NCBI GenBank assembly: GCA_038852285.1
Contig: JAWCKG010000014.1
Location: forward strand, 1-45,148
Direction: 5' to 3'
Length of the DNA: 45,148 nt
From: Candidatus Bathyarchaeia archaeon
Lineage (GTDB): Archaea > Thermoproteota > Bathyarchaeia > 40CM-2-53-6 > DTGE01
Made by a program: the position numbers and the translations under genes. Under the pieces are notes generated by a model. The model was not told the origin of the DNA. It saw nothing but the letters and a program-made list of their open reading frames with translations, and did no database searches. Positions 1-45,148 of this stretch are shown one piece after another (the first letter of the stretch is position 1; every line of letters starts with the position of its first letter).

Positions 1-1014
1 CATGTAGCTGCCAATCCCCGCGACGGCGAGGTAAATCGCCAGTACAGGCTTCCTGCCGAGGCTGTCCAAGAGAAAGGTGGCTGAGTAGTAGCCGGGAACC
101 TGAAGTAGCGTCACGATTAAAACCCAGTATAATGGTCCAATCACCTCCCTAGCTTTAGTGACCTCAACGTAGATTGTTGGGAGCCACTGAAATATTCCAT
201 GATAAGTGTAGACGAGAACAGCCCAGGTAAGCCATAGGATCGCGGTTCTAGGCCTGAAGCCTCTTGACCAAAGCCTCTTCAACGAGTCCCTAAAGGAATA
301 TTTCTCCGCCGCTTCTTCCTCTGTTAAGGCCGAAGGGATTTTAAGGGACTCGGCGATGAGACCATGCTTCCGAAGAAGCCGGGCAGCCTCCTCCGTTAAA
401 CCCTTCGACTCAAGGTACCGTATGGACTCGGGCATTAGGGTGGCGATGAAGGGTATGAGGATTAAGGGTATAAAGGCGGTGAGGAACGCGGCTCTCCAGC
501 CATGGATGGGAATGATGAGGAAGGGAAAGATTATTGATAGCAAAGCCCCGTATACCCATGAGGTTTCTACCAGGCCTGTAAACCTCCCCCTCCTGGAGGC
601 GGGTATATACTCGGAAATGTATACCGCGGGCTGAGGCAAAACGCCTCCCAACCCTACCCCAGCGAGAAACCTTAGAATGGACATCGTAGGCGCATCCCAA
701 GCGGCTGAGCATAATCCGGTGAAGACCCCTGACAGAGCCACAGTGATGATTAAGGTATTTTTTCGTCCTATGAGGTCGGCGGCCGCCCCGAAGCCTAAGG
801 CTCCTATAAACATCCCCAAATAGCCGACGCTAAGCAAAACTCCTTTCGTAACCTGGTCTAAACCCCACTCCGCTGATATTGAGGGTAATGTGACGCCTAT
901 CAGCATTACGTTCATGGCGGCTAGCGCGTAGATTAAACTGCACAACACGAGTAGAGTATAGTGAAACTTTGAAATCGAAGATTTCTCCAGAGCGTCGATT
1001 AAAGCTTTCTTCAA
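1..1014 (-). CDS. MFS transporter, sugar/organic acid type (C-terminus cut by window edge)
   Basis: The reverse strand is open for 338 codons from a TTG at 1014 to the window edge, so the gene is partial at its 3' end. A GGTG ribosome-binding site lies 6 bases before the TTG. The product shows a first membrane segment, then the MFS loop signature GAAADLIGRK between helices 2 and 3, then a PESIRYL motif after helix 6 and a second half that starts with hydrophobic helices and contains DSLGRKP. This pattern fits the sugar/aromatic-acid branches of the major facilitator superfamily, which are proton-coupled or facilitated carriers in the cytoplasmic membrane. It follows the sugar-acid kinase gene by about 50 bases on the same strand, so it probably imports that kinase's substrate. 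Substrate identity is inference. Confidence 0.88.
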   Translation of the reverse strand, partial: MKKALIDALEKSSISKFHYTLLVLCSLIYALAAMNVMLIGVTLPSISAEWGLDQVTKGVLLSVGYLGMFIGALGFGAAADLIGRKNTLIITVALSGVFTGLCSAAWDAPTMSILRFLAGVGLGGVLPQPAVYISEYIPASRRGRFTGLVETSWVYGALLSIIFPFLIIPIHGWRAAFLTAFIPLILIPFIATLMPESIRYLESKGLTEEAARLLRKHGLIAESLKIPSALTEEEAAEKYSFRDSLKRLWSRGFRPRTAILWLTWAVLVYTYHGIFQWLPTIYVEVTKAREVIGPLYWVLIVTLLQVPGYYSATFLLDSLGRKPVLAIYLAVAGIGSYM

Positions 1015-1065
1015 TTAATTCACCTAAGGGTTAAAAGGGGTTAAGGCATAGGAGGCAGACGGGCT

Positions 1066-2295
1066 TTAAAAAATTTTCTTAAGGTGAACCCTATCCTTTA
1101 GACGTTCAACGCAGCTCACCAAGACGTCTACCTCCCCAAACCCTCCAGCCTTAGTGATAAAGGGCGTCCCATTCAACCTTCCACCCAAACCCTTCAAGAT
1201 TGGAATACCGGGGCAAGCCTCCCCAACGACCTTAAACCTCTTCACCCCAGCCTCCGCCATGAATCGACTAGCCATTTCCCCACCCACCAAAATGACGGCG
1301 TCAACCTCGGAGGCCAACTCAACACCCACCTCAACCACCTTGGAGGTTAAAAGGCGAATCAACCTGGAGCTGGCTTGAACATCTCCTACCGACTTCGCTG
1401 AGGCTAAAACCGCCAGCCTAGACGACGATAACCCTTCTCGACATTTCCCGAGAAGATTATCCGCGTTCAACGAATCAGGGCGAGGAACCGTGGCCTCCAC
1501 TCCATAAACCTTTTCAAGCCGCGTGATCTGACTCAGGGTCTGAGGGTTAACGCTTCCTGAAACCACGAGGATCTTTGAGCACTCCCCTGTTAGATGAGAA
1601 GCGTAGGCGTCGGCTAAGCCAGCTGACCCGCATAGCAGCCCGTTAAAATCCGCACTTGACTCTACGGTGATCTTCAGGTCTAGGTTTGACTCAGCGTCGA
1701 CGACGGCTATATCGAACCCCTCCTTGATCAGCCTTCCAAGGTGTCTCGACATGGATGCGCCCCCCTTTCTGACGACGCTTAACCCCACCTGAGCGATGCG
1801 TCTAGAAGTATCACGCTTTAACACGTATGGAGCACAGCGCTTCAGCGCCCAGTTTAAGCCTAGGCTTCTAAAAGAATCGTTGAGGCGTACTACGCCCCCA
1901 ACTAGGGTTCTTCCCGCCGCCGGGTACGCAGGTGAGAATACGGTGATGGCGGGATTAACGATCTCCATGATAGCGTCAAGCTCTACCGCGAAGTTGCCTC
2001 GAAGGGTTGAATCCACCTTTTTGTATAGTCGGTTAAACCCCATTGAAGTTAACCTTGAGGCGGCTTCAACAACCGATTCATAGGCTTGCTTCGCGTTCTT
2101 CATCCTGGTTTCGGTGCTCACAGCCACTATGTCATGTTTATTCAATTTGGGAGAAAGGCCTTGTAGCGGAGACACGACGGTGCTTAACCCCTTTCGAGCG
2201 AATTGAGCCGCCGAGTCGGAGGCCCCTGTTAAGTCATCTGCGACGATGCCTACCTTAAGCGGAGACCGTTGCTCCTTCCTGAACCAGCCCTTCAT
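1066..2295 (-). CDS. Four-carbon acid sugar kinase family protein (DUF1537/OtnK type)
   Basis: The 409-residue product begins, after a short basic stretch, with VGIVADDLTGASD, the N-terminal signature of the four-carbon acid sugar kinase family (3-oxo-tetronate and D-threonate/D-erythronate kinases). The family has an N-terminal sugar-binding domain and a C-terminal nucleotide-binding domain. Here the C-terminal part contains VSGSVNPQT and a GGEMASRFM segment that match the second domain. Length is normal for the family. Such kinases phosphorylate C4 sugar acids at O4 in the cytoplasm for aldolase or decarboxylase steps. No aldolase or dehydrogenase partner is in view upstream. The MFS gene downstream on the same strand, 51 bases away, suggests an uptake-and-phosphorylate operon. 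The exact substrate cannot be read from the sequence. Confidence 0.85.
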   Translation of the reverse strand: MKGWFRKEQRSPLKVGIVADDLTGASDSAAQFARKGLSTVVSPLQGLSPKLNKHDIVAVSTETRMKNAKQAYESVVEAASRLTSMGFNRLYKKVDSTLRGNFAVELDAIMEIVNPAITVFSPAYPAAGRTLVGGVVRLNDSFRSLGLNWALKRCAPYVLKRDTSRRIAQVGLSVVRKGGASMSRHLGRLIKEGFDIAVVDAESNLDLKITVESSADFNGLLCGSAGLADAYASHLTGECSKILVVSGSVNPQTLSQITRLEKVYGVEATVPRPDSLNADNLLGKCREGLSSSRLAVLASAKSVGDVQASSRLIRLLTSKVVEVGVELASEVDAVILVGGEMASRFMAEAGVKRFKVVGEACPGIPILKGLGGRLNGTPFITKAGGFGEVDVLVSCVERLKDRVHLKKIF

Positions 2296-2372
2296 GGAGC
2301 GTTGACAACCCGTTTTAAAATATAGGGTAAGTCACGTTTAATAGTTTTAAAAGGCTTCACCTTCAATCAGAG

Positions 2373-3830
2373 TTGATGGCGGTGAAGTATAGAGAGTTGG
2401 CGTTGAGAGTTATAACGCTTCTTTTAGGGCTTTCCCTCCTACAGTTCATCGTACCGTTCACCCTCACCTCCATACTGGTAATTAACTTAGAGGCTTTAGG
2501 GGTCCTCATCTTCGGTTTAGGAGTGCTCTTCATTTACTACGCGTTGAGAACGGGGAATCCTTTGCCACGGTTGGCCACGTCTCTAACGTTCATCGTCTTG
2601 CTGTTAGTGTTCTTCCAACTTTTCATATACAGCGGCGTCTTAGGGGTTTCCTATGGGATCATCTGGGGAATCAACCTATGGGTTTTCCTGTTTTCAGCCG
2701 CCTTAGGAACCGCGGTCCTATTGGCTTACGGTGTGAAGGTAATGTCGGAAAAACCGTTTAAAGGCTTAAAAGTTAAAGCGTACACTCCTCTGATCGCGTT
2801 ACTCCTCATATCGTTAACCATAAACGTGACGGTGAACACGGCGTATCAAAACTGGCTTGAAGGGAAAATCGATCGATACCAACCTGAAGCACCGCGTTTA
2901 ATGATGTTCGGCGTCCACGTAGCCGACCTAGGAGTGAATACCTTGACATCGCCCAACGACTTGAACTATCATCCCATATCCGCTGAGGTTCTTAAGGCGG
3001 CTGGAGAGGCCGGCGCCGAGGTGGCCGTCGTATTCTTATTCTACGACGCGTGGATGGAGGGCGACAATACAGTAATCGGGGAAAGCGAAAAACTAGTGGA
3101 GGCGGTTAAAGCATCCGGCCTCAGGCTTTTCACAGTTGACCAAGGCGCCCGATACATGTTACAGGATAAGAATCTGAGTTTAACCGAGTTCACGGCGATC
3201 CACCGAAACTACACAAGGTTTTTCGCTGAGCGTTTTAAGCCTGAATACTACTCAGTGGTCTCGGAACCGGACACATACCATTACACTGGAGCGGTGAAGG
3301 AAGCCTTTAATCTAACCGCGTGGGTCGAGGAGGCGAAGGCCTCGGCGAGGGAGGTGAAGAAGGTAAGTCCAGATACCAAGGTAGGCGTCTCCATCTACTA
3401 TAACGAAAACGAGTTAAAATTTTATCGAGAGGCCATTAAGCTGAAGGAGCTTGACTTCATAGGGTTAAACATATACTCCTACGGTAGCTCGGCCCTCCAC
3501 CTATTCAACACCGACGTGTTAGAGATGTTTCAACAAGTCATCGATCAAGATTCCCCGAGGAATTATGGAAAGGAGCTTTGGATAACGGAGACGTGGAACG
3601 GAGTTGGAGGAAGCCTCTTCCAAGGTTGGAAGGAGGACTCAGACGCTAAATGGATTCGGGCTACGGCTTACTTCGCTGAAGCCAATGGCATGGAGGGATG
3701 CGTCATAAACTACGGATACCATTTGATCAGCTACCGGGGACTGTGGATGGGGGGTGAAGTCGACCTACCCAGTAGAACCAAGGTCTTCTACGCTTTAAAA
3801 GCCTTAACAGAGGAAACGAGGGAGCGTTGA
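2373..3830 (+). CDS. Membrane-anchored glycoside-hydrolase-like protein (clan A-type TIM barrel)
   Basis: The 485-residue protein has about five hydrophobic segments in the first 157 residues, then a soluble domain of about 310 residues. The soluble domain begins MMFGVHVADLG and carries two glutamates placed as in retaining clan GH-A enzymes: VVSEPDTYHY (E298, candidate acid/base) and WITETWNG (E406, candidate nucleophile), the latter preceded by a GLNIYSYG strand. I infer a TIM-barrel glycosidase held on the membrane with the catalytic domain probably outside. No family number can be assigned by eye, and an inactive or glycan-binding role is possible. Start codons TTG (2373) and ATG (2376) are adjacent. 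It is divergent from the sugar-acid kinase gene. Confidence 0.6.
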   Translation: MMAVKYRELALRVITLLLGLSLLQFIVPFTLTSILVINLEALGVLIFGLGVLFIYYALRTGNPLPRLATSLTFIVLLLVFFQLFIYSGVLGVSYGIIWGINLWVFLFSAALGTAVLLAYGVKVMSEKPFKGLKVKAYTPLIALLLISLTINVTVNTAYQNWLEGKIDRYQPEAPRLMMFGVHVADLGVNTLTSPNDLNYHPISAEVLKAAGEAGAEVAVVFLFYDAWMEGDNTVIGESEKLVEAVKASGLRLFTVDQGARYMLQDKNLSLTEFTAIHRNYTRFFAERFKPEYYSVVSEPDTYHYTGAVKEAFNLTAWVEEAKASAREVKKVSPDTKVGVSIYYNENELKFYREAIKLKELDFIGLNIYSYGSSALHLFNTDVLEMFQQVIDQDSPRNYGKELWITETWNGVGGSLFQGWKEDSDAKWIRATAYFAEANGMEGCVINYGYHLISYRGLWMGGEVDLPSRTKVFYALKALTEETRER

Positions 3831-3915
3831 TCCTAAAGTTAATATTTACCTGCCCGCTGAAGACATAGCCTAAACCGGTTTCAACAGCTTTAAACAGCTT
3901 TAATGAAGGTTTAAA

Positions 3916-5454
3916 GTGACGATGTGGCAGCTAATTCACAACGGTGTGCTGGTGCCTGAACGGTACAAGCCCGTAGGCCTCCACATCACCGTTAGAGGCC
4001 GAAGGATCCCTTTAAACAGGGATCAGGAAGAGATGGCGGTAGCCTGGGCGAAGAAGCAGGGAACCGAATATGTGAACGATAAAGTGTTTGTCAGAAACTT
4101 TCTAACAGATTTCAGCCAAGCCTTAGGCGTAAACCCCCCACTAACGCTTAGCGAAGTGGACTTCACCGAGGTCATAAAGTTCGTCGAGGAGGAAAAACAG
4201 AGGAAGCTGGAGATAAGCAGGGAGGAGAAGAAAAGGCTGGCTGAGGAGAGAAAGAGGCTGAGGGAGGAGCTGAGGGAAAAGTACGGGTACGCCATCGTAG
4301 ACGGGGTGAGAGTTGAGATCTCCAACTACGTGGTGGAGCCTCCGGGAATCTTCATGGGGAGGGGAAAACACCCCCTCAGGGGGAGGTGGAAACCCCCTGT
4401 CTCCGAGGAGGACGTAACGTTGAACCTCAGCCCCGACGCCCCCAGGCCTCCGGGAAAATGGAGGGAAATCGTTTGGAGGCCGGACAACATGTGGATAGCC
4501 AAGTGGGACGACAAGCTGAGAGGAGTTGAAAAATACGTTTGGCTAGCCGACTCCTCCCATTTAAAGCAGAGGAAGGAGATTGAAAAATTCAATTTAGCCG
4601 CCAAGCTTGAGAGAGAGATTGAAAGGCTCCGCGACCACATAGCCGCCAACCTGAATAGCCCTGACCCGAAGAGAAGGCGCATAGCCACCGTATGCTACCT
4701 CATAGACGTGTTGAAGATGAGGGTTGGCGACGAAAAGGATAAAGATGAAGCTGACACTGTTGGGGCTACAACCCTAAAAGCCCGCCACATAAAAATCGAA
4801 GGCAACAGGGTGAGGTTTAACTTCCTTGGAAAGGATTACGTGAGATGGGAGAAGGAGGCTACAATGCCAGACCAGGTCATCGCTAACCTGAGGGAGTACG
4901 TCGCCAACGCTAAATCCAGCCTCTTCCCCGGCGTTCGATCCGATGTTGTCAGCGCCTTCCTCTCCGAGGTATCTCCCGGCTTGACGGCTAAGGTTTTCAG
5001 AACCTACCACGCCACAACAGTCGTGAAAGAATACTTAAAAAAAGCCTCCGTAACTGTTGAGCAACCCGAATACTATAAGAGGCATGTGGCCACCATGGCC
5101 AACCTGCAGGCGGCTGTGGAGTGCAACCATAAGAAGAAGATTCCGAAGAATTGGAGGGAATCTCTGAAAAAGAAGGAGGAAAGGCTTAAGGAGTTGAAGG
5201 AACGGTGGAGAGCTAAAAAGAACCCGAAAACCTTAGAGGCGATAAGGAAGCTTCAGCTTAAAATAGAGGAGATGAAGGCGACTCGAGACTATAACCTGAG
5301 GACGTCGCTTAAAAGCTACATAGACCCAAGAGCCTACTATGAATGGGGTAGAAAGGTAGGCTACGACTGGAAGCTATACTACCCTAAGGCGTTGCAGAAA
5401 AAATTCTCCTGGCTGGAAGGCGAAAACGCAGGGAAGGCCGAGTTAAAGCGTTAG
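3916..5454 (+). CDS. DNA topoisomerase IB (eukaryote-type)
   Basis: The 512-residue product resembles the core and C-terminal domains of eukaryotic topoisomerase I. An N-terminal DNA-binding domain (KWREIVWRPDNMWIAKW region) is followed by a catalytic core with the full residue set: R269 (LKMRVGDEKD), K306 (FLGKDYVRW), R362 (AKVFRTYHAT), H405 (ECNHKKK) and Y468 (TSLKSYIDPR). A charged coiled-coil linker (about 414-455) separates the last two, as in the human enzyme. A further Lys/Glu-rich helix spans about 85-122. The enzyme nicks one strand through a 3'-phosphotyrosyl link and relaxes both positive and negative supercoils. TopoIB is restricted among archaea to Thaumarchaeota and related TACK lineages, which helps place the genome. 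GTG 3916 or ATG 3922 may be the start. Confidence 0.96.
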   Translation: MTMWQLIHNGVLVPERYKPVGLHITVRGRRIPLNRDQEEMAVAWAKKQGTEYVNDKVFVRNFLTDFSQALGVNPPLTLSEVDFTEVIKFVEEEKQRKLEISREEKKRLAEERKRLREELREKYGYAIVDGVRVEISNYVVEPPGIFMGRGKHPLRGRWKPPVSEEDVTLNLSPDAPRPPGKWREIVWRPDNMWIAKWDDKLRGVEKYVWLADSSHLKQRKEIEKFNLAAKLEREIERLRDHIAANLNSPDPKRRRIATVCYLIDVLKMRVGDEKDKDEADTVGATTLKARHIKIEGNRVRFNFLGKDYVRWEKEATMPDQVIANLREYVANAKSSLFPGVRSDVVSAFLSEVSPGLTAKVFRTYHATTVVKEYLKKASVTVEQPEYYKRHVATMANLQAAVECNHKKKIPKNWRESLKKKEERLKELKERWRAKKNPKTLEAIRKLQLKIEEMKATRDYNLRTSLKSYIDPRAYYEWGRKVGYDWKLYYPKALQKKFSWLEGENAGKAELKR

Positions 5455-5470
5455 CGGAACGTGGGATGAA

Positions 5471-6214
5471 ATGCCGGTGAAGGCGATCGCCTTTGACCTC
5501 ATAGGAACCATAGTACACGTGAAACCAAACCGTGAAGCCATGTTGAAAAGCCTCTTCGAAGCTCTTAAAGCATCGGGCTTAAGGTTAGAGAGGGAAGCGT
5601 TTTACGACACTTATAGGCGGGTAAATCAAAGGTACATGGAGCTCAGGGTTAACTCGCTCAGAGAGTTCAGTAACCCCTTCATCGTGGCCGAAACCCTAGA
5701 CAAGCTTGGCCACCCCGTAAAACCTGAGGACTCCACGATCGTTGAAGCCGTCAAAGAATACTTTAAACCCTACATAGAATCCGTCTACACTACTCCGGGA
5801 ACTAGGAAAGTTCTTACAGGGCTGAAACAAAAGTATAGGCTGGGGATCGTAACGAACTTCACCTTCCCATGGACCGTTAATGAATGCCTTAAAAAAACCC
5901 GTTTAAACAACATGTTTAACCCAATAGTGACCTCAGCGGACGTGGGATGGCGTAAACCACATCCCTTCATCTTCAAGGCTTTCGCCCTAGCCCTCGGGCT
6001 CACCGAGGAGAGCATCGTGTTCGTAGGCGACGACTTAAAAAGGGACATCTATGGAGCGGATAAAGTCGGCATGAAAACCATTCTCTTATCCTCAGGGCTG
6101 ACCGAAACCGAAGATGCATTCTACGAGCAGAAAATAGACGAAAAAGTAACCGCTCAAATGGAAATCAGATCCCTAAAGGACTTAGAGCATGCCTTGAAAA
6201 CATTTAACCACTAA
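5471..6214 (+). CDS. HAD-superfamily hydrolase
   Basis: The 247-residue protein has the four HAD motifs: AFDLIGTIV (nucleophile D9), GIVTNFT (T128), WRKPHPFIF (K162) and FVGDDLKRDIYGA (D187/D188). A helical cap lies between motifs I and II (about residues 18-100), so this is a C1-cap HAD. The residue two after the nucleophile is Ile rather than the Asp used as acid/base by phosphatases. This is seen in haloacid dehalogenase- and phosphonatase-like branches, so a plain phosphatase call is unsafe. It starts 17 bases after the topoisomerase stop and may be co-transcribed with it. Cytoplasmic; substrate unknown. Confidence 0.85.
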   Translation: MPVKAIAFDLIGTIVHVKPNREAMLKSLFEALKASGLRLEREAFYDTYRRVNQRYMELRVNSLREFSNPFIVAETLDKLGHPVKPEDSTIVEAVKEYFKPYIESVYTTPGTRKVLTGLKQKYRLGIVTNFTFPWTVNECLKKTRLNNMFNPIVTSADVGWRKPHPFIFKAFALALGLTEESIVFVGDDLKRDIYGADKVGMKTILLSSGLTETEDAFYEQKIDEKVTAQMEIRSLKDLEHALKTFNH

Positions 6215-6412
6215 ACCGTTTAAATATCCCTAGCCGTCATTTGCTTGAAAGGATGTTGATCATCCTCGGCGGAGTGTAAAACGTTTCCGGCCGTTTCTTT
6301 TCGATCCAACCACTTTCGCCGCTATTAATTTTACCGAAGCTATGCTGAGCATCCTTTAACAAATAACGTAATGCTTATGTAGTATAACAAATTTAGTATA
6401 CGTTGATGTAAT

Positions 6413-6640
6413 ATGAAGGACGCCCTCATCGTGGTAAGGGTGCCTAAAGAACTTAAAAAAAGCCTTAGCGAGCATGGAGTTGAAGTAAGCAGAGTTGTAA
6501 GAAAGGCCCTTGAAGAAGAAGTCAAAAAGAGGAAGCTTGAAGAGCTAAAAGGGATAGCGGGGGACCTTGGGGACTTCTTCTCCAGAATGCCGGATGAAGA
6601 AATAGTTAAAACCATAAAGGAACTGAGGAAGTCCAGATAA
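6413..6640 (+). CDS. VapB-like antitoxin (small, basic N-terminus)
   Basis: This 75-residue protein starts MKDALIVVRVPKELKKSL and continues with a charged helical tail, which is the pattern of archaeal ribbon-helix-helix type antitoxins (VapB, CopG-like). The N-terminal strand would bind the operator as a dimer and the C-terminal tail would wrap the toxin. Its stop codon overlaps the start of the PIN-domain gene by one base (TAATG), the usual translational coupling of vapBC pairs. A roughly 200-bp AT-rich stretch upstream can hold the promoter. The family call rests mainly on position and the N-terminal pattern. Confidence 0.8.
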   Translation: MKDALIVVRVPKELKKSLSEHGVEVSRVVRKALEEEVKKRKLEELKGIAGDLGDFFSRMPDEEIVKTIKELRKSR

Positions 6641-7059
6641 TGTACATCCTCGACTCCAGCGCCATACCCATAGTGCTTAAAAGGCTTAAGGAGAAGTCTG
6701 TTGAAGCCTTAGAAGGCAAGACCATTCTAGACCTAACCCGATATGAGTTAGGCAATGCGATATGGAAAGAACATAAGATAAAGAAGCTGGTAGCCGTCCA
6801 AGAGGCTGTAAACAAGGCTGAAGGCATGGCGAAAATCCTCGAAATTTTAACCGTGGAGAAGTTAGAGTCGGTTGAAGAGTTCAAGTCGGCGATGGAGTTA
6901 GCGGTGAAGCTAAAATTAACTTTTTACGACGCATCCTACTTGTACAAGGCTAAAAGCATGGGCCTCCCCCTCATTACGGAGGACCGTGAACTCCACGAGA
7001 AAGCGAGCGATGCGGACGTCAAAACCATAACAGTAAACGAGCTACTAAAAATTTATTAA
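6640..7059 (+). CDS. VapC-like PIN-domain ribonuclease toxin
   Basis: The 139-residue product begins MYILDSSAIP and has the PIN-domain acidic residues in order: D5, E36 (TRYELGNAIWKE), D97 (TFYDASYL) and D115 (ITEDREL). These coordinate Mg2+ or Mn2+ for single-strand RNA cleavage; VapC toxins typically cut tRNA or rRNA loops. All acidic residues are present, so the enzyme should be active. It overlaps the preceding antitoxin gene by one base. An 11-bp inverted repeat begins 37 bases after its stop and may end the transcript. Confidence 0.9.
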   Translation: MYILDSSAIPIVLKRLKEKSVEALEGKTILDLTRYELGNAIWKEHKIKKLVAVQEAVNKAEGMAKILEILTVEKLESVEEFKSAMELAVKLKLTFYDASYLYKAKSMGLPLITEDRELHEKASDADVKTITVNELLKIY

Positions 7060-7484
7060 AAACAGTCCCTACGACGAAAAGTCTTCAAAACGTTAACCCG
7101 GTTTTCCATTTACAGCCTCAGAAAACCGGGTGAATCATCTTCAGTCCCATACATATCTAGGACCATTCAAAGGAAGGAGAAATTATCACAGTCGTAGGCT
7201 ATAACGCGAACCTTCAACAACGCTCAATTTGTGGAGATGTTTAAACCATTAATGACGGTGGGCCGCCGTAGCCATTAACACCTAAAGTGAACCTATAGAG
7301 ATGGCGATGGAAGACCAAGCGCGATTAATTGATGAACGGTCAGTAGGCTGCTTTTAAACTCGCCTTCTCTTTTTTCTCCAGTAAGGTTTTAAGCTTCGAG
7401 GTAAACCGTAGATTAGATGACTTTCAATTTCTATTCGTTGCAACTTATGTTTATGAGTGTGAGCTGGTGCTTTAATTTTAAAAT
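7060..7484. other. Intergenic region between vapC and the aminotransferase gene
   Basis: No coding sequence is convincing here. The genes on both sides run toward it (vapC plus, aminotransferase minus), so it holds two convergent 3' ends. The only clear structure is the inverted repeat at 7096-7131. The rest is AT-rich without repeats that I can see. Confidence 0.6.
7096..7131. repeat. Perfect 11-bp inverted repeat (hairpin) after vapC
   Basis: ACCCGGTTTTC at 7096-7106 is matched by GAAAACCGGGT at 7121-7131, leaving a 14-base loop. It would form a stable RNA hairpin 37 bases after the vapC stop codon. Archaeal termination normally uses U-tracts rather than hairpins, and no U-run follows, so a processing or stability element, or a protein site, is as likely as a terminator. 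Confidence 0.7.
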
Positions 7485-8561
7485 TCAAGCTCCCCTATGT
7501 CTTCGCACCACCTCCGTTAAGGCGGTAAGCATTTCGTCTATGTCACGCATCTCTACGTAGCCCATGTTGCCTATTCTGAACGTGGTGTTTTTAACAGATC
7601 CATACCCCTTCGCGAGCTCGAAGCCTTTTCTCCGCATTTCCTCGTATACTTCTGGCCCACTGGGATTGGCCGGCGCGTTGACGCATGTTACCGTTGGGCT
7701 TTCAAACCCTTTCCTCGGGAACAGCGTGAACCCCAGCTTCTCCACACCCTCCCTAATCCTAAGGCTCCTCCTCCTGTAAAGCTGAAAATAGCTTTCCTTT
7801 CCGTCTTTTTCAATCATGCTCAAGATTCTTCTGAGAGCGTAGATTTGAGGTATGGTCGGTGTCATCGGCGTACTCCACTCCTTCTCCTGATATTTTTCGA
7901 AAAGCTTGAAGTCAAAGTACCATCCCTTATTCTTCGCGTTGGCTGAACGGTTTAACGCCTCTTGGCTGACGCTGCCTATGGCTAAGCCCGGAGGTAGGCC
8001 GAAGCACTTCTGGGAGCTGGCGAAGCAAACATCGATGCCCCATTTATCCACTTTCAACTCTACTCCTCCCATGGCGCTGACCGCGTCCACAAACAATAAC
8101 TTACCATGACTCTTCACCACCTCAGCCAATTCTGGTAGAGGGTTAAGCAACCCTACACTCGTCTCATTATACGTGATTGAAACCGCCTCCACATCTGGAT
8201 GAGTTCTCAACGCTTCATCAAGGAGGTCGGGTAATACGGGTTCCCCAAGCTTCGTTTGAAGACGCTCGACTATCCTACCGTTGGATTCGCCGACGGATAC
8301 GTATCGTTCACCGAAAGCGCCGTTGACGCAACAGAGCATCTTCCTCTCAACGCAGTTTCTAACGGAGGCCTCCATCACACCCGTCCCCGAGCTGGGAAAC
8401 AGGAAAACCAGGTTAACGGTTTCCAAGAAGCGTTGAAGCATCTCCACAGTCTCCCTGTGCAGCCTCCGATATTCTTCGCTTCTATGACTCAGCATCTGCC
8501 GACCCATTTCCTCCAAGACCTCAGGATAGCAGGCCACGGGGCCAACAGTAAAGAGCTTCAT
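7485..8561 (-). CDS. Class V aminotransferase (alanine-glyoxylate / serine-pyruvate type)
   Basis: The 358-residue protein starts with FTVGPVACYPEV, the usual opening of the serine-pyruvate/alanine-glyoxylate aminotransferase group (the small subunit of soluble hydrogenase-like family). It has the SSGTGVMEA phosphate-binding loop, the FVDAVSAMGG aspartate strand and the PLP lysine K185 in SSQKCFGLPPG. It transfers an amino group between small amino acids (Ala, Ser) and glyoxylate or pyruvate using pyridoxal phosphate in the cytoplasm. Length is typical. It stands alone on the minus strand, with 303 bases to the next gene. A phosphoserine or 2-aminoethylphosphonate role cannot be excluded from sequence alone. 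Confidence 0.88.
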   Translation of the reverse strand: MKLFTVGPVACYPEVLEEMGRQMLSHRSEEYRRLHRETVEMLQRFLETVNLVFLFPSSGTGVMEASVRNCVERKMLCCVNGAFGERYVSVGESNGRIVERLQTKLGEPVLPDLLDEALRTHPDVEAVSITYNETSVGLLNPLPELAEVVKSHGKLLFVDAVSAMGGVELKVDKWGIDVCFASSQKCFGLPPGLAIGSVSQEALNRSANAKNKGWYFDFKLFEKYQEKEWSTPMTPTIPQIYALRRILSMIEKDGKESYFQLYRRRSLRIREGVEKLGFTLFPRKGFESPTVTCVNAPANPSGPEVYEEMRRKGFELAKGYGSVKNTTFRIGNMGYVEMRDIDEMLTALTEVVRRHRGA

Positions 8562-8864
8562 GACGCCTTCAACCTCTAACCTCCTAGAACCTTCATAACA
8601 TGGAGAATTTAAGATTTAATATCATTCGACTCAGTAATGGATTCGGATGAACTTAGAAATCCATTATTGACTTATCGGTCGTTTATGTCTCAAAGATTGA
8701 GGGGAAAATACATCTTGATCATGCGCGAAGATGGTCCGCGTCGTGTTATGGCTAGTCGATGATCCGACACTTTTTTTAGCGACAAGAAAAGGTAATAAGG
8801 GATAAGTCGGAAAAAGTCTTCCGCGAACCTACTCCTATAGGATAGAAAGCGTCAGTAATCGCTT
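8562..8864. other. Intergenic region upstream of the aminotransferase
   Basis: This 303-base stretch has no plausible gene. It should carry the minus-strand promoter of the aminotransferase near its left side. I see no repeats or RNA motifs. Confidence 0.5.
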
Positions 8865-9386
8865 TCAAGGGTTAAGGTTAAGGGCGGGGTCGTTAAGCAG
8901 TATTTCAGCAACCCATCGCGCTACCTTTCCGGTTACGCTGGGACACTTGTCCCTGTGACCCCCATCTTCTTCGAATTTCCTGTAGTCTTCTTTATCCCAT
9001 AGATTGTAGGATCTCCCAAAAAGCTTTTCCTGAACCTCCCGGCATGTGCAGCCTCCAAACTCCTCCGTAAACTTGTCGTAAAGGACCTTACTCATCTTAT
9101 AGGATTTAAGCGCCCGCTTATCGAAATTTTCCTTATCCCTTCCATAGAAGTAGCTTAAAACGATTGAGCCACCGCTGAGGGCCCCGCATGTCCCGAAGCC
9201 GCTTAAGCCCAGTCCTCCAGCCAAGCCGTGAGAAGCCTTAAACAACTCATCGAGGTTAAGAGAGAACACTTCGCTAATCGCCGCGATGACGCATTGAGGA
9301 CAACACCCATACTTGCTTTCATACTCGAAGGCTAGCTGATATGCTTTCTCTAAAATTTCGTGACTCAGCATACTGTCCACGCACAT
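8865..9386 (-). CDS. C_GCAxxG_C_C family redox protein
   Basis: The 173-residue product carries the defining motif of this family: an N-terminal CCPQC cluster (C28, C29, C32), a glycine-rich GTCGALSGG turn (C67), a GGCTC pair (C113, C115) and a last cysteine (C148). Proteins of this type are often encoded near redox or metal genes and are thought to hold a metal or undergo thiol redox; no reaction is established. The start at 9386 gives MCVDSMLSHEIL; the second methionine five codons on is an equally good start. It lies on the same strand as the two secreted protein genes, 31 bases after the 406-residue gene ends. Confidence 0.87.
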   Translation of the reverse strand: MCVDSMLSHEILEKAYQLAFEYESKYGCCPQCVIAAISEVFSLNLDELFKASHGLAGGLGLSGFGTCGALSGGSIVLSYFYGRDKENFDKRALKSYKMSKVLYDKFTEEFGGCTCREVQEKLFGRSYNLWDKEDYRKFEEDGGHRDKCPSVTGKVARWVAEILLNDPALNLNP

Positions 9387-9417
9387 TTTCCTAAAAGTCG
9401 CTAAAACATAAAAAACT

Positions 9418-10638
9418 TTACTGTCGTTTTCCCCTTCTCAAGGTAATGAGGGAGGCCGCTGATAGGAGTCCTAAGAGAATCGATATATTCGAGTAACCGG
9501 GTATGACGATTATTACGCTCGACTCTTCTGTGGTGGTTGTGCTTGGGGGCTTTTCAGGTGAAAGGTAAGCTATGGCGTTTCGGTTTGAGTTCATTAAAAT
9601 TGAAACGCGAAGATCGCCGGTTCTTCCAGCTCCATAGTTATCCCATTCAACCCATGTTAAACCAGGTTCAAAAGATATAACAGTTAAATTGGCGACAGAG
9701 CCTCCGTCCGCCTCTATGATGAATGGCGTTTCTTTAACCTCAACCCTCTTAACACCGTTAAGGTACCGCTCCACTAAAACGGCGACATCCAGCTCGGAGG
9801 ATGGCTCCAATGGGTATTGGAACTCTACTAGGTGAGCGTGAACCATGAGAGTAAAATGTCCCGGCGTGAAAGACGACAATGTTATGTAAGGCTGTGTTTC
9901 GATTTGAGAGGTTTCCGTCGTAAAAGTGGTAAATGTGGTCTCTGATGTTTGGGTTTCGCTCGGGGAAGTGAGTGTAGTTTCAGTGGTTTGGGTCCCCGTT
10001 TGAATGAATGTTGGCTGGAGTTGCGTTTCACTCGTGGTTATGGTTGTAGTGGTTGTGGATGGAGGTTGCGTAGAAAACTGAATATAGCTGGGAGTTTCAA
10101 CGGAGTCCACATACAGGTCCGCCGAGGAAGCGTTTAACCGAAACGCCAAGAATCCTCCTTCAGGCACAGTGAAAGGTGAGGTTTCAATATCCCCCTTAGC
10201 GGGTTTTTCATACAAGGAGAACCTCACCATATCTGTGATGGGGATGTATTGGTATGTAAAGGGCTCGATGTAGCCGAAACTGACCGCGTAGGTTATGGAT
10301 TCGTTTGCCTCGAGCCAGAGACTGAAACTCCACCACCCCGCCTCAAAGGCTTGGCCTTCAGGTTGAAAATCCGTGCACCAGAGAAAGTTGTTCGGGTGGA
10401 CGATTTTGGCTGGACTGGTTGAGGCGGGGGTGTCGGGTTTTAACAGGTAACGGGTAAACGGACTGTAATCTTTACGATTCGTTAAATAATAGCGTACCTC
10501 CTCTGTGTCATTGGAGGATCCCCAAAGTATAGAGGAGAATGCCATAGCTGAAAGCAGAGTTAAGATTAAAGCTATTTCAAATAGTCTGAAGGCGCTGCTT
10601 AACCCTTTCATATGAAGCATGCCACTTAAAGTCGTCAA
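9418..10638 (-). CDS. Secreted, membrane-anchored protein with Thr/Ser-rich linker
   Basis: The 406-residue protein has an N-terminal hydrophobic signal segment (about residues 18-38), an extracellular domain, a low-complexity linker rich in Thr, Ser and Gln (about 195-245, likely glycosylated), a second domain of about 120 residues, another TTTT stretch and a C-terminal helix (SNISILLGLLSAASL) followed by RRGKR. This topology is that of an archaeal surface protein with a C-terminal anchor. I recognise no enzymatic motif. Its start overlaps the stop of the upstream 219-residue surface protein by four bases, so the two are translationally coupled and probably act together at the cell surface. 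Confidence 0.72.
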   Translation of the reverse strand: MTTLSGMLHMKGLSSAFRLFEIALILTLLSAMAFSSILWGSSNDTEEVRYYLTNRKDYSPFTRYLLKPDTPASTSPAKIVHPNNFLWCTDFQPEGQAFEAGWWSFSLWLEANESITYAVSFGYIEPFTYQYIPITDMVRFSLYEKPAKGDIETSPFTVPEGGFLAFRLNASSADLYVDSVETPSYIQFSTQPPSTTTTTITTSETQLQPTFIQTGTQTTETTLTSPSETQTSETTFTTFTTETSQIETQPYITLSSFTPGHFTLMVHAHLVEFQYPLEPSSELDVAVLVERYLNGVKRVEVKETPFIIEADGGSVANLTVISFEPGLTWVEWDNYGAGRTGDLRVSILMNSNRNAIAYLSPEKPPSTTTTEESSVIIVIPGYSNISILLGLLSAASLITLRRGKRQ

Positions 10639-11294
10639 GGAACGATGTCCCTTTGCTTTTCGAGCTCGTTTTTCCTTACACTCATTAGGACGAGTACCAG
10701 GAGTCCTAGAAGGAGCCCGATCGGGATCGAAATCGAGGAGAGGGGTATGGGTGTTAAGTAGCTTATCTCATAGTTTTCTTCGTTAAACCTTAGATCTAAC
10801 GCGTCGATTGGAGCGTGTACAAGGATTTTAAACGGGCCGGCGAACCCTGCCTCCCTGGGAAACACGGGTGTTTCGAATATGAATAGGTTTCCTTCGCGTC
10901 TCCAGCTCCAACCATCGTCTTTTAGGGGTTTAAGGTTTATTGTCTGTCTGTGGCCTTTAATCTCCACTACGTCTTGAAGGATGAGGTTTATCTTCATCGC
11001 CTTCACGTTGGGATCAACGCTAACTTTCATGGAAGGTTTAAACACGGTCCATCCGAGATAGGATTTCAGCAGTGCCGCTAAGAAATCCTTGTAGCCTTCA
11101 TCCCCCAGCGATCCGTAGAGAGTGCTTTGCCCGTTGAAGTCATCTTCGGTAAAGACGAGTTCGCAGTTGGCCCCTGAACCTATAACCTTCACGTCCATCG
11201 TCCACTCAGCCAAAACTGGTCTTACATAGGTAGAAAATGTGATAGCTAGGATCAGAGTCAGCATTGCGAGAAGACATGGTAAACGAGGTTTCAA
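10635..11294 (-). CDS. Secreted protein with C-terminal membrane anchor, function unknown
   Basis: The 219-residue product has a clear signal peptide (hydrophobic core LLAMLTLILAITF, cleavage near VLAEW), an extracellular beta-rich domain of about 150 residues without cysteine pairs suitable for a metal site, and one C-terminal helix (IGLLLGLLVLVLMSV) followed by a charged cytoplasmic tail. It is the first gene of a two-gene unit with the 406-residue surface protein, which it overlaps by four bases. I do not recognise a family. Confidence 0.7.
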   Translation of the reverse strand: MKPRLPCLLAMLTLILAITFSTYVRPVLAEWTMDVKVIGSGANCELVFTEDDFNGQSTLYGSLGDEGYKDFLAALLKSYLGWTVFKPSMKVSVDPNVKAMKINLILQDVVEIKGHRQTINLKPLKDDGWSWRREGNLFIFETPVFPREAGFAGPFKILVHAPIDALDLRFNEENYEISYLTPIPLSSISIPIGLLLGLLVLVLMSVRKNELEKQRDIVP

Positions 11295-12062
11295 CTATGT
11301 GGCCTCCCGCGGAATGACTGGATAAGCCCAGGAACGTGACACGAAGTGGAGGAGGGATTCTTTCGTTTCATTAAAAATGCTTCTGCACACTTTTCTTCCC
11401 CCGCCTTTTCACTCTAAATAATAAGCTTACCTTAAAAATTAACTTTAAAAAGCAGGGCATGGGGAGAAATGAGGAGGCTTTCACGCTCGATCCTAGACCT
11501 CGCCATTATGCGGTATGTTTTGTGTTTCGATCGTTCTTTTGGATGTTTTTAGCTTGAAAGCCGTTCTCCTAAGTTGTCACATTTTTAATATTTAATGCCT
11601 GAAGAAATCATAGGAGAGAGGGAAGCTAAAGAGTCGGTTATTAAGGCGAGAAAAACCTATCAACAATGTAGAAACCTTCTCTCATCATACATGAAAGCCA
11701 CTAGGGATAAGGAACGGATGTAAAAGAAAGCTCTATAAACATAATAAGACGGCTGGGTGTAAACTGTCAACCGCATAAACTTTCCTCCACTACATGCTCT
11801 TCATCGGAGCGCTTTGGATTTGTTCAGTAAGAATTTCTCAAAATACATGTCCGCGTGATCTGCGGTTCTACTGAGATTTATTAGAGGTGATGCATTGGAA
11901 TCGACTTTTAGGTCCAAAAAAGTCTACGTTTTCTTAGAGATTTCAGATGAGTGAAGGAGGCTGTTTGAATGAGAGGTTCCAGGGGACTTCCACATATTCT
12001 TTCGATGGCTGGACTTTATTTTAGCTCCGGAGATGTGATCCCTCTCACGTGCCTTACGGCGT
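11295..12062. other. 768-base region with no confident gene
   Basis: Only short open frames occur. One, at 11595-11723 plus, is listed separately. There is a T-rich stretch after 11390 and scattered AT-rich segments, but no tRNA, long repeat or insertion-sequence end that I can see. It may be a decayed locus; the fragments do not match any family I recognise. Confidence 0.5.
11595..11723 (+). CDS. Possible 42-residue small protein
   Basis: ATG at 11595 follows an AT-rich stretch (TTTTTAATATTTA) that could be a promoter box, and opens a frame of 42 codons ending TAA. The product is highly charged and helical (GEREAKESVIKARK) with one cysteine. No ribosome-binding site is obvious. It could be a true small protein or the end of a decayed gene; no family is recognised. 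Confidence 0.25.
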   Translation: MPEEIIGEREAKESVIKARKTYQQCRNLLSSYMKATRDKERM

Positions 12063-12788
12063 TCAGCTTAACGGTATCTTGAGGCTTGGAATCTTTCGCA
12101 AAGCGTGAAGCAGCGGAACGCCCACTAGGAAGGAGACGGCGACTACCAATGCGTCTTCTATGTAAGAGTTAACGGCCCCCGCTACGAAAATGGAGTAAAC
12201 CGCCTCGGGGGGCCAGCCGAAAAACGCGTATAACCCCATCGGAATCAGCATGAATACCCGTGTGAGGGCGTCCGTGGTTGAGCCTATGAAGGATATGAGG
12301 GGGAGGGATAGAGGGAAACGTTTAACCTTCGCATCCTCTTTAAACAAGGTTTTGCTCATCTTAGCTGTTGGGTATAGGAGGAGAAGGGCTAACAGTATGT
12401 CGAGAATAGTCCAGAGGGGAAGCCATCTTCCAAGGGGGTGAGCAAAGTAGGCCGCCAATATGGAAACGTAAATCGCCATCACAGGCTTCCACTGTCCTTT
12501 AAACAGAAAGCCGCATGCCAGAACCCCCATAGGTTCCGCTATGACTCCAAACATCCACACATCTATGGGCTTAATCGCTCTGGCTGTGACACTACCTATG
12601 AGGGCTGCAGAGAACCCGGCCCAGGGACCTAAAACAGCTCCTTCAATAGGCTCCAAGTATATGGCCCAATTCCGCCACAGACCAAAAGATATAAAATACA
12701 ATATCGTATGCAACGCCGCGAACACTCCGATGAAAGCAACATTTCTCGACGAGAGCAGCCCCATGACTTCCATTTCTTTGATGGACAA
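12063..12788 (-). CDS. Multi-pass membrane protein, ECF transporter S-component-like
   Basis: The 241-residue protein has about six hydrophobic helices. It opens with a short cytoplasmic part and VAFIGVFAALHTILYF, then a loop with YLEPIEGAVLGPWAGFSAALIGS, which resembles substrate-binding S components of energy-coupling-factor transporters (bacterial and archaeal vitamin and metal importers). No ECF ATPase or T component lies in this window, so it would depend on a shared module elsewhere, which is common for group II ECF systems. Ligand unknown. Its TATA-like promoter should lie in the gap after 12788. Confidence 0.6.
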   Translation of the reverse strand: MSIKEMEVMGLLSSRNVAFIGVFAALHTILYFISFGLWRNWAIYLEPIEGAVLGPWAGFSAALIGSVTARAIKPIDVWMFGVIAEPMGVLACGFLFKGQWKPVMAIYVSILAAYFAHPLGRWLPLWTILDILLALLLLYPTAKMSKTLFKEDAKVKRFPLSLPLISFIGSTTDALTRVFMLIPMGLYAFFGWPPEAVYSIFVAGAVNSYIEDALVVAVSFLVGVPLLHALRKIPSLKIPLS

Positions 12789-13116
12789 TTTATAAGTCTT
12801 GGCATCGATTCATGATACCGCCGAATCATTTGACATCGCCAATTAGAGAGGACAGTCTTAAAACCAACGATCAGGTTTAACTTATTGGAATTCTTACAGG
12901 GATTTGAGTTGAAACCTAATTGGAATTAAATCTAGTTAAATGGATTAATAATCTCCATCTCACTATTTTTGTTCTCATTGCGCATTGTTTGGATGCTTTT
13001 AGACGAAGGTGATTATATTTTGTGTACTTAATGTTTGTTCTCCCCGGATTTAAAGAGTTTTGAACATTTTTCATGCTTAAGACGCTTGACACCCTTATTT
13101 GCCAGCGGTCGGAGAG
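12789..13116. other. Intergenic region between the ECF-S-like gene and phoU
   Basis: This 328-base AT-rich stretch sits between two minus-strand genes. It should hold the 3' end of the pst-phoU transcript on the right and the promoter of the ECF-S-like gene on the left. No gene, tRNA or clear repeat is seen. Confidence 0.5.
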
Positions 13117-13773
13117 TCATCTTAGCGTGACCTTATCTCCAGTCGCTAAGTAAATGACCGATTCACCAATGTAAGTTGCATGATCGGCTATTCTTTCAAG
13201 ATATCTTACTACAAGTACGCTGGAGATTGTACACCTAGTTGTGGTAGGAGCTTCTACAACCAATATATCTAGATATTTAAAATACAATTCGTCGATATGC
13301 TTCTCCATTTCCGAAAGTGTTTTCGCCAAGCGAACATCATGATTTTTTAGCGAGTTAACGCTTACGCTGATCATGTCCAACACTTTGCTGCTCATTTCTA
13401 CAATTAAATCTTTAATCCATTCTTCACACTCTTTCACTCCATCAAGTCTTTCGCATATCTGTGCGACATCCAGAGCGTATCTTCCATATCTGGCGAAGTC
13501 GTATGTAATCTTCATGTAAGATTTTAAAATTCTAAGGTCCGACGCGACTGGCTGAAACCTTGCGATTAGTTCGAAGACTTTAGTTTCCGCCTCCTCAGCA
13601 ATTGATGTCAAAATATCCGATTGATTACTCACCTCTGCGAACGTGTTTTCTCCTTTAATGTAGCCGTTTATGGACGTGGAAACTGTTTTATACGCCAATT
13701 CTCCCATATGAGATAGCATGTTTTTTAATTGATCTAAACCCGCGTCAATTAACCGATTTGGTTTTTTCATCAC
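13117..13773 (-). CDS. phoU: Phosphate transport regulatory protein PhoU
   Basis: The 218-residue product is built of two PhoU three-helix repeats. The metal/phosphate-type motif appears near the end of each repeat: [12 protein letters not shown] in the first and [16 protein letters not shown] in the second. PhoU binds the Pst transporter and restrains phosphate uptake when phosphate is plentiful. It is the last gene of the pst operon and overlaps the pstB stop by four bases. Length is usual for the family. Confidence 0.93.
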
Positions 13774-14537
13774 CCAAACTCTCCTGTTATGTATTTTTCT
13801 GTCAATTTGTGCCTTGGATTCTCGAAAATGTCTTTAGTAGCTCCATACTCTATTAACTCCCCTAGATAAAGGAACGCCGTATAATCTGAAACTCGCGCCG
13901 CTTGTTGCATGTTATGCGTGACTATCACAACCGTATAATCCTTAACGAGTGTGCGGATAAGAGTTTCTATTTTCGCGGTTGCTATTGGATCGAGAGCTGA
14001 GCATGGTTCATCCATCAACATTACTTCAGGTTCAACGGCTAGTGCTCGAGCGATGCATAGCCTTTGTTGCTGTCCCCCTGAGAGGCTTGCCCCCGACTTG
14101 TTCAAGTCATCTTTAACTTCTTCCCATAAATGTGCCATTTTTAGACTTTTCTCCACGATCTGGTCAAGTTTTTCCCTATCTCTGATGCCGTTCAGCTTTA
14201 AACCCGCGGCGACGTTATCATATATCGACATCATTGGGAAGGGGTTCGGCTTTTGAAAAACCATTCCCATCTTCCTCCTTATTCGGTTAGGATCCACATT
14301 TTCATCGTATATGTCTACCCCATTAAATAATACCTTCCCAGAAACCCTAGCCTCTGGAACTATTTCATGCATCCTATTAAGACATCGAAGTAAAGTTGTC
14401 TTCCCGCATCCTGAGGGACCTATTATCGCCGTGACCGCTTTCTCCTTAATTTTCATACAGATATTCTTTAGCACTTGCTTGGGTCCAAACCAGGCGTTAA
14501 GGCTTTCTATTTCAAATTTGTAAGGCGATATCATCAT
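13770..14537 (-). CDS. pstB: Phosphate ABC transporter ATP-binding protein PstB
   Basis: The 255-residue protein has Walker [10 protein letters not shown], the Q-loop in [12 protein letters not shown], the ABC signature [11 protein letters not shown], Walker [14 protein letters not shown] and the switch histidine in [10 protein letters not shown]. The [10 protein letters not shown] region and the length are typical of PstB. It powers phosphate import with PstA and PstC on the inner face of the membrane. It overlaps both pstA and phoU by four bases, which indicates coupled translation. Confidence 0.97.
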
Positions 14538-15367
14538 TTATACTTCTCCCTAGTGAATACTCTCACCGCTACGTTAATGCTGAGAATAAGTACTATGAGA
14601 ACGAGTGAGGATCCCCAGGCGAGAGCCTTCCAACCTTCAAACGGAGATATGGCGAATATGTAAATGTTTAAGGCAAGGTTTGCCGCGGGTTTATCTAATC
14701 CGGCAAACCACCATCTCCAATACCCCATAGTGATCAACACAGGTGCTGATTCTCCCGCTATTCTTGCAAGTGAGAGTAAAGATCCTGTGGCTATGCCTTT
14801 CTTCGCACCGCTCAGTACTACGGTAACTATGGTTTTCCACTTTGGAATTCCTAACGCGATCGCAGCTTCTCTGATCGTAGCTGGGACAAGTTTTAGAGCT
14901 TCTTCGGTTGTCTTCGTCACGATAGGAATCATTATAATGGACAAAGCAAAGGCCGCCGCGATTACTGAAAAACCAACGGATAGAACCACGAGTGTGTAGC
15001 CAAATATCCCAATAACTATCGAGGGAAAACCATTTAAGACATCATTGAAGAATCTTACTGCCAGCGATAATTTATGTTCGCTGAACTCGCTGAGAAAGAT
15101 ACCTGACATTATTCCTATGGGGACACCTATGGCCGAGGCTAAGCCAACCGTGATCAATGTGCCTTGTATCGCATTAGCTACTCCTCCATTGGCTTCTCCT
15201 ACGGTTGGTGTTGAATGGGTTAAAAAATTAATGTTAATTGATGAGATGCCCTTTAATGTTACTTCTCCCAGAATGGTGAATAATGGGATTAAGGCCGTTA
15301 ACAAGGCCAGGCAAATGAGAACTCGTGTAAGTTTGTCTTTAATTTTCCTTATAATGTAGACGTCCAT
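14534..15367 (-). CDS. pstA: Phosphate ABC transporter permease PstA
   Basis: The 277-residue protein has six membrane segments and the EAA-type cytoplasmic loop [25 protein letters not shown], which docks on Pst[13 protein letters not shown] and [15 protein letters not shown] are typical of PstA permeases. It lies two bases downstream of pstC and overlaps pstB by four bases in the same operon. Confidence 0.95.
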
Positions 15368-15369
15368 GT

Positions 15370-16377
15370 TTATTCCCTCGCTATGCCTCGCACTAGCCTA
15401 AGTGACCGCCAAACAATCAACCTAGCCAAAACGTTAATGATCAAAGTTACGAGAAACAGCACAAGTCCGACTTCGATCAACGCGCTAACGTAGAGGTCGT
15501 AAGTGGCCTCCGTGAACTCGTTAGCGATTATGGCAGCCATGGTGTACCAAGCATCGAAAAGTGAGGTTGGTAAAACCTGAAACTTGTTGCCAATTACCAT
15601 AGTGATCGCCATCGTTTCCCCTACGGCCCGACCCAAACCGAGGATGATCGCCCCTATAACTCCAGATCGTGCGTAGCTCATTACAGTCAGAGAGGTCTCC
15701 CATTTTGTCGCCCCGATGGCGATCATCGCCTCCCTCTGAGCGTCCGGCACGACTGAAAACACGTCTCTTGAGACGGCGGAGATCGTTGGAATAATCATTA
15801 TGGCGAGGATTATCCCGCCTGTTAGGACTCCTCCCCCGTATATGGGACCGCTGAATAACGATATGAAACCGAACATGGCTTGAAGGTAGGGATATACGTG
15901 GTTTCGTAAAAATGGAATTAACGTAAAAATGCCCCAAAGGCCATAGATGACACTTGGAACAGCGGCCAACAGTTCGACCAGGAAAGAAATAGCAAATCCA
16001 AGCCGTTTCGGCATATATTCTGAAAGGGCCAAGCCTACGCCAATACTTATTGGCACACCTATCAGGAGGGCGATAAGCGATGTAACTAAAGTACCTAGTA
16101 TAAGGGGTAAAGCTCCAAAAACCTGCGATATGGCTGGATCCCATTTAGAGTTTATCAAGAATTCTAATCCGAATTTTTGTATTGAAAGCCGCGACCCCTC
16201 AATCAGCTCATAAACCATTAGACCAATTATTAAGAAAATGGTTGAGGCAAACGTAGCGGTGAGAATTTTAAAAGCATTATCGCCGGTTAAAGGTTTGTGA
16301 AAAATTCTGCGAAATTCGATAACTTTACGAGTAAAAAGGACTGTTTTAAAATGGGGGGTCATCTTACAATTAACCAA
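15370..16377 (-). CDS. pstC: Phosphate ABC transporter permease PstC
   Basis: The 335-residue protein has a long N-terminal segment, six to seven helices and the EAA loop with VPDAQREAMIAIGATKWET. The loop before it (FGALPLILGTLVTS, ALSEYMPKRLG) is typical of PstC. It pairs with PstA to form the membrane channel. The start at 16377 overlaps the pstS end by eight bases; a second methionine five codons on (MTPHFK) could be the real start and would remove the overlap. Confidence 0.95.
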   Translation of the reverse strand: MVNCKMTPHFKTVLFTRKVIEFRRIFHKPLTGDNAFKILTATFASTIFLIIGLMVYELIEGSRLSIQKFGLEFLINSKWDPAISQVFGALPLILGTLVTSLIALLIGVPISIGVGLALSEYMPKRLGFAISFLVELLAAVPSVIYGLWGIFTLIPFLRNHVYPYLQAMFGFISLFSGPIYGGGVLTGGIILAIMIIPTISAVSRDVFSVVPDAQREAMIAIGATKWETSLTVMSYARSGVIGAIILGLGRAVGETMAITMVIGNKFQVLPTSLFDAWYTMAAIIANEFTEATYDLYVSALIEVGLVLFLVTLIINVLARLIVWRSLRLVRGIARE

Positions 16378-17479
16378 GGTATAGTGGCCGTCCGTTAAAT
16401 GTCATCATCTGAATGGTCGCTTCATTATGGGTTACCATGTTCGCTGGCAGGGGGACGTACACTAGGTCCGCTGAAAAGTTTTGTCCGTCATGTATCGTCC
16501 ACCATAAGAATTCCACCAGAGCCTTTGCTTTATCCTCTTCCATACCTGGAAGAACGTTCAATTCTTTGTACACTAGGAAGTACGAGAAGCTTGTTATTGG
16601 GTAAGCTCCAATAGCTCCGGAATTGGTTACAAGACTGTCAACTATTGAAACTTTCGACCAGCTTTCATCTCCTCTAGGTAGCGTTACGGCGGCGTATGAT
16701 GCGGCTTTGGCGAATGATTCTAAACTTGGTTCGACGAATTCTCCGGCCGCGTTCCGAACATATCCCCAAGTTAAGTTATTTTTCTCGGCGTAGATGAATT
16801 CAACGTATCCTATGGAGTATGGGTTTTGCGATACAAGACCCGCTACTCCTTCGTTTCCCTTTCCTCCTAAACCTGTCGGCCAGTCGATTGATGTGCTCAT
16901 TCCAACCGTGGTCTTCCATTCTTGGCTGAGATCTGAAAGATAGTTGGTGAATATGTAAGTTGTTCCACTTCCGTCAGATCTGTGCGTTACGACGATTTTT
17001 TGGTCGGGCAGGTTGAAGTCAGGGTTAATCGCCGTAAGTTTTGGATCGTTCCATTTTGTGATTTTACCGAGGTATATTTCCGCTAGGATTTCGCCGGTGA
17101 ATTTAAGCCCTTTTGGTATACTAGGTAGATTATATATTATGGCGACGCCTCCGATAGTCATTGGTATATGGAGGGTGTTTGGCGCGTTTGAAGACTGTTG
17201 TTCAGTTAATGGTGCGTCGCTGGCCGCGAAATTTACCGTTTTCTCCGTATGTTGCTTTATTCCTCCTCCGCTTCCGATGGACTGGTAATTCACTTGAATG
17301 TTCGGCTTAATTTTATGGTATTCTGCCGTCCACTTATCAATCAGGGGGAAAGGAAAAGAGGCTCCTGCACCGTTCAATATTATTGTTTGTTGTTTGGATA
17401 GGTTCTGGTAGGCGAATACGCTGCCTATGATGAGGATGATCGCGACTATTGGAATGATGGTTTTGTAGCTCATTTTCAT
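16370..17479 (-). CDS. pstS: Phosphate ABC transporter substrate-binding protein PstS
   Basis: The 369-residue protein has one hydrophobic N-terminal segment (IIPIVAIILIIGSVFA) that is either a signal peptide or an uncleaved anchor, then the PstS phosphate-binding strands: NGAGASFPFPL, YQSIGSGGGI, FAASDAPL and THRSDGSGTTYIF. It captures inorganic phosphate outside the membrane and hands it to PstCA. No lipobox cysteine is present, so anchoring would be by the hydrophobic helix. It is the first gene of the pst operon. Confidence 0.95.
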   Translation of the reverse strand: MKMSYKTIIPIVAIILIIGSVFAYQNLSKQQTIILNGAGASFPFPLIDKWTAEYHKIKPNIQVNYQSIGSGGGIKQHTEKTVNFAASDAPLTEQQSSNAPNTLHIPMTIGGVAIIYNLPSIPKGLKFTGEILAEIYLGKITKWNDPKLTAINPDFNLPDQKIVVTHRSDGSGTTYIFTNYLSDLSQEWKTTVGMSTSIDWPTGLGGKGNEGVAGLVSQNPYSIGYVEFIYAEKNNLTWGYVRNAAGEFVEPSLESFAKAASYAAVTLPRGDESWSKVSIVDSLVTNSGAIGAYPITSFSYFLVYKELNVLPGMEEDKAKALVEFLWWTIHDGQNFSADLVYVPLPANMVTHNEATIQMMTFNGRPLYLG

Positions 17480-17578
17480 TTTTAGTCATCCTCGGCCTGG
17501 ATGGGGACGGAAAAATCTATATATATTGTCCTAATAGAAAATATAGTATTTAATAAACTATATAGAAAGGTAAACAAT
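17480..17578. promoter_or_regulatory. Divergent promoter between pstS and the AbrB-PhoU regulator
   Basis: The TATATATAT run at 17518-17526 reads nearly the same on both strands and is placed well for both directions: about 40 bases before the pstS start and about 55 before the TTG of the regulator. A 7-bp inverted repeat follows (listed separately). The layout suggests that one protein controls both transcripts. This is position and sequence inference only. Confidence 0.55.
17541..17563. promoter_or_regulatory. Inverted repeat, candidate operator of the phosphate regulator
   Basis: ATATAGT at 17541-17547 and ACTATAT at 17557-17563 form a perfect 7-bp inverted repeat with a 9-base spacer in the divergent promoter. 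Dimeric AbrB-type regulators often bind such AT-rich symmetric sites. The adjacent AbrB-PhoU protein is the natural candidate to bind it. Confidence 0.45.
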
Positions 17579-18634
17579 TTGCCAACGCAAGAGGTAAAAA
17601 AGGAATTAAGCGAGGAGACAAGGAAGATTCAATTTACCGGCAAATCAACTTACATAATCTCGTTACCCAAAAGATGGGTGGAAAGCATGAACCTAGAGGC
17701 GGGAAGCCAACTAATCATTTCCAGACAAGATCACTCCCTTATTCTAACACCGAAAGATTTAGTAAAACCGGCAAAGCCCACAGAGGCCACCATATTAATA
17801 TCTCAAAAAGATGACCCTAACTCGCTCATGCGTAAGATTATCGCGCTTTACCTTGTTGGTTATAACTTTATTAGAATTGAGTCAAAGGACGGACATATAA
17901 CCTCTCTCCAGAGGAACTTCATTAGAGATCTAACGAGGAAAAAGCTCGTGGGCACTGAAATCATATCAGAATCTATGAATGATATACGGTTACAGATCCT
18001 CCTCAGTTACCCTGAACTCTCCGTTGAAAGTGCCTTAAGGAGAATGTGTCTCATAGCGATGTCGATGCATGAAGATGCTATGCTAGCGTTAAAGAAACTT
18101 GATAAAAAACTTGCTCAAGACATAATCACATTAGATGACGAAGTTGACCGTTTCAGTTTTTACATAATACGTCAACTGAAATCAGCCGTGCAAAGCGAAA
18201 AGATCCTAAAAGAAATCGGTCTCACCGATCTAAGAGACTGTTTAGGGTATCGAGTGCTCGTAAAATCTGTGGAAAGAATAGCTGATCACGCGGCCAAAGT
18301 CGCCGAAAACATCATTTTTCTAGAAGAAAAGATCAACGACTCCATTACTCAGAAGATATCTGAAATAAGTCATTTCGCAAGATCAGTATTTTCCGACTCA
18401 ATAAACTCTTTTTACAAGAAAAACTACTTGTCAGCTGATAACTTAATCTCAAAAGCTAAAACAATAACCTCTATGGAAGCCGATGCCATAAAAGAAATCT
18501 CCAAAAAGGTAGAAGCCAGCAAAATCCCTTATGTAAGAATGATTATGGAAAGCATACGCAGAACTGCGGAATATGCCAGCGACATCGCAGAAGTAGTTCT
18601 AAACTTAAATGTAAATCAAATAACAGTAACATGA
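17579..18634 (+). CDS. Phosphate uptake regulator: AbrB-type DNA-binding domain plus two PhoU domains
   Basis: The protein (351 residues from this start) has an N-terminal SpoVT/AbrB-like fold (RKIQFTGKSTYIISLPKRWVE, then GSQLIISRQDHSLILTPKD), followed by two PhoU repeats; the second ends with MESIRRTAEYASDIAE. This architecture is the archaeal PhoU-like transcription factor that couples phosphate state to expression of pst genes. The open frame reaches back to 17501, but that would cover the divergent promoter. The TTG at 17579 has a GAAAGG site 8 bases upstream, so I prefer it. It is divergent from pstSCAB-phoU. Confidence 0.88.
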   Translation: MPTQEVKKELSEETRKIQFTGKSTYIISLPKRWVESMNLEAGSQLIISRQDHSLILTPKDLVKPAKPTEATILISQKDDPNSLMRKIIALYLVGYNFIRIESKDGHITSLQRNFIRDLTRKKLVGTEIISESMNDIRLQILLSYPELSVESALRRMCLIAMSMHEDAMLALKKLDKKLAQDIITLDDEVDRFSFYIIRQLKSAVQSEKILKEIGLTDLRDCLGYRVLVKSVERIADHAAKVAENIIFLEEKINDSITQKISEISHFARSVFSDSINSFYKKNYLSADNLISKAKTITSMEADAIKEISKKVEASKIPYVRMIMESIRRTAEYASDIAEVVLNLNVNQITVT

Positions 18635-19084
18635 CAAGTGGAAGATGCCATTATGTTCCTGTCAAATTTTAAATCAGTATTGCAAGTAGAGGTTTATAAT
18701 TAACTTAAAAAGATATGCCAAAAGAGAAGGCTGTGCCGATTAGTTTAACTGGGATTCCGGTGCTGCTGGAGTTAAAAAGCCGATGAACATTCTCCCCCTA
18801 GACTGAACGTCCACGTAGAATACGAGATCCCATCCAGCTTAGGCTTAGATTCATCTTCCGCCATATCCAGCATCCCATGATCTCGACGATGTCCATGTTT
18901 ATATATGAGTAGGCATAAATCGTCTTAAAATCCGGAGGAAAAATGTTGTGGAAATGGAGGCATTTAAAGAGACATTATTTATGGTCCTAATACACCTTAC
19001 CTCTAACTCACCTACCAATTCAAGATTTATGACCCATACCTCCGAAGAGGTTCTAAACGTAGAATAATTTGAGGTGAAGTTGAA
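18635..19084. other. 450-base region with possible tiny genes
   Basis: No confident gene is present. Three short frames are worth recording: 18715-18786 plus (23 residues); 18943-18990 plus (15 residues), which has a TTTATATAT box near 18899 and a strong GGAGG site directly before its ATG; and 18954-19067 plus (37 residues), which ends 17 bases before the next gene. Any of these could be a leader or a remnant. The region also carries the GAGGTGA ribosome-binding site of the following gene. Confidence 0.4.
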
Positions 19085-20464
19085 GTGACGCTTAGCATAA
19101 AGGCTAGGGCGCCGCTAGTATTCCTTCTCGTTTCAATAGTTGTATCATCGCAGATTTCAATCATTCATGGGCTAAGGGTTGAAAGCCATGTCATATGCTC
19201 GGAGCTTGATAGTTATCATAAGCCTCTAAGATTTAAAACGGACTTCAAAAAGGGAGATCCCTGGGTCATCTCGTGGGTAAAGCTGAGAAACGTCGATAAA
19301 GCTTACACATGTACATGGAAGTGGAGGGACCCAGACAAGAATCTATGGACAGAGACTTCTGAAGAAGTCGCCCCAGGCGCTGAGAGCGTGTACAGCTACT
19401 TACCTCTCGAGGACGCTATGTTCGAGAAACCAGGGTTTTGGGCAGTTCTATTTTACACGGACGACCAATACCAGTTCACAGACCACTTCACCATACTGTC
19501 TGAAGAAAAAACTACTAGAACAGCCACTACTGCCGTTACAACAGTGGAGACATCCGTAGAAACTCCGACTAATCGATACGTTCTAGACATCGTAGACATT
19601 TTCGTTTCGCCGGCGGAAGGTGAGCACATCTACCCGGGCGACACGGTCAAGATAACGTACGTCATAGAGAACTCAGGTGATGCACCGGCGAGAAACATCA
19701 TCATCACGGTGGAAGCGGTTCCTAGTGGATTAGAGTTTGCTGGAGCGAATCCGCCTAAAGACATTCCCGTAGCTGGAAGAGCGGAGTTCACCTTAGAGTT
19801 TCAGGCTTTAACCCCTGGAGTCTACGAGTTAACTCGTCAAATCATCGGAGACGGAGAAATACTGGACACCGGGACAATAACCATCTCGGTGTCCCAGCCC
19901 GACGTCTACATAACGTCGGTTGACGTGAAAACAATTCCAAGTGAGGGCGTTGCGTTAAAACCAGGTGACTACTTAACCTACATTATTAGTTTAAAAAATA
20001 CAGGCACCACACCAGCTAGAACAGTAGAGTTTAAACCTACAAAGATCCCTGAAGGTGTAAAGCTGGTTGAATCCACTCCCCCCACTGAGATTCAAGCCGG
20101 GGAGACCAAGGACTTCAACTTGAAGTTCCTATGTGAGAAAGCAGGCTACTACGAGATTCCGTTAACTACGGTGGTTATGGGAAAAACCTTTGACTCAGGC
20201 ACCCTTGAAATATCGGTAACAAAACCGGCAACAGTCAGCTGGCCAATGATCGGGGGATTGTTAGCAGCCATCATAATCGCCGGAGCCGTCATATTCTACA
20301 AGAAGAGAGGTTTCCGAAGAGCTGGTTTGCCTGAAGCGGCTAAAAAACCACCAGAAGCCAAGAGAAAACCAATGGAAACAGTAGGCGGCTACTGCATACA
20401 CTGCGGAGCCCCAGTCGCTGAGTCAGATAAATTCTGCGGGAAGTGCGGTAATCCGCCTCGATAG
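19085..20464 (+). CDS. Surface protein with CARDB-like domains, membrane helix and C-terminal zinc ribbon
   Basis: The 459-residue product has a signal peptide (APLVFLLVSIVVSSQISIIHG), a beta-sandwich domain to about residue 140, a Thr-rich linker, then two similar domains of about 105 residues (DIVDIFVSPAEGEHIYPGD and DVYITSVDVKTIPSEG starts, each with an ENSGDAPARN or KNTGTTPART motif). These resemble CARDB/NEW3 extracellular adhesion domains (COG1361-like). One helix (about 383-403) is followed by a basic tail and a CxxC-x10-CxxC zinc ribbon (C437, C440, C451, C454) that would lie inside the cell. GTG start with GAGGTGA upstream. Function unknown. Confidence 0.75.
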   Translation: MTLSIKARAPLVFLLVSIVVSSQISIIHGLRVESHVICSELDSYHKPLRFKTDFKKGDPWVISWVKLRNVDKAYTCTWKWRDPDKNLWTETSEEVAPGAESVYSYLPLEDAMFEKPGFWAVLFYTDDQYQFTDHFTILSEEKTTRTATTAVTTVETSVETPTNRYVLDIVDIFVSPAEGEHIYPGDTVKITYVIENSGDAPARNIIITVEAVPSGLEFAGANPPKDIPVAGRAEFTLEFQALTPGVYELTRQIIGDGEILDTGTITISVSQPDVYITSVDVKTIPSEGVALKPGDYLTYIISLKNTGTTPARTVEFKPTKIPEGVKLVESTPPTEIQAGETKDFNLKFLCEKAGYYEIPLTTVVMGKTFDSGTLEISVTKPATVSWPMIGGLLAAIIIAGAVIFYKKRGFRRAGLPEAAKKPPEAKRKPMETVGGYCIHCGAPVAESDKFCGKCGNPPR

Positions 20465-20776
20465 CTTCGCTACTTTAATGGAAATTCCTCTCGACACATT
20501 TACCGGAAGGGCAGTAAAAAAATAGTCGTTAGGGGCTTACAGGCAAAACATGAACTCCATTATAGGCGCATCAATGCTTCGTAGGGAACCTTCTCCAGCG
20601 AAACCATTCGCACAGTAATCCTCTGGATACAGCCCTATCTTTAAGCGGAAGATCTGCTTTCAAACATACTCCGAATTGGGGATTTAATGATGAAGAATAA
20701 TTGATTTGACTTACGTTATGAAGAGCAGTTTAATAATTATAATTCGTCAAATTAATAATTAACGGAAATATTTGTT
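20465..20776. other. Convergent intergenic region with an AT-rich direct repeat
   Basis: This 312-base gap lies between the converging surface-protein and P-type ATPase genes. TTAATAATTA occurs at 20730-20739 and again at 20752-20761, exactly 22 bases apart. T-rich tracts near the ATPase 3' end may act as archaeal terminators. No gene is seen. Confidence 0.45.
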
Positions 20777-23503
20777 TTATGGGCGATGGGAGATCACATT
20801 CACCATTTCTTGCATGATTTTCGCAGTCTTTTTGATGTAAAGTCTGACTTTTCCAGTAGGCGTTCTCTCTAATCGATGTGCGTATCGTTTATAGAACCAC
20901 TTTTTAACGCCTTCGGTTAACGCGAGATAGGCGGCGATCAACAATGCTAATACTAGGAAAAACATAGGAGGAGGGTCCACAAAACGGAATAGATCCCCTA
21001 ATGGCGTATATGGTAGCATTAACGCGAGGCCAACGATGATCACATTGCTTAAAAGCAAGAGTCTACTTGGCTTGCTTTTGTAGAAAGGCGTTTGCCTAGT
21101 TCTTATGGCGAATATTACTAGAGTTTGTGTGCATAATGACTCCATAAACCACGCTGTTTGAAACAAAGATTCAGTTGCCTTGAAAATTATCAGCATTATG
21201 AAGAATGTTAGGAAGTCGAAGATGGAGCTTATTGGTCCCAGAGTTATCATGAATTGCTTTATGAAGGAGATGTCCCATCTTTTGGGTTTTTCAACGTAGT
21301 CTAGGTCTACGTTATCCGTTGTTATGGTGGACTGAGAGAACTCGTAAAGTAGGTTGTTTAAGAGTATTTGTATCGGGAGCATGGGGAGAAACGGTAGGAA
21401 TAGGGATGCTCCAGCGACGCTGAACATGTTGCCGAAGTTTGAGCTAACGCCCATCATAATGTATTTCATAGTGTTGCCGAAAGTTTTACGACCTTCCAAA
21501 ACACCATCATTCAGCACTCTCAAGCTTTTTTGCAGTAGTATGATGTCGGCTGACTCCTTAGCTATGTCAACAGCGTTATCCACCGATATGCCAACGTCCG
21601 CGGTCTTCATGGAAGGCGCGTCGTTAACACCGTCCCCTAAATAGCCAACTACATGGCCATTGTTTTTCAACGCGGTGATTACTCTATCTTTTTGTGTAGG
21701 TGTAACCCTTGCGAAAACGTTTGCCTCCTCAACCGCGATTTGAAGGGCTTCATCTGTCATCTGCGCGATTTCGCCGCCGAGGAGGATGCCTTTAATTTCA
21801 AAACCCAAGTGTTCGCAGGTCTTTTTCGTAACCATTTCATTGTCGCCGGTGAGGATTTTTAACTCAACCCCAGCCTTATTCAGAAACTGTATGGATTCTC
21901 GAGCTGACTCTTTAGGTGGATCCAAAAAAGCAACAAATCCTAAAAACACCATTTCGCTTTCGTCGTTCACAGAGTATACAAGCTTCTCTTCTCTAAGTTT
22001 CTTATATGAAACCGCTAGAACTCTGAATCCTTCAGAGCTCAAATCATAGTATTTCTGCTCTATCTTCCCATGCAATTCTTCTGTTAAATCAAGCACCTTG
22101 TTTTCATGTTCACAGAATGAACAAATCTTAGAGATATCTTCAGGGGCCCCCTTCGCGATGAAGAATCTTTGTTTTTCATGCTCGACGACGACGGAGACTC
22201 TTCTTCTTACAAAATCGAATGGAACTTCGTCTATTTTCTGATAATCCTTCACGTCGATGTCTTTATATTCGAGTATGGCCTCGTCGAGTGGACTTTTCAG
22301 CCCTGTTTGATGGTAACTGTTCAAGAAAGAATATAACAGTACTTTTTCACTGTCTTTTCCTTCCATATCCACATGTAGTATAAGCTTTATTTTGTTTTCT
22401 GTAAGCGTACCCGTCTTATCTGTACATAAAATGTCCATGCTTCCAAAATTTTCAATAGAGGGCAAGTGTTTTACGATAACTCCGTTCTTAGACATAGCAA
22501 GAGCTCCCTTCGAAAGGTTTATGGATAGAATCATGGGTAGAAGTTCAGGCGTCATGCCGACGGATAGAGCTACGGCGAAAAGAAGAGACTCCAAAACGTC
22601 ACGTCTAAAAAGCGCATTTGTGAAGAAAACAAACATCACTAGAAAGAAGGTGACTTGCATGATTAGAAAACTGAAACCTCTGATTCCTCTTTCAAACTCT
22701 GTTTCAGGCTGTTTTTCAACGAGTCTTTTAGCGATTTTCCCGTATTCAGTGAGGCCCCCTGTTTTTAAAACTAAGGCCGTCGCGGTTCCGCTGATGACTG
22801 ATGTTCCCATGAAGAGACAGTTATTCCATTCGATTGGAGGTGCCTCGCTCTTTATCGATGCGGGTGTTTTTTCTACTGGAAAGGATTCTCCTGTTAACGT
22901 TGACTGATTCACGAACAGATCCTTAGCTGCGATGACCCTTGCATCCGCGGGCACGATGTCTCCGGCGGAGAGATATATGATGTCGCCTGGCACAATTTCA
23001 GAAAGCTTCACTTCTTGCTTAACACCGTCTCTCAGAACCGTCGCGGTTGTGGTTACTTTCTCCTTCAACAGCTCCGCGGCTTTTTCCGCCCTGGATTCTT
23101 GATAAAAGTCAAGTAGTACGCTGATGAAAACGATGGAAAAAATGATGCCGACGTTTACGATTTCCCCGATGAAACCTGCGATTAAACCTGCGATCAACAA
23201 TATAACTATCAGGGGACTTCGGAAATGGGATAGAAATTCAGCGATGGCCGTTCTCTTCTTTCTTTTCGCGAGCTCATTGTAACCATATATTCTTAGCCTT
23301 TCTTCCACCTCTTCGGAGGAGAGGCCTGAAATGGAGGTGTTTAAACGGACGAGGAGGTCCTCAATCGGTAGGCTTAAAAGCTCTTCGGTTCTCGGCAGAG
23401 CCCAGCTCGAGCCTTGCCCAAGCTTCGTTCCCCCATCATTCCGAGCTCTCATCTTTTCCACGTCCATTTCTACCGAATCGCTCCTGAAGCTGGGCGTCGC
23501 CAT
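20777..23503 (-). CDS. mgtA: Mg2+-importing-type P-type ATPase
   Basis: The 908-residue protein has the P-type ATPase domains in order: an actuator with LTGES (about 203-207), the MTPELLPMI helix, the phosphorylation site ICTDKTGTLT (D362), the KGAPE nucleotide-binding motif, and the GDGVNDAPSMK hinge. The membrane segment NNLLYEFSQSTITTDNVD matches the Mg2+ transporter group (type IIIB, MgtA/MgtB). Length is typical. The first 35 residues are charged and not part of the fold, so translation may begin later. It would import Mg2+ at the cost of ATP. No regulatory leader was recognised upstream. Confidence 0.93.
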   Translation of the reverse strand: MATPSFRSDSVEMDVEKMRARNDGGTKLGQGSSWALPRTEELLSLPIEDLLVRLNTSISGLSSEEVEERLRIYGYNELAKRKKRTAIAEFLSHFRSPLIVILLIAGLIAGFIGEIVNVGIIFSIVFISVLLDFYQESRAEKAAELLKEKVTTTATVLRDGVKQEVKLSEIVPGDIIYLSAGDIVPADARVIAAKDLFVNQSTLTGESFPVEKTPASIKSEAPPIEWNNCLFMGTSVISGTATALVLKTGGLTEYGKIAKRLVEKQPETEFERGIRGFSFLIMQVTFFLVMFVFFTNALFRRDVLESLLFAVALSVGMTPELLPMILSINLSKGALAMSKNGVIVKHLPSIENFGSMDILCTDKTGTLTENKIKLILHVDMEGKDSEKVLLYSFLNSYHQTGLKSPLDEAILEYKDIDVKDYQKIDEVPFDFVRRRVSVVVEHEKQRFFIAKGAPEDISKICSFCEHENKVLDLTEELHGKIEQKYYDLSSEGFRVLAVSYKKLREEKLVYSVNDESEMVFLGFVAFLDPPKESARESIQFLNKAGVELKILTGDNEMVTKKTCEHLGFEIKGILLGGEIAQMTDEALQIAVEEANVFARVTPTQKDRVITALKNNGHVVGYLGDGVNDAPSMKTADVGISVDNAVDIAKESADIILLQKSLRVLNDGVLEGRKTFGNTMKYIMMGVSSNFGNMFSVAGASLFLPFLPMLPIQILLNNLLYEFSQSTITTDNVDLDYVEKPKRWDISFIKQFMITLGPISSIFDFLTFFIMLIIFKATESLFQTAWFMESLCTQTLVIFAIRTRQTPFYKSKPSRLLLLSNVIIVGLALMLPYTPLGDLFRFVDPPPMFFLVLALLIAAYLALTEGVKKWFYKRYAHRLERTPTGKVRLYIKKTAKIMQEMVNVISHRP

Positions 23504-23693
23504 TACCGCTATAAATCCACCATTCTTAAAACCGTTTCTACATTATTACGCGAATTCACCGATCGTGTTTGAAAAAGTCCACTTAGGGGGCTGAGAATAA
23601 GTCTTCTAATCAAAATAATGTGAGGTTAAAAATGAGTTAGAAGTTGTTATTCCTTGAAAAAGCTGAAAGTCAGAGCATCTGACCAATCTTAAG

Positions 23694-23792
23694 TGGCGCC
23701 GGGAGAGGGATTTGAACCCTCGTGACCCGAAGGGTCATCGGCTCTCCGCCTAGGGTTAGCAAGCCGACGCCATACCGCTAGGCGATCCCGGC
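23694..23792 (-). tRNA. tRNA-Ser(GCU) with a 13-base intron, CCA encoded
   Basis: On the minus strand the acceptor stem GCCGGGA pairs with TCCCGGC, followed by discriminator G and an encoded CCA. The T arm is GAGGG-TTCAAAT-CCCTC. A long variable arm (TGACCC-TTCG-GGTCA) marks a class II tRNA, and the anticodon loop TTGCTAA between TCGGC and GCCGA gives anticodon GCU. About 13 bases (plus-strand 23744-23756) interrupt the loop at the canonical 37/38 position, as in archaeal tRNA introns removed by the splicing endonuclease. Confidence 0.93.
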
Positions 23793-23853
23793 GTTTAAAT
23801 CAATTCATTAGCCTTCACGTAAACTTTTATTTAAGCCATAATTTAATTTTCCG

Positions 23854-24363
23854 GTGGAGCATTGTGGATTGAGAGCTCAGCCTATTCGAAGAGCATTCGC
23901 AAGCAGGCATTTAGAGTTCCCGGATGACTATGCGGGGAAGGTGGTTTACCCGACCGGCGTCAGGTGGGCTTGCGTGAAGTGTGGAGCATGCTGCATGGAT
24001 CAAAACGGCCGGGAACGGAAGATTTGGATGTTGAAGCGGGAAGCTGAGACCATCTCCAAACTCACGGGGTTAGAGGTGGATGACTTCTCAGATCAGGTAA
24101 GCGGCTCGAACCCCTACACCAGGGTTATGAAGAAGAAGGATGGGGCTTGCTTTTTCCTCAGGGATCTCAGGTGCTCAGTATACTCGGAGAGACCTTTAAC
24201 ATGCCGGTTCTATCCTTTCAGCTTAACAAAGGAGGATAAGGTTGCTGTGTTCAAGTTGACCGATGAGCCTTGCCCGGGGCTGGGTTTTGGAAAGCCTCTG
24301 CGAAGGGGGTTCTTCCTTAACCTGTTAGGCGTCGCGTCCAAACGTCTTCTAAACTTACGTTAA
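23854..24363 (+). CDS. YkgJ-type cysteine cluster protein (putative metal-binding)
   Basis: The 169-residue protein has the family pattern [10 protein letters not shown] (C40, C43, C46, C47), then [24 protein letters not shown], which together give the cysteine set of the Zn/Fe-S cluster family PF03692. Members are thought to bind a metal cluster, but no reaction is settled. It begins with GTG behind a TTTATTTAA box and runs convergently into rpsL: the two stop codons overlap in the palindrome GTTAAC. An earlier or later start within the first 20 residues is possible. Confidence 0.85.
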
Positions 24364-24797
24364 CGTCTCGGCTTCTCCTTCTTGCCGGTTAACAGGGCTT
24401 GAAGCGAGACGCCGTTCACCTTGAAGACTCTGTATCGGACGCCTGGAAGATCTCCGTAGGCCTTCCCCTCCGGTCCACCTATGCCTTCGATGTGAACCTC
24501 GTCATGCTCATCCACGATGTTTAACGAGCCGTCTCCCGGCAGGAAAGCCGTGACCACTTTCCCGTTTCGAATAAGCTGAGCCCTAACGCACTTTCTGATG
24601 GCGCTGTTCGGCTGCCTACACTCGATACCAACCTTTTCTAGGACAATACCCCTCGCCTGCGGGGACCCTTCCAACGGGTCAACCTTATAGTCTAAGCCGA
24701 GAATCCTCCTCTTAAATGGAGTATACTTCCACCTCAACTTTTTCCTGCTTTTCCGCAGGCTTCTAGCCGCGCGCAAACCCCTAGTCTTCTTCGCCAT
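24360..24797 (-). CDS. rpsL: 30S ribosomal protein S12 (uS12, archaeal type)
   Basis: The product (145 residues from [12 protein letters not shown]) contains the conserved decoding-centre loops [15 protein letters not shown] and [17 protein letters not shown], together with the archaeal/eukaryal N-terminal [15 protein letters not shown]12 sits at the interface of the small subunit and helps monitor codon-anticodon pairing. The open frame extends ten codons upstream to 24827, but homologues begin near the MAKK methionine, so I chose 24797. Unusually, it stands without rpsG or an elongation factor gene beside it in this window. Confidence 0.96.
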
Positions 24798-24958
24798 AAC
24801 AACCACTAGATGACCTTCATCAATCAACCAGATCCCCTATATTTATTTTTCCCGGCTATGAAACCGCTGCCGCCGACACCTTGACACGCCTCGAATAAAT
24901 CAAAGGAAAACGGTGCGGCGGGAGGATAAACGCAAAATACCTAAAGCTCATATAACAG

Positions 24959-26179
24959 GTGGCGTGTCAACTCAAAATTTCACAGGGTGTATGTGGTCTG
25001 AAAACGCGGTTCGACGTTATCGTGGTTGGAGCTGGACCCGCAGGGTCTTCGGCGGCAATGGAGGCCGCCCTTAACGGGGTTGAAACACTCCTTCTCGAGG
25101 AGCATGAACGGGTTGGGGTTCCTCCGCACTGCGCCGGGATACTTTACGACCCAGACCTCCGGAAGCTGGATCTCCGATTGCCTGAGAATGTTATTCAAAC
25201 TCATTTGAAGGGCGCGAGAATCCATGTATCTGACGCCGCTACCTTAGAGTGGAAGGCTTCCTTCACGATCGTTGACAGGCCGAGGCTGGACCAGCATCTC
25301 GCCGATATGGCGGTGAAATCTGGTGTTGAGCTTTGGACCAACACCTACGCGAAAGGAGTTGAAAGATATAACGGAAAGGTGTTCGTTGAAGCGGTGCAAC
25401 GTAAATCGGTAAGAAAGATTGAAGCGTTGGGAGTGGTGGCCGCCGATGGCTATAAAAGCCAAATTCGAAGGGGCCTCGGCCTCCCAACCGATTTGGAGCT
25501 AGCCACCTGTCTCCAATACGAGGTTGAGCCTTCCCCACTCGAAGATAATGACGTGATGGACATTTACATAGGTGGGGAATACGCTCCGGGAGGCTACGCT
25601 TGGATCGTTCCCGTCTCCGAGGGTTCCGCTAGAATCGGACTGGGGGTTAGGAACGTTAAGCGGAGCCCAAAACATTACCTAGACGAGTTGATGAAACGTC
25701 GATGTCCCGGATTTAAAATCCTAAAAGTCATGGGACACTGCGTCCCCTTATCGGGTCCTTTACGCAAAACCTTTGACGACAATGTTCTCTTCGCAGGCGA
25801 CGCTGCGGGGCAAGTTATACCGTCCAGCGGCGCTGGAATCACCTCCTCCATCACATGCGGACGAATCGCTGGAAGCGTCATCGCCCACGCCGTAAAATCC
25901 GGCTCTACAGCTTCGAAAGACCTTTCTCTCTACGAAAAAGGTTGGAGAAAGGTGTTGGGAGGAAAGTTTGAGGCTACACTTCAGCTAAAAAACTTGCTGG
26001 ACACCCTATCCCCAGATGAAATTGAAGCGCTCAAGGACACCCTAAAGAAAGTTGACGCGGCGACCCTGTTGCGTGAGGGAAGGACGGTTAATTTAGCGTT
26101 CAGACTCCTTTTAAAGAAGCCTTCGCTGGCGAAATTTCTACCAGTAGTGTACAAAGTAAAGAGACATGGAATCTTCTAA
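24959..26179 (+). CDS. Geranylgeranyl reductase family flavoprotein
   Basis: The 406-residue protein has the FAD dinucleotide-binding motif VVGAGPAGSSAAMEAA, the acidic end of strand 2 (LLLEEH), the PHCAGILY segment typical of the geranylgeranyl reductase family, and the second FAD motif FAGDAAGQVIPSSGAGI. A YAPGGYAWIVP strand lies in the substrate domain. In archaea such enzymes saturate the isoprenoid chains of membrane lipids (digeranylgeranylglycerophospholipid reductase), and paralogues reduce other isoprenoids. Length fits. GTG is the only start before the FAD motif. Which isoprenoid is reduced cannot be told. Confidence 0.88.
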   Translation: MACQLKISQGVCGLKTRFDVIVVGAGPAGSSAAMEAALNGVETLLLEEHERVGVPPHCAGILYDPDLRKLDLRLPENVIQTHLKGARIHVSDAATLEWKASFTIVDRPRLDQHLADMAVKSGVELWTNTYAKGVERYNGKVFVEAVQRKSVRKIEALGVVAADGYKSQIRRGLGLPTDLELATCLQYEVEPSPLEDNDVMDIYIGGEYAPGGYAWIVPVSEGSARIGLGVRNVKRSPKHYLDELMKRRCPGFKILKVMGHCVPLSGPLRKTFDDNVLFAGDAAGQVIPSSGAGITSSITCGRIAGSVIAHAVKSGSTASKDLSLYEKGWRKVLGGKFEATLQLKNLLDTLSPDEIEALKDTLKKVDAATLLREGRTVNLAFRLLLKKPSLAKFLPVVYKVKRHGIF

Positions 26180-26233
26180 TCAAGCTTAGCCATTCCACGA
26201 TGAAGGGCGAATCCTTAACGAAGTCTGGGACGT

Positions 26234-26947
26234 TTAGCTTTCAAGCCGCCTCTTCTCTCCAGCCTTAAAGTAAAGGCATAGATCGTTCAGGGGGCAGTCT
26301 ACGCATTTAGGCTTAACCTTACACCTTTCCTTACCATGCCTGACCATCAGCGCGTGAAACTCCTTCAAAACCTCAAGCTCCTCCGGCAGGGATTTTTGAA
26401 GAAAACGCTTAACCGAGTCGTAACGACGCTCCAGGGTTAAACCAAGCCTGTTCAAGATCCTCGTGGTGTAGGCGTCGGCGACGCACTCAGGCTTATCAGC
26501 CGCGTAGAGGATGATCGAGTCAGCGGTTTCAGGGCCAACACCCTTCACTGAGAGAAGAACCTCCCTCAACCTGTCTGACGGCAGACGGAGTAGGTCATCT
26601 ATGTCGCCGTTAAAATCCCTAGCGATCAGCGAAGCCATATTCTTCAGGTAAACGGCCTTCTCCCGGTAAAATCCAGCGGGCTTCAAAGCCTCCTCCAACT
26701 CGCCTAAGTCCGCCTGCGTTAAAGCCTTCGGATCCATCAACCCCTCCTCCTTCAACAAGGCTATTGAACGCTCAGCGTTCCGCCAATTCGTACGCTGCGT
26801 CAATATCGCGCCCACCATTACCTCAAACCGACTCTCACCAGGCCACCAACCTTGCCTCCCATAACTTTGAAGCAAACGTCCATAACACAACATCAAAAGG
26901 CCTTTACCTCCATTCACATCCGCCGCCTTCAAACCTGCTTCGACCAC
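26234..26947 (-). CDS. Endonuclease III-like DNA glycosylase, MagIII/COG2231 type
   Basis: The 237-residue product has the helix-hairpin-helix LLSVKGVGPETADSIILYAA, the catalytic aspartate D158 in CVADAYTTRIL and a [4Fe-4S] ligand set C209, C215, C218, C224. In bifunctional endonuclease III the hairpin carries a catalytic lysine (GRKTA); here the same place is glutamate (GPETA, E140), as in monofunctional MagIII-type glycosylases. MVGAILTQRTNW is also typical of this subgroup. It most likely removes alkylated or otherwise damaged bases by water attack without lyase activity. The first 15 residues may be untranslated if a later start is used. Confidence 0.87.
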   Translation of the reverse strand: MVEAGLKAADVNGGKGLLMLCYGRLLQSYGRQGWWPGESRFEVMVGAILTQRTNWRNAERSIALLKEEGLMDPKALTQADLGELEEALKPAGFYREKAVYLKNMASLIARDFNGDIDDLLRLPSDRLREVLLSVKGVGPETADSIILYAADKPECVADAYTTRILNRLGLTLERRYDSVKRFLQKSLPEELEVLKEFHALMVRHGKERCKVKPKCVDCPLNDLCLYFKAGEKRRLES

Positions 26948-27056
26948 CTATCGATTAAAACAGCGCCTCTTTAAACAGAAATTTAACGTTAAACCAGCAT
27001 CTCCCCATTATAAAACAAAAACCTTTAAACTCTCTTCTTGAAAAGAAAGGGGTAGC

Positions 27057-27221
27057 GGGCCCGTAGCTCAGCCAGACCTTCACGGTCCTGAAAAGGTAGA
27101 GCACCGGTGGCATAACATGAACCCGGTGAAGCTTTTAACCTGAGCTGGAGGCCACCCGGAGAACGGGCTCAAAGCCTAATTCGGGCAAGGGTCTCGGGTT
27201 CAACTCCCGGCGGGCCCGCCA
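27057..27221 (+). tRNA. tRNA-Lys(UUU) interrupted by four introns
   Basis: Acceptor GGGCCCG (27057-27063) pairs with CGGGCCC (27211-27217), then G and an encoded CCA. The T arm is TCGGG-TTCAACT-CCCGG. A normal tRNA results only if four segments are removed: about 27076-27095 (D loop, 20 nt), 27108-27130 (between positions 30 and 31, 23 nt), 27138-27153 (canonical 37/38, 16 nt) and about 27162-27190 (variable loop, near 29 nt). The joined exons give D loop AGCCAGGTA, anticodon stem CCGGG/CCCGG, loop CTTTTAA (UUU) and variable region AGGTC. Introns 1, 2 and 4 form local hairpins with exon sequence. Exact borders are uncertain by one or two bases. A CCTTTAAAC box lies near 27022. Confidence 0.85.
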
Positions 27222-27462
27222 CATCGCGGGTCAGATAGATGGATACGAGGCTTCTCTTACCGCATCTTTTGCCTCAGGACCCTCGCATTAACCCAATCCT
27301 TTAGCGCCTCATAGAATCATCGTCTATGGTAGTGTAGTCACTTCTACGACCAACTTACCAGTCTTCTCCTTACAGAGATTACTGTTGTAGGTTCAGGGTT
27401 AGGCGCTCAAGATTTTATTTTATATTAGGTTCGATGAAGGAAATTATCAATTATTTGCATGG

Positions 27463-28208
27463 GGCTCCGTTAAGTTAAGGTCTCCTCCTGCATCGAAGCT
27501 ATGAACCTAAATACTTCTGGGGTTGAGGCATCGGATGTGGGAGGCTTATCCAAACTTTTATGAACCATGTTAGGTCAAGCTCAGAAGAGTCTGAGCCAGT
27601 TTCGGGCATAGTGGGCTTTGCGGCCTTCACGCCAGCATGGAAAATAGCCGTTGAAGCATTCAGTCCCTTTCCATAAGGCTTGGACGGTCCTCTCCATTAA
27701 GCCACACCATTCCCCCCATATAGGCGATGTTCAAGCCCAGCCCACCTACAAACCAACGGGCACCGTGAGCCTCCATCAGTGTAGATGGGCTTAAACCTGT
27801 ATTTACTCCCAAGCTCTTCAAGAACAGCCAAGCGTTTAGGCTACTCCCAGCCCAGCTTGGATGGAGCCTAGAAACACCTGCCTAAAAGGCTCGAAGGCAA
27901 GCCAAACCCAGGCCTTGCACCCGCCTACCTGAACCCCCGCCTCATCGATTAGGATGCAAGCTACACCTTCAACCTTAAACCTGTCGGCTACGCCAGCCAG
28001 CTTCTGAACCCAAAGCCACAACGCTACATGGCTTTGCTCAAGCCAAAGCTCCAAAGCCTTAGAAGCCCTACGCAGGCTGGTTAAACAGACATGGACATAT
28101 ACCCCATACAGCATGAGCCACATGGGGGTCCCCTCGCGGACGATAAGCTTGACATCGCTCATCAAGCAAGCTGTGAGGGTTGAGCAAATCAAACAAGTTA
28201 ACAGAGCC
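27463..28208 (-). mobile_element. Degenerate IS6/IS240-like insertion sequence
   Basis: Two imperfect terminal inverted repeats bound a 746-bp unit. The left end at 27463-27480 reads GGCTCCGTTAAGTTAAGG, and the right end, read on the minus strand from 28208, begins GGCTCTGTTAACTTG. Inside is a frame-disrupted minus-strand transposase. Size, ends and transposase fit the IS6-like family. No target duplication is visible at the edges. A left-type end of the same kind recurs at 38103. The 240 bases between the tRNA-Lys and this element contain nothing I can identify. Confidence 0.75.
27581..28192 (-). pseudogene. Broken DDE transposase of the IS6/IS240-like element
   Basis: The open part (27836-28192) gives 118 residues with SHVALWLWVQKL and ILIDEAGVQVGGCKAWVWLA, the first-aspartate region of the DDE fold. 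The reading then continues in other frames: KPIYTDGG (second Asp) and ERTVQALWKGTECFNGYFPC (C-terminal region), with at least two frameshifts and stops. The gene is therefore inactive. Confidence 0.8.
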
Positions 28209-28246
28209 CAGCTAAATAGTGCAAATACTGACTGTAGAAAGGTTTA

Positions 28247-28261
28247 TATAACATTGTTATA
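28247..28261. promoter_or_regulatory. Palindrome TATAAC-ATT-GTTATA, candidate sulfur-regulon operator (site 1)
   Basis: This exact 6-3-6 inverted repeat overlaps the TATA-like box (TTTATATAA, 28243-28251) of the dsrE-like gene and ends 12 bases before its GTG. The box lies about 26 bases from the GTG, so transcription may start at the codon (leaderless). The same palindrome occurs at 38312 and 41926. Overlap with the promoter box suggests repression. Confidence 0.65.
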
Positions 28262-28273
28262 TTAACATCTTAG

Positions 28274-28696
28274 GTGAAGAACGTTTTGCCGAAGATCTCA
28301 ATAATAGTATCTTCAGACAAGGTGGACAAACTTTTCCCCGCCATAACATTGGCATGTACAGCGGCAACCATGGGTTGGGAGGCGGAGTTGTTCTTCACTT
28401 TTTGGGGGCTTTTAGCTCTTAAGAAAGGTTATGAGCCGAGTGAGGTAAGCCTGGATTACAAAAGTTATCAACAAGCTCTAGAGAGTGCTGTTGCTTCAAA
28501 ATCCATGCCTGGATGGAGGGAGGTACTAGCTCAGGGAAGGACGACAGGTAAACTAAAGATTTACGCTTGCTCAACAACGATGGGGCTTCTTGGAATAACT
28601 AAGGGACAATTAGAGGGTTACGTGGACGACATTGTTGGGGCAGCCTATTTTCTAGATAGAGCGAAAGACTCTGATGTTAACCTATTCATTTCTTAG
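28274..28696 (+). CDS. DsrE/DsrF-like sulfurtransferase family protein
   Basis: The 140-residue protein resembles the DsrE2-type small Rossmann-like family: ISIIVSSDKVDKLFPAITLACTAATMGW, a hydrophobic TFWGLLALKKG strand, and a conserved cysteine C99 in KIYACSTTMGLLG. Members carry persulfide on this cysteine and pass sulfur to TusA or heterodisulfide-type partners. It is the first gene of a tightly packed unit with tusA, cysteine desulfurase and iscU, which supports a role as sulfur relay. The promoter carries the sulfur palindrome. Confidence 0.85.
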   Translation: MKNVLPKISIIVSSDKVDKLFPAITLACTAATMGWEAELFFTFWGLLALKKGYEPSEVSLDYKSYQQALESAVASKSMPGWREVLAQGRTTGKLKIYACSTTMGLLGITKGQLEGYVDDIVGAAYFLDRAKDSDVNLFIS

Positions 28697-28707
28697 GTTG
28701 GCGTTCA

Positions 28708-28935
28708 TTGAAAGCCGATATTATTGTGGATGCTCGTTTCAAATCCTGTCCAGGGCCTCTTTTAGCGTTAGTGGAGGCCGTATCAAAAGCAAGATCTGGG
28801 CAAATAGTTGAGTTGTTGGCCAATGACCCAGCGGCACCTCTTGACGCCAAAACATGGGCTTCTAACGTTGGTCACAAGATTCTGAAGGTTGAAAAGATGG
28901 ACGATGTTTACAGAATATTCGTGGAAGTTTCCTGA
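28708..28935 (+). CDS. TusA-family sulfur carrier protein
   Basis: The 75-residue protein starts ADIIVDARFKSCPGPLLALVEAV; the CPxP motif (C14) is the persulfide-carrying site of TusA. The rest (VELLANDPAAPLDAKTWA, GHKILKVE) matches the two-layer alpha/beta fold. TusA accepts sulfur from cysteine desulfurase and hands it to downstream acceptors in the cytoplasm. It begins with TTG and its stop overlaps the next start (TGATG), so it is translationally coupled to the desulfurase. Confidence 0.92.
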   Translation: MKADIIVDARFKSCPGPLLALVEAVSKARSGQIVELLANDPAAPLDAKTWASNVGHKILKVEKMDDVYRIFVEVS

Positions 28936-30173
28936 TGACCTACAGCGATCTATCTCAATCCTTACAAGGACTCATAAGATCTCATGGAGAACCTAGCCGA
29001 GAGGTCTATCTAGACTATGAAAACTCAGGTTTCATAATTCCGGAAGCTCTGAGGGCGATGATAAACGCGTACAGAAGAGGTGGGAGGGGCCATCCGTCTA
29101 TAACGCATCGTGTGGGATGGACAGCGTACCAAACGCTGTACGAGGCTACATCCAAGATTGCTTCTACGTTAAATTGTAGCACAGATGAGATCCTTTATAC
29201 TCATAGCGGGACCGAAGCGAACAACCTTGCCATATTGGGTTCAGCTGCGAGATTGAATACGAGGAGAAAGATACTTGTATCTAGTGTGGAGCATCTAAGC
29301 GTGATTTTTCCCGCGGAGCGGCTTGAAAAGTATGGGTTTAAAGTGGTAAAGGTACCAGTCAATGAGGAGGGTTTCGTCGATTTAGATTTTCTATCTAACC
29401 AAGTAGATGAGGAAACCCTGCTGGTAAGCGTGGCAACTGTGAACCATGAAATTGGCACAATACAAGACGTGAAGGCTATATGTGAAATAGTCAAGGATAA
29501 AGATGAGGAAATCTTGATTCATAGTGATGCATGCGACGCCCTTGGAAGAACACCCTTAGATCTGAAAAGATTGAACCTCGACTTCGCCTCCTTTAGCAGC
29601 CACAAAATATACGGCCCAAAAGGTGTAGGTACATTATATGTCAAGGAAGACGTCAGGGTGGAGCCTATTCTTCATGGGCAGCTCAGTACGCAGAAGCTTT
29701 GGCCTGGAGTTGAAAATGTTCCTGGGATAGTGGGCTTCTCTAAGGCTGTTGAAATAATGCAAAAAAACTTCGACGGTTACGTTTCAAAGATGAGTGGGCT
29801 TAGAGACCGTTTGATAAATGGTATACTTGAAGGCATAGACTATACTTTATTGAATGGTCCAGCCGGAGAGAAGCGTTCCCCTGACAACGCGAACATCAGC
29901 TTCCTTTATTGCGAAGGTGAAGCTTTAACAGTGGAGCTGAGCATCAAGGGCGTTTATGTTTCCAGTGGGAGCGCATGCACAAGCCGTGTACTCGAGCCTA
30001 GCCACGTTCTCTTGGCTATTGGACGTAAATACGAGGAGGCTCATGGAAGCTTACTCATGAAAGTTTCCCCCTTCCATTCAAGTTCAGACATAGATTACAT
30101 CTTAGAAGTTCTGCCTGAGGCTGTTAAGAGGATCAGGTCGTTGAGCCCCATTAAACCTGTAGGGGGTAAATAG
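28935..30173 (+). CDS. Cysteine desulfurase (NifS/IscS/SufS family)
   Basis: The 412-residue class V aminotransferase-fold enzyme has the opening YLDYENSG, HSGTEANNLAI, HSDACDALG, the PLP lysine K224 in SSHKIYGPKG and the persulfide cysteine C348 in SSGSACTSRVLEPS. It frees sulfur from L-cysteine as an enzyme persulfide for Fe-S clusters and thiolation. The SACTS motif and the loop around it are of the IscS/NifS (group I) type. It is encoded directly between tusA and iscU, its two usual acceptors. Confidence 0.95.
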   Translation: MTYSDLSQSLQGLIRSHGEPSREVYLDYENSGFIIPEALRAMINAYRRGGRGHPSITHRVGWTAYQTLYEATSKIASTLNCSTDEILYTHSGTEANNLAILGSAARLNTRRKILVSSVEHLSVIFPAERLEKYGFKVVKVPVNEEGFVDLDFLSNQVDEETLLVSVATVNHEIGTIQDVKAICEIVKDKDEEILIHSDACDALGRTPLDLKRLNLDFASFSSHKIYGPKGVGTLYVKEDVRVEPILHGQLSTQKLWPGVENVPGIVGFSKAVEIMQKNFDGYVSKMSGLRDRLINGILEGIDYTLLNGPAGEKRSPDNANISFLYCEGEALTVELSIKGVYVSSGSACTSRVLEPSHVLLAIGRKYEEAHGSLLMKVSPFHSSSDIDYILEVLPEAVKRIRSLSPIKPVGGK

Positions 30174-30174
30174 A

Positions 30175-30678
30175 ATGTCAAGCCGCGTACCATTAACATA
30201 CAGCCAGAAAGTGTTAGAGCTCTTCAAAAACCCAAAAAACCTAGGAAAGATTGAAGATGCGGATGCTGAGGCGATGGCTGGAAGCCTAGCATGTGGAGAT
30301 ATGATAGCCATATCCTTGAGAATAGATGAAAACGTTGAAAGGATACTCGACGCTAGATTTGAGAGTTATGGATGTGCTGCAAACATAGCTGCTGCCAGTA
30401 TAATGACTGAAATGATCAAAGGCAAACTACTACAAGAAGCTTGGATGACATCATGGAAGGAAATATCTGATGAACTTGGCGGTCTCCCCTCAGTGAAATA
30501 TCACTGCGGCATACTTGCGGTGGGAGCTCTGAGAAGAGCCATTAGAGCCTACTATAAAGATAAGCATCGACCCGAATGGCTTCCTGAAGAATATACACCA
30601 GAAGAGAAACATGCTCTAGAAGAAGAGAAGCTCCTAGAGATACTTGAAAAAAGAGCTCAAGGAATAAGAGGCAAGTGA
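30175..30678 (+). CDS. iscU: IscU/NifU-type Fe-S cluster scaffold
   Basis: The 167-residue protein has the three scaffold cysteines: C40 (SLACGDMI), C67 (YGCAANIAAAS) and C111 (KYHCGILAVGALRRAI). The usual proline-rich and lysine-rich chaperone site (LPPVK) appears as GLPSVK just before the last cysteine. An extra charged C-terminal helix (about 135-167) goes beyond minimal IscU. It starts one base after the desulfurase stop. It assembles [2Fe-2S]/[4Fe-4S] clusters with sulfur from that enzyme. Confidence 0.92.
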   Translation: MSSRVPLTYSQKVLELFKNPKNLGKIEDADAEAMAGSLACGDMIAISLRIDENVERILDARFESYGCAANIAAASIMTEMIKGKLLQEAWMTSWKEISDELGGLPSVKYHCGILAVGALRRAIRAYYKDKHRPEWLPEEYTPEEKHALEEEKLLEILEKRAQGIRGK

Positions 30679-30930
30679 TTGTTAGTGATACTTCTCTACT
30701 TCACCTCCAACGGGGGCACGATAAGAAAGATTGGTGAGCCGCTTACAGATTTCAAAATCGGGGTTGTCGGCGTATTGGAGGTTGACGGCCCACCCACACC
30801 GGCAAACATAAAGCAAATTGTCGAGATAGGCAAGTCTTTACCTGGCGAAATTGGGGAGGAAGCATATTTTCTACCGCCTTCCTACAGATACGAGCGACAA
30901 GGCTTAAAGCCGGATGAGTGGAATAGTTGA
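30679..30930 (+). CDS. Small conserved-looking protein of unknown function in the sulfur operon
   Basis: This 83-residue protein begins right after the iscU stop (TTG, or GTG two codons on) and overlaps arsC-like by four bases, so it belongs to the operon. It has an alternating strand pattern (LVILLYFTSNGG, FKIGVVGVLEV), a PPTPANIKQIVEIGKSLPGEIGEEAYFLPP segment and no cysteine. It therefore cannot carry a persulfide itself. I recognise no family; an accessory or partner role for IscU or the reductase is inference from position. Confidence 0.65.
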   Translation: MLVILLYFTSNGGTIRKIGEPLTDFKIGVVGVLEVDGPPTPANIKQIVEIGKSLPGEIGEEAYFLPPSYRYERQGLKPDEWNS

Positions 30931-31319
30931 AAACTGTCTTATTTATCTGCGTGGAGAACAGTTTCAGAAGCGTAATTGCTGAGGCTTACTTTAACAAGTA
31001 CGGGCCCAAAGGATGGAAGGCCATGAGCGCCGGCATACAGCCAGCGGAGAGTGTTCATCCTAACGCTGTCAGACTTATGCTTGAAGAGGGCATAGACATA
31101 AGTCACAAAAAACCTCAAATCATGACGAGAAGTCTTCAGGAGGAGGCTGATGTCGCGGTAATTGTTTGCAGCGGAGCACTATGTCCAATAGTCTACACTG
31201 GGCATGTTGAAGAATGGAATATACCTGATCCGGCGGAAGTGTCAGTAGAGGAAGCAAGAAAAATCAGAGACGCTATAAAACAGAGAGTGCTAAATCTTAT
31301 AGACAGGCTCAAGGCCTAA
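30927..31319 (+). CDS. Arsenate reductase / low-molecular-weight phosphatase family protein (ArsC-like)
   Basis: The 130-residue protein has the P-loop CVENSFRS (C8, R14), a second thiol pair VCSGALCP (C81, C86) and the acid IPDPAEVS (D101). The C81/C86 pair matches the resolving cysteines of thioredoxin-coupled ArsC, so arsenate reductase is likelier than plain tyrosine phosphatase. Many close relatives have Cys where F13 stands here. It is the last gene of the sulfur operon, with TTG overlapping the preceding stop. A role in thiol chemistry of the operon is possible. Confidence 0.82.
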   Translation: MKTVLFICVENSFRSVIAEAYFNKYGPKGWKAMSAGIQPAESVHPNAVRLMLEEGIDISHKKPQIMTRSLQEEADVAVIVCSGALCPIVYTGHVEEWNIPDPAEVSVEEARKIRDAIKQRVLNLIDRLKA

Positions 31320-31363
31320 TAAACCGAAAGACGCTTACACCACGAGAAATATACACTTTTATA

Positions 31364-31513
31364 TTGGAAGCAATAACACTCACCCGATTTTTTATATTAG
31401 GGATCATAATATCTGAGAGAAAACTGAATCTGCTAGAATTAAAACGAAAATTATTGCTGGAGGAGATTCAACTTCATAAAAGCGTTATTTCTGTGATGAT
31501 GAAAATGGACTAA
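31364..31513 (+). CDS. Possible 49-residue helical small protein
   Basis: A TTG-started frame of 49 codons gives a product with a hydrophobic segment (RFFILGIII) and a Lys/Leu/Glu-rich helix (LLELKRKLLLEEIQLHK). It starts just after a TTTATAT box and has no ribosome-binding site. It could be a small protein or a remnant in the decaying region between arsC and the trxB fragments. Confidence 0.22.
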   Translation: MEAITLTRFFILGIIISERKLNLLELKRKLLLEEIQLHKSVISVMMKMD

Positions 31514-31517
31514 AATA

Positions 31518-31832
31518 TTGGAGGACCCAATTTTGTCTGGCTATGGTAAAATTTATGACGTAATAATTGTTGGTGCTGGCTCGGCTGGATTAACGGCGCC
31601 CATATATACTGCTAGGAAGAAGATGGATTTCGCGGCGTTCATAGTTGATATTGGCTGTCAGGTGACTTCTCCGAAGTTGAGAATTATATTGGGCTTTTAG
31701 CGTACTACTGGCGAGGAGCTTGCAAAAAAGTTCTAGAGCATCATAAGTGTTACAGTTTTGACCTCAAGATAGAGGAGGTTAAGGGGGTTGGGGTTACAAG
31801 GCAAGTTATTTAGCGTTAAGACGGTTAAAAAA
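31518..31832 (+). pseudogene. Decayed thioredoxin reductase-like flavoprotein
   Basis: The first open part (to 31700) reads GKIYDVIIVGAGSAGLTAPIYTARKKMDF, the FAD-binding start of thioredoxin reductase (TrxB). Downstream pieces TTGEELAKKF, YSFDLKIEEVKGVGVTRQ and GKLFSVKT continue the family in shifted frames with stops. The CxxC redox centre and NADPH domain are missing, so the gene is dead. Its presence after arsC-like suggests that the reductase once completed the operon. Confidence 0.72.
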
Positions 31833-31839
31833 ATACAGT

Positions 31840-32018
31840 TATGCTCGCATAGGTTGCTTACCCACGGATCCAAGTTTTGTTAGGAGACTAAGAGGACGAC
31901 TGAAACACGAGGAAGGTTAAGGCTTGAAGACGTCGACTTATCGAGAGTTGGACGCCATTTTAGGTTGGAGATGGCGAAAATCGTCGTGGGTAGAGATGAA
32001 GGTGAGAAAAGTTATTAA
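31840..32018 (+). pseudogene. C-terminal remnant of a PP-loop tRNA-thiolation-like protein
   Basis: Two frames joined by a shift near 31916 read IGCLPTDPSFVRRLRGRLKHEEG and LRLEDVDLSRVGRHFRL...KIVVGRDEGE. The GRHFRL and VGRDE motifs recall the C-terminal part of archaeal PP-loop ATPases annotated as tRNA 2-thiouridylase-like subunits. The N-terminal ATP pyrophosphatase domain is absent. The family call is from memory of the motif and is moderate. Confidence 0.5.
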
Positions 32019-32066
32019 GGATTTCGCAAAAACTATGAGTTTAAGCTTCATTCTTCTAGTTAATCA

Positions 32067-32423
32067 CTAAGGGAATTGCCTGTTAGGTCTAAGCGTTTTT
32101 CCTTCTTTACGTAATAATGTGCAAAGGTTGCAAAAGTTCGCCATAACTTCTTCGACGCCCTTTCTTTCAGTTGCTATCTCTTTTGCAGTCTCGCAGGCAG
32201 CATTTTGAATGAAAGGAAGAACACCTTTCAACTTTTTTATGTTAATTTGACCTCGTTTCGAGTGAAGGTACTGACTTATTGCGGCTTGAGTTGTACCAAG
32301 TTTTTCAGCAGCCTCGATCTGCGTAAAGTTGTACTTCTCAACGAGCTCCTTTGCAACAAATGATCTGAAGAGTGGCAGAATATACTGCGCAACCGCCTGG
32401 CATACAGGATACATCTCTTTCAT
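32067..32423 (-). CDS. COG2522-type HTH transcriptional regulator with four cysteines
   Basis: The 118-residue protein has a helix-turn-helix FTQIEAAEKLGTTQAAISQYL (about 34-54), preceded by YPVCQAVAQYILPLFRSFVAKELVEK and followed by a helical tail ending FCNLCTLLRK. The cysteine layout (C8, C77, C98, C101) is the layout of archaeal COG2522 regulators, whose N-terminal Cys and C-terminal CxxC are placed to bind an Fe-S cluster or act as a thiol switch; no ligand is shown here. ATG 32414 (MYPVC) is a possible later start behind GGTG. A one-mismatch copy of the sulfur palindrome lies upstream, so this is my candidate regulator. Confidence 0.83.
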   Translation of the reverse strand: MKEMYPVCQAVAQYILPLFRSFVAKELVEKYNFTQIEAAEKLGTTQAAISQYLHSKRGQINIKKLKGVLPFIQNAACETAKEIATERKGVEEVMANFCNLCTLLRKEGKTLRPNRQFP

Positions 32424-32429
32424 CCACCA

Positions 32430-32444
32430 TATAACATGCTTATA
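32430..32444. promoter_or_regulatory. One-mismatch sulfur palindrome at the regulator gene (TATAAC-ATG-CTTATA)
   Basis: This 15-base site matches the TATAAC-N3-GTTATA palindrome at 11 of 12 positions. It sits 6 bases upstream of the first ATG of the COG2522-type regulator, within a TATA-rich stretch. It would allow autoregulation. Confidence 0.45.
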
Positions 32445-32526
32445 CTTATAAATAAGTTCTACTCCGCCAATATTTGATTTTGACGAAAGGTTTTGGCCCT
32501 CCTCCTATGCCTCTTTGAAGGCTTTG

Positions 32527-32976
32527 AGCAGTTATAGACGCCTTTGAGAGGCTTTTGGAGACCATTAAAGAGGCGGGTCTATTTAAGCGTAATGAGGTTT
32601 CGCTTGAAGTGAAGGTTTGGGCGATAACCCTTTACTTTACTTGGCTGAGTGTGAGAGCCATAACTGAGCGCTATGGCTGTTAGAGACCAGCAGGGAACCT
32701 GTCAGGCTTTGGGTTCAAGGGCTTGAGACCTTGGTCTACCATGACCCTACGAGGCCTAGGAAGGCTCGTGGCCGTGGATGAGGCGAAGACGATTCTGACG
32801 ACCTGTGTCTTTACATTTGGGCCACCGTCGACGTGGATATAGAGGAGATTTTGGGCGTGTACGCTTCATGGCAGCGCTCCAATCTCAACGTCTCCATGTT
32901 CTTCCACATGACGCTGAGGGCCTCCACCAACAGGCCCTTAATCTTGTTTGACGGCGGCCCTGGCGTGTTTTCTTAG
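32527..32976 (+). pseudogene. Decayed DDE transposase remnant
   Basis: Frames with stops read FERLLETIKEAGLFKRNEVS, LEVKVWAITLYFTWLSVRAI and then IWATVDVDIEEILGVYASWQ, RASTNRPLILFDGGPG. These are parts of archaeal IS6-like DDE transposases (first Asp region, then the second Asp in the DGGPG position). Multiple stops show that it is inactive. No terminal repeats were found. Confidence 0.65.
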
Positions 32977-33680
32977 CGCAAGGTTTGATACGAAAATTCG
33001 GGAATAAGGTATGGTAAGCGATGTTTATAATCCATTTTTTCCTAGAAACGATCCTAAGCCGGTACCGGCGAGATAAGCCAATTTCTCTCCGAACACTTTA
33101 AGCATGGGGCATATAAACAAGGGATACCCCAAGTCCCTATCTCGCCAGTATCCCTAAGCCTGAAGCCGACATTACTCGAACTGTATTCTGTATAGTGCTT
33201 ATTTCTCGTCGTAGGCGGATGGGCAAGCTCTTTGGATATGGGTCTTATATGGCTACTTGAAGGAGGCTTAAGAATTGGCGTGAGGAAGGCGGCGGGGAAA
33301 AGATACGAGTACCGGTGTAAGGTTGCTCAGTGGACGAGCTAACCGTTGACAAAATCGGTGTTAACAGTCCGACTGAAGGGTAGGGGGAGCTTTCCATCTG
33401 CGCTTTATCCAATAATTATATTTTAGTGGCCTGAAAAGGCAAGAAATATCTTGAGAGCCTCTCAGAATTATCGGCTCTCTGGGCACAACCGGATGTCAAA
33501 AAATCTAGCGCTTTTCTTCAATCAATCGATCTATCTTTTTTCCTCAAACTTTCTGTGGAGCCGTGTCCTCCATCCGTTCAACGGCTTAATATTCCATTAA
33601 GAATAATTTAATCAAAAATATATTAATATTGGAATCATCAACCTCCAGCGTCGATAACACAGTTATAGAGGCGAATACAA
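32977..33680. other. Non-coding region between transposase remnant and threonine synthase
   Basis: No intact gene is visible. At 33061-33075 and 33138-33152 are imperfect 15-base inverted repeats (13 of 15 match, core GGCGAGATA/TATCTCGCC) about 60 bases apart, with a nested GGGATAC/GTATCCC pair at 33121 and 33148. This could be a small non-autonomous element or a structured RNA. An AT-rich stretch near 33600-33630 may be the promoter of the next operon. Confidence 0.4.
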
Positions 33681-33740
33681 CTGGACTATATAAAAGCTCT
33701 AAGATGCAGGGAATGTAAAGCTACATACCCGCCTGGAAAG

Positions 33741-34880
33741 ATGAGCACATGCCCGAAATGCCTAGGACCCTTAGAGGTAGAATACGAGTATGAGCTCATA
33801 CCTAGAAACCCAGCGAAGTTCATCGAGAAAGGCTTCACCGACTTGTGGAGATACCGGAAACTCTTACCGTTAAAAGGCAGCTCCCAGATAGTAAGTCTAC
33901 ATGTAGGTTTAACTCCACTCCTTAAAGCCCAGCGACTGGCGGAGAAACTCAAGCTAAAAACTCTATACGTTAAGAACGACGCCATTAACCCCACAGGATC
34001 CTTCAAGGACAGACCGGTGACCGTCGCCGTCTCCAAGGCTATAGAGCTCGGGTTCAAAGCAGTTGGATGCGCCTCCACGGGGAACCTGGCCGCCGCCACC
34101 GCCGCCCACGCTGCTAAAGCCCACCTCCCCTGCTATGTATTTGTCCCCGAGAACTTAGAGCCGAACAAGATCGCCCAGACCTCCATCTTCGGAGCAAACA
34201 TCATCACCGTGAAGGGAACTTACGACCAGGCAAACAGAATGGCTGCAGAGGCAGCGGATCGAAACAACATAGCCATACTTAACGTAAGCATCAGATCCTA
34301 CTATGTGGAAGGATCTAAGACAACCTCGTTCGAGATCTGCGAGCAACTGGGGTGGAGAGCTCCAGATCACGTCATCCTGCCCATGGCCAGCGGCGCCCTC
34401 ATATGCTCCTTAAACAAGGGTTTTCAAGAGCTCGTAAAAGTTGGATTGATCGAGGAGAAAACCCCTCGGCTTTCAGGAGCTCAGCCAGCCGGCTGCTCGC
34501 CCATCATCGACGCCCTCAAAAGAGCGGGAGGGGAAGTCATCCCAGTGGAGGAGCCGAAAACGATCGCTAAAAGCCTGGCCATAGGGGAGCCTGGCGACGG
34601 CATATACGCCGTCAAAACCATCTCTCAAACCAGAGGATGCGGTGAAGCAGTAAGCGACGAAGAGCTTATTGAAGGAATCCAGCTGCTTGCGAAAACAGAG
34701 GGGATCTTCACCGAGCCGGCGGGAGGCGTAACCGTTGCGGCCTTGAAAAAGATGCGGGAGAACGGAGAAATCGAGAAAGACGAGGATGTCGTCTGTTACA
34801 TAACTGGCAATGGGTTAAAGACGCCTGAAGCCGTCACGCACTCAATCCAAAACGCTTTGAACCGATTAAAGGTGGCATAG
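33741..34880 (+). CDS. thrC: Threonine synthase (PLP-dependent)
   Basis: The 379-residue enzyme has the PLP lysine motif NPTGSFKDRP, the phosphate loop ASTGNLAAATAAHAA and the ITGNGLKTPEA C-terminal motif. It makes threonine from O-phosphohomoserine. The first ATG lies inside a zinc ribbon: the frame stays open upstream to 33669 and encodes YIKALRCRECKATYPPGK, the first CxxC of the usual N-terminus, but only CTG (33681) or ATA (33690) could start it. The listed start is therefore provisional. It is followed at 3 bases by a ubiquitin-like sulfur carrier and then by homoserine dehydrogenase, so a variant role in sulfur amino acid synthesis is possible. Confidence 0.9.
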   Translation: MSTCPKCLGPLEVEYEYELIPRNPAKFIEKGFTDLWRYRKLLPLKGSSQIVSLHVGLTPLLKAQRLAEKLKLKTLYVKNDAINPTGSFKDRPVTVAVSKAIELGFKAVGCASTGNLAAATAAHAAKAHLPCYVFVPENLEPNKIAQTSIFGANIITVKGTYDQANRMAAEAADRNNIAILNVSIRSYYVEGSKTTSFEICEQLGWRAPDHVILPMASGALICSLNKGFQELVKVGLIEEKTPRLSGAQPAGCSPIIDALKRAGGEVIPVEEPKTIAKSLAIGEPGDGIYAVKTISQTRGCGEAVSDEELIEGIQLLAKTEGIFTEPAGGVTVAALKKMRENGEIEKDEDVVCYITGNGLKTPEAVTHSIQNALNRLKVA

Positions 34881-34883
34881 TTC

Positions 34884-35165
34884 ATGGCTAAAGTGAATTT
34901 GAAGCTTCCATCCATCATAGCGGTCAAGACTGGAAACATCAGAGAGCATTGGGTTGAAGCCGACACCGTTAGAGATGCAATTCACCAAATTGACGAAAGG
35001 TTTCGAGGGGAGTTAGGGAAAGTCGTCTTCGACATTGAGGGAGGGGTAAAGCGGACCATAAATGTCTACGTTAACGGGAGAAACATCCGGTTTACTGGGG
35101 AGCTGGAAACAAAGCTGAAGGACGGGGATGAAATTACCCTACTACCTGCTGTCAGCGGAGGATAA
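34884..35165 (+). CDS. Ubiquitin-like sulfur carrier / small modifier (MoaD/ThiS family)
   Basis: The 93-residue protein has the beta-grasp pattern with ADTVRDAIHQIDERF, INVYVNGRNIRF and KDGDEITLLPAVSGG. It ends in Gly-Gly, the C-terminus that E1-like enzymes adenylate and convert to a thiocarboxylate. Members serve in molybdopterin or thiamine synthesis, tRNA thiolation or protein modification (archaeal SAMPs). No molybdopterin genes are near. It sits between thrC and hom, and its likely activator is two genes downstream, so a sulfur donor role in homocysteine or cysteine formation is a fair inference. Confidence 0.9.
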   Translation: MAKVNLKLPSIIAVKTGNIREHWVEADTVRDAIHQIDERFRGELGKVVFDIEGGVKRTINVYVNGRNIRFTGELETKLKDGDEITLLPAVSGG

Positions 35166-35173
35166 CAAATCAA

Positions 35174-36211
35174 ATGAAGGTGTTAATAGTAGGTTTCGGA
35201 GTAGTGGGGCGTAGCGTAGCTGAGCTCATAGCAGACCATCCTCCATCCTCGCTGGGTCTCAGCGACGTGAAGGTTGTAGGTGTCTCCGATGCCAGCGGTT
35301 CAATCATAGATGAAAGAGGCGTAGACCTCCGTAAAGCTGTGAAGGAGAAGGCTCGGAAAGGCAGCTTGATGAGGTCCAGCCTTGAAAATAAGAGGCCGCT
35401 TACCGGGGAGGAATTGATAGACCAGGTACACGCGGATATACTTGTTGAGACAACGCCCACAAACATCTCCACAGGGGAGCCTGGTTTGACCCACATCCAG
35501 AAAGCGTTGAGGAGCGGCCTCCACGTAGTCACTACCAATAAGGGCCCGTTGATTACCTCCTTCAAGGAGCTTAAGAAAATGGCTGAGAGAAAACAGATAT
35601 GTCTCCGTTACAGTGGCGCCGTCGGCGGAGGCACACCCATACTAGACTTCCTCGACTTCTTAAGGCCTGAAGGGGTTCAATCCGCCAGGGGGATCCTGAA
35701 CGGAACCACCAACTACATCCTCTGGAGAATGGAGAAGGGAGGCGTAACCCTTAATACCGCGATGAAGGAGGCTAAAACCCTTGGCTACGCTGAGAAGGAC
35801 CCCTCCCTAGACCTTAAAGGCTTGGACACGGCGTGTAAGCTGGTGATAATGGCCAACCATCTTGGGATGGAAAAACGGTTATGTGAGGTTGACATCAAAG
35901 GAATAGAAGGGTTAAAAGCTGCGGATCTCTTTGAAGCCCAGCGAAGGGGCAGGGTAATCCGTCTCATAGGCACATTAGACTGTGAAAACGGTGAACTGAA
36001 AGTGTCCACTGAGGAGATACCTGTAGGAAGCGCTTTACATGTGGAAGGATGCCTCAACGCGTTAACCGTCAAGACAAAGCTGGGCGCTCAAACCCTCATT
36101 GGAACAGGCACCGGGGGAAGGGTTACAGCAGCCTCAGTCATCCGGGACCTCTTCTACATCGCTCATAGAAACTGGGGAAAAACAGCGGTAACTCAGGTGG
36201 CGGCTAAATGA
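35174..36211 (+). CDS. hom: Homoserine dehydrogenase
   Basis: The 345-residue protein has an N-terminal NAD(P) motif VGFGVVGRSVAELI, the NKGPL motif, SGAVGGGTPI, and the family signature LNGTTNYILWRM followed by the AKTLGYAEKDPSLDLKGLD helix. It reduces aspartate semialdehyde to homoserine, the branch point for threonine and methionine. No ACT regulatory domain is attached. It lies 8 bases after the sulfur carrier gene and overlaps the E1-like gene by four bases. Confidence 0.95.
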   Translation: MKVLIVGFGVVGRSVAELIADHPPSSLGLSDVKVVGVSDASGSIIDERGVDLRKAVKEKARKGSLMRSSLENKRPLTGEELIDQVHADILVETTPTNISTGEPGLTHIQKALRSGLHVVTTNKGPLITSFKELKKMAERKQICLRYSGAVGGGTPILDFLDFLRPEGVQSARGILNGTTNYILWRMEKGGVTLNTAMKEAKTLGYAEKDPSLDLKGLDTACKLVIMANHLGMEKRLCEVDIKGIEGLKAADLFEAQRRGRVIRLIGTLDCENGELKVSTEEIPVGSALHVEGCLNALTVKTKLGAQTLIGTGTGGRVTAASVIRDLFYIAHRNWGKTAVTQVAAK

Positions 36212-37257
36212 ACGGTGTAGGGCTTAACGACCATGAGCTGGAGCGATACTCAAGGCAAATCATGCTAGACCTAATTGGATACCAAGGACAGGTAAAGCTG
36301 AAGAAGAGCAAAGTATGCGTGATTGGGCTGGGCGGCCTCGGAGTGCCCATATCGATTCGACTGGCCACCATGGGCGTTGGACACTTGAGGGTCGTCGACA
36401 GGGATGTAGTCTCCCTCTCGGACCTACATCGCCAATACCTCTACGACGATCAAACATTATACAAAGCGAAAGTGGAAGCCGCTTCAGAGAGGCTGAGTAG
36501 GATGAACCCATACGTCACCGTAGAACCCCTCACAGACTCCATCACCCCCAAAAATGTTAAGAGAATCGTTAAAGGCTTCGATGTGGTGTTAGATGGCCTT
36601 GACTCCATAGAAGCCAGATACTTGGTTAACGCCGCCTGCGTGGAGGAGAAAATCCCCTACGTTTACGGGGGAGCCATACAAAGCATGGGAAATGTTACCA
36701 CAATTCTGCCTGGAGCCACGCCTTGTCTAGAATGCTTCATGCCAGGGATCAAGGATGAGTGGACGCCCCAATGCTCTGTTGTAGGAGTATTCCCACCCAT
36801 CCTAGACACCGTAGCCGCCATCGAGGTTTCCGAGGCCATTAGAATAATAACCGGCGATGAACCTAAACTGGCTGGAAAATTGCTTTTCATCGACCTTAAA
36901 CTCCTCGATTTTCACATCGTAGAGGTTAATCGGTATAGACAATGCCCTGTCTGCGGGGAACCTAGAAGATATCAGGCCCCGGAAATCCCCCTCTTAGAAG
37001 AGGAATGCGCTAGAAACGGAAAAAGAACCTTCATTTCGACTCCTAAAGAAGCCTCAGACATTGACATACCCCAACTTCAACGGAAAGTCAACTCGTATGG
37101 GCTGAAGGTTAAAAGCGAGGGAAAACTACACATAACCTTCCACTACAACGACACCGTCGTTACCGTGATGAAAAGCGGTGTGATCATCGTTCAAACAAGG
37201 CTTACAGGAGAAAAAGATGAGATCATGAAAGAGATCTACAAGCTGCTGGCCGATTAG
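36208..37257 (+). CDS. E1-like adenylyltransferase (MoeB/ThiF/UbaA family) with extra C-terminal domain
   Basis: The 349-residue protein has the ATP motif VIGLGGLGVPISIRLA, the arginine finger region DLHRQYLYDD, zinc ligands PCLEC (C173, C176) and CPVC (C246, C249), and a candidate catalytic C189 (TPQCSVVG). It should adenylate the C-terminal Gly of ubiquitin-like carriers. About 85 residues follow the second zinc pair, ending in a small alpha/beta unit (KLHITFHYNDTVVTVMKSG), which is longer than minimal MoeB and lacks a rhodanese domain. Its overlap with hom and proximity to the GG-ended carrier make that carrier its natural substrate. Confidence 0.9.
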   Translation: MNGVGLNDHELERYSRQIMLDLIGYQGQVKLKKSKVCVIGLGGLGVPISIRLATMGVGHLRVVDRDVVSLSDLHRQYLYDDQTLYKAKVEAASERLSRMNPYVTVEPLTDSITPKNVKRIVKGFDVVLDGLDSIEARYLVNAACVEEKIPYVYGGAIQSMGNVTTILPGATPCLECFMPGIKDEWTPQCSVVGVFPPILDTVAAIEVSEAIRIITGDEPKLAGKLLFIDLKLLDFHIVEVNRYRQCPVCGEPRRYQAPEIPLLEEECARNGKRTFISTPKEASDIDIPQLQRKVNSYGLKVKSEGKLHITFHYNDTVVTVMKSGVIIVQTRLTGEKDEIMKEIYKLLAD

Positions 37258-37332
37258 TAAAGAAGGCCTTGAAGGTTCTTGAATTCAAAGGAAGAGCCTC
37301 GTAGACCAACCGAAAAGTGAATCACCATATCT

Positions 37333-37350
37333 GATTCATTTAAATGAATC
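37333..37350. repeat. Perfect 18-bp palindrome after the E1-like gene
   Basis: GATTCATTTAAATGAATC is identical on both strands with no spacer. It lies 75 bases downstream of the last gene of the thrC-hom unit. It may be a protein-binding site or part of a terminator; no second copy was seen. Confidence 0.65.
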
Positions 37351-37599
37351 GGGTCTTGACGTGCCGTGTTAACGCGACATGCATCTAAACTCTCCAAATG
37401 GGCCTCCTCACCATCTCCTGCGGCGCGTTACACACGAATGAAGCCCACAACGGCTTTAAGAAATCAATTTTAATATAGGGCACCTCCGTTTACAGCGAAA
37501 ACTTTCTATGGGATACCATTGAGTGACATAGGGTAAGATAAGGGCTTGTACTGTGCCTTATTTATACGCCTCACATTTAAGGCTTCGAAAAGCTCCTCC

Positions 37600-38085
37600 T
37601 ATCTCCCGGTACCCCATTGACCAGGGTTGTCAGCTTGATGCTAGCAGGTTGGATGGCCGCATAGGCTTCGACCGCTCCGGAGGGTTCTTCAATAGCTTCC
37701 ATGTAGATGGTTGTAGAAGCACTTCACCATAAGCTTCAAAGGCTGGGCAATGGCTCGACCTTGTTCCGTGTCAGAACTCTCATGCCTTTAGGGTAGCCTC
37801 GCTCCTCGAGGGCCAGAGGACGCTGGCGCCCCTCATCCACAAGGGCCCATTGTCGCTGCCGCATCTATCCGAGACGCGACCAGATAGAGCGACGCCGAGA
37901 GGATTGGCCTAGCATGGCTTGCGTAGACGGACGGAGCCCCCCTTTGAGGCGGATCTCTGACGACCACGGGCATAGATCTGGCATCCAATGGCCTTCAACT
38001 TCGTCTCATCCACTGCCACCGCCTTCCTAATCCTCCTCTTAAACGCGGGCAGGCCCTGAGCCCTAAATGCCGGCACCTTATAGAC
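37600..38085 (-). pseudogene. Decayed transposase remnant
   Basis: On the minus strand, pieces such as FKRRIRKAVAVDETKLKAIG followed by shifted frames with stops resemble the first-aspartate region of archaeal IS DDE transposases (VAVDETKLK). Borders are approximate, and no complete reading frame survives. Confidence 0.45.
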
Positions 38086-38102
38086 TTATGGCCCACCTTA
38101 CA

Positions 38103-38120
38103 GGCTCTGTTAAATTAAGG
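38103..38120 (+). repeat. Lone IS6-like terminal repeat
   Basis: GGCTCTGTTAAATTAAGG matches the left end of the element at 27463-27480 in 16 of 18 positions. It points rightward, toward the TauE operon, and no partner end is clear, so it is the scar of an older element. Confidence 0.6.
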
Positions 38121-38311
38121 GTTCTCAATGGTTAGCCGTGGTTTCCTCGTTGTTTGAGGTGTTGGAGATGGGCTGGATCTCAGCCTCAACCTAGCTGGAA
38201 AGCCCATCCTGAGCCCTTAATTGGCGAGGATGCCTTTAAGGCCAACGGACGACAGGACCCCGCAGCCACCTCGAGTTTACACGACCCCCTTGTTTGGTCA
38301 AAAAGCTTAAA

Positions 38312-38339
38312 TATAACATTGTTATAATAACGCTGTTAT
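38312..38339. promoter_or_regulatory. Tandem palindromes at the TauE start, candidate operator (site 2)
   Basis: TATAAC-ATT-GTTATA at 38312-38326 is followed directly by a second inverted repeat of the same spacing, ATAAC-GCT-GTTAT at 38327-38339, which overlaps the ATG at 38338. The first copy overlaps the TATA-like box (TTAAATATAA). It is identical to site 1 over 16 bases. Binding would block both TBP and the transcription start. Confidence 0.65.
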
Positions 38340-39303
38340 GACCTATGAGCTCCAGAACATGGAACATAATCTTCCAATTCTCACTCTTCAAGCATATAAA
38401 CTAAAATCTTTCAACTCATTCAAAACACCTAATGTAGCCGAGGCTAAACATCGAATCTGGATAATCGCGTTTCCAGCAATAGTCGCAGCAGCTTTCCTCT
38501 TTTTAAAGGAAACCCCCAATCCCTCATCAAGCTATCCTTTAATAGGATTCATCACAGGGATCCTGGTAGGAGTCTCAGGGGTGGGCGCTGGCTCAATCCT
38601 AACTCCTACCTTAATTTTAGGCTTCGGTGTAACACCTCTCATAGCCGTTGGCACCGATCTAATTCACAGCTTCCTCATGAAATCCATTGGCTCAATGAAA
38701 CATCATAATCAGAGGACTGTCGACAGGAAATTGACGAAACGGTTGCTGATAGGCGCGGCGCCAGCCTCCCTAATAGGCGCCTTACTAACATCTCACCTGG
38801 CCAAAGATAGCCTTAACCAAGTTAATGGATGGATCACCCTTACACTTTCAGCTTTATTAACCTTAACCGGCGTCTTAACACTGTTTCAAACCTTCAACCT
38901 AGTTAACTCACCATATCGGAAGCCATTACTCTCAGCTTCATCCTCCGCTTACAGCGCGGTGGCCATCATGGTGGGCTTCTTGGTGGGCTTTTTAGTCAGC
39001 GTGACTTCCGTAGGCGGCGGAGCCTTATTGATGCCCTTCCTACTCACATTATTTCCCATATCGCTACGTCAGGTGGTTGGAACCGATATATCGGTTGCCG
39101 CCGTCCTTACAGCCATACCAGGCCTCACCTACCTTTACTTTGGAGCAGTAAACCTGAGGCTTTTGGGTTTGCTGCTCATAGGCTCAGTGCCCGGAATTTT
39201 AATCGGGTCCAGCTTAAATCACAGGGCGCCAAATAAGGCTATAAGGCTCTTATTGGGCGTCATTTTAACCAGCCTAGGTTTAATCATGATATGGTTTAGG
39301 TAG
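38338..39303 (+). CDS. TauE/SafE-family sulfite/organosulfonate exporter
   Basis: The 321-residue protein has about eight membrane helices in two repeats, with the family motifs GILVGVSGVGAGSILTPTLIL and GFLVGFLVSVTSVGGGALLMPFLL, each followed by an AVGTDL or VVGTDI turn. Members move sulfite, sulfoacetate or similar anions across the membrane. It opens the sulfate assimilation cluster 7 bases before the APS reductase, so control of sulfite or sulfate movement is likely. Direction is not readable. The ATG follows the promoter box at leaderless distance; a later ATG at 38359 is an alternative. Confidence 0.88.
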   Translation: MTYELQNMEHNLPILTLQAYKLKSFNSFKTPNVAEAKHRIWIIAFPAIVAAAFLFLKETPNPSSSYPLIGFITGILVGVSGVGAGSILTPTLILGFGVTPLIAVGTDLIHSFLMKSIGSMKHHNQRTVDRKLTKRLLIGAAPASLIGALLTSHLAKDSLNQVNGWITLTLSALLTLTGVLTLFQTFNLVNSPYRKPLLSASSSAYSAVAIMVGFLVGFLVSVTSVGGGALLMPFLLTLFPISLRQVVGTDISVAAVLTAIPGLTYLYFGAVNLRLLGLLLIGSVPGILIGSSLNHRAPNKAIRLLLGVILTSLGLIMIWFR

Positions 39304-39309
39304 AAGAAA

Positions 39310-40041
39310 ATGAGTGGAGAAAACGAGTTGGAGGAGTTGAAGCGGAGGTTTGAAGGTGAAACAGCCGAAGAGATCTTAAAATGGGCGTTGGAGAGGTTTC
39401 ATCCAAAAATAGCCCTAGCCTCAAGCTTCGGCGCTGAGGATGTGGTTTTAATCGACATGTTATGCAGGGTTCATGTAAACCCACGGATATTTACTATAGA
39501 CACGGGTAGGCTACCTCAGGAAACGTACGTCTTGATCGACCGGATTAGGGAGAAGTACGGCATAACCGTAGAGGTCTACTTTCCCAAGACAGAGGATGTC
39601 GAAGCGATGACCAGAGAGCACGGCCTAAACCTATTCTACAAAAGCTTTGATTTAAGAGTTCTATGCTGCAATGTGAGGAAGGTTGAACCTCTGACGAGGG
39701 CCTTGAAAAACTTAGAGGCTTGGATAACGGGTTTAAGGAGGGAGCAGGCCTCCTCTCGAGCAAACCTTGCGAAAATAGAGTTAGATCGAGATCATGGAGG
39801 TTTGCTGAAGATTAACCCGATAGCGGACTGGTCTAGGAAACAGGTATGGAGCTACATAATGGAAAATAGGGTTCCATACAATGAGCTTTACGATAAAGGG
39901 TACTCCAGCATAGGTTGCGCTCCTTGTACAAGGCCGATTAATTCAGGGGAGGATGAAAGGGCCGGTAGATGGTGGTGGGAGGAAGGCACCGTAAAGGAAT
40001 GTGGGTTACATCACAAATTTAGGGTGAAGAATAAGCCTTAG
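39310..40041 (+). CDS. cysH: Adenylylsulfate (APS) reductase, assimilatory CysH type
   Basis: The 243-residue protein has the PP-loop-like ASSFGAEDVVLIDM, FTIDTGRLPQETY, the arginine-rich ITGLRREQASSR and the catalytic ECGLH (C231). It also has the [4Fe-4S] ligands CC (C119, C120) and CAPC (C203, C206), which mark the APS-using form rather than the cluster-free PAPS form. It reduces APS to sulfite and AMP with thioredoxin or glutaredoxin. It lies between the TauE gene and ATP sulfurylase, which supplies its substrate. Confidence 0.95.
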   Translation: MSGENELEELKRRFEGETAEEILKWALERFHPKIALASSFGAEDVVLIDMLCRVHVNPRIFTIDTGRLPQETYVLIDRIREKYGITVEVYFPKTEDVEAMTREHGLNLFYKSFDLRVLCCNVRKVEPLTRALKNLEAWITGLRREQASSRANLAKIELDRDHGGLLKINPIADWSRKQVWSYIMENRVPYNELYDKGYSSIGCAPCTRPINSGEDERAGRWWWEEGTVKECGLHHKFRVKNKP

Positions 40042-40084
40042 AAGGAGGGGAGATGGGACGACATCGGAGCCATACGGCGGGAAA

Positions 40085-41263
40085 TTGGTCTCTAGGGTTA
40101 TGGACGATAGGGAAAAGTTAAAATTGTTAGGGGAGCTCGATGAGCTTCCAATACTGGAGGTAGATAAAAGAGCAGCGTTGGACGTCGAGAAAATCGCTGT
40201 GGGAGCTTACAGTCCTTTAGATGGGTTCATGGTTGAAGATGAGTACCTGAGCGTGTTGTATAAAGAGAGGTTGTTAAACGGCCTACCCTGGACGATCCCC
40301 ATAATGCTCACTCCAAGATTCGCCAACTCGGTGAAGAATGTAGAGACAGGAGAAGACATAATACTGTGTTTTCAAAGAAGGCCAATTGGTGTTCTACGCT
40401 TAGAAGAGAAATACACCTACGATAAAAGGATACTTGCTAAGCAAGTTTACGGTGTGCATGATCCCCATCATCCAGACATAGAGAAACTTCAAGCCTCAGG
40501 AGAAATAGCTCTAGGAGGTAAGGTGAAGTTAATTAACCCAACGCTTGAAGCGTTTCGAGAGTTAACGCCAAAGGAGGCGCGCGGCGAATTTAATATGAGA
40601 GGGTGGTCCACAATCGCCGCCTATCAAACTAGGAATCCTCCTCACTGGGCTCATGAATATATTCAAAGATGTGCGATGGAAATCGTGGACGGCCTTTTTA
40701 TTCACCCCGTCATCGGAGAGTTGAAACGTGGAGATTTCCCACCTGAAGCCATAATTCAAGGCTACATGCCCTTAATCGAACATCACTATCCGAAAAATCG
40801 GGTTCTTCTTTCCCCACTCTCAATTTCCATGAGATACGCTGGACCTAAAGCGGCTGTGTTCTTGGCGATCATAAGAAAAAATTATGGATGCACCCATTTC
40901 ATCGTGGGTAGGGACATCGCCGGTGTTGAAAACTTCTATGAACCATACGCCGCCCATGAAAAGCTTAAAGAATTGGACATTGGCATAGAGCCAATTCTCT
41001 TCAAGGAATCATTTTACTGTAAACGTTGTCGGATGATGGCGACGGAGAAGACTTGCGGTCACAGGATGGAGGATCGATTAGAAATTAGCATGACGATGAT
41101 TAGGGACATGATATCCCGGGGGGTTACGCCCCCAGAGGAGGTGATGAGGCCTGAGGTGGCGGAGATTTTACTTCATTTTAGGAGTGAGTTAAGCCGGCCC
41201 CGGGAGATAGAAGACGACCGAGACACTCCATCGTCTCAGACAAATCATGGGGCCGTCGTTTAA
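40085..41263 (+). CDS. sat: Sulfate adenylyltransferase (ATP sulfurylase)
   Basis: The 392-residue enzyme has the family motifs YSPLDGFMVE, QTRNPPHWAHEYIQR (the HxGH-like ATP site), RYAGPKAAVFLAIIRKNYGCTHFIVGRDIAG and a zinc-type region CKRCRMMATEKTCGH. It makes APS from sulfate and ATP in the cytoplasm. ATG 40100 (MDDREKLK) is a more natural start than the TTG at 40085. It is followed three bases later by an ECF-S-like membrane protein. Confidence 0.95.
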   Translation: MVSRVMDDREKLKLLGELDELPILEVDKRAALDVEKIAVGAYSPLDGFMVEDEYLSVLYKERLLNGLPWTIPIMLTPRFANSVKNVETGEDIILCFQRRPIGVLRLEEKYTYDKRILAKQVYGVHDPHHPDIEKLQASGEIALGGKVKLINPTLEAFRELTPKEARGEFNMRGWSTIAAYQTRNPPHWAHEYIQRCAMEIVDGLFIHPVIGELKRGDFPPEAIIQGYMPLIEHHYPKNRVLLSPLSISMRYAGPKAAVFLAIIRKNYGCTHFIVGRDIAGVENFYEPYAAHEKLKELDIGIEPILFKESFYCKRCRMMATEKTCGHRMEDRLEISMTMIRDMISRGVTPPEEVMRPEVAEILLHFRSELSRPREIEDDRDTPSSQTNHGAVV

Positions 41264-41266
41264 GAA

Positions 41267-41890
41267 ATGAAAACTGTTAGTCAGAAAGGTTCAGTGAATA
41301 TCGAAGGAAAAGCCTTGAAAGCTAAAGATTTAGTTTTGATCGCTGTGTTCTCAGCCCTATGGACGGTTTTACAGATCCAGCTCGGTCCAATCATCGGTCG
41401 ATTCTCTATAGGTCCAATCTCGCTTCACGGCTCTGTGAACAGGGTGGTCGGTTGGCTTCTCATGACCGTGCTGGCCCATCAAACCTCAGGGTTCGGGAAG
41501 ATTAGCCTTATGAGTACAATTTCTGCGTTTGGCACAAGGACTATAAGAGTCAATCCTCTTGAAGGGTTAATAGTCGGCTCAGGTTATGCGCTTGGGGGCC
41601 TCATATTCGACTTGCTGGCCAACATTAAACGCAAATCAGTGGACGAGGCGCCAGCTTATCTTTACCTCCTAATAACCGTCGTATCCAGCCTAGCGGCCTC
41701 AACACCTTATTTACTTTCTAGAACGTATTTCTTGGGGCTGAAGGGATTCGTAATAGCCTCGTCTCTGTACTTTTTCTCCACGGTTAAAGGGGTCGTCTTC
41801 AGCCTCTTCGGATCCAGCTTAGGGATTCAGATTAATGCTCGTTTGAAGGGATTGGTGCGGATCGAAAGGCTTGAACAGGTTCACGGCTAA
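41267..41890 (+). CDS. Membrane protein, ECF transporter S-component-like, in sulfate assimilation cluster
   Basis: The 207-residue protein has five to six helices, opening with AKDLVLIAVFSALWTVLQIQLGP, a typical S-component first helix, and later GYALGGLIFDLLANI and helix SLYFFSTVKGVVFSLFG. No ECF ATPase is encoded here. It starts 3 bases after sat, so it is in the same transcript as APS reductase and sat. Transport of sulfate or of a sulfur-metabolism cofactor is suggested only by position. It could be a sulfate or siroheme-precursor importer of a new kind. Confidence 0.62.
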   Translation: MKTVSQKGSVNIEGKALKAKDLVLIAVFSALWTVLQIQLGPIIGRFSIGPISLHGSVNRVVGWLLMTVLAHQTSGFGKISLMSTISAFGTRTIRVNPLEGLIVGSGYALGGLIFDLLANIKRKSVDEAPAYLYLLITVVSSLAASTPYLLSRTYFLGLKGFVIASSLYFFSTVKGVVFSLFGSSLGIQINARLKGLVRIERLEQVHG

Positions 41891-41925
41891 TGGCCTAGAA
41901 ATTCGTTTCATCAATTAACTTAATA

Positions 41926-41940
41926 TATAACGGAGTTATA
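41926..41940. promoter_or_regulatory. Palindrome TATAAC-GGA-GTTATA, candidate operator (site 3)
   Basis: This exact match to the sulfur palindrome overlaps the AATATATAAC box upstream of the sulfite reductase, 57 bases before its ATG. The centre triplet differs from sites 1 and 2 (GGA instead of ATT), while both arms are unchanged, as expected for a dimer-bound site. Confidence 0.65.
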
Positions 41941-41997
41941 CTATGAAGGCATTATTCATTCATAAACAAAAATCCGACGAAGCCAAGAGGTTAAAAC

Positions 41998-43506
41998 ATG
42001 AAGTCTCTAATCTCCTATGAAATAGAACGGTTCATAAGCCGATACTCGATTGGAAGAGATGAGCCCAAGAGCGAAAGAGGATCATCGCACTTTCTCCGCA
42101 TAAAGGTTCCAGGGGGAAGACTAACCTCTAAGCAACTTTTGGGAATCGCTGAGCTGGCTCAGAAATATGGGAGGGCTAGAGGAGAGGTAACTGACAGACA
42201 GGATATTCAACTCCACTGGATCGAAGCTGAAGACGCTCTAGAAATCTTTCATAGAATGGATGAGTTAGGCTTCACCACCGACATGTGCGGTCAAGGTTTC
42301 AGCGGACCTAGATATGGAGATGTAAGGAACATTGTATGTTGCCCGGTGTCTGGAATCGAAGAAGGCGAGCTAATAGACGTCTATCCAATTGTGAAAAAGT
42401 TAACCAACTTCTTTACCGGAAACCGAGACTTCCTAGATTTGCCTAGAAAATTCAAGATCGCCATCTCTGGTTGCGGATCAGATTGTACAAGGATTAAAAT
42501 CAACGACCTCGGGTTAATCGCCGTAGAAAAAGATGGGGAAGCGGGGTTTACAATGATGGTGGGGGGAAGCGTAGGAGCCTCCCTCCCCGGACCCATACTG
42601 GCGGAGCCTATGTTCAAATTCATCAAACTGGAAGATCTCTTTGACATCGTAGTGGCGACCGTGGAAACGTTTAGGGACTATGGAAGCCGGGAAAGCAAGG
42701 CTAAAGCTAGGTTTAAATGGCTCATCAAAGAATGGGGTGTTAAAAAATTTCTATCCATTTTAGAGAAAAAGGCCGGTAGAAAGCTAGAGGAATATAAAGG
42801 GCCCCTCTTTATAAAGGAGAAAGATCACAGTGGAATACAGCCGCAAAAGCAGGAAGGACATTACTACGTTCACATCCCATTGATCGGTGGATTACTCGCC
42901 GCTCACGACATGATTAACCTCGCTGAACTCGCGGAAGAGTATGGGAGCGGGGAGCTAAGGCTCACACCTCAACAGAATATCCTAGTTCCGAACATAAAGG
43001 ATGTGGAAAGCGCTACGAGAATGTTGAAGCGATGCGGCTTCAAACTCGAAGGCGCCGATCTCAGATGGGGGAGCATTGGATGTGCCTCCGATTTTTGCGG
43101 TAAAACCAAGCCACCTCACGCCAAGGAGGTGGTGAAAAGCGTAGTGGAACACCTTGAAACTTGTTTCGACCATATTGTATTGAGCGTCGCGGCAATTAGG
43201 GTTCATGTCAGCGGATGCCCAAACGACTGCTGCGCCGCTAAGACAGCTGTTGTAGGGTTTCAGGGCAGGCCGACTAAGGAGGGGGTTGAATTAAAGCAAC
43301 ACTACAGTCTTCTTCTCGGAGGGGAGCCTTGGAAAAACAAACTATCCAGGCTAGTCGTCGAAAAAGCTTCGCTGGAAGAGCTGAAAAATGGACTTGAAGC
43401 TTTATTAAAAAAATACGTAGAGTTAAGGCATGGGCGTGAAACTTTGGCTGAGTTCTGTAACAGGCATACTATAGAGGAGTTAAAATCATATCTGGAGGGT
43501 TTTTAA
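41998..43506 (+). CDS. Sulfite reductase (siroheme, [4Fe-4S]; nitrite/sulfite reductase family)
   Basis: The 502-residue protein has two repeated ferredoxin-like/siroheme halves: GRARGEVTDRQDIQLHWI and DVRNIVCCPVSGIEEGE in the first, and SGELRLTPQQNILVP with cluster cysteines C362, C367 and C407, C411 (SGCPNDC) in the second. It reduces sulfite to sulfide with six electrons. The first cysteine pair is spaced CASDFC (four residues between) instead of the usual five, a small oddity. Reductant is unknown; a GAGGTT site lies before the ATG. Its own palindrome suggests a second promoter within the cluster. Confidence 0.9.
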   Translation: MKSLISYEIERFISRYSIGRDEPKSERGSSHFLRIKVPGGRLTSKQLLGIAELAQKYGRARGEVTDRQDIQLHWIEAEDALEIFHRMDELGFTTDMCGQGFSGPRYGDVRNIVCCPVSGIEEGELIDVYPIVKKLTNFFTGNRDFLDLPRKFKIAISGCGSDCTRIKINDLGLIAVEKDGEAGFTMMVGGSVGASLPGPILAEPMFKFIKLEDLFDIVVATVETFRDYGSRESKAKARFKWLIKEWGVKKFLSILEKKAGRKLEEYKGPLFIKEKDHSGIQPQKQEGHYYVHIPLIGGLLAAHDMINLAELAEEYGSGELRLTPQQNILVPNIKDVESATRMLKRCGFKLEGADLRWGSIGCASDFCGKTKPPHAKEVVKSVVEHLETCFDHIVLSVAAIRVHVSGCPNDCCAAKTAVVGFQGRPTKEGVELKQHYSLLLGGEPWKNKLSRLVVEKASLEELKNGLEALLKKYVELRHGRETLAEFCNRHTIEELKSYLEGF

Positions 43507-43509
43507 GGT

Positions 43510-43767
43510 TTGGAGGAGAAGTTCATTCTTAAAAAGGTTGGTGAGAAACGTTACTTTCTAGATGTCCGGGGAGGAGTCTGCCCGTACCCTCAATTTTTAA
43601 CCTTAAGAGCGCTCAGCGAGCTTACCCAGGGGGATACGCTGGAAGTCCTTTTGGACAATCCCCCCTCTGTAAGGGATATACCATCCGCCTTAGAGAGGAG
43701 AGGATACAGAGTTTCAGAAGTTCTCCCCCTAGAGAAAGGCGTCTGGAAGATCACGGTAACCCTGTGA
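43510..43767 (+). CDS. TusA-family sulfur carrier protein
   Basis: The 85-residue protein has YFLDVRGGVCPYPQFLTLRALSELTQGD; C24 in CPxP is the persulfide site, and DNPPSVRDIPSALERRGY completes the fold. It starts three bases after the sulfite reductase stop. Pairing with sulfite reductase suggests that it receives the reduced sulfur or guides it to acceptors. It is a second TusA, distinct from the one at 28708. Confidence 0.9.
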   Translation: MEEKFILKKVGEKRYFLDVRGGVCPYPQFLTLRALSELTQGDTLEVLLDNPPSVRDIPSALERRGYRVSEVLPLEKGVWKITVTL

Positions 43768-44258
43768 GGAATCGAGTAGTTTAGTCCTACAAGGAATCCC
43801 GGCGTCGCATATTATAAAGTAGGTCTAATAGCTATACGTAGTTTGCGTGGACTTTTAATAACTCCATTTCAGGCCGTTAGGTGCGTCCTCAATGGTGAAC
43901 CCACTCCTTGAAGTTGATTCCTAAAGTCGTCCGATAGCTCATACTATCCTCCACTCCTCAACTCCTCACAGATCCTTAGCGTGACGCTCATAAGTTCCTC
44001 AGCCTTTTCGCCTACTCTTCTATGCGCAGAAACCCGAATATCTCGCCGATTTTCCCCAGCAGCTTGAAAGTCGTCTCTACTCCTCCAATGGATGTACCTG
44101 ACGAAAGATGTTCGTTGATCCTTTTTCGCCGCTTGCGGGATTACAGCCAAGGCCTTAAGCCTTGCGGCCTATCATTCCTTGACTTACCACTCCATCATTA
44201 TAATTGTTAAAAGATTAAGGGGCTATGTTACCCTTAACACCTAAGGAGTTTAAGAGTA
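43768..44258. other. Gap after the sulfite reductase unit
   Basis: No intact gene is seen. On the minus strand, fragments around 43930-44110 (GGVETTFKLLGKIGEIFGFL and GEKAEELMSVTLRICEELR in different frames) look like decayed coding sequence with helical repeats, possibly the C-terminal part of a cysteinyl-tRNA synthetase, but this is weak. A 68-codon frame at 43944-44150 is part of that fragment set. Confidence 0.4.
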
Positions 44259-44608
44259 TTGTATGGCGAGAAGGTTATAGAACATTTCAGAAACCCGAGA
44301 AATATGGGAGAAATCAAAGATGCTGATTGCGTGAGCACTTTTGAGAAACCTATTTGCTGAGACATGATGACCGTGTACATAGGGTGAAAGTCAGCGGCAT
44401 AGAAGAATTTTAAACCTTTGGAGCGTTGCCGTAATAGTCACGAGCAGTATGATGAAAGAGCTATCGAAAGGAAAAATCCCTCAAAGAAGCCCATAAAATC
44501 ACAAGAAAGGATGTAGTAGACGCTTTAGAGGGATTTCCACCAGTCAAAATGCATTGCTCAAACCTAGTAGCAGATGCCTTAAAAGCCGCAATAAGGTTAC
44601 CACAATAA
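44259..44608 (+). pseudogene. Decayed IscU/NifU scaffold gene
   Basis: Pieces in several frames read YGEKVIEHFRNPRNMGEIKDAD, then a broken middle, then GFPPVKMHCSNLVADALKAAIR. These are the start and end of NifU/IscU scaffolds, including the last cluster cysteine in KMHCS. Stops and frameshifts make it inactive. It is closer to the NifU-like PPVKMHCS type than to the intact iscU at 30175, so it was a separate gene. Confidence 0.75.
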
Positions 44609-44635
44609 AAAATGGTGAGGAGGAGTAAAATGAAA

Positions 44636-44758
44636 AAGAATTTATTCAGTGCGAATTCTGCAATGTAAGAATTCCATTAGAAACCTGTTAACCGCAGCCA
44701 ATCACTCGACTATCGTCCAAAAGAGTACTGCTACTATTACTGGGCCGAGAAATGCTAA
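44636..44758 (+). pseudogene. Remnant of a small zinc-ribbon protein
   Basis: After a GAGGAGG ribosome-binding site and ATG, shifted frames read QCEFCNVRIPLETC and YRPKEYCYYYWAEKC, resembling a CxxC...C-type small metal-binding protein. Two frameshifts break it. The family is not certain. Confidence 0.35.
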
Positions 44759-44926
44759 AAAGAAAGCTTGCAACAAGAAGATTTGAAATCATTCATATGT
44801 AAAGTGCTAGTAAAAAAATCGGCCTTTTCCCCTCAGATAGGAAGCGCATGCAACAACAATATTATACCTTGATGTAAAAAGTAGTTATAGTTATCCTTGC
44901 AGACAGAATGTAGAGATCCTCTATTT

Positions 44927-45073
44927 TTAGACTTTTTTGACTGATTTCATCGGAGGCTCGCAGCATATCAAGTCGCATATAGTGCGTCCACAAGCTTCAT
45001 TCACGACATACCCGAGATGAGACTTTTTGAACTTATATTTATCACCCTTTTTAGGTAGATTTTCACCTTTCAA
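44927..45073 (-). CDS. Desulforedoxin-like small protein lacking its first CxxC
   Basis: A 48-residue frame with TTG start, 5 bases after GAGGT, reads KGENLPKKGDKYKFKKS and ends CDLICCEPPMKSVKKV. The end matches desulforedoxin-type iron sites (ICC-x-x-PM), but the usual first pair after the YK is replaced (FKKS in place of CKKC). Cysteines C31?-C41 that remain are four, and the iron site would be incomplete. It may be a decaying gene or a variant. A few AT-rich bases to the window end follow. Confidence 0.4.
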   Translation of the reverse strand: MKGENLPKKGDKYKFKKSHLGYVVNEACGRTICDLICCEPPMKSVKKV

Positions 45074-45148
45074 AAGCGACCTCAACAATTGTAATTAGTT
45101 AAAGTTAAAACATAAGAGTTTCGAGAATGTTAATATAAAAATTTGAAT

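Follow-up and report, generated by a model that had tools for sequence, protein, structure and literature searches.

A tRNA-Lys(UUU) gene with four BHB-type introns predicted in an archaeon of the class Bathyarchaeia

The window analysed here, a stretch of 45,148 nucleotides, contains at 27057-27221 (+) a gene for tRNA-Lys(UUU) of 165 nt, which is built from five exons and four introns and encodes its CCA end. Intron sequence makes up 88 of the 165 nt. Taking sequence and comparative data together, it is very probably a functional gene, expressed as a single transcript and interrupted by four archaeal introns of the bulge-helix-bulge (BHB) type. A lysine tRNA with four introns had been proposed in the first-pass annotation, and is confirmed both by a parser that recovers the gene unaided and by orthologues in related genomes.

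Structure and detection of the gene

Positions of exons and introns are provided in Table 1. After removal of the introns all stems pair, with TTCAACT in the T loop and CTTTTAA in the anticodon loop; the fully paired stems and the anticodon loop rebuilt earlier agree with the cloverleaf found by the parser. The acceptor stem is formed by 27057-27063 and 27211-27217, followed by the discriminator G (27218) and CCA (27219-27221). The spliced product reads GGGCCCGTAGCTCAGCCAGGTAGAGCACCGGGCTTTTAACCCGGGGGTCTCGGGTTCAACTCCCGGCGGGCCCG-CCA, and the mature molecule is predicted to be a standard tRNA of 77 nt. The boundaries of introns 1 and 3 can each be shifted by 1 nt (for intron 1 because A27074 equals A27094). 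A hand placement of intron 4 at 27161-27187, with a CCCG/CGGG helix and a variable loop of 7 nt, was dropped: intron-free and single-intron orthologues have a variable loop of 5 nt (GGGTC), and the intron is therefore placed at 27160-27188. Other tRNA genes of the same genome are likewise preceded by TATA-like runs, located at roughly -28 to -38.

Table 1. Features of the tRNA-Lys(UUU) locus, in window coordinates.
Feature	Position	Strand	Description	Basis
TTTAAA, TATA-like, possible promoter	27024..27029	+	28-33 nt upstream of gene	sequence, inference only
Exon 1	27057..27073	+	tRNA positions 1-17, GGGCCCGTAGCTCAGCC	parser
Intron 1	27074..27093	+	20 nt, position 17/17a	parser and orthologues
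Exon 2	27094..27107	+	positions 17a-30	parser
Intron 2	27108..27130	+	23 nt, position 30/31	parser and orthologues
Exon 3	27131..27137	+	positions 31-37, anticodon UUU 27134-27136	parser
Intron 3	27138..27153	+	16 nt, canonical position 37/38	parser and orthologues
Exon 4	27154..27159	+	positions 38-43, ACCCGG	conservation among relatives
Intron 4	27160..27188	+	29 nt, position 43/44	parser and orthologues
Exon 5	27189..27221	+	positions 44-73 and encoded CCA	sequence and parser

Run on the window, neither ARAGORN nor the Rfam tRNA model calls a tRNA at 27057-27221. We used our own dynamic-programming parser, which searches for the best cloverleaf while introns of at least 10 nt are allowed between any two positions; its scores and costs are self-devised, and only the contrast between scores is meaningful. 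The first version contained no BHB terms; later on, the scoring of the D loop was corrected and BHB-aware intron costs were added. With the BHB-aware version the best parse of the locus has four introns and a score of 58.8, against a mean of 18.8 (s.d. 3.7, maximum 30.9) for 240 dinucleotide shuffles and a maximum of 32.7 for non-tRNA stretches of the same genome with a T-arm-like motif. Given the silence of the standard finders it might be argued that tRNA-like pieces have come together by chance, but the real score lies 28 units above the best of the shuffles and orthologous genes are found across the class Bathyarchaeia, which makes chance exceedingly improbable. The same holds for a split or permuted tRNA gene, or for group I or II introns. 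Split and permuted tRNA genes do exist in archaea (PMC3218864; PMC4090602), but here the five exons share one strand of a 165-nt stretch and keep their normal succession, neither at separate loci nor rearranged, and self-splicing would require introns longer than the 16-29 nt seen here.

Elsewhere in the window (23694-23792, -) ARAGORN reports a tRNA-Val(AAC). This call looks wrong, as our own parse (L011) yields a tRNA-Ser(GCU) with an intron at 37/38 and a long variable arm.

Splice motifs and the number of introns

A BHB motif, strict or relaxed, surrounds each pair of splice sites. Introns 1 and 2 are strict, with central helices of four Watson-Crick pairs: UCAG/CUGA for intron 1 (27068-27071/27088-27091), with bulges of 3 nt and an inner helix of 4 bp (GACC/GGUC), and CACC/GGUG for intron 2 (27102-27105/27125-27128). 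Intron 3 is of the relaxed bulge-helix-loop form, where CUUU (27132-27135) pairs with GAGG (27148-27151) over 4 bp including two G-U, and its inner helix is weak. Intron 4 is relaxed as well: ACCC (27154-27157) and GGGC (27183-27186) form three Watson-Crick pairs and an A.C, around an inner hairpin GGGCU/AGCCU. The full ACCC/GGGU helix is present at the corresponding site in a relative (G003), in the genome's own tRNA-Lys(CUU) and in a second, partial copy of the gene on contig C17. The BHB-like pairings noticed on first inspection for introns 1, 2 and 4 are thus retained (strict for 1 and 2, relaxed with A.C for 4), and the pairing of intron 3 comes in addition.

At 30/31 the exon and intron halves of the helix co-vary between tRNAs (CACC/GGUG in UUU, CAGC/GCUG in CUU, CGAC/GUCG in Met and CGGC/GCCG in Arg), although these counts are biased, being taken from parses that reward pairing; the exon half, however, is fixed by the tRNA. 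Folding of the precursor with ViennaRNA at 37 C gives helix probabilities of 0.52 for intron 1, 0.89 for intron 2 and 0.98 for intron 4, and no appreciable probability for the helix of intron 3; at intron 4 a continuous helix of 6 bp is preferred to the BHB register. We consider these folds weak evidence, since for the mature tRNA ViennaRNA misses even the anticodon arm.

The sequence of the window by itself does not fully settle whether three or four introns are present, so that relatives are needed. In a three-intron gene, a single intron of 46 nt at 42/43 would replace introns 3 and 4 and the anticodon stem would be closed by CCTG-G. The structure-only parser favoured this arrangement (in a parse that carried an implausible D loop of 7 nt and was superseded by the corrected, BHB-aware version), under BHB scoring it falls just 3.0 units below the four-intron parse, and in G005 and G010 the parser likewise picks the merged intron. 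On the other hand, no BHB pairing is available to the merged intron, and introns 3 and 4 occur independently: the former without the latter in G002, G006, G018, G022, G240 and G242, the latter without the former in the tRNA-Lys(CUU) genes of this genome and of G001. Moreover, intron-free orthologues read ACCCGG without interruption at the place of the exon that separates the two introns, and this exon is kept between both introns in G001, G003, G005, G010, G019, G212 and others. The orthologues settle the matter for four introns, and we regard the three-intron gene as very unlikely.

Related genes in the class and in the same genome

The best named matches of the ribosomal protein uS12 (73-85%) are to Bathyarchaeota MAGs; by this marker the host is an archaeon of the class Bathyarchaeia. 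Comparison with orthologous tRNA-Lys genes, which had been suggested as a check, shows relatives that lack introns 1, 2 and 4 singly or together. Within the same order, the tRNA-Lys(UUU) gene carries introns at 37/38 and 43/44 in G003, G015, G019 and G021, at 30/31 and 37/38 in G022, at 17/17a, 30/31 and 37/38 in G002, G006, G018, G027 and G037, at 17/17a, 37/38 and 43/44 in G008, and at 30/31, 37/38 and 43/44 in G036. The last combination is also seen in other orders (G038), as are 9/10, 37/38 and 43/44 (G213) and 37/38 only (G240 and G242).

Seen per intron, intron 1 is missing in G003, G005, G010 and G022 (its junction, CTCAGCCAGGTAGAGC, runs unbroken in the latter three), intron 2 in G003, G008, G019 and G212, intron 3 in the genome's own tRNA-Lys(CUU) and in intron-free members of the class, and intron 4 in G240 and G242. 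Since orthologues and the own tRNA-Lys(CUU) carry differing subsets, each of the four introns is, judged from these sequences, a separate unit able to be present or absent alone. The four places named for the introns at the outset are supported by the same data, as each junction is uninterrupted in some relatives. In other families tRNA-Lys(UUU) genes without any intron exist (for instance L294 and L300); GAGCACCGGGCTTTTAACCCGGGGGTC, which spans positions 22 to 48 and equals the spliced window sequence across introns 2-4, is unbroken in other-family genes, and 65 of 73 positions are identical between L300 and the spliced window gene. A pattern of 25 nt of uninterrupted exon sequence (at most 3 mismatches) occurs in 74 of the 257 genomes of the class, with a few of these matches coming from other tRNAs. 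The surroundings of the window locus were compared with those in relatives and synteny is not conserved. Further sites in this gene are 19/20, 21/22 and 22/23, one of which holds the only intron of some tRNA-Lys(UUU) genes in other families of the class (L295-L305).

Among the genomes searched, G001 is the other member of the same family, and its tRNA-Lys(UUU) gene has four introns too. These are located at 9/10 (CCCG/CGGG), 30/31, 37/38 and 43/44, the first one replacing the 17/17a intron of the window gene. The G001 gene sits midway along a 179-kb contig, at a locus unrelated to that of the window, so that the four-intron state is unlikely to be an accident of assembly.

The genome of the window (G000) contains a tRNA-Lys(CUU) gene (L158; G000:C31:1398, +) that is interrupted at 17/17a, 30/31 and 43/44 but lacks the 37/38 intron. 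Its intron 1 is identical letter for letter to that of the window gene, which suggests that the intron was copied from one lysine tRNA gene to the other, or that the two underwent gene conversion; the introns at 30/31 and 43/44 are its own. A census, partial in that some isotypes were not recovered, gives about 56 introns in 36 resolved tRNA genes: 32 have at least one intron, 17 have at least two, and the window gene is the only one with four.

Further observations were made on other tRNA genes. Three introns each are found, in the same genome, in tRNA-Leu (CAA and TAA; L137 and L157, the long variable arm of Leu being excluded), tRNA-Cys (L143) and tRNA-Arg CCT (L020). Introns also lie at 8/9, where the acceptor stem passes into the D stem, in tRNA-Asn (L006, -) and tRNA-Cys (L143) of G000. 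CAT-anticodon tRNAs from another family of the order (L200, L217 and L225 in G004, G009 and G013) have at 17/17a an intron (agatc...gatcctgaag) of the type seen in the window gene; such sharing between isotypes has been described for Thermoproteales.

A second intact tRNA-Lys(UUU) gene, with the window copy left untranscribed, had been named as an observation that would overturn the first-pass reading. No intron-free tRNA-Lys(UUU) was found in the own genome, which was covered by searches and by stretches taken around tRNA candidates, but a second 3' half, consisting of exons 4-5 with introns 3-4, is located at a contig end (G000:C17:41654-41745, -; loci L155/L288) and may belong to a second gene or be a variant from another strain. 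Two substitutions separate it from the window copy; both fall at the end of intron 4 and restore the ACCC/GGGU central helix. The downstream DNA differs as well and includes a T-run after the gene, absent after the window copy. An integrated element was considered as the source of this 3' half, but no integrase was seen in the Pfam annotation of twelve genes, half of them close to the C17 end and half flanking the window tRNA.

The better helix and the T-run, together with the 58 nt of identity from the contig end (as expected at a branch of the assembly graph), might indicate that the window holds a duplicate, decaying or chimeric, and that the working gene ends on C17, most likely still with four introns. 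We hold this to be an improbable, though not negligible, alternative. The exons of the window copy join into a tRNA without faults, its CCA is encoded and a TATA-like element precedes it, the two copies match in having introns 3 and 4, and the unrelated mid-contig locus of G001 independently has four introns. A functional four-intron gene in the window is the preferred reading.

Maturation and comparison with known systems

The genome encodes two EndA paralogues and one RtcB ligase (E 2.4e-175). EndA alpha (L260) is closest to the alpha subunit of Aeropyrum pernix (E 8.5e-50) and is identical to it at the catalytic His133 and at Lys44 of the specificity loop (CSL), a lysine that confers broad specificity on the A. 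pernix endonuclease (PMC6379350). The beta paralogue (L261) has both EndA domains and a gap at the catalytic His, and the two are inferred to form a crenarchaeal-type (alpha-beta)2 enzyme. An endonuclease of broad-specificity type and a ligase are thus both encoded. In comparison to A. pernix (3P1Z, 3AJV; PMC6379350), the alpha homologue with its two key residues and the beta-like paralogue are shared, whereas complex and activity are predicted here from the genes.

The locus would be transcribed into one pre-tRNA of 165 nt, processed through eight cuts by the (alpha-beta)2-type EndA that this genome encodes, and RtcB would then join the five exons into the tRNA of 77 nt. In the precursor, introns 1, 2 and 4 would hold positions 12-15, 25-28 and 39-41, i.e. 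the 5' strand of the D stem and the 5' and 3' strands of the anticodon stem. As these strands are tied up, the cloverleaf could form only after removal of the three introns. Intron 3 should leave last, since the anticodon stem is its outer helix; the likely order is hence introns 1, 2 and 4 first and intron 3 at the end. Ordered removal has a precedent in the iterative search of tRNAscan-SE 2.0, where one intron may need to be removed before the next motif forms (PMC8450103).

Published work gives a maximum of three introns per archaeal tRNA gene, mainly in Thermoproteales (PMC8450103, PMC4033280). The first-pass remark that multi-intron tRNAs are known mainly from that group agrees with the reviews, whereas the host, by its uS12 neighbours, belongs to Bathyarchaeia and not to Thermoproteales. 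Much is shared with the multi-intron tRNAs of Thermoproteales (Sugahara 2008; PMC8450103; PMC4033280): several short BHB introns per gene at canonical and non-canonical sites (30/31 and 37/38 among them), an (alpha-beta)2 EndA, and similar introns across tRNA species. The differences are the host class and the count of four introns in a single gene, where three is the stated maximum. The sites 17/17a, 43/44 and 9/10 (the latter in G001) are unnamed in the list of PMC4090602, which ends with 'etc.'. For N. equitans and some Staphylothermus, that paper also describes tRNA-Lys(CUU) genes that are split at 30/31; isotype family and 30/31 disruption correspond, but the gene reported here is a single one that would be spliced in cis.

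The literature searched contained neither four-intron tRNA genes (the per-gene maximum of Atabeyarchaeia and Freyarchaeia, in the supplement of PMC11291895, fell outside the search) nor a description of tRNA introns in Bathyarchaeia. According to PMC11291895, 92-95% of tRNA genes in Atabeyarchaeia and Freyarchaeia have introns, over half of them several; these intron-rich tRNAs resemble the present set (32/36) but belong to an Asgard lineage, and four-intron genes may occur there too. Four introns per gene therefore seems to be the highest count in the literature searched, with Bathyarchaeia as an added lineage for a kind of gene already known. It is somewhat more probable than the opposite that the order around this genome has the most interrupted tRNA genes reported, with two different intron sets of tRNA-Lys(UUU) in the two genomes of one family and at least seven intron sites for this gene across the class. 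If so, maturation must be ordered, as the D and anticodon stems are tied up by three of the introns.

Summarizing, as far as the literature search reached, the count for one tRNA gene rises from three to four, in Bathyarchaeia. As ARAGORN and the Rfam model miss the gene, the tRNA sets of this lineage and estimates of MAG quality may be understated. Since orthologues with many intron subsets exist, the gain, loss and copying of introns between tRNA genes should be traceable in one gene, and the window pre-tRNA would be a demanding natural substrate with which to ask whether a single endonuclease takes out multiple introns in a fixed order.
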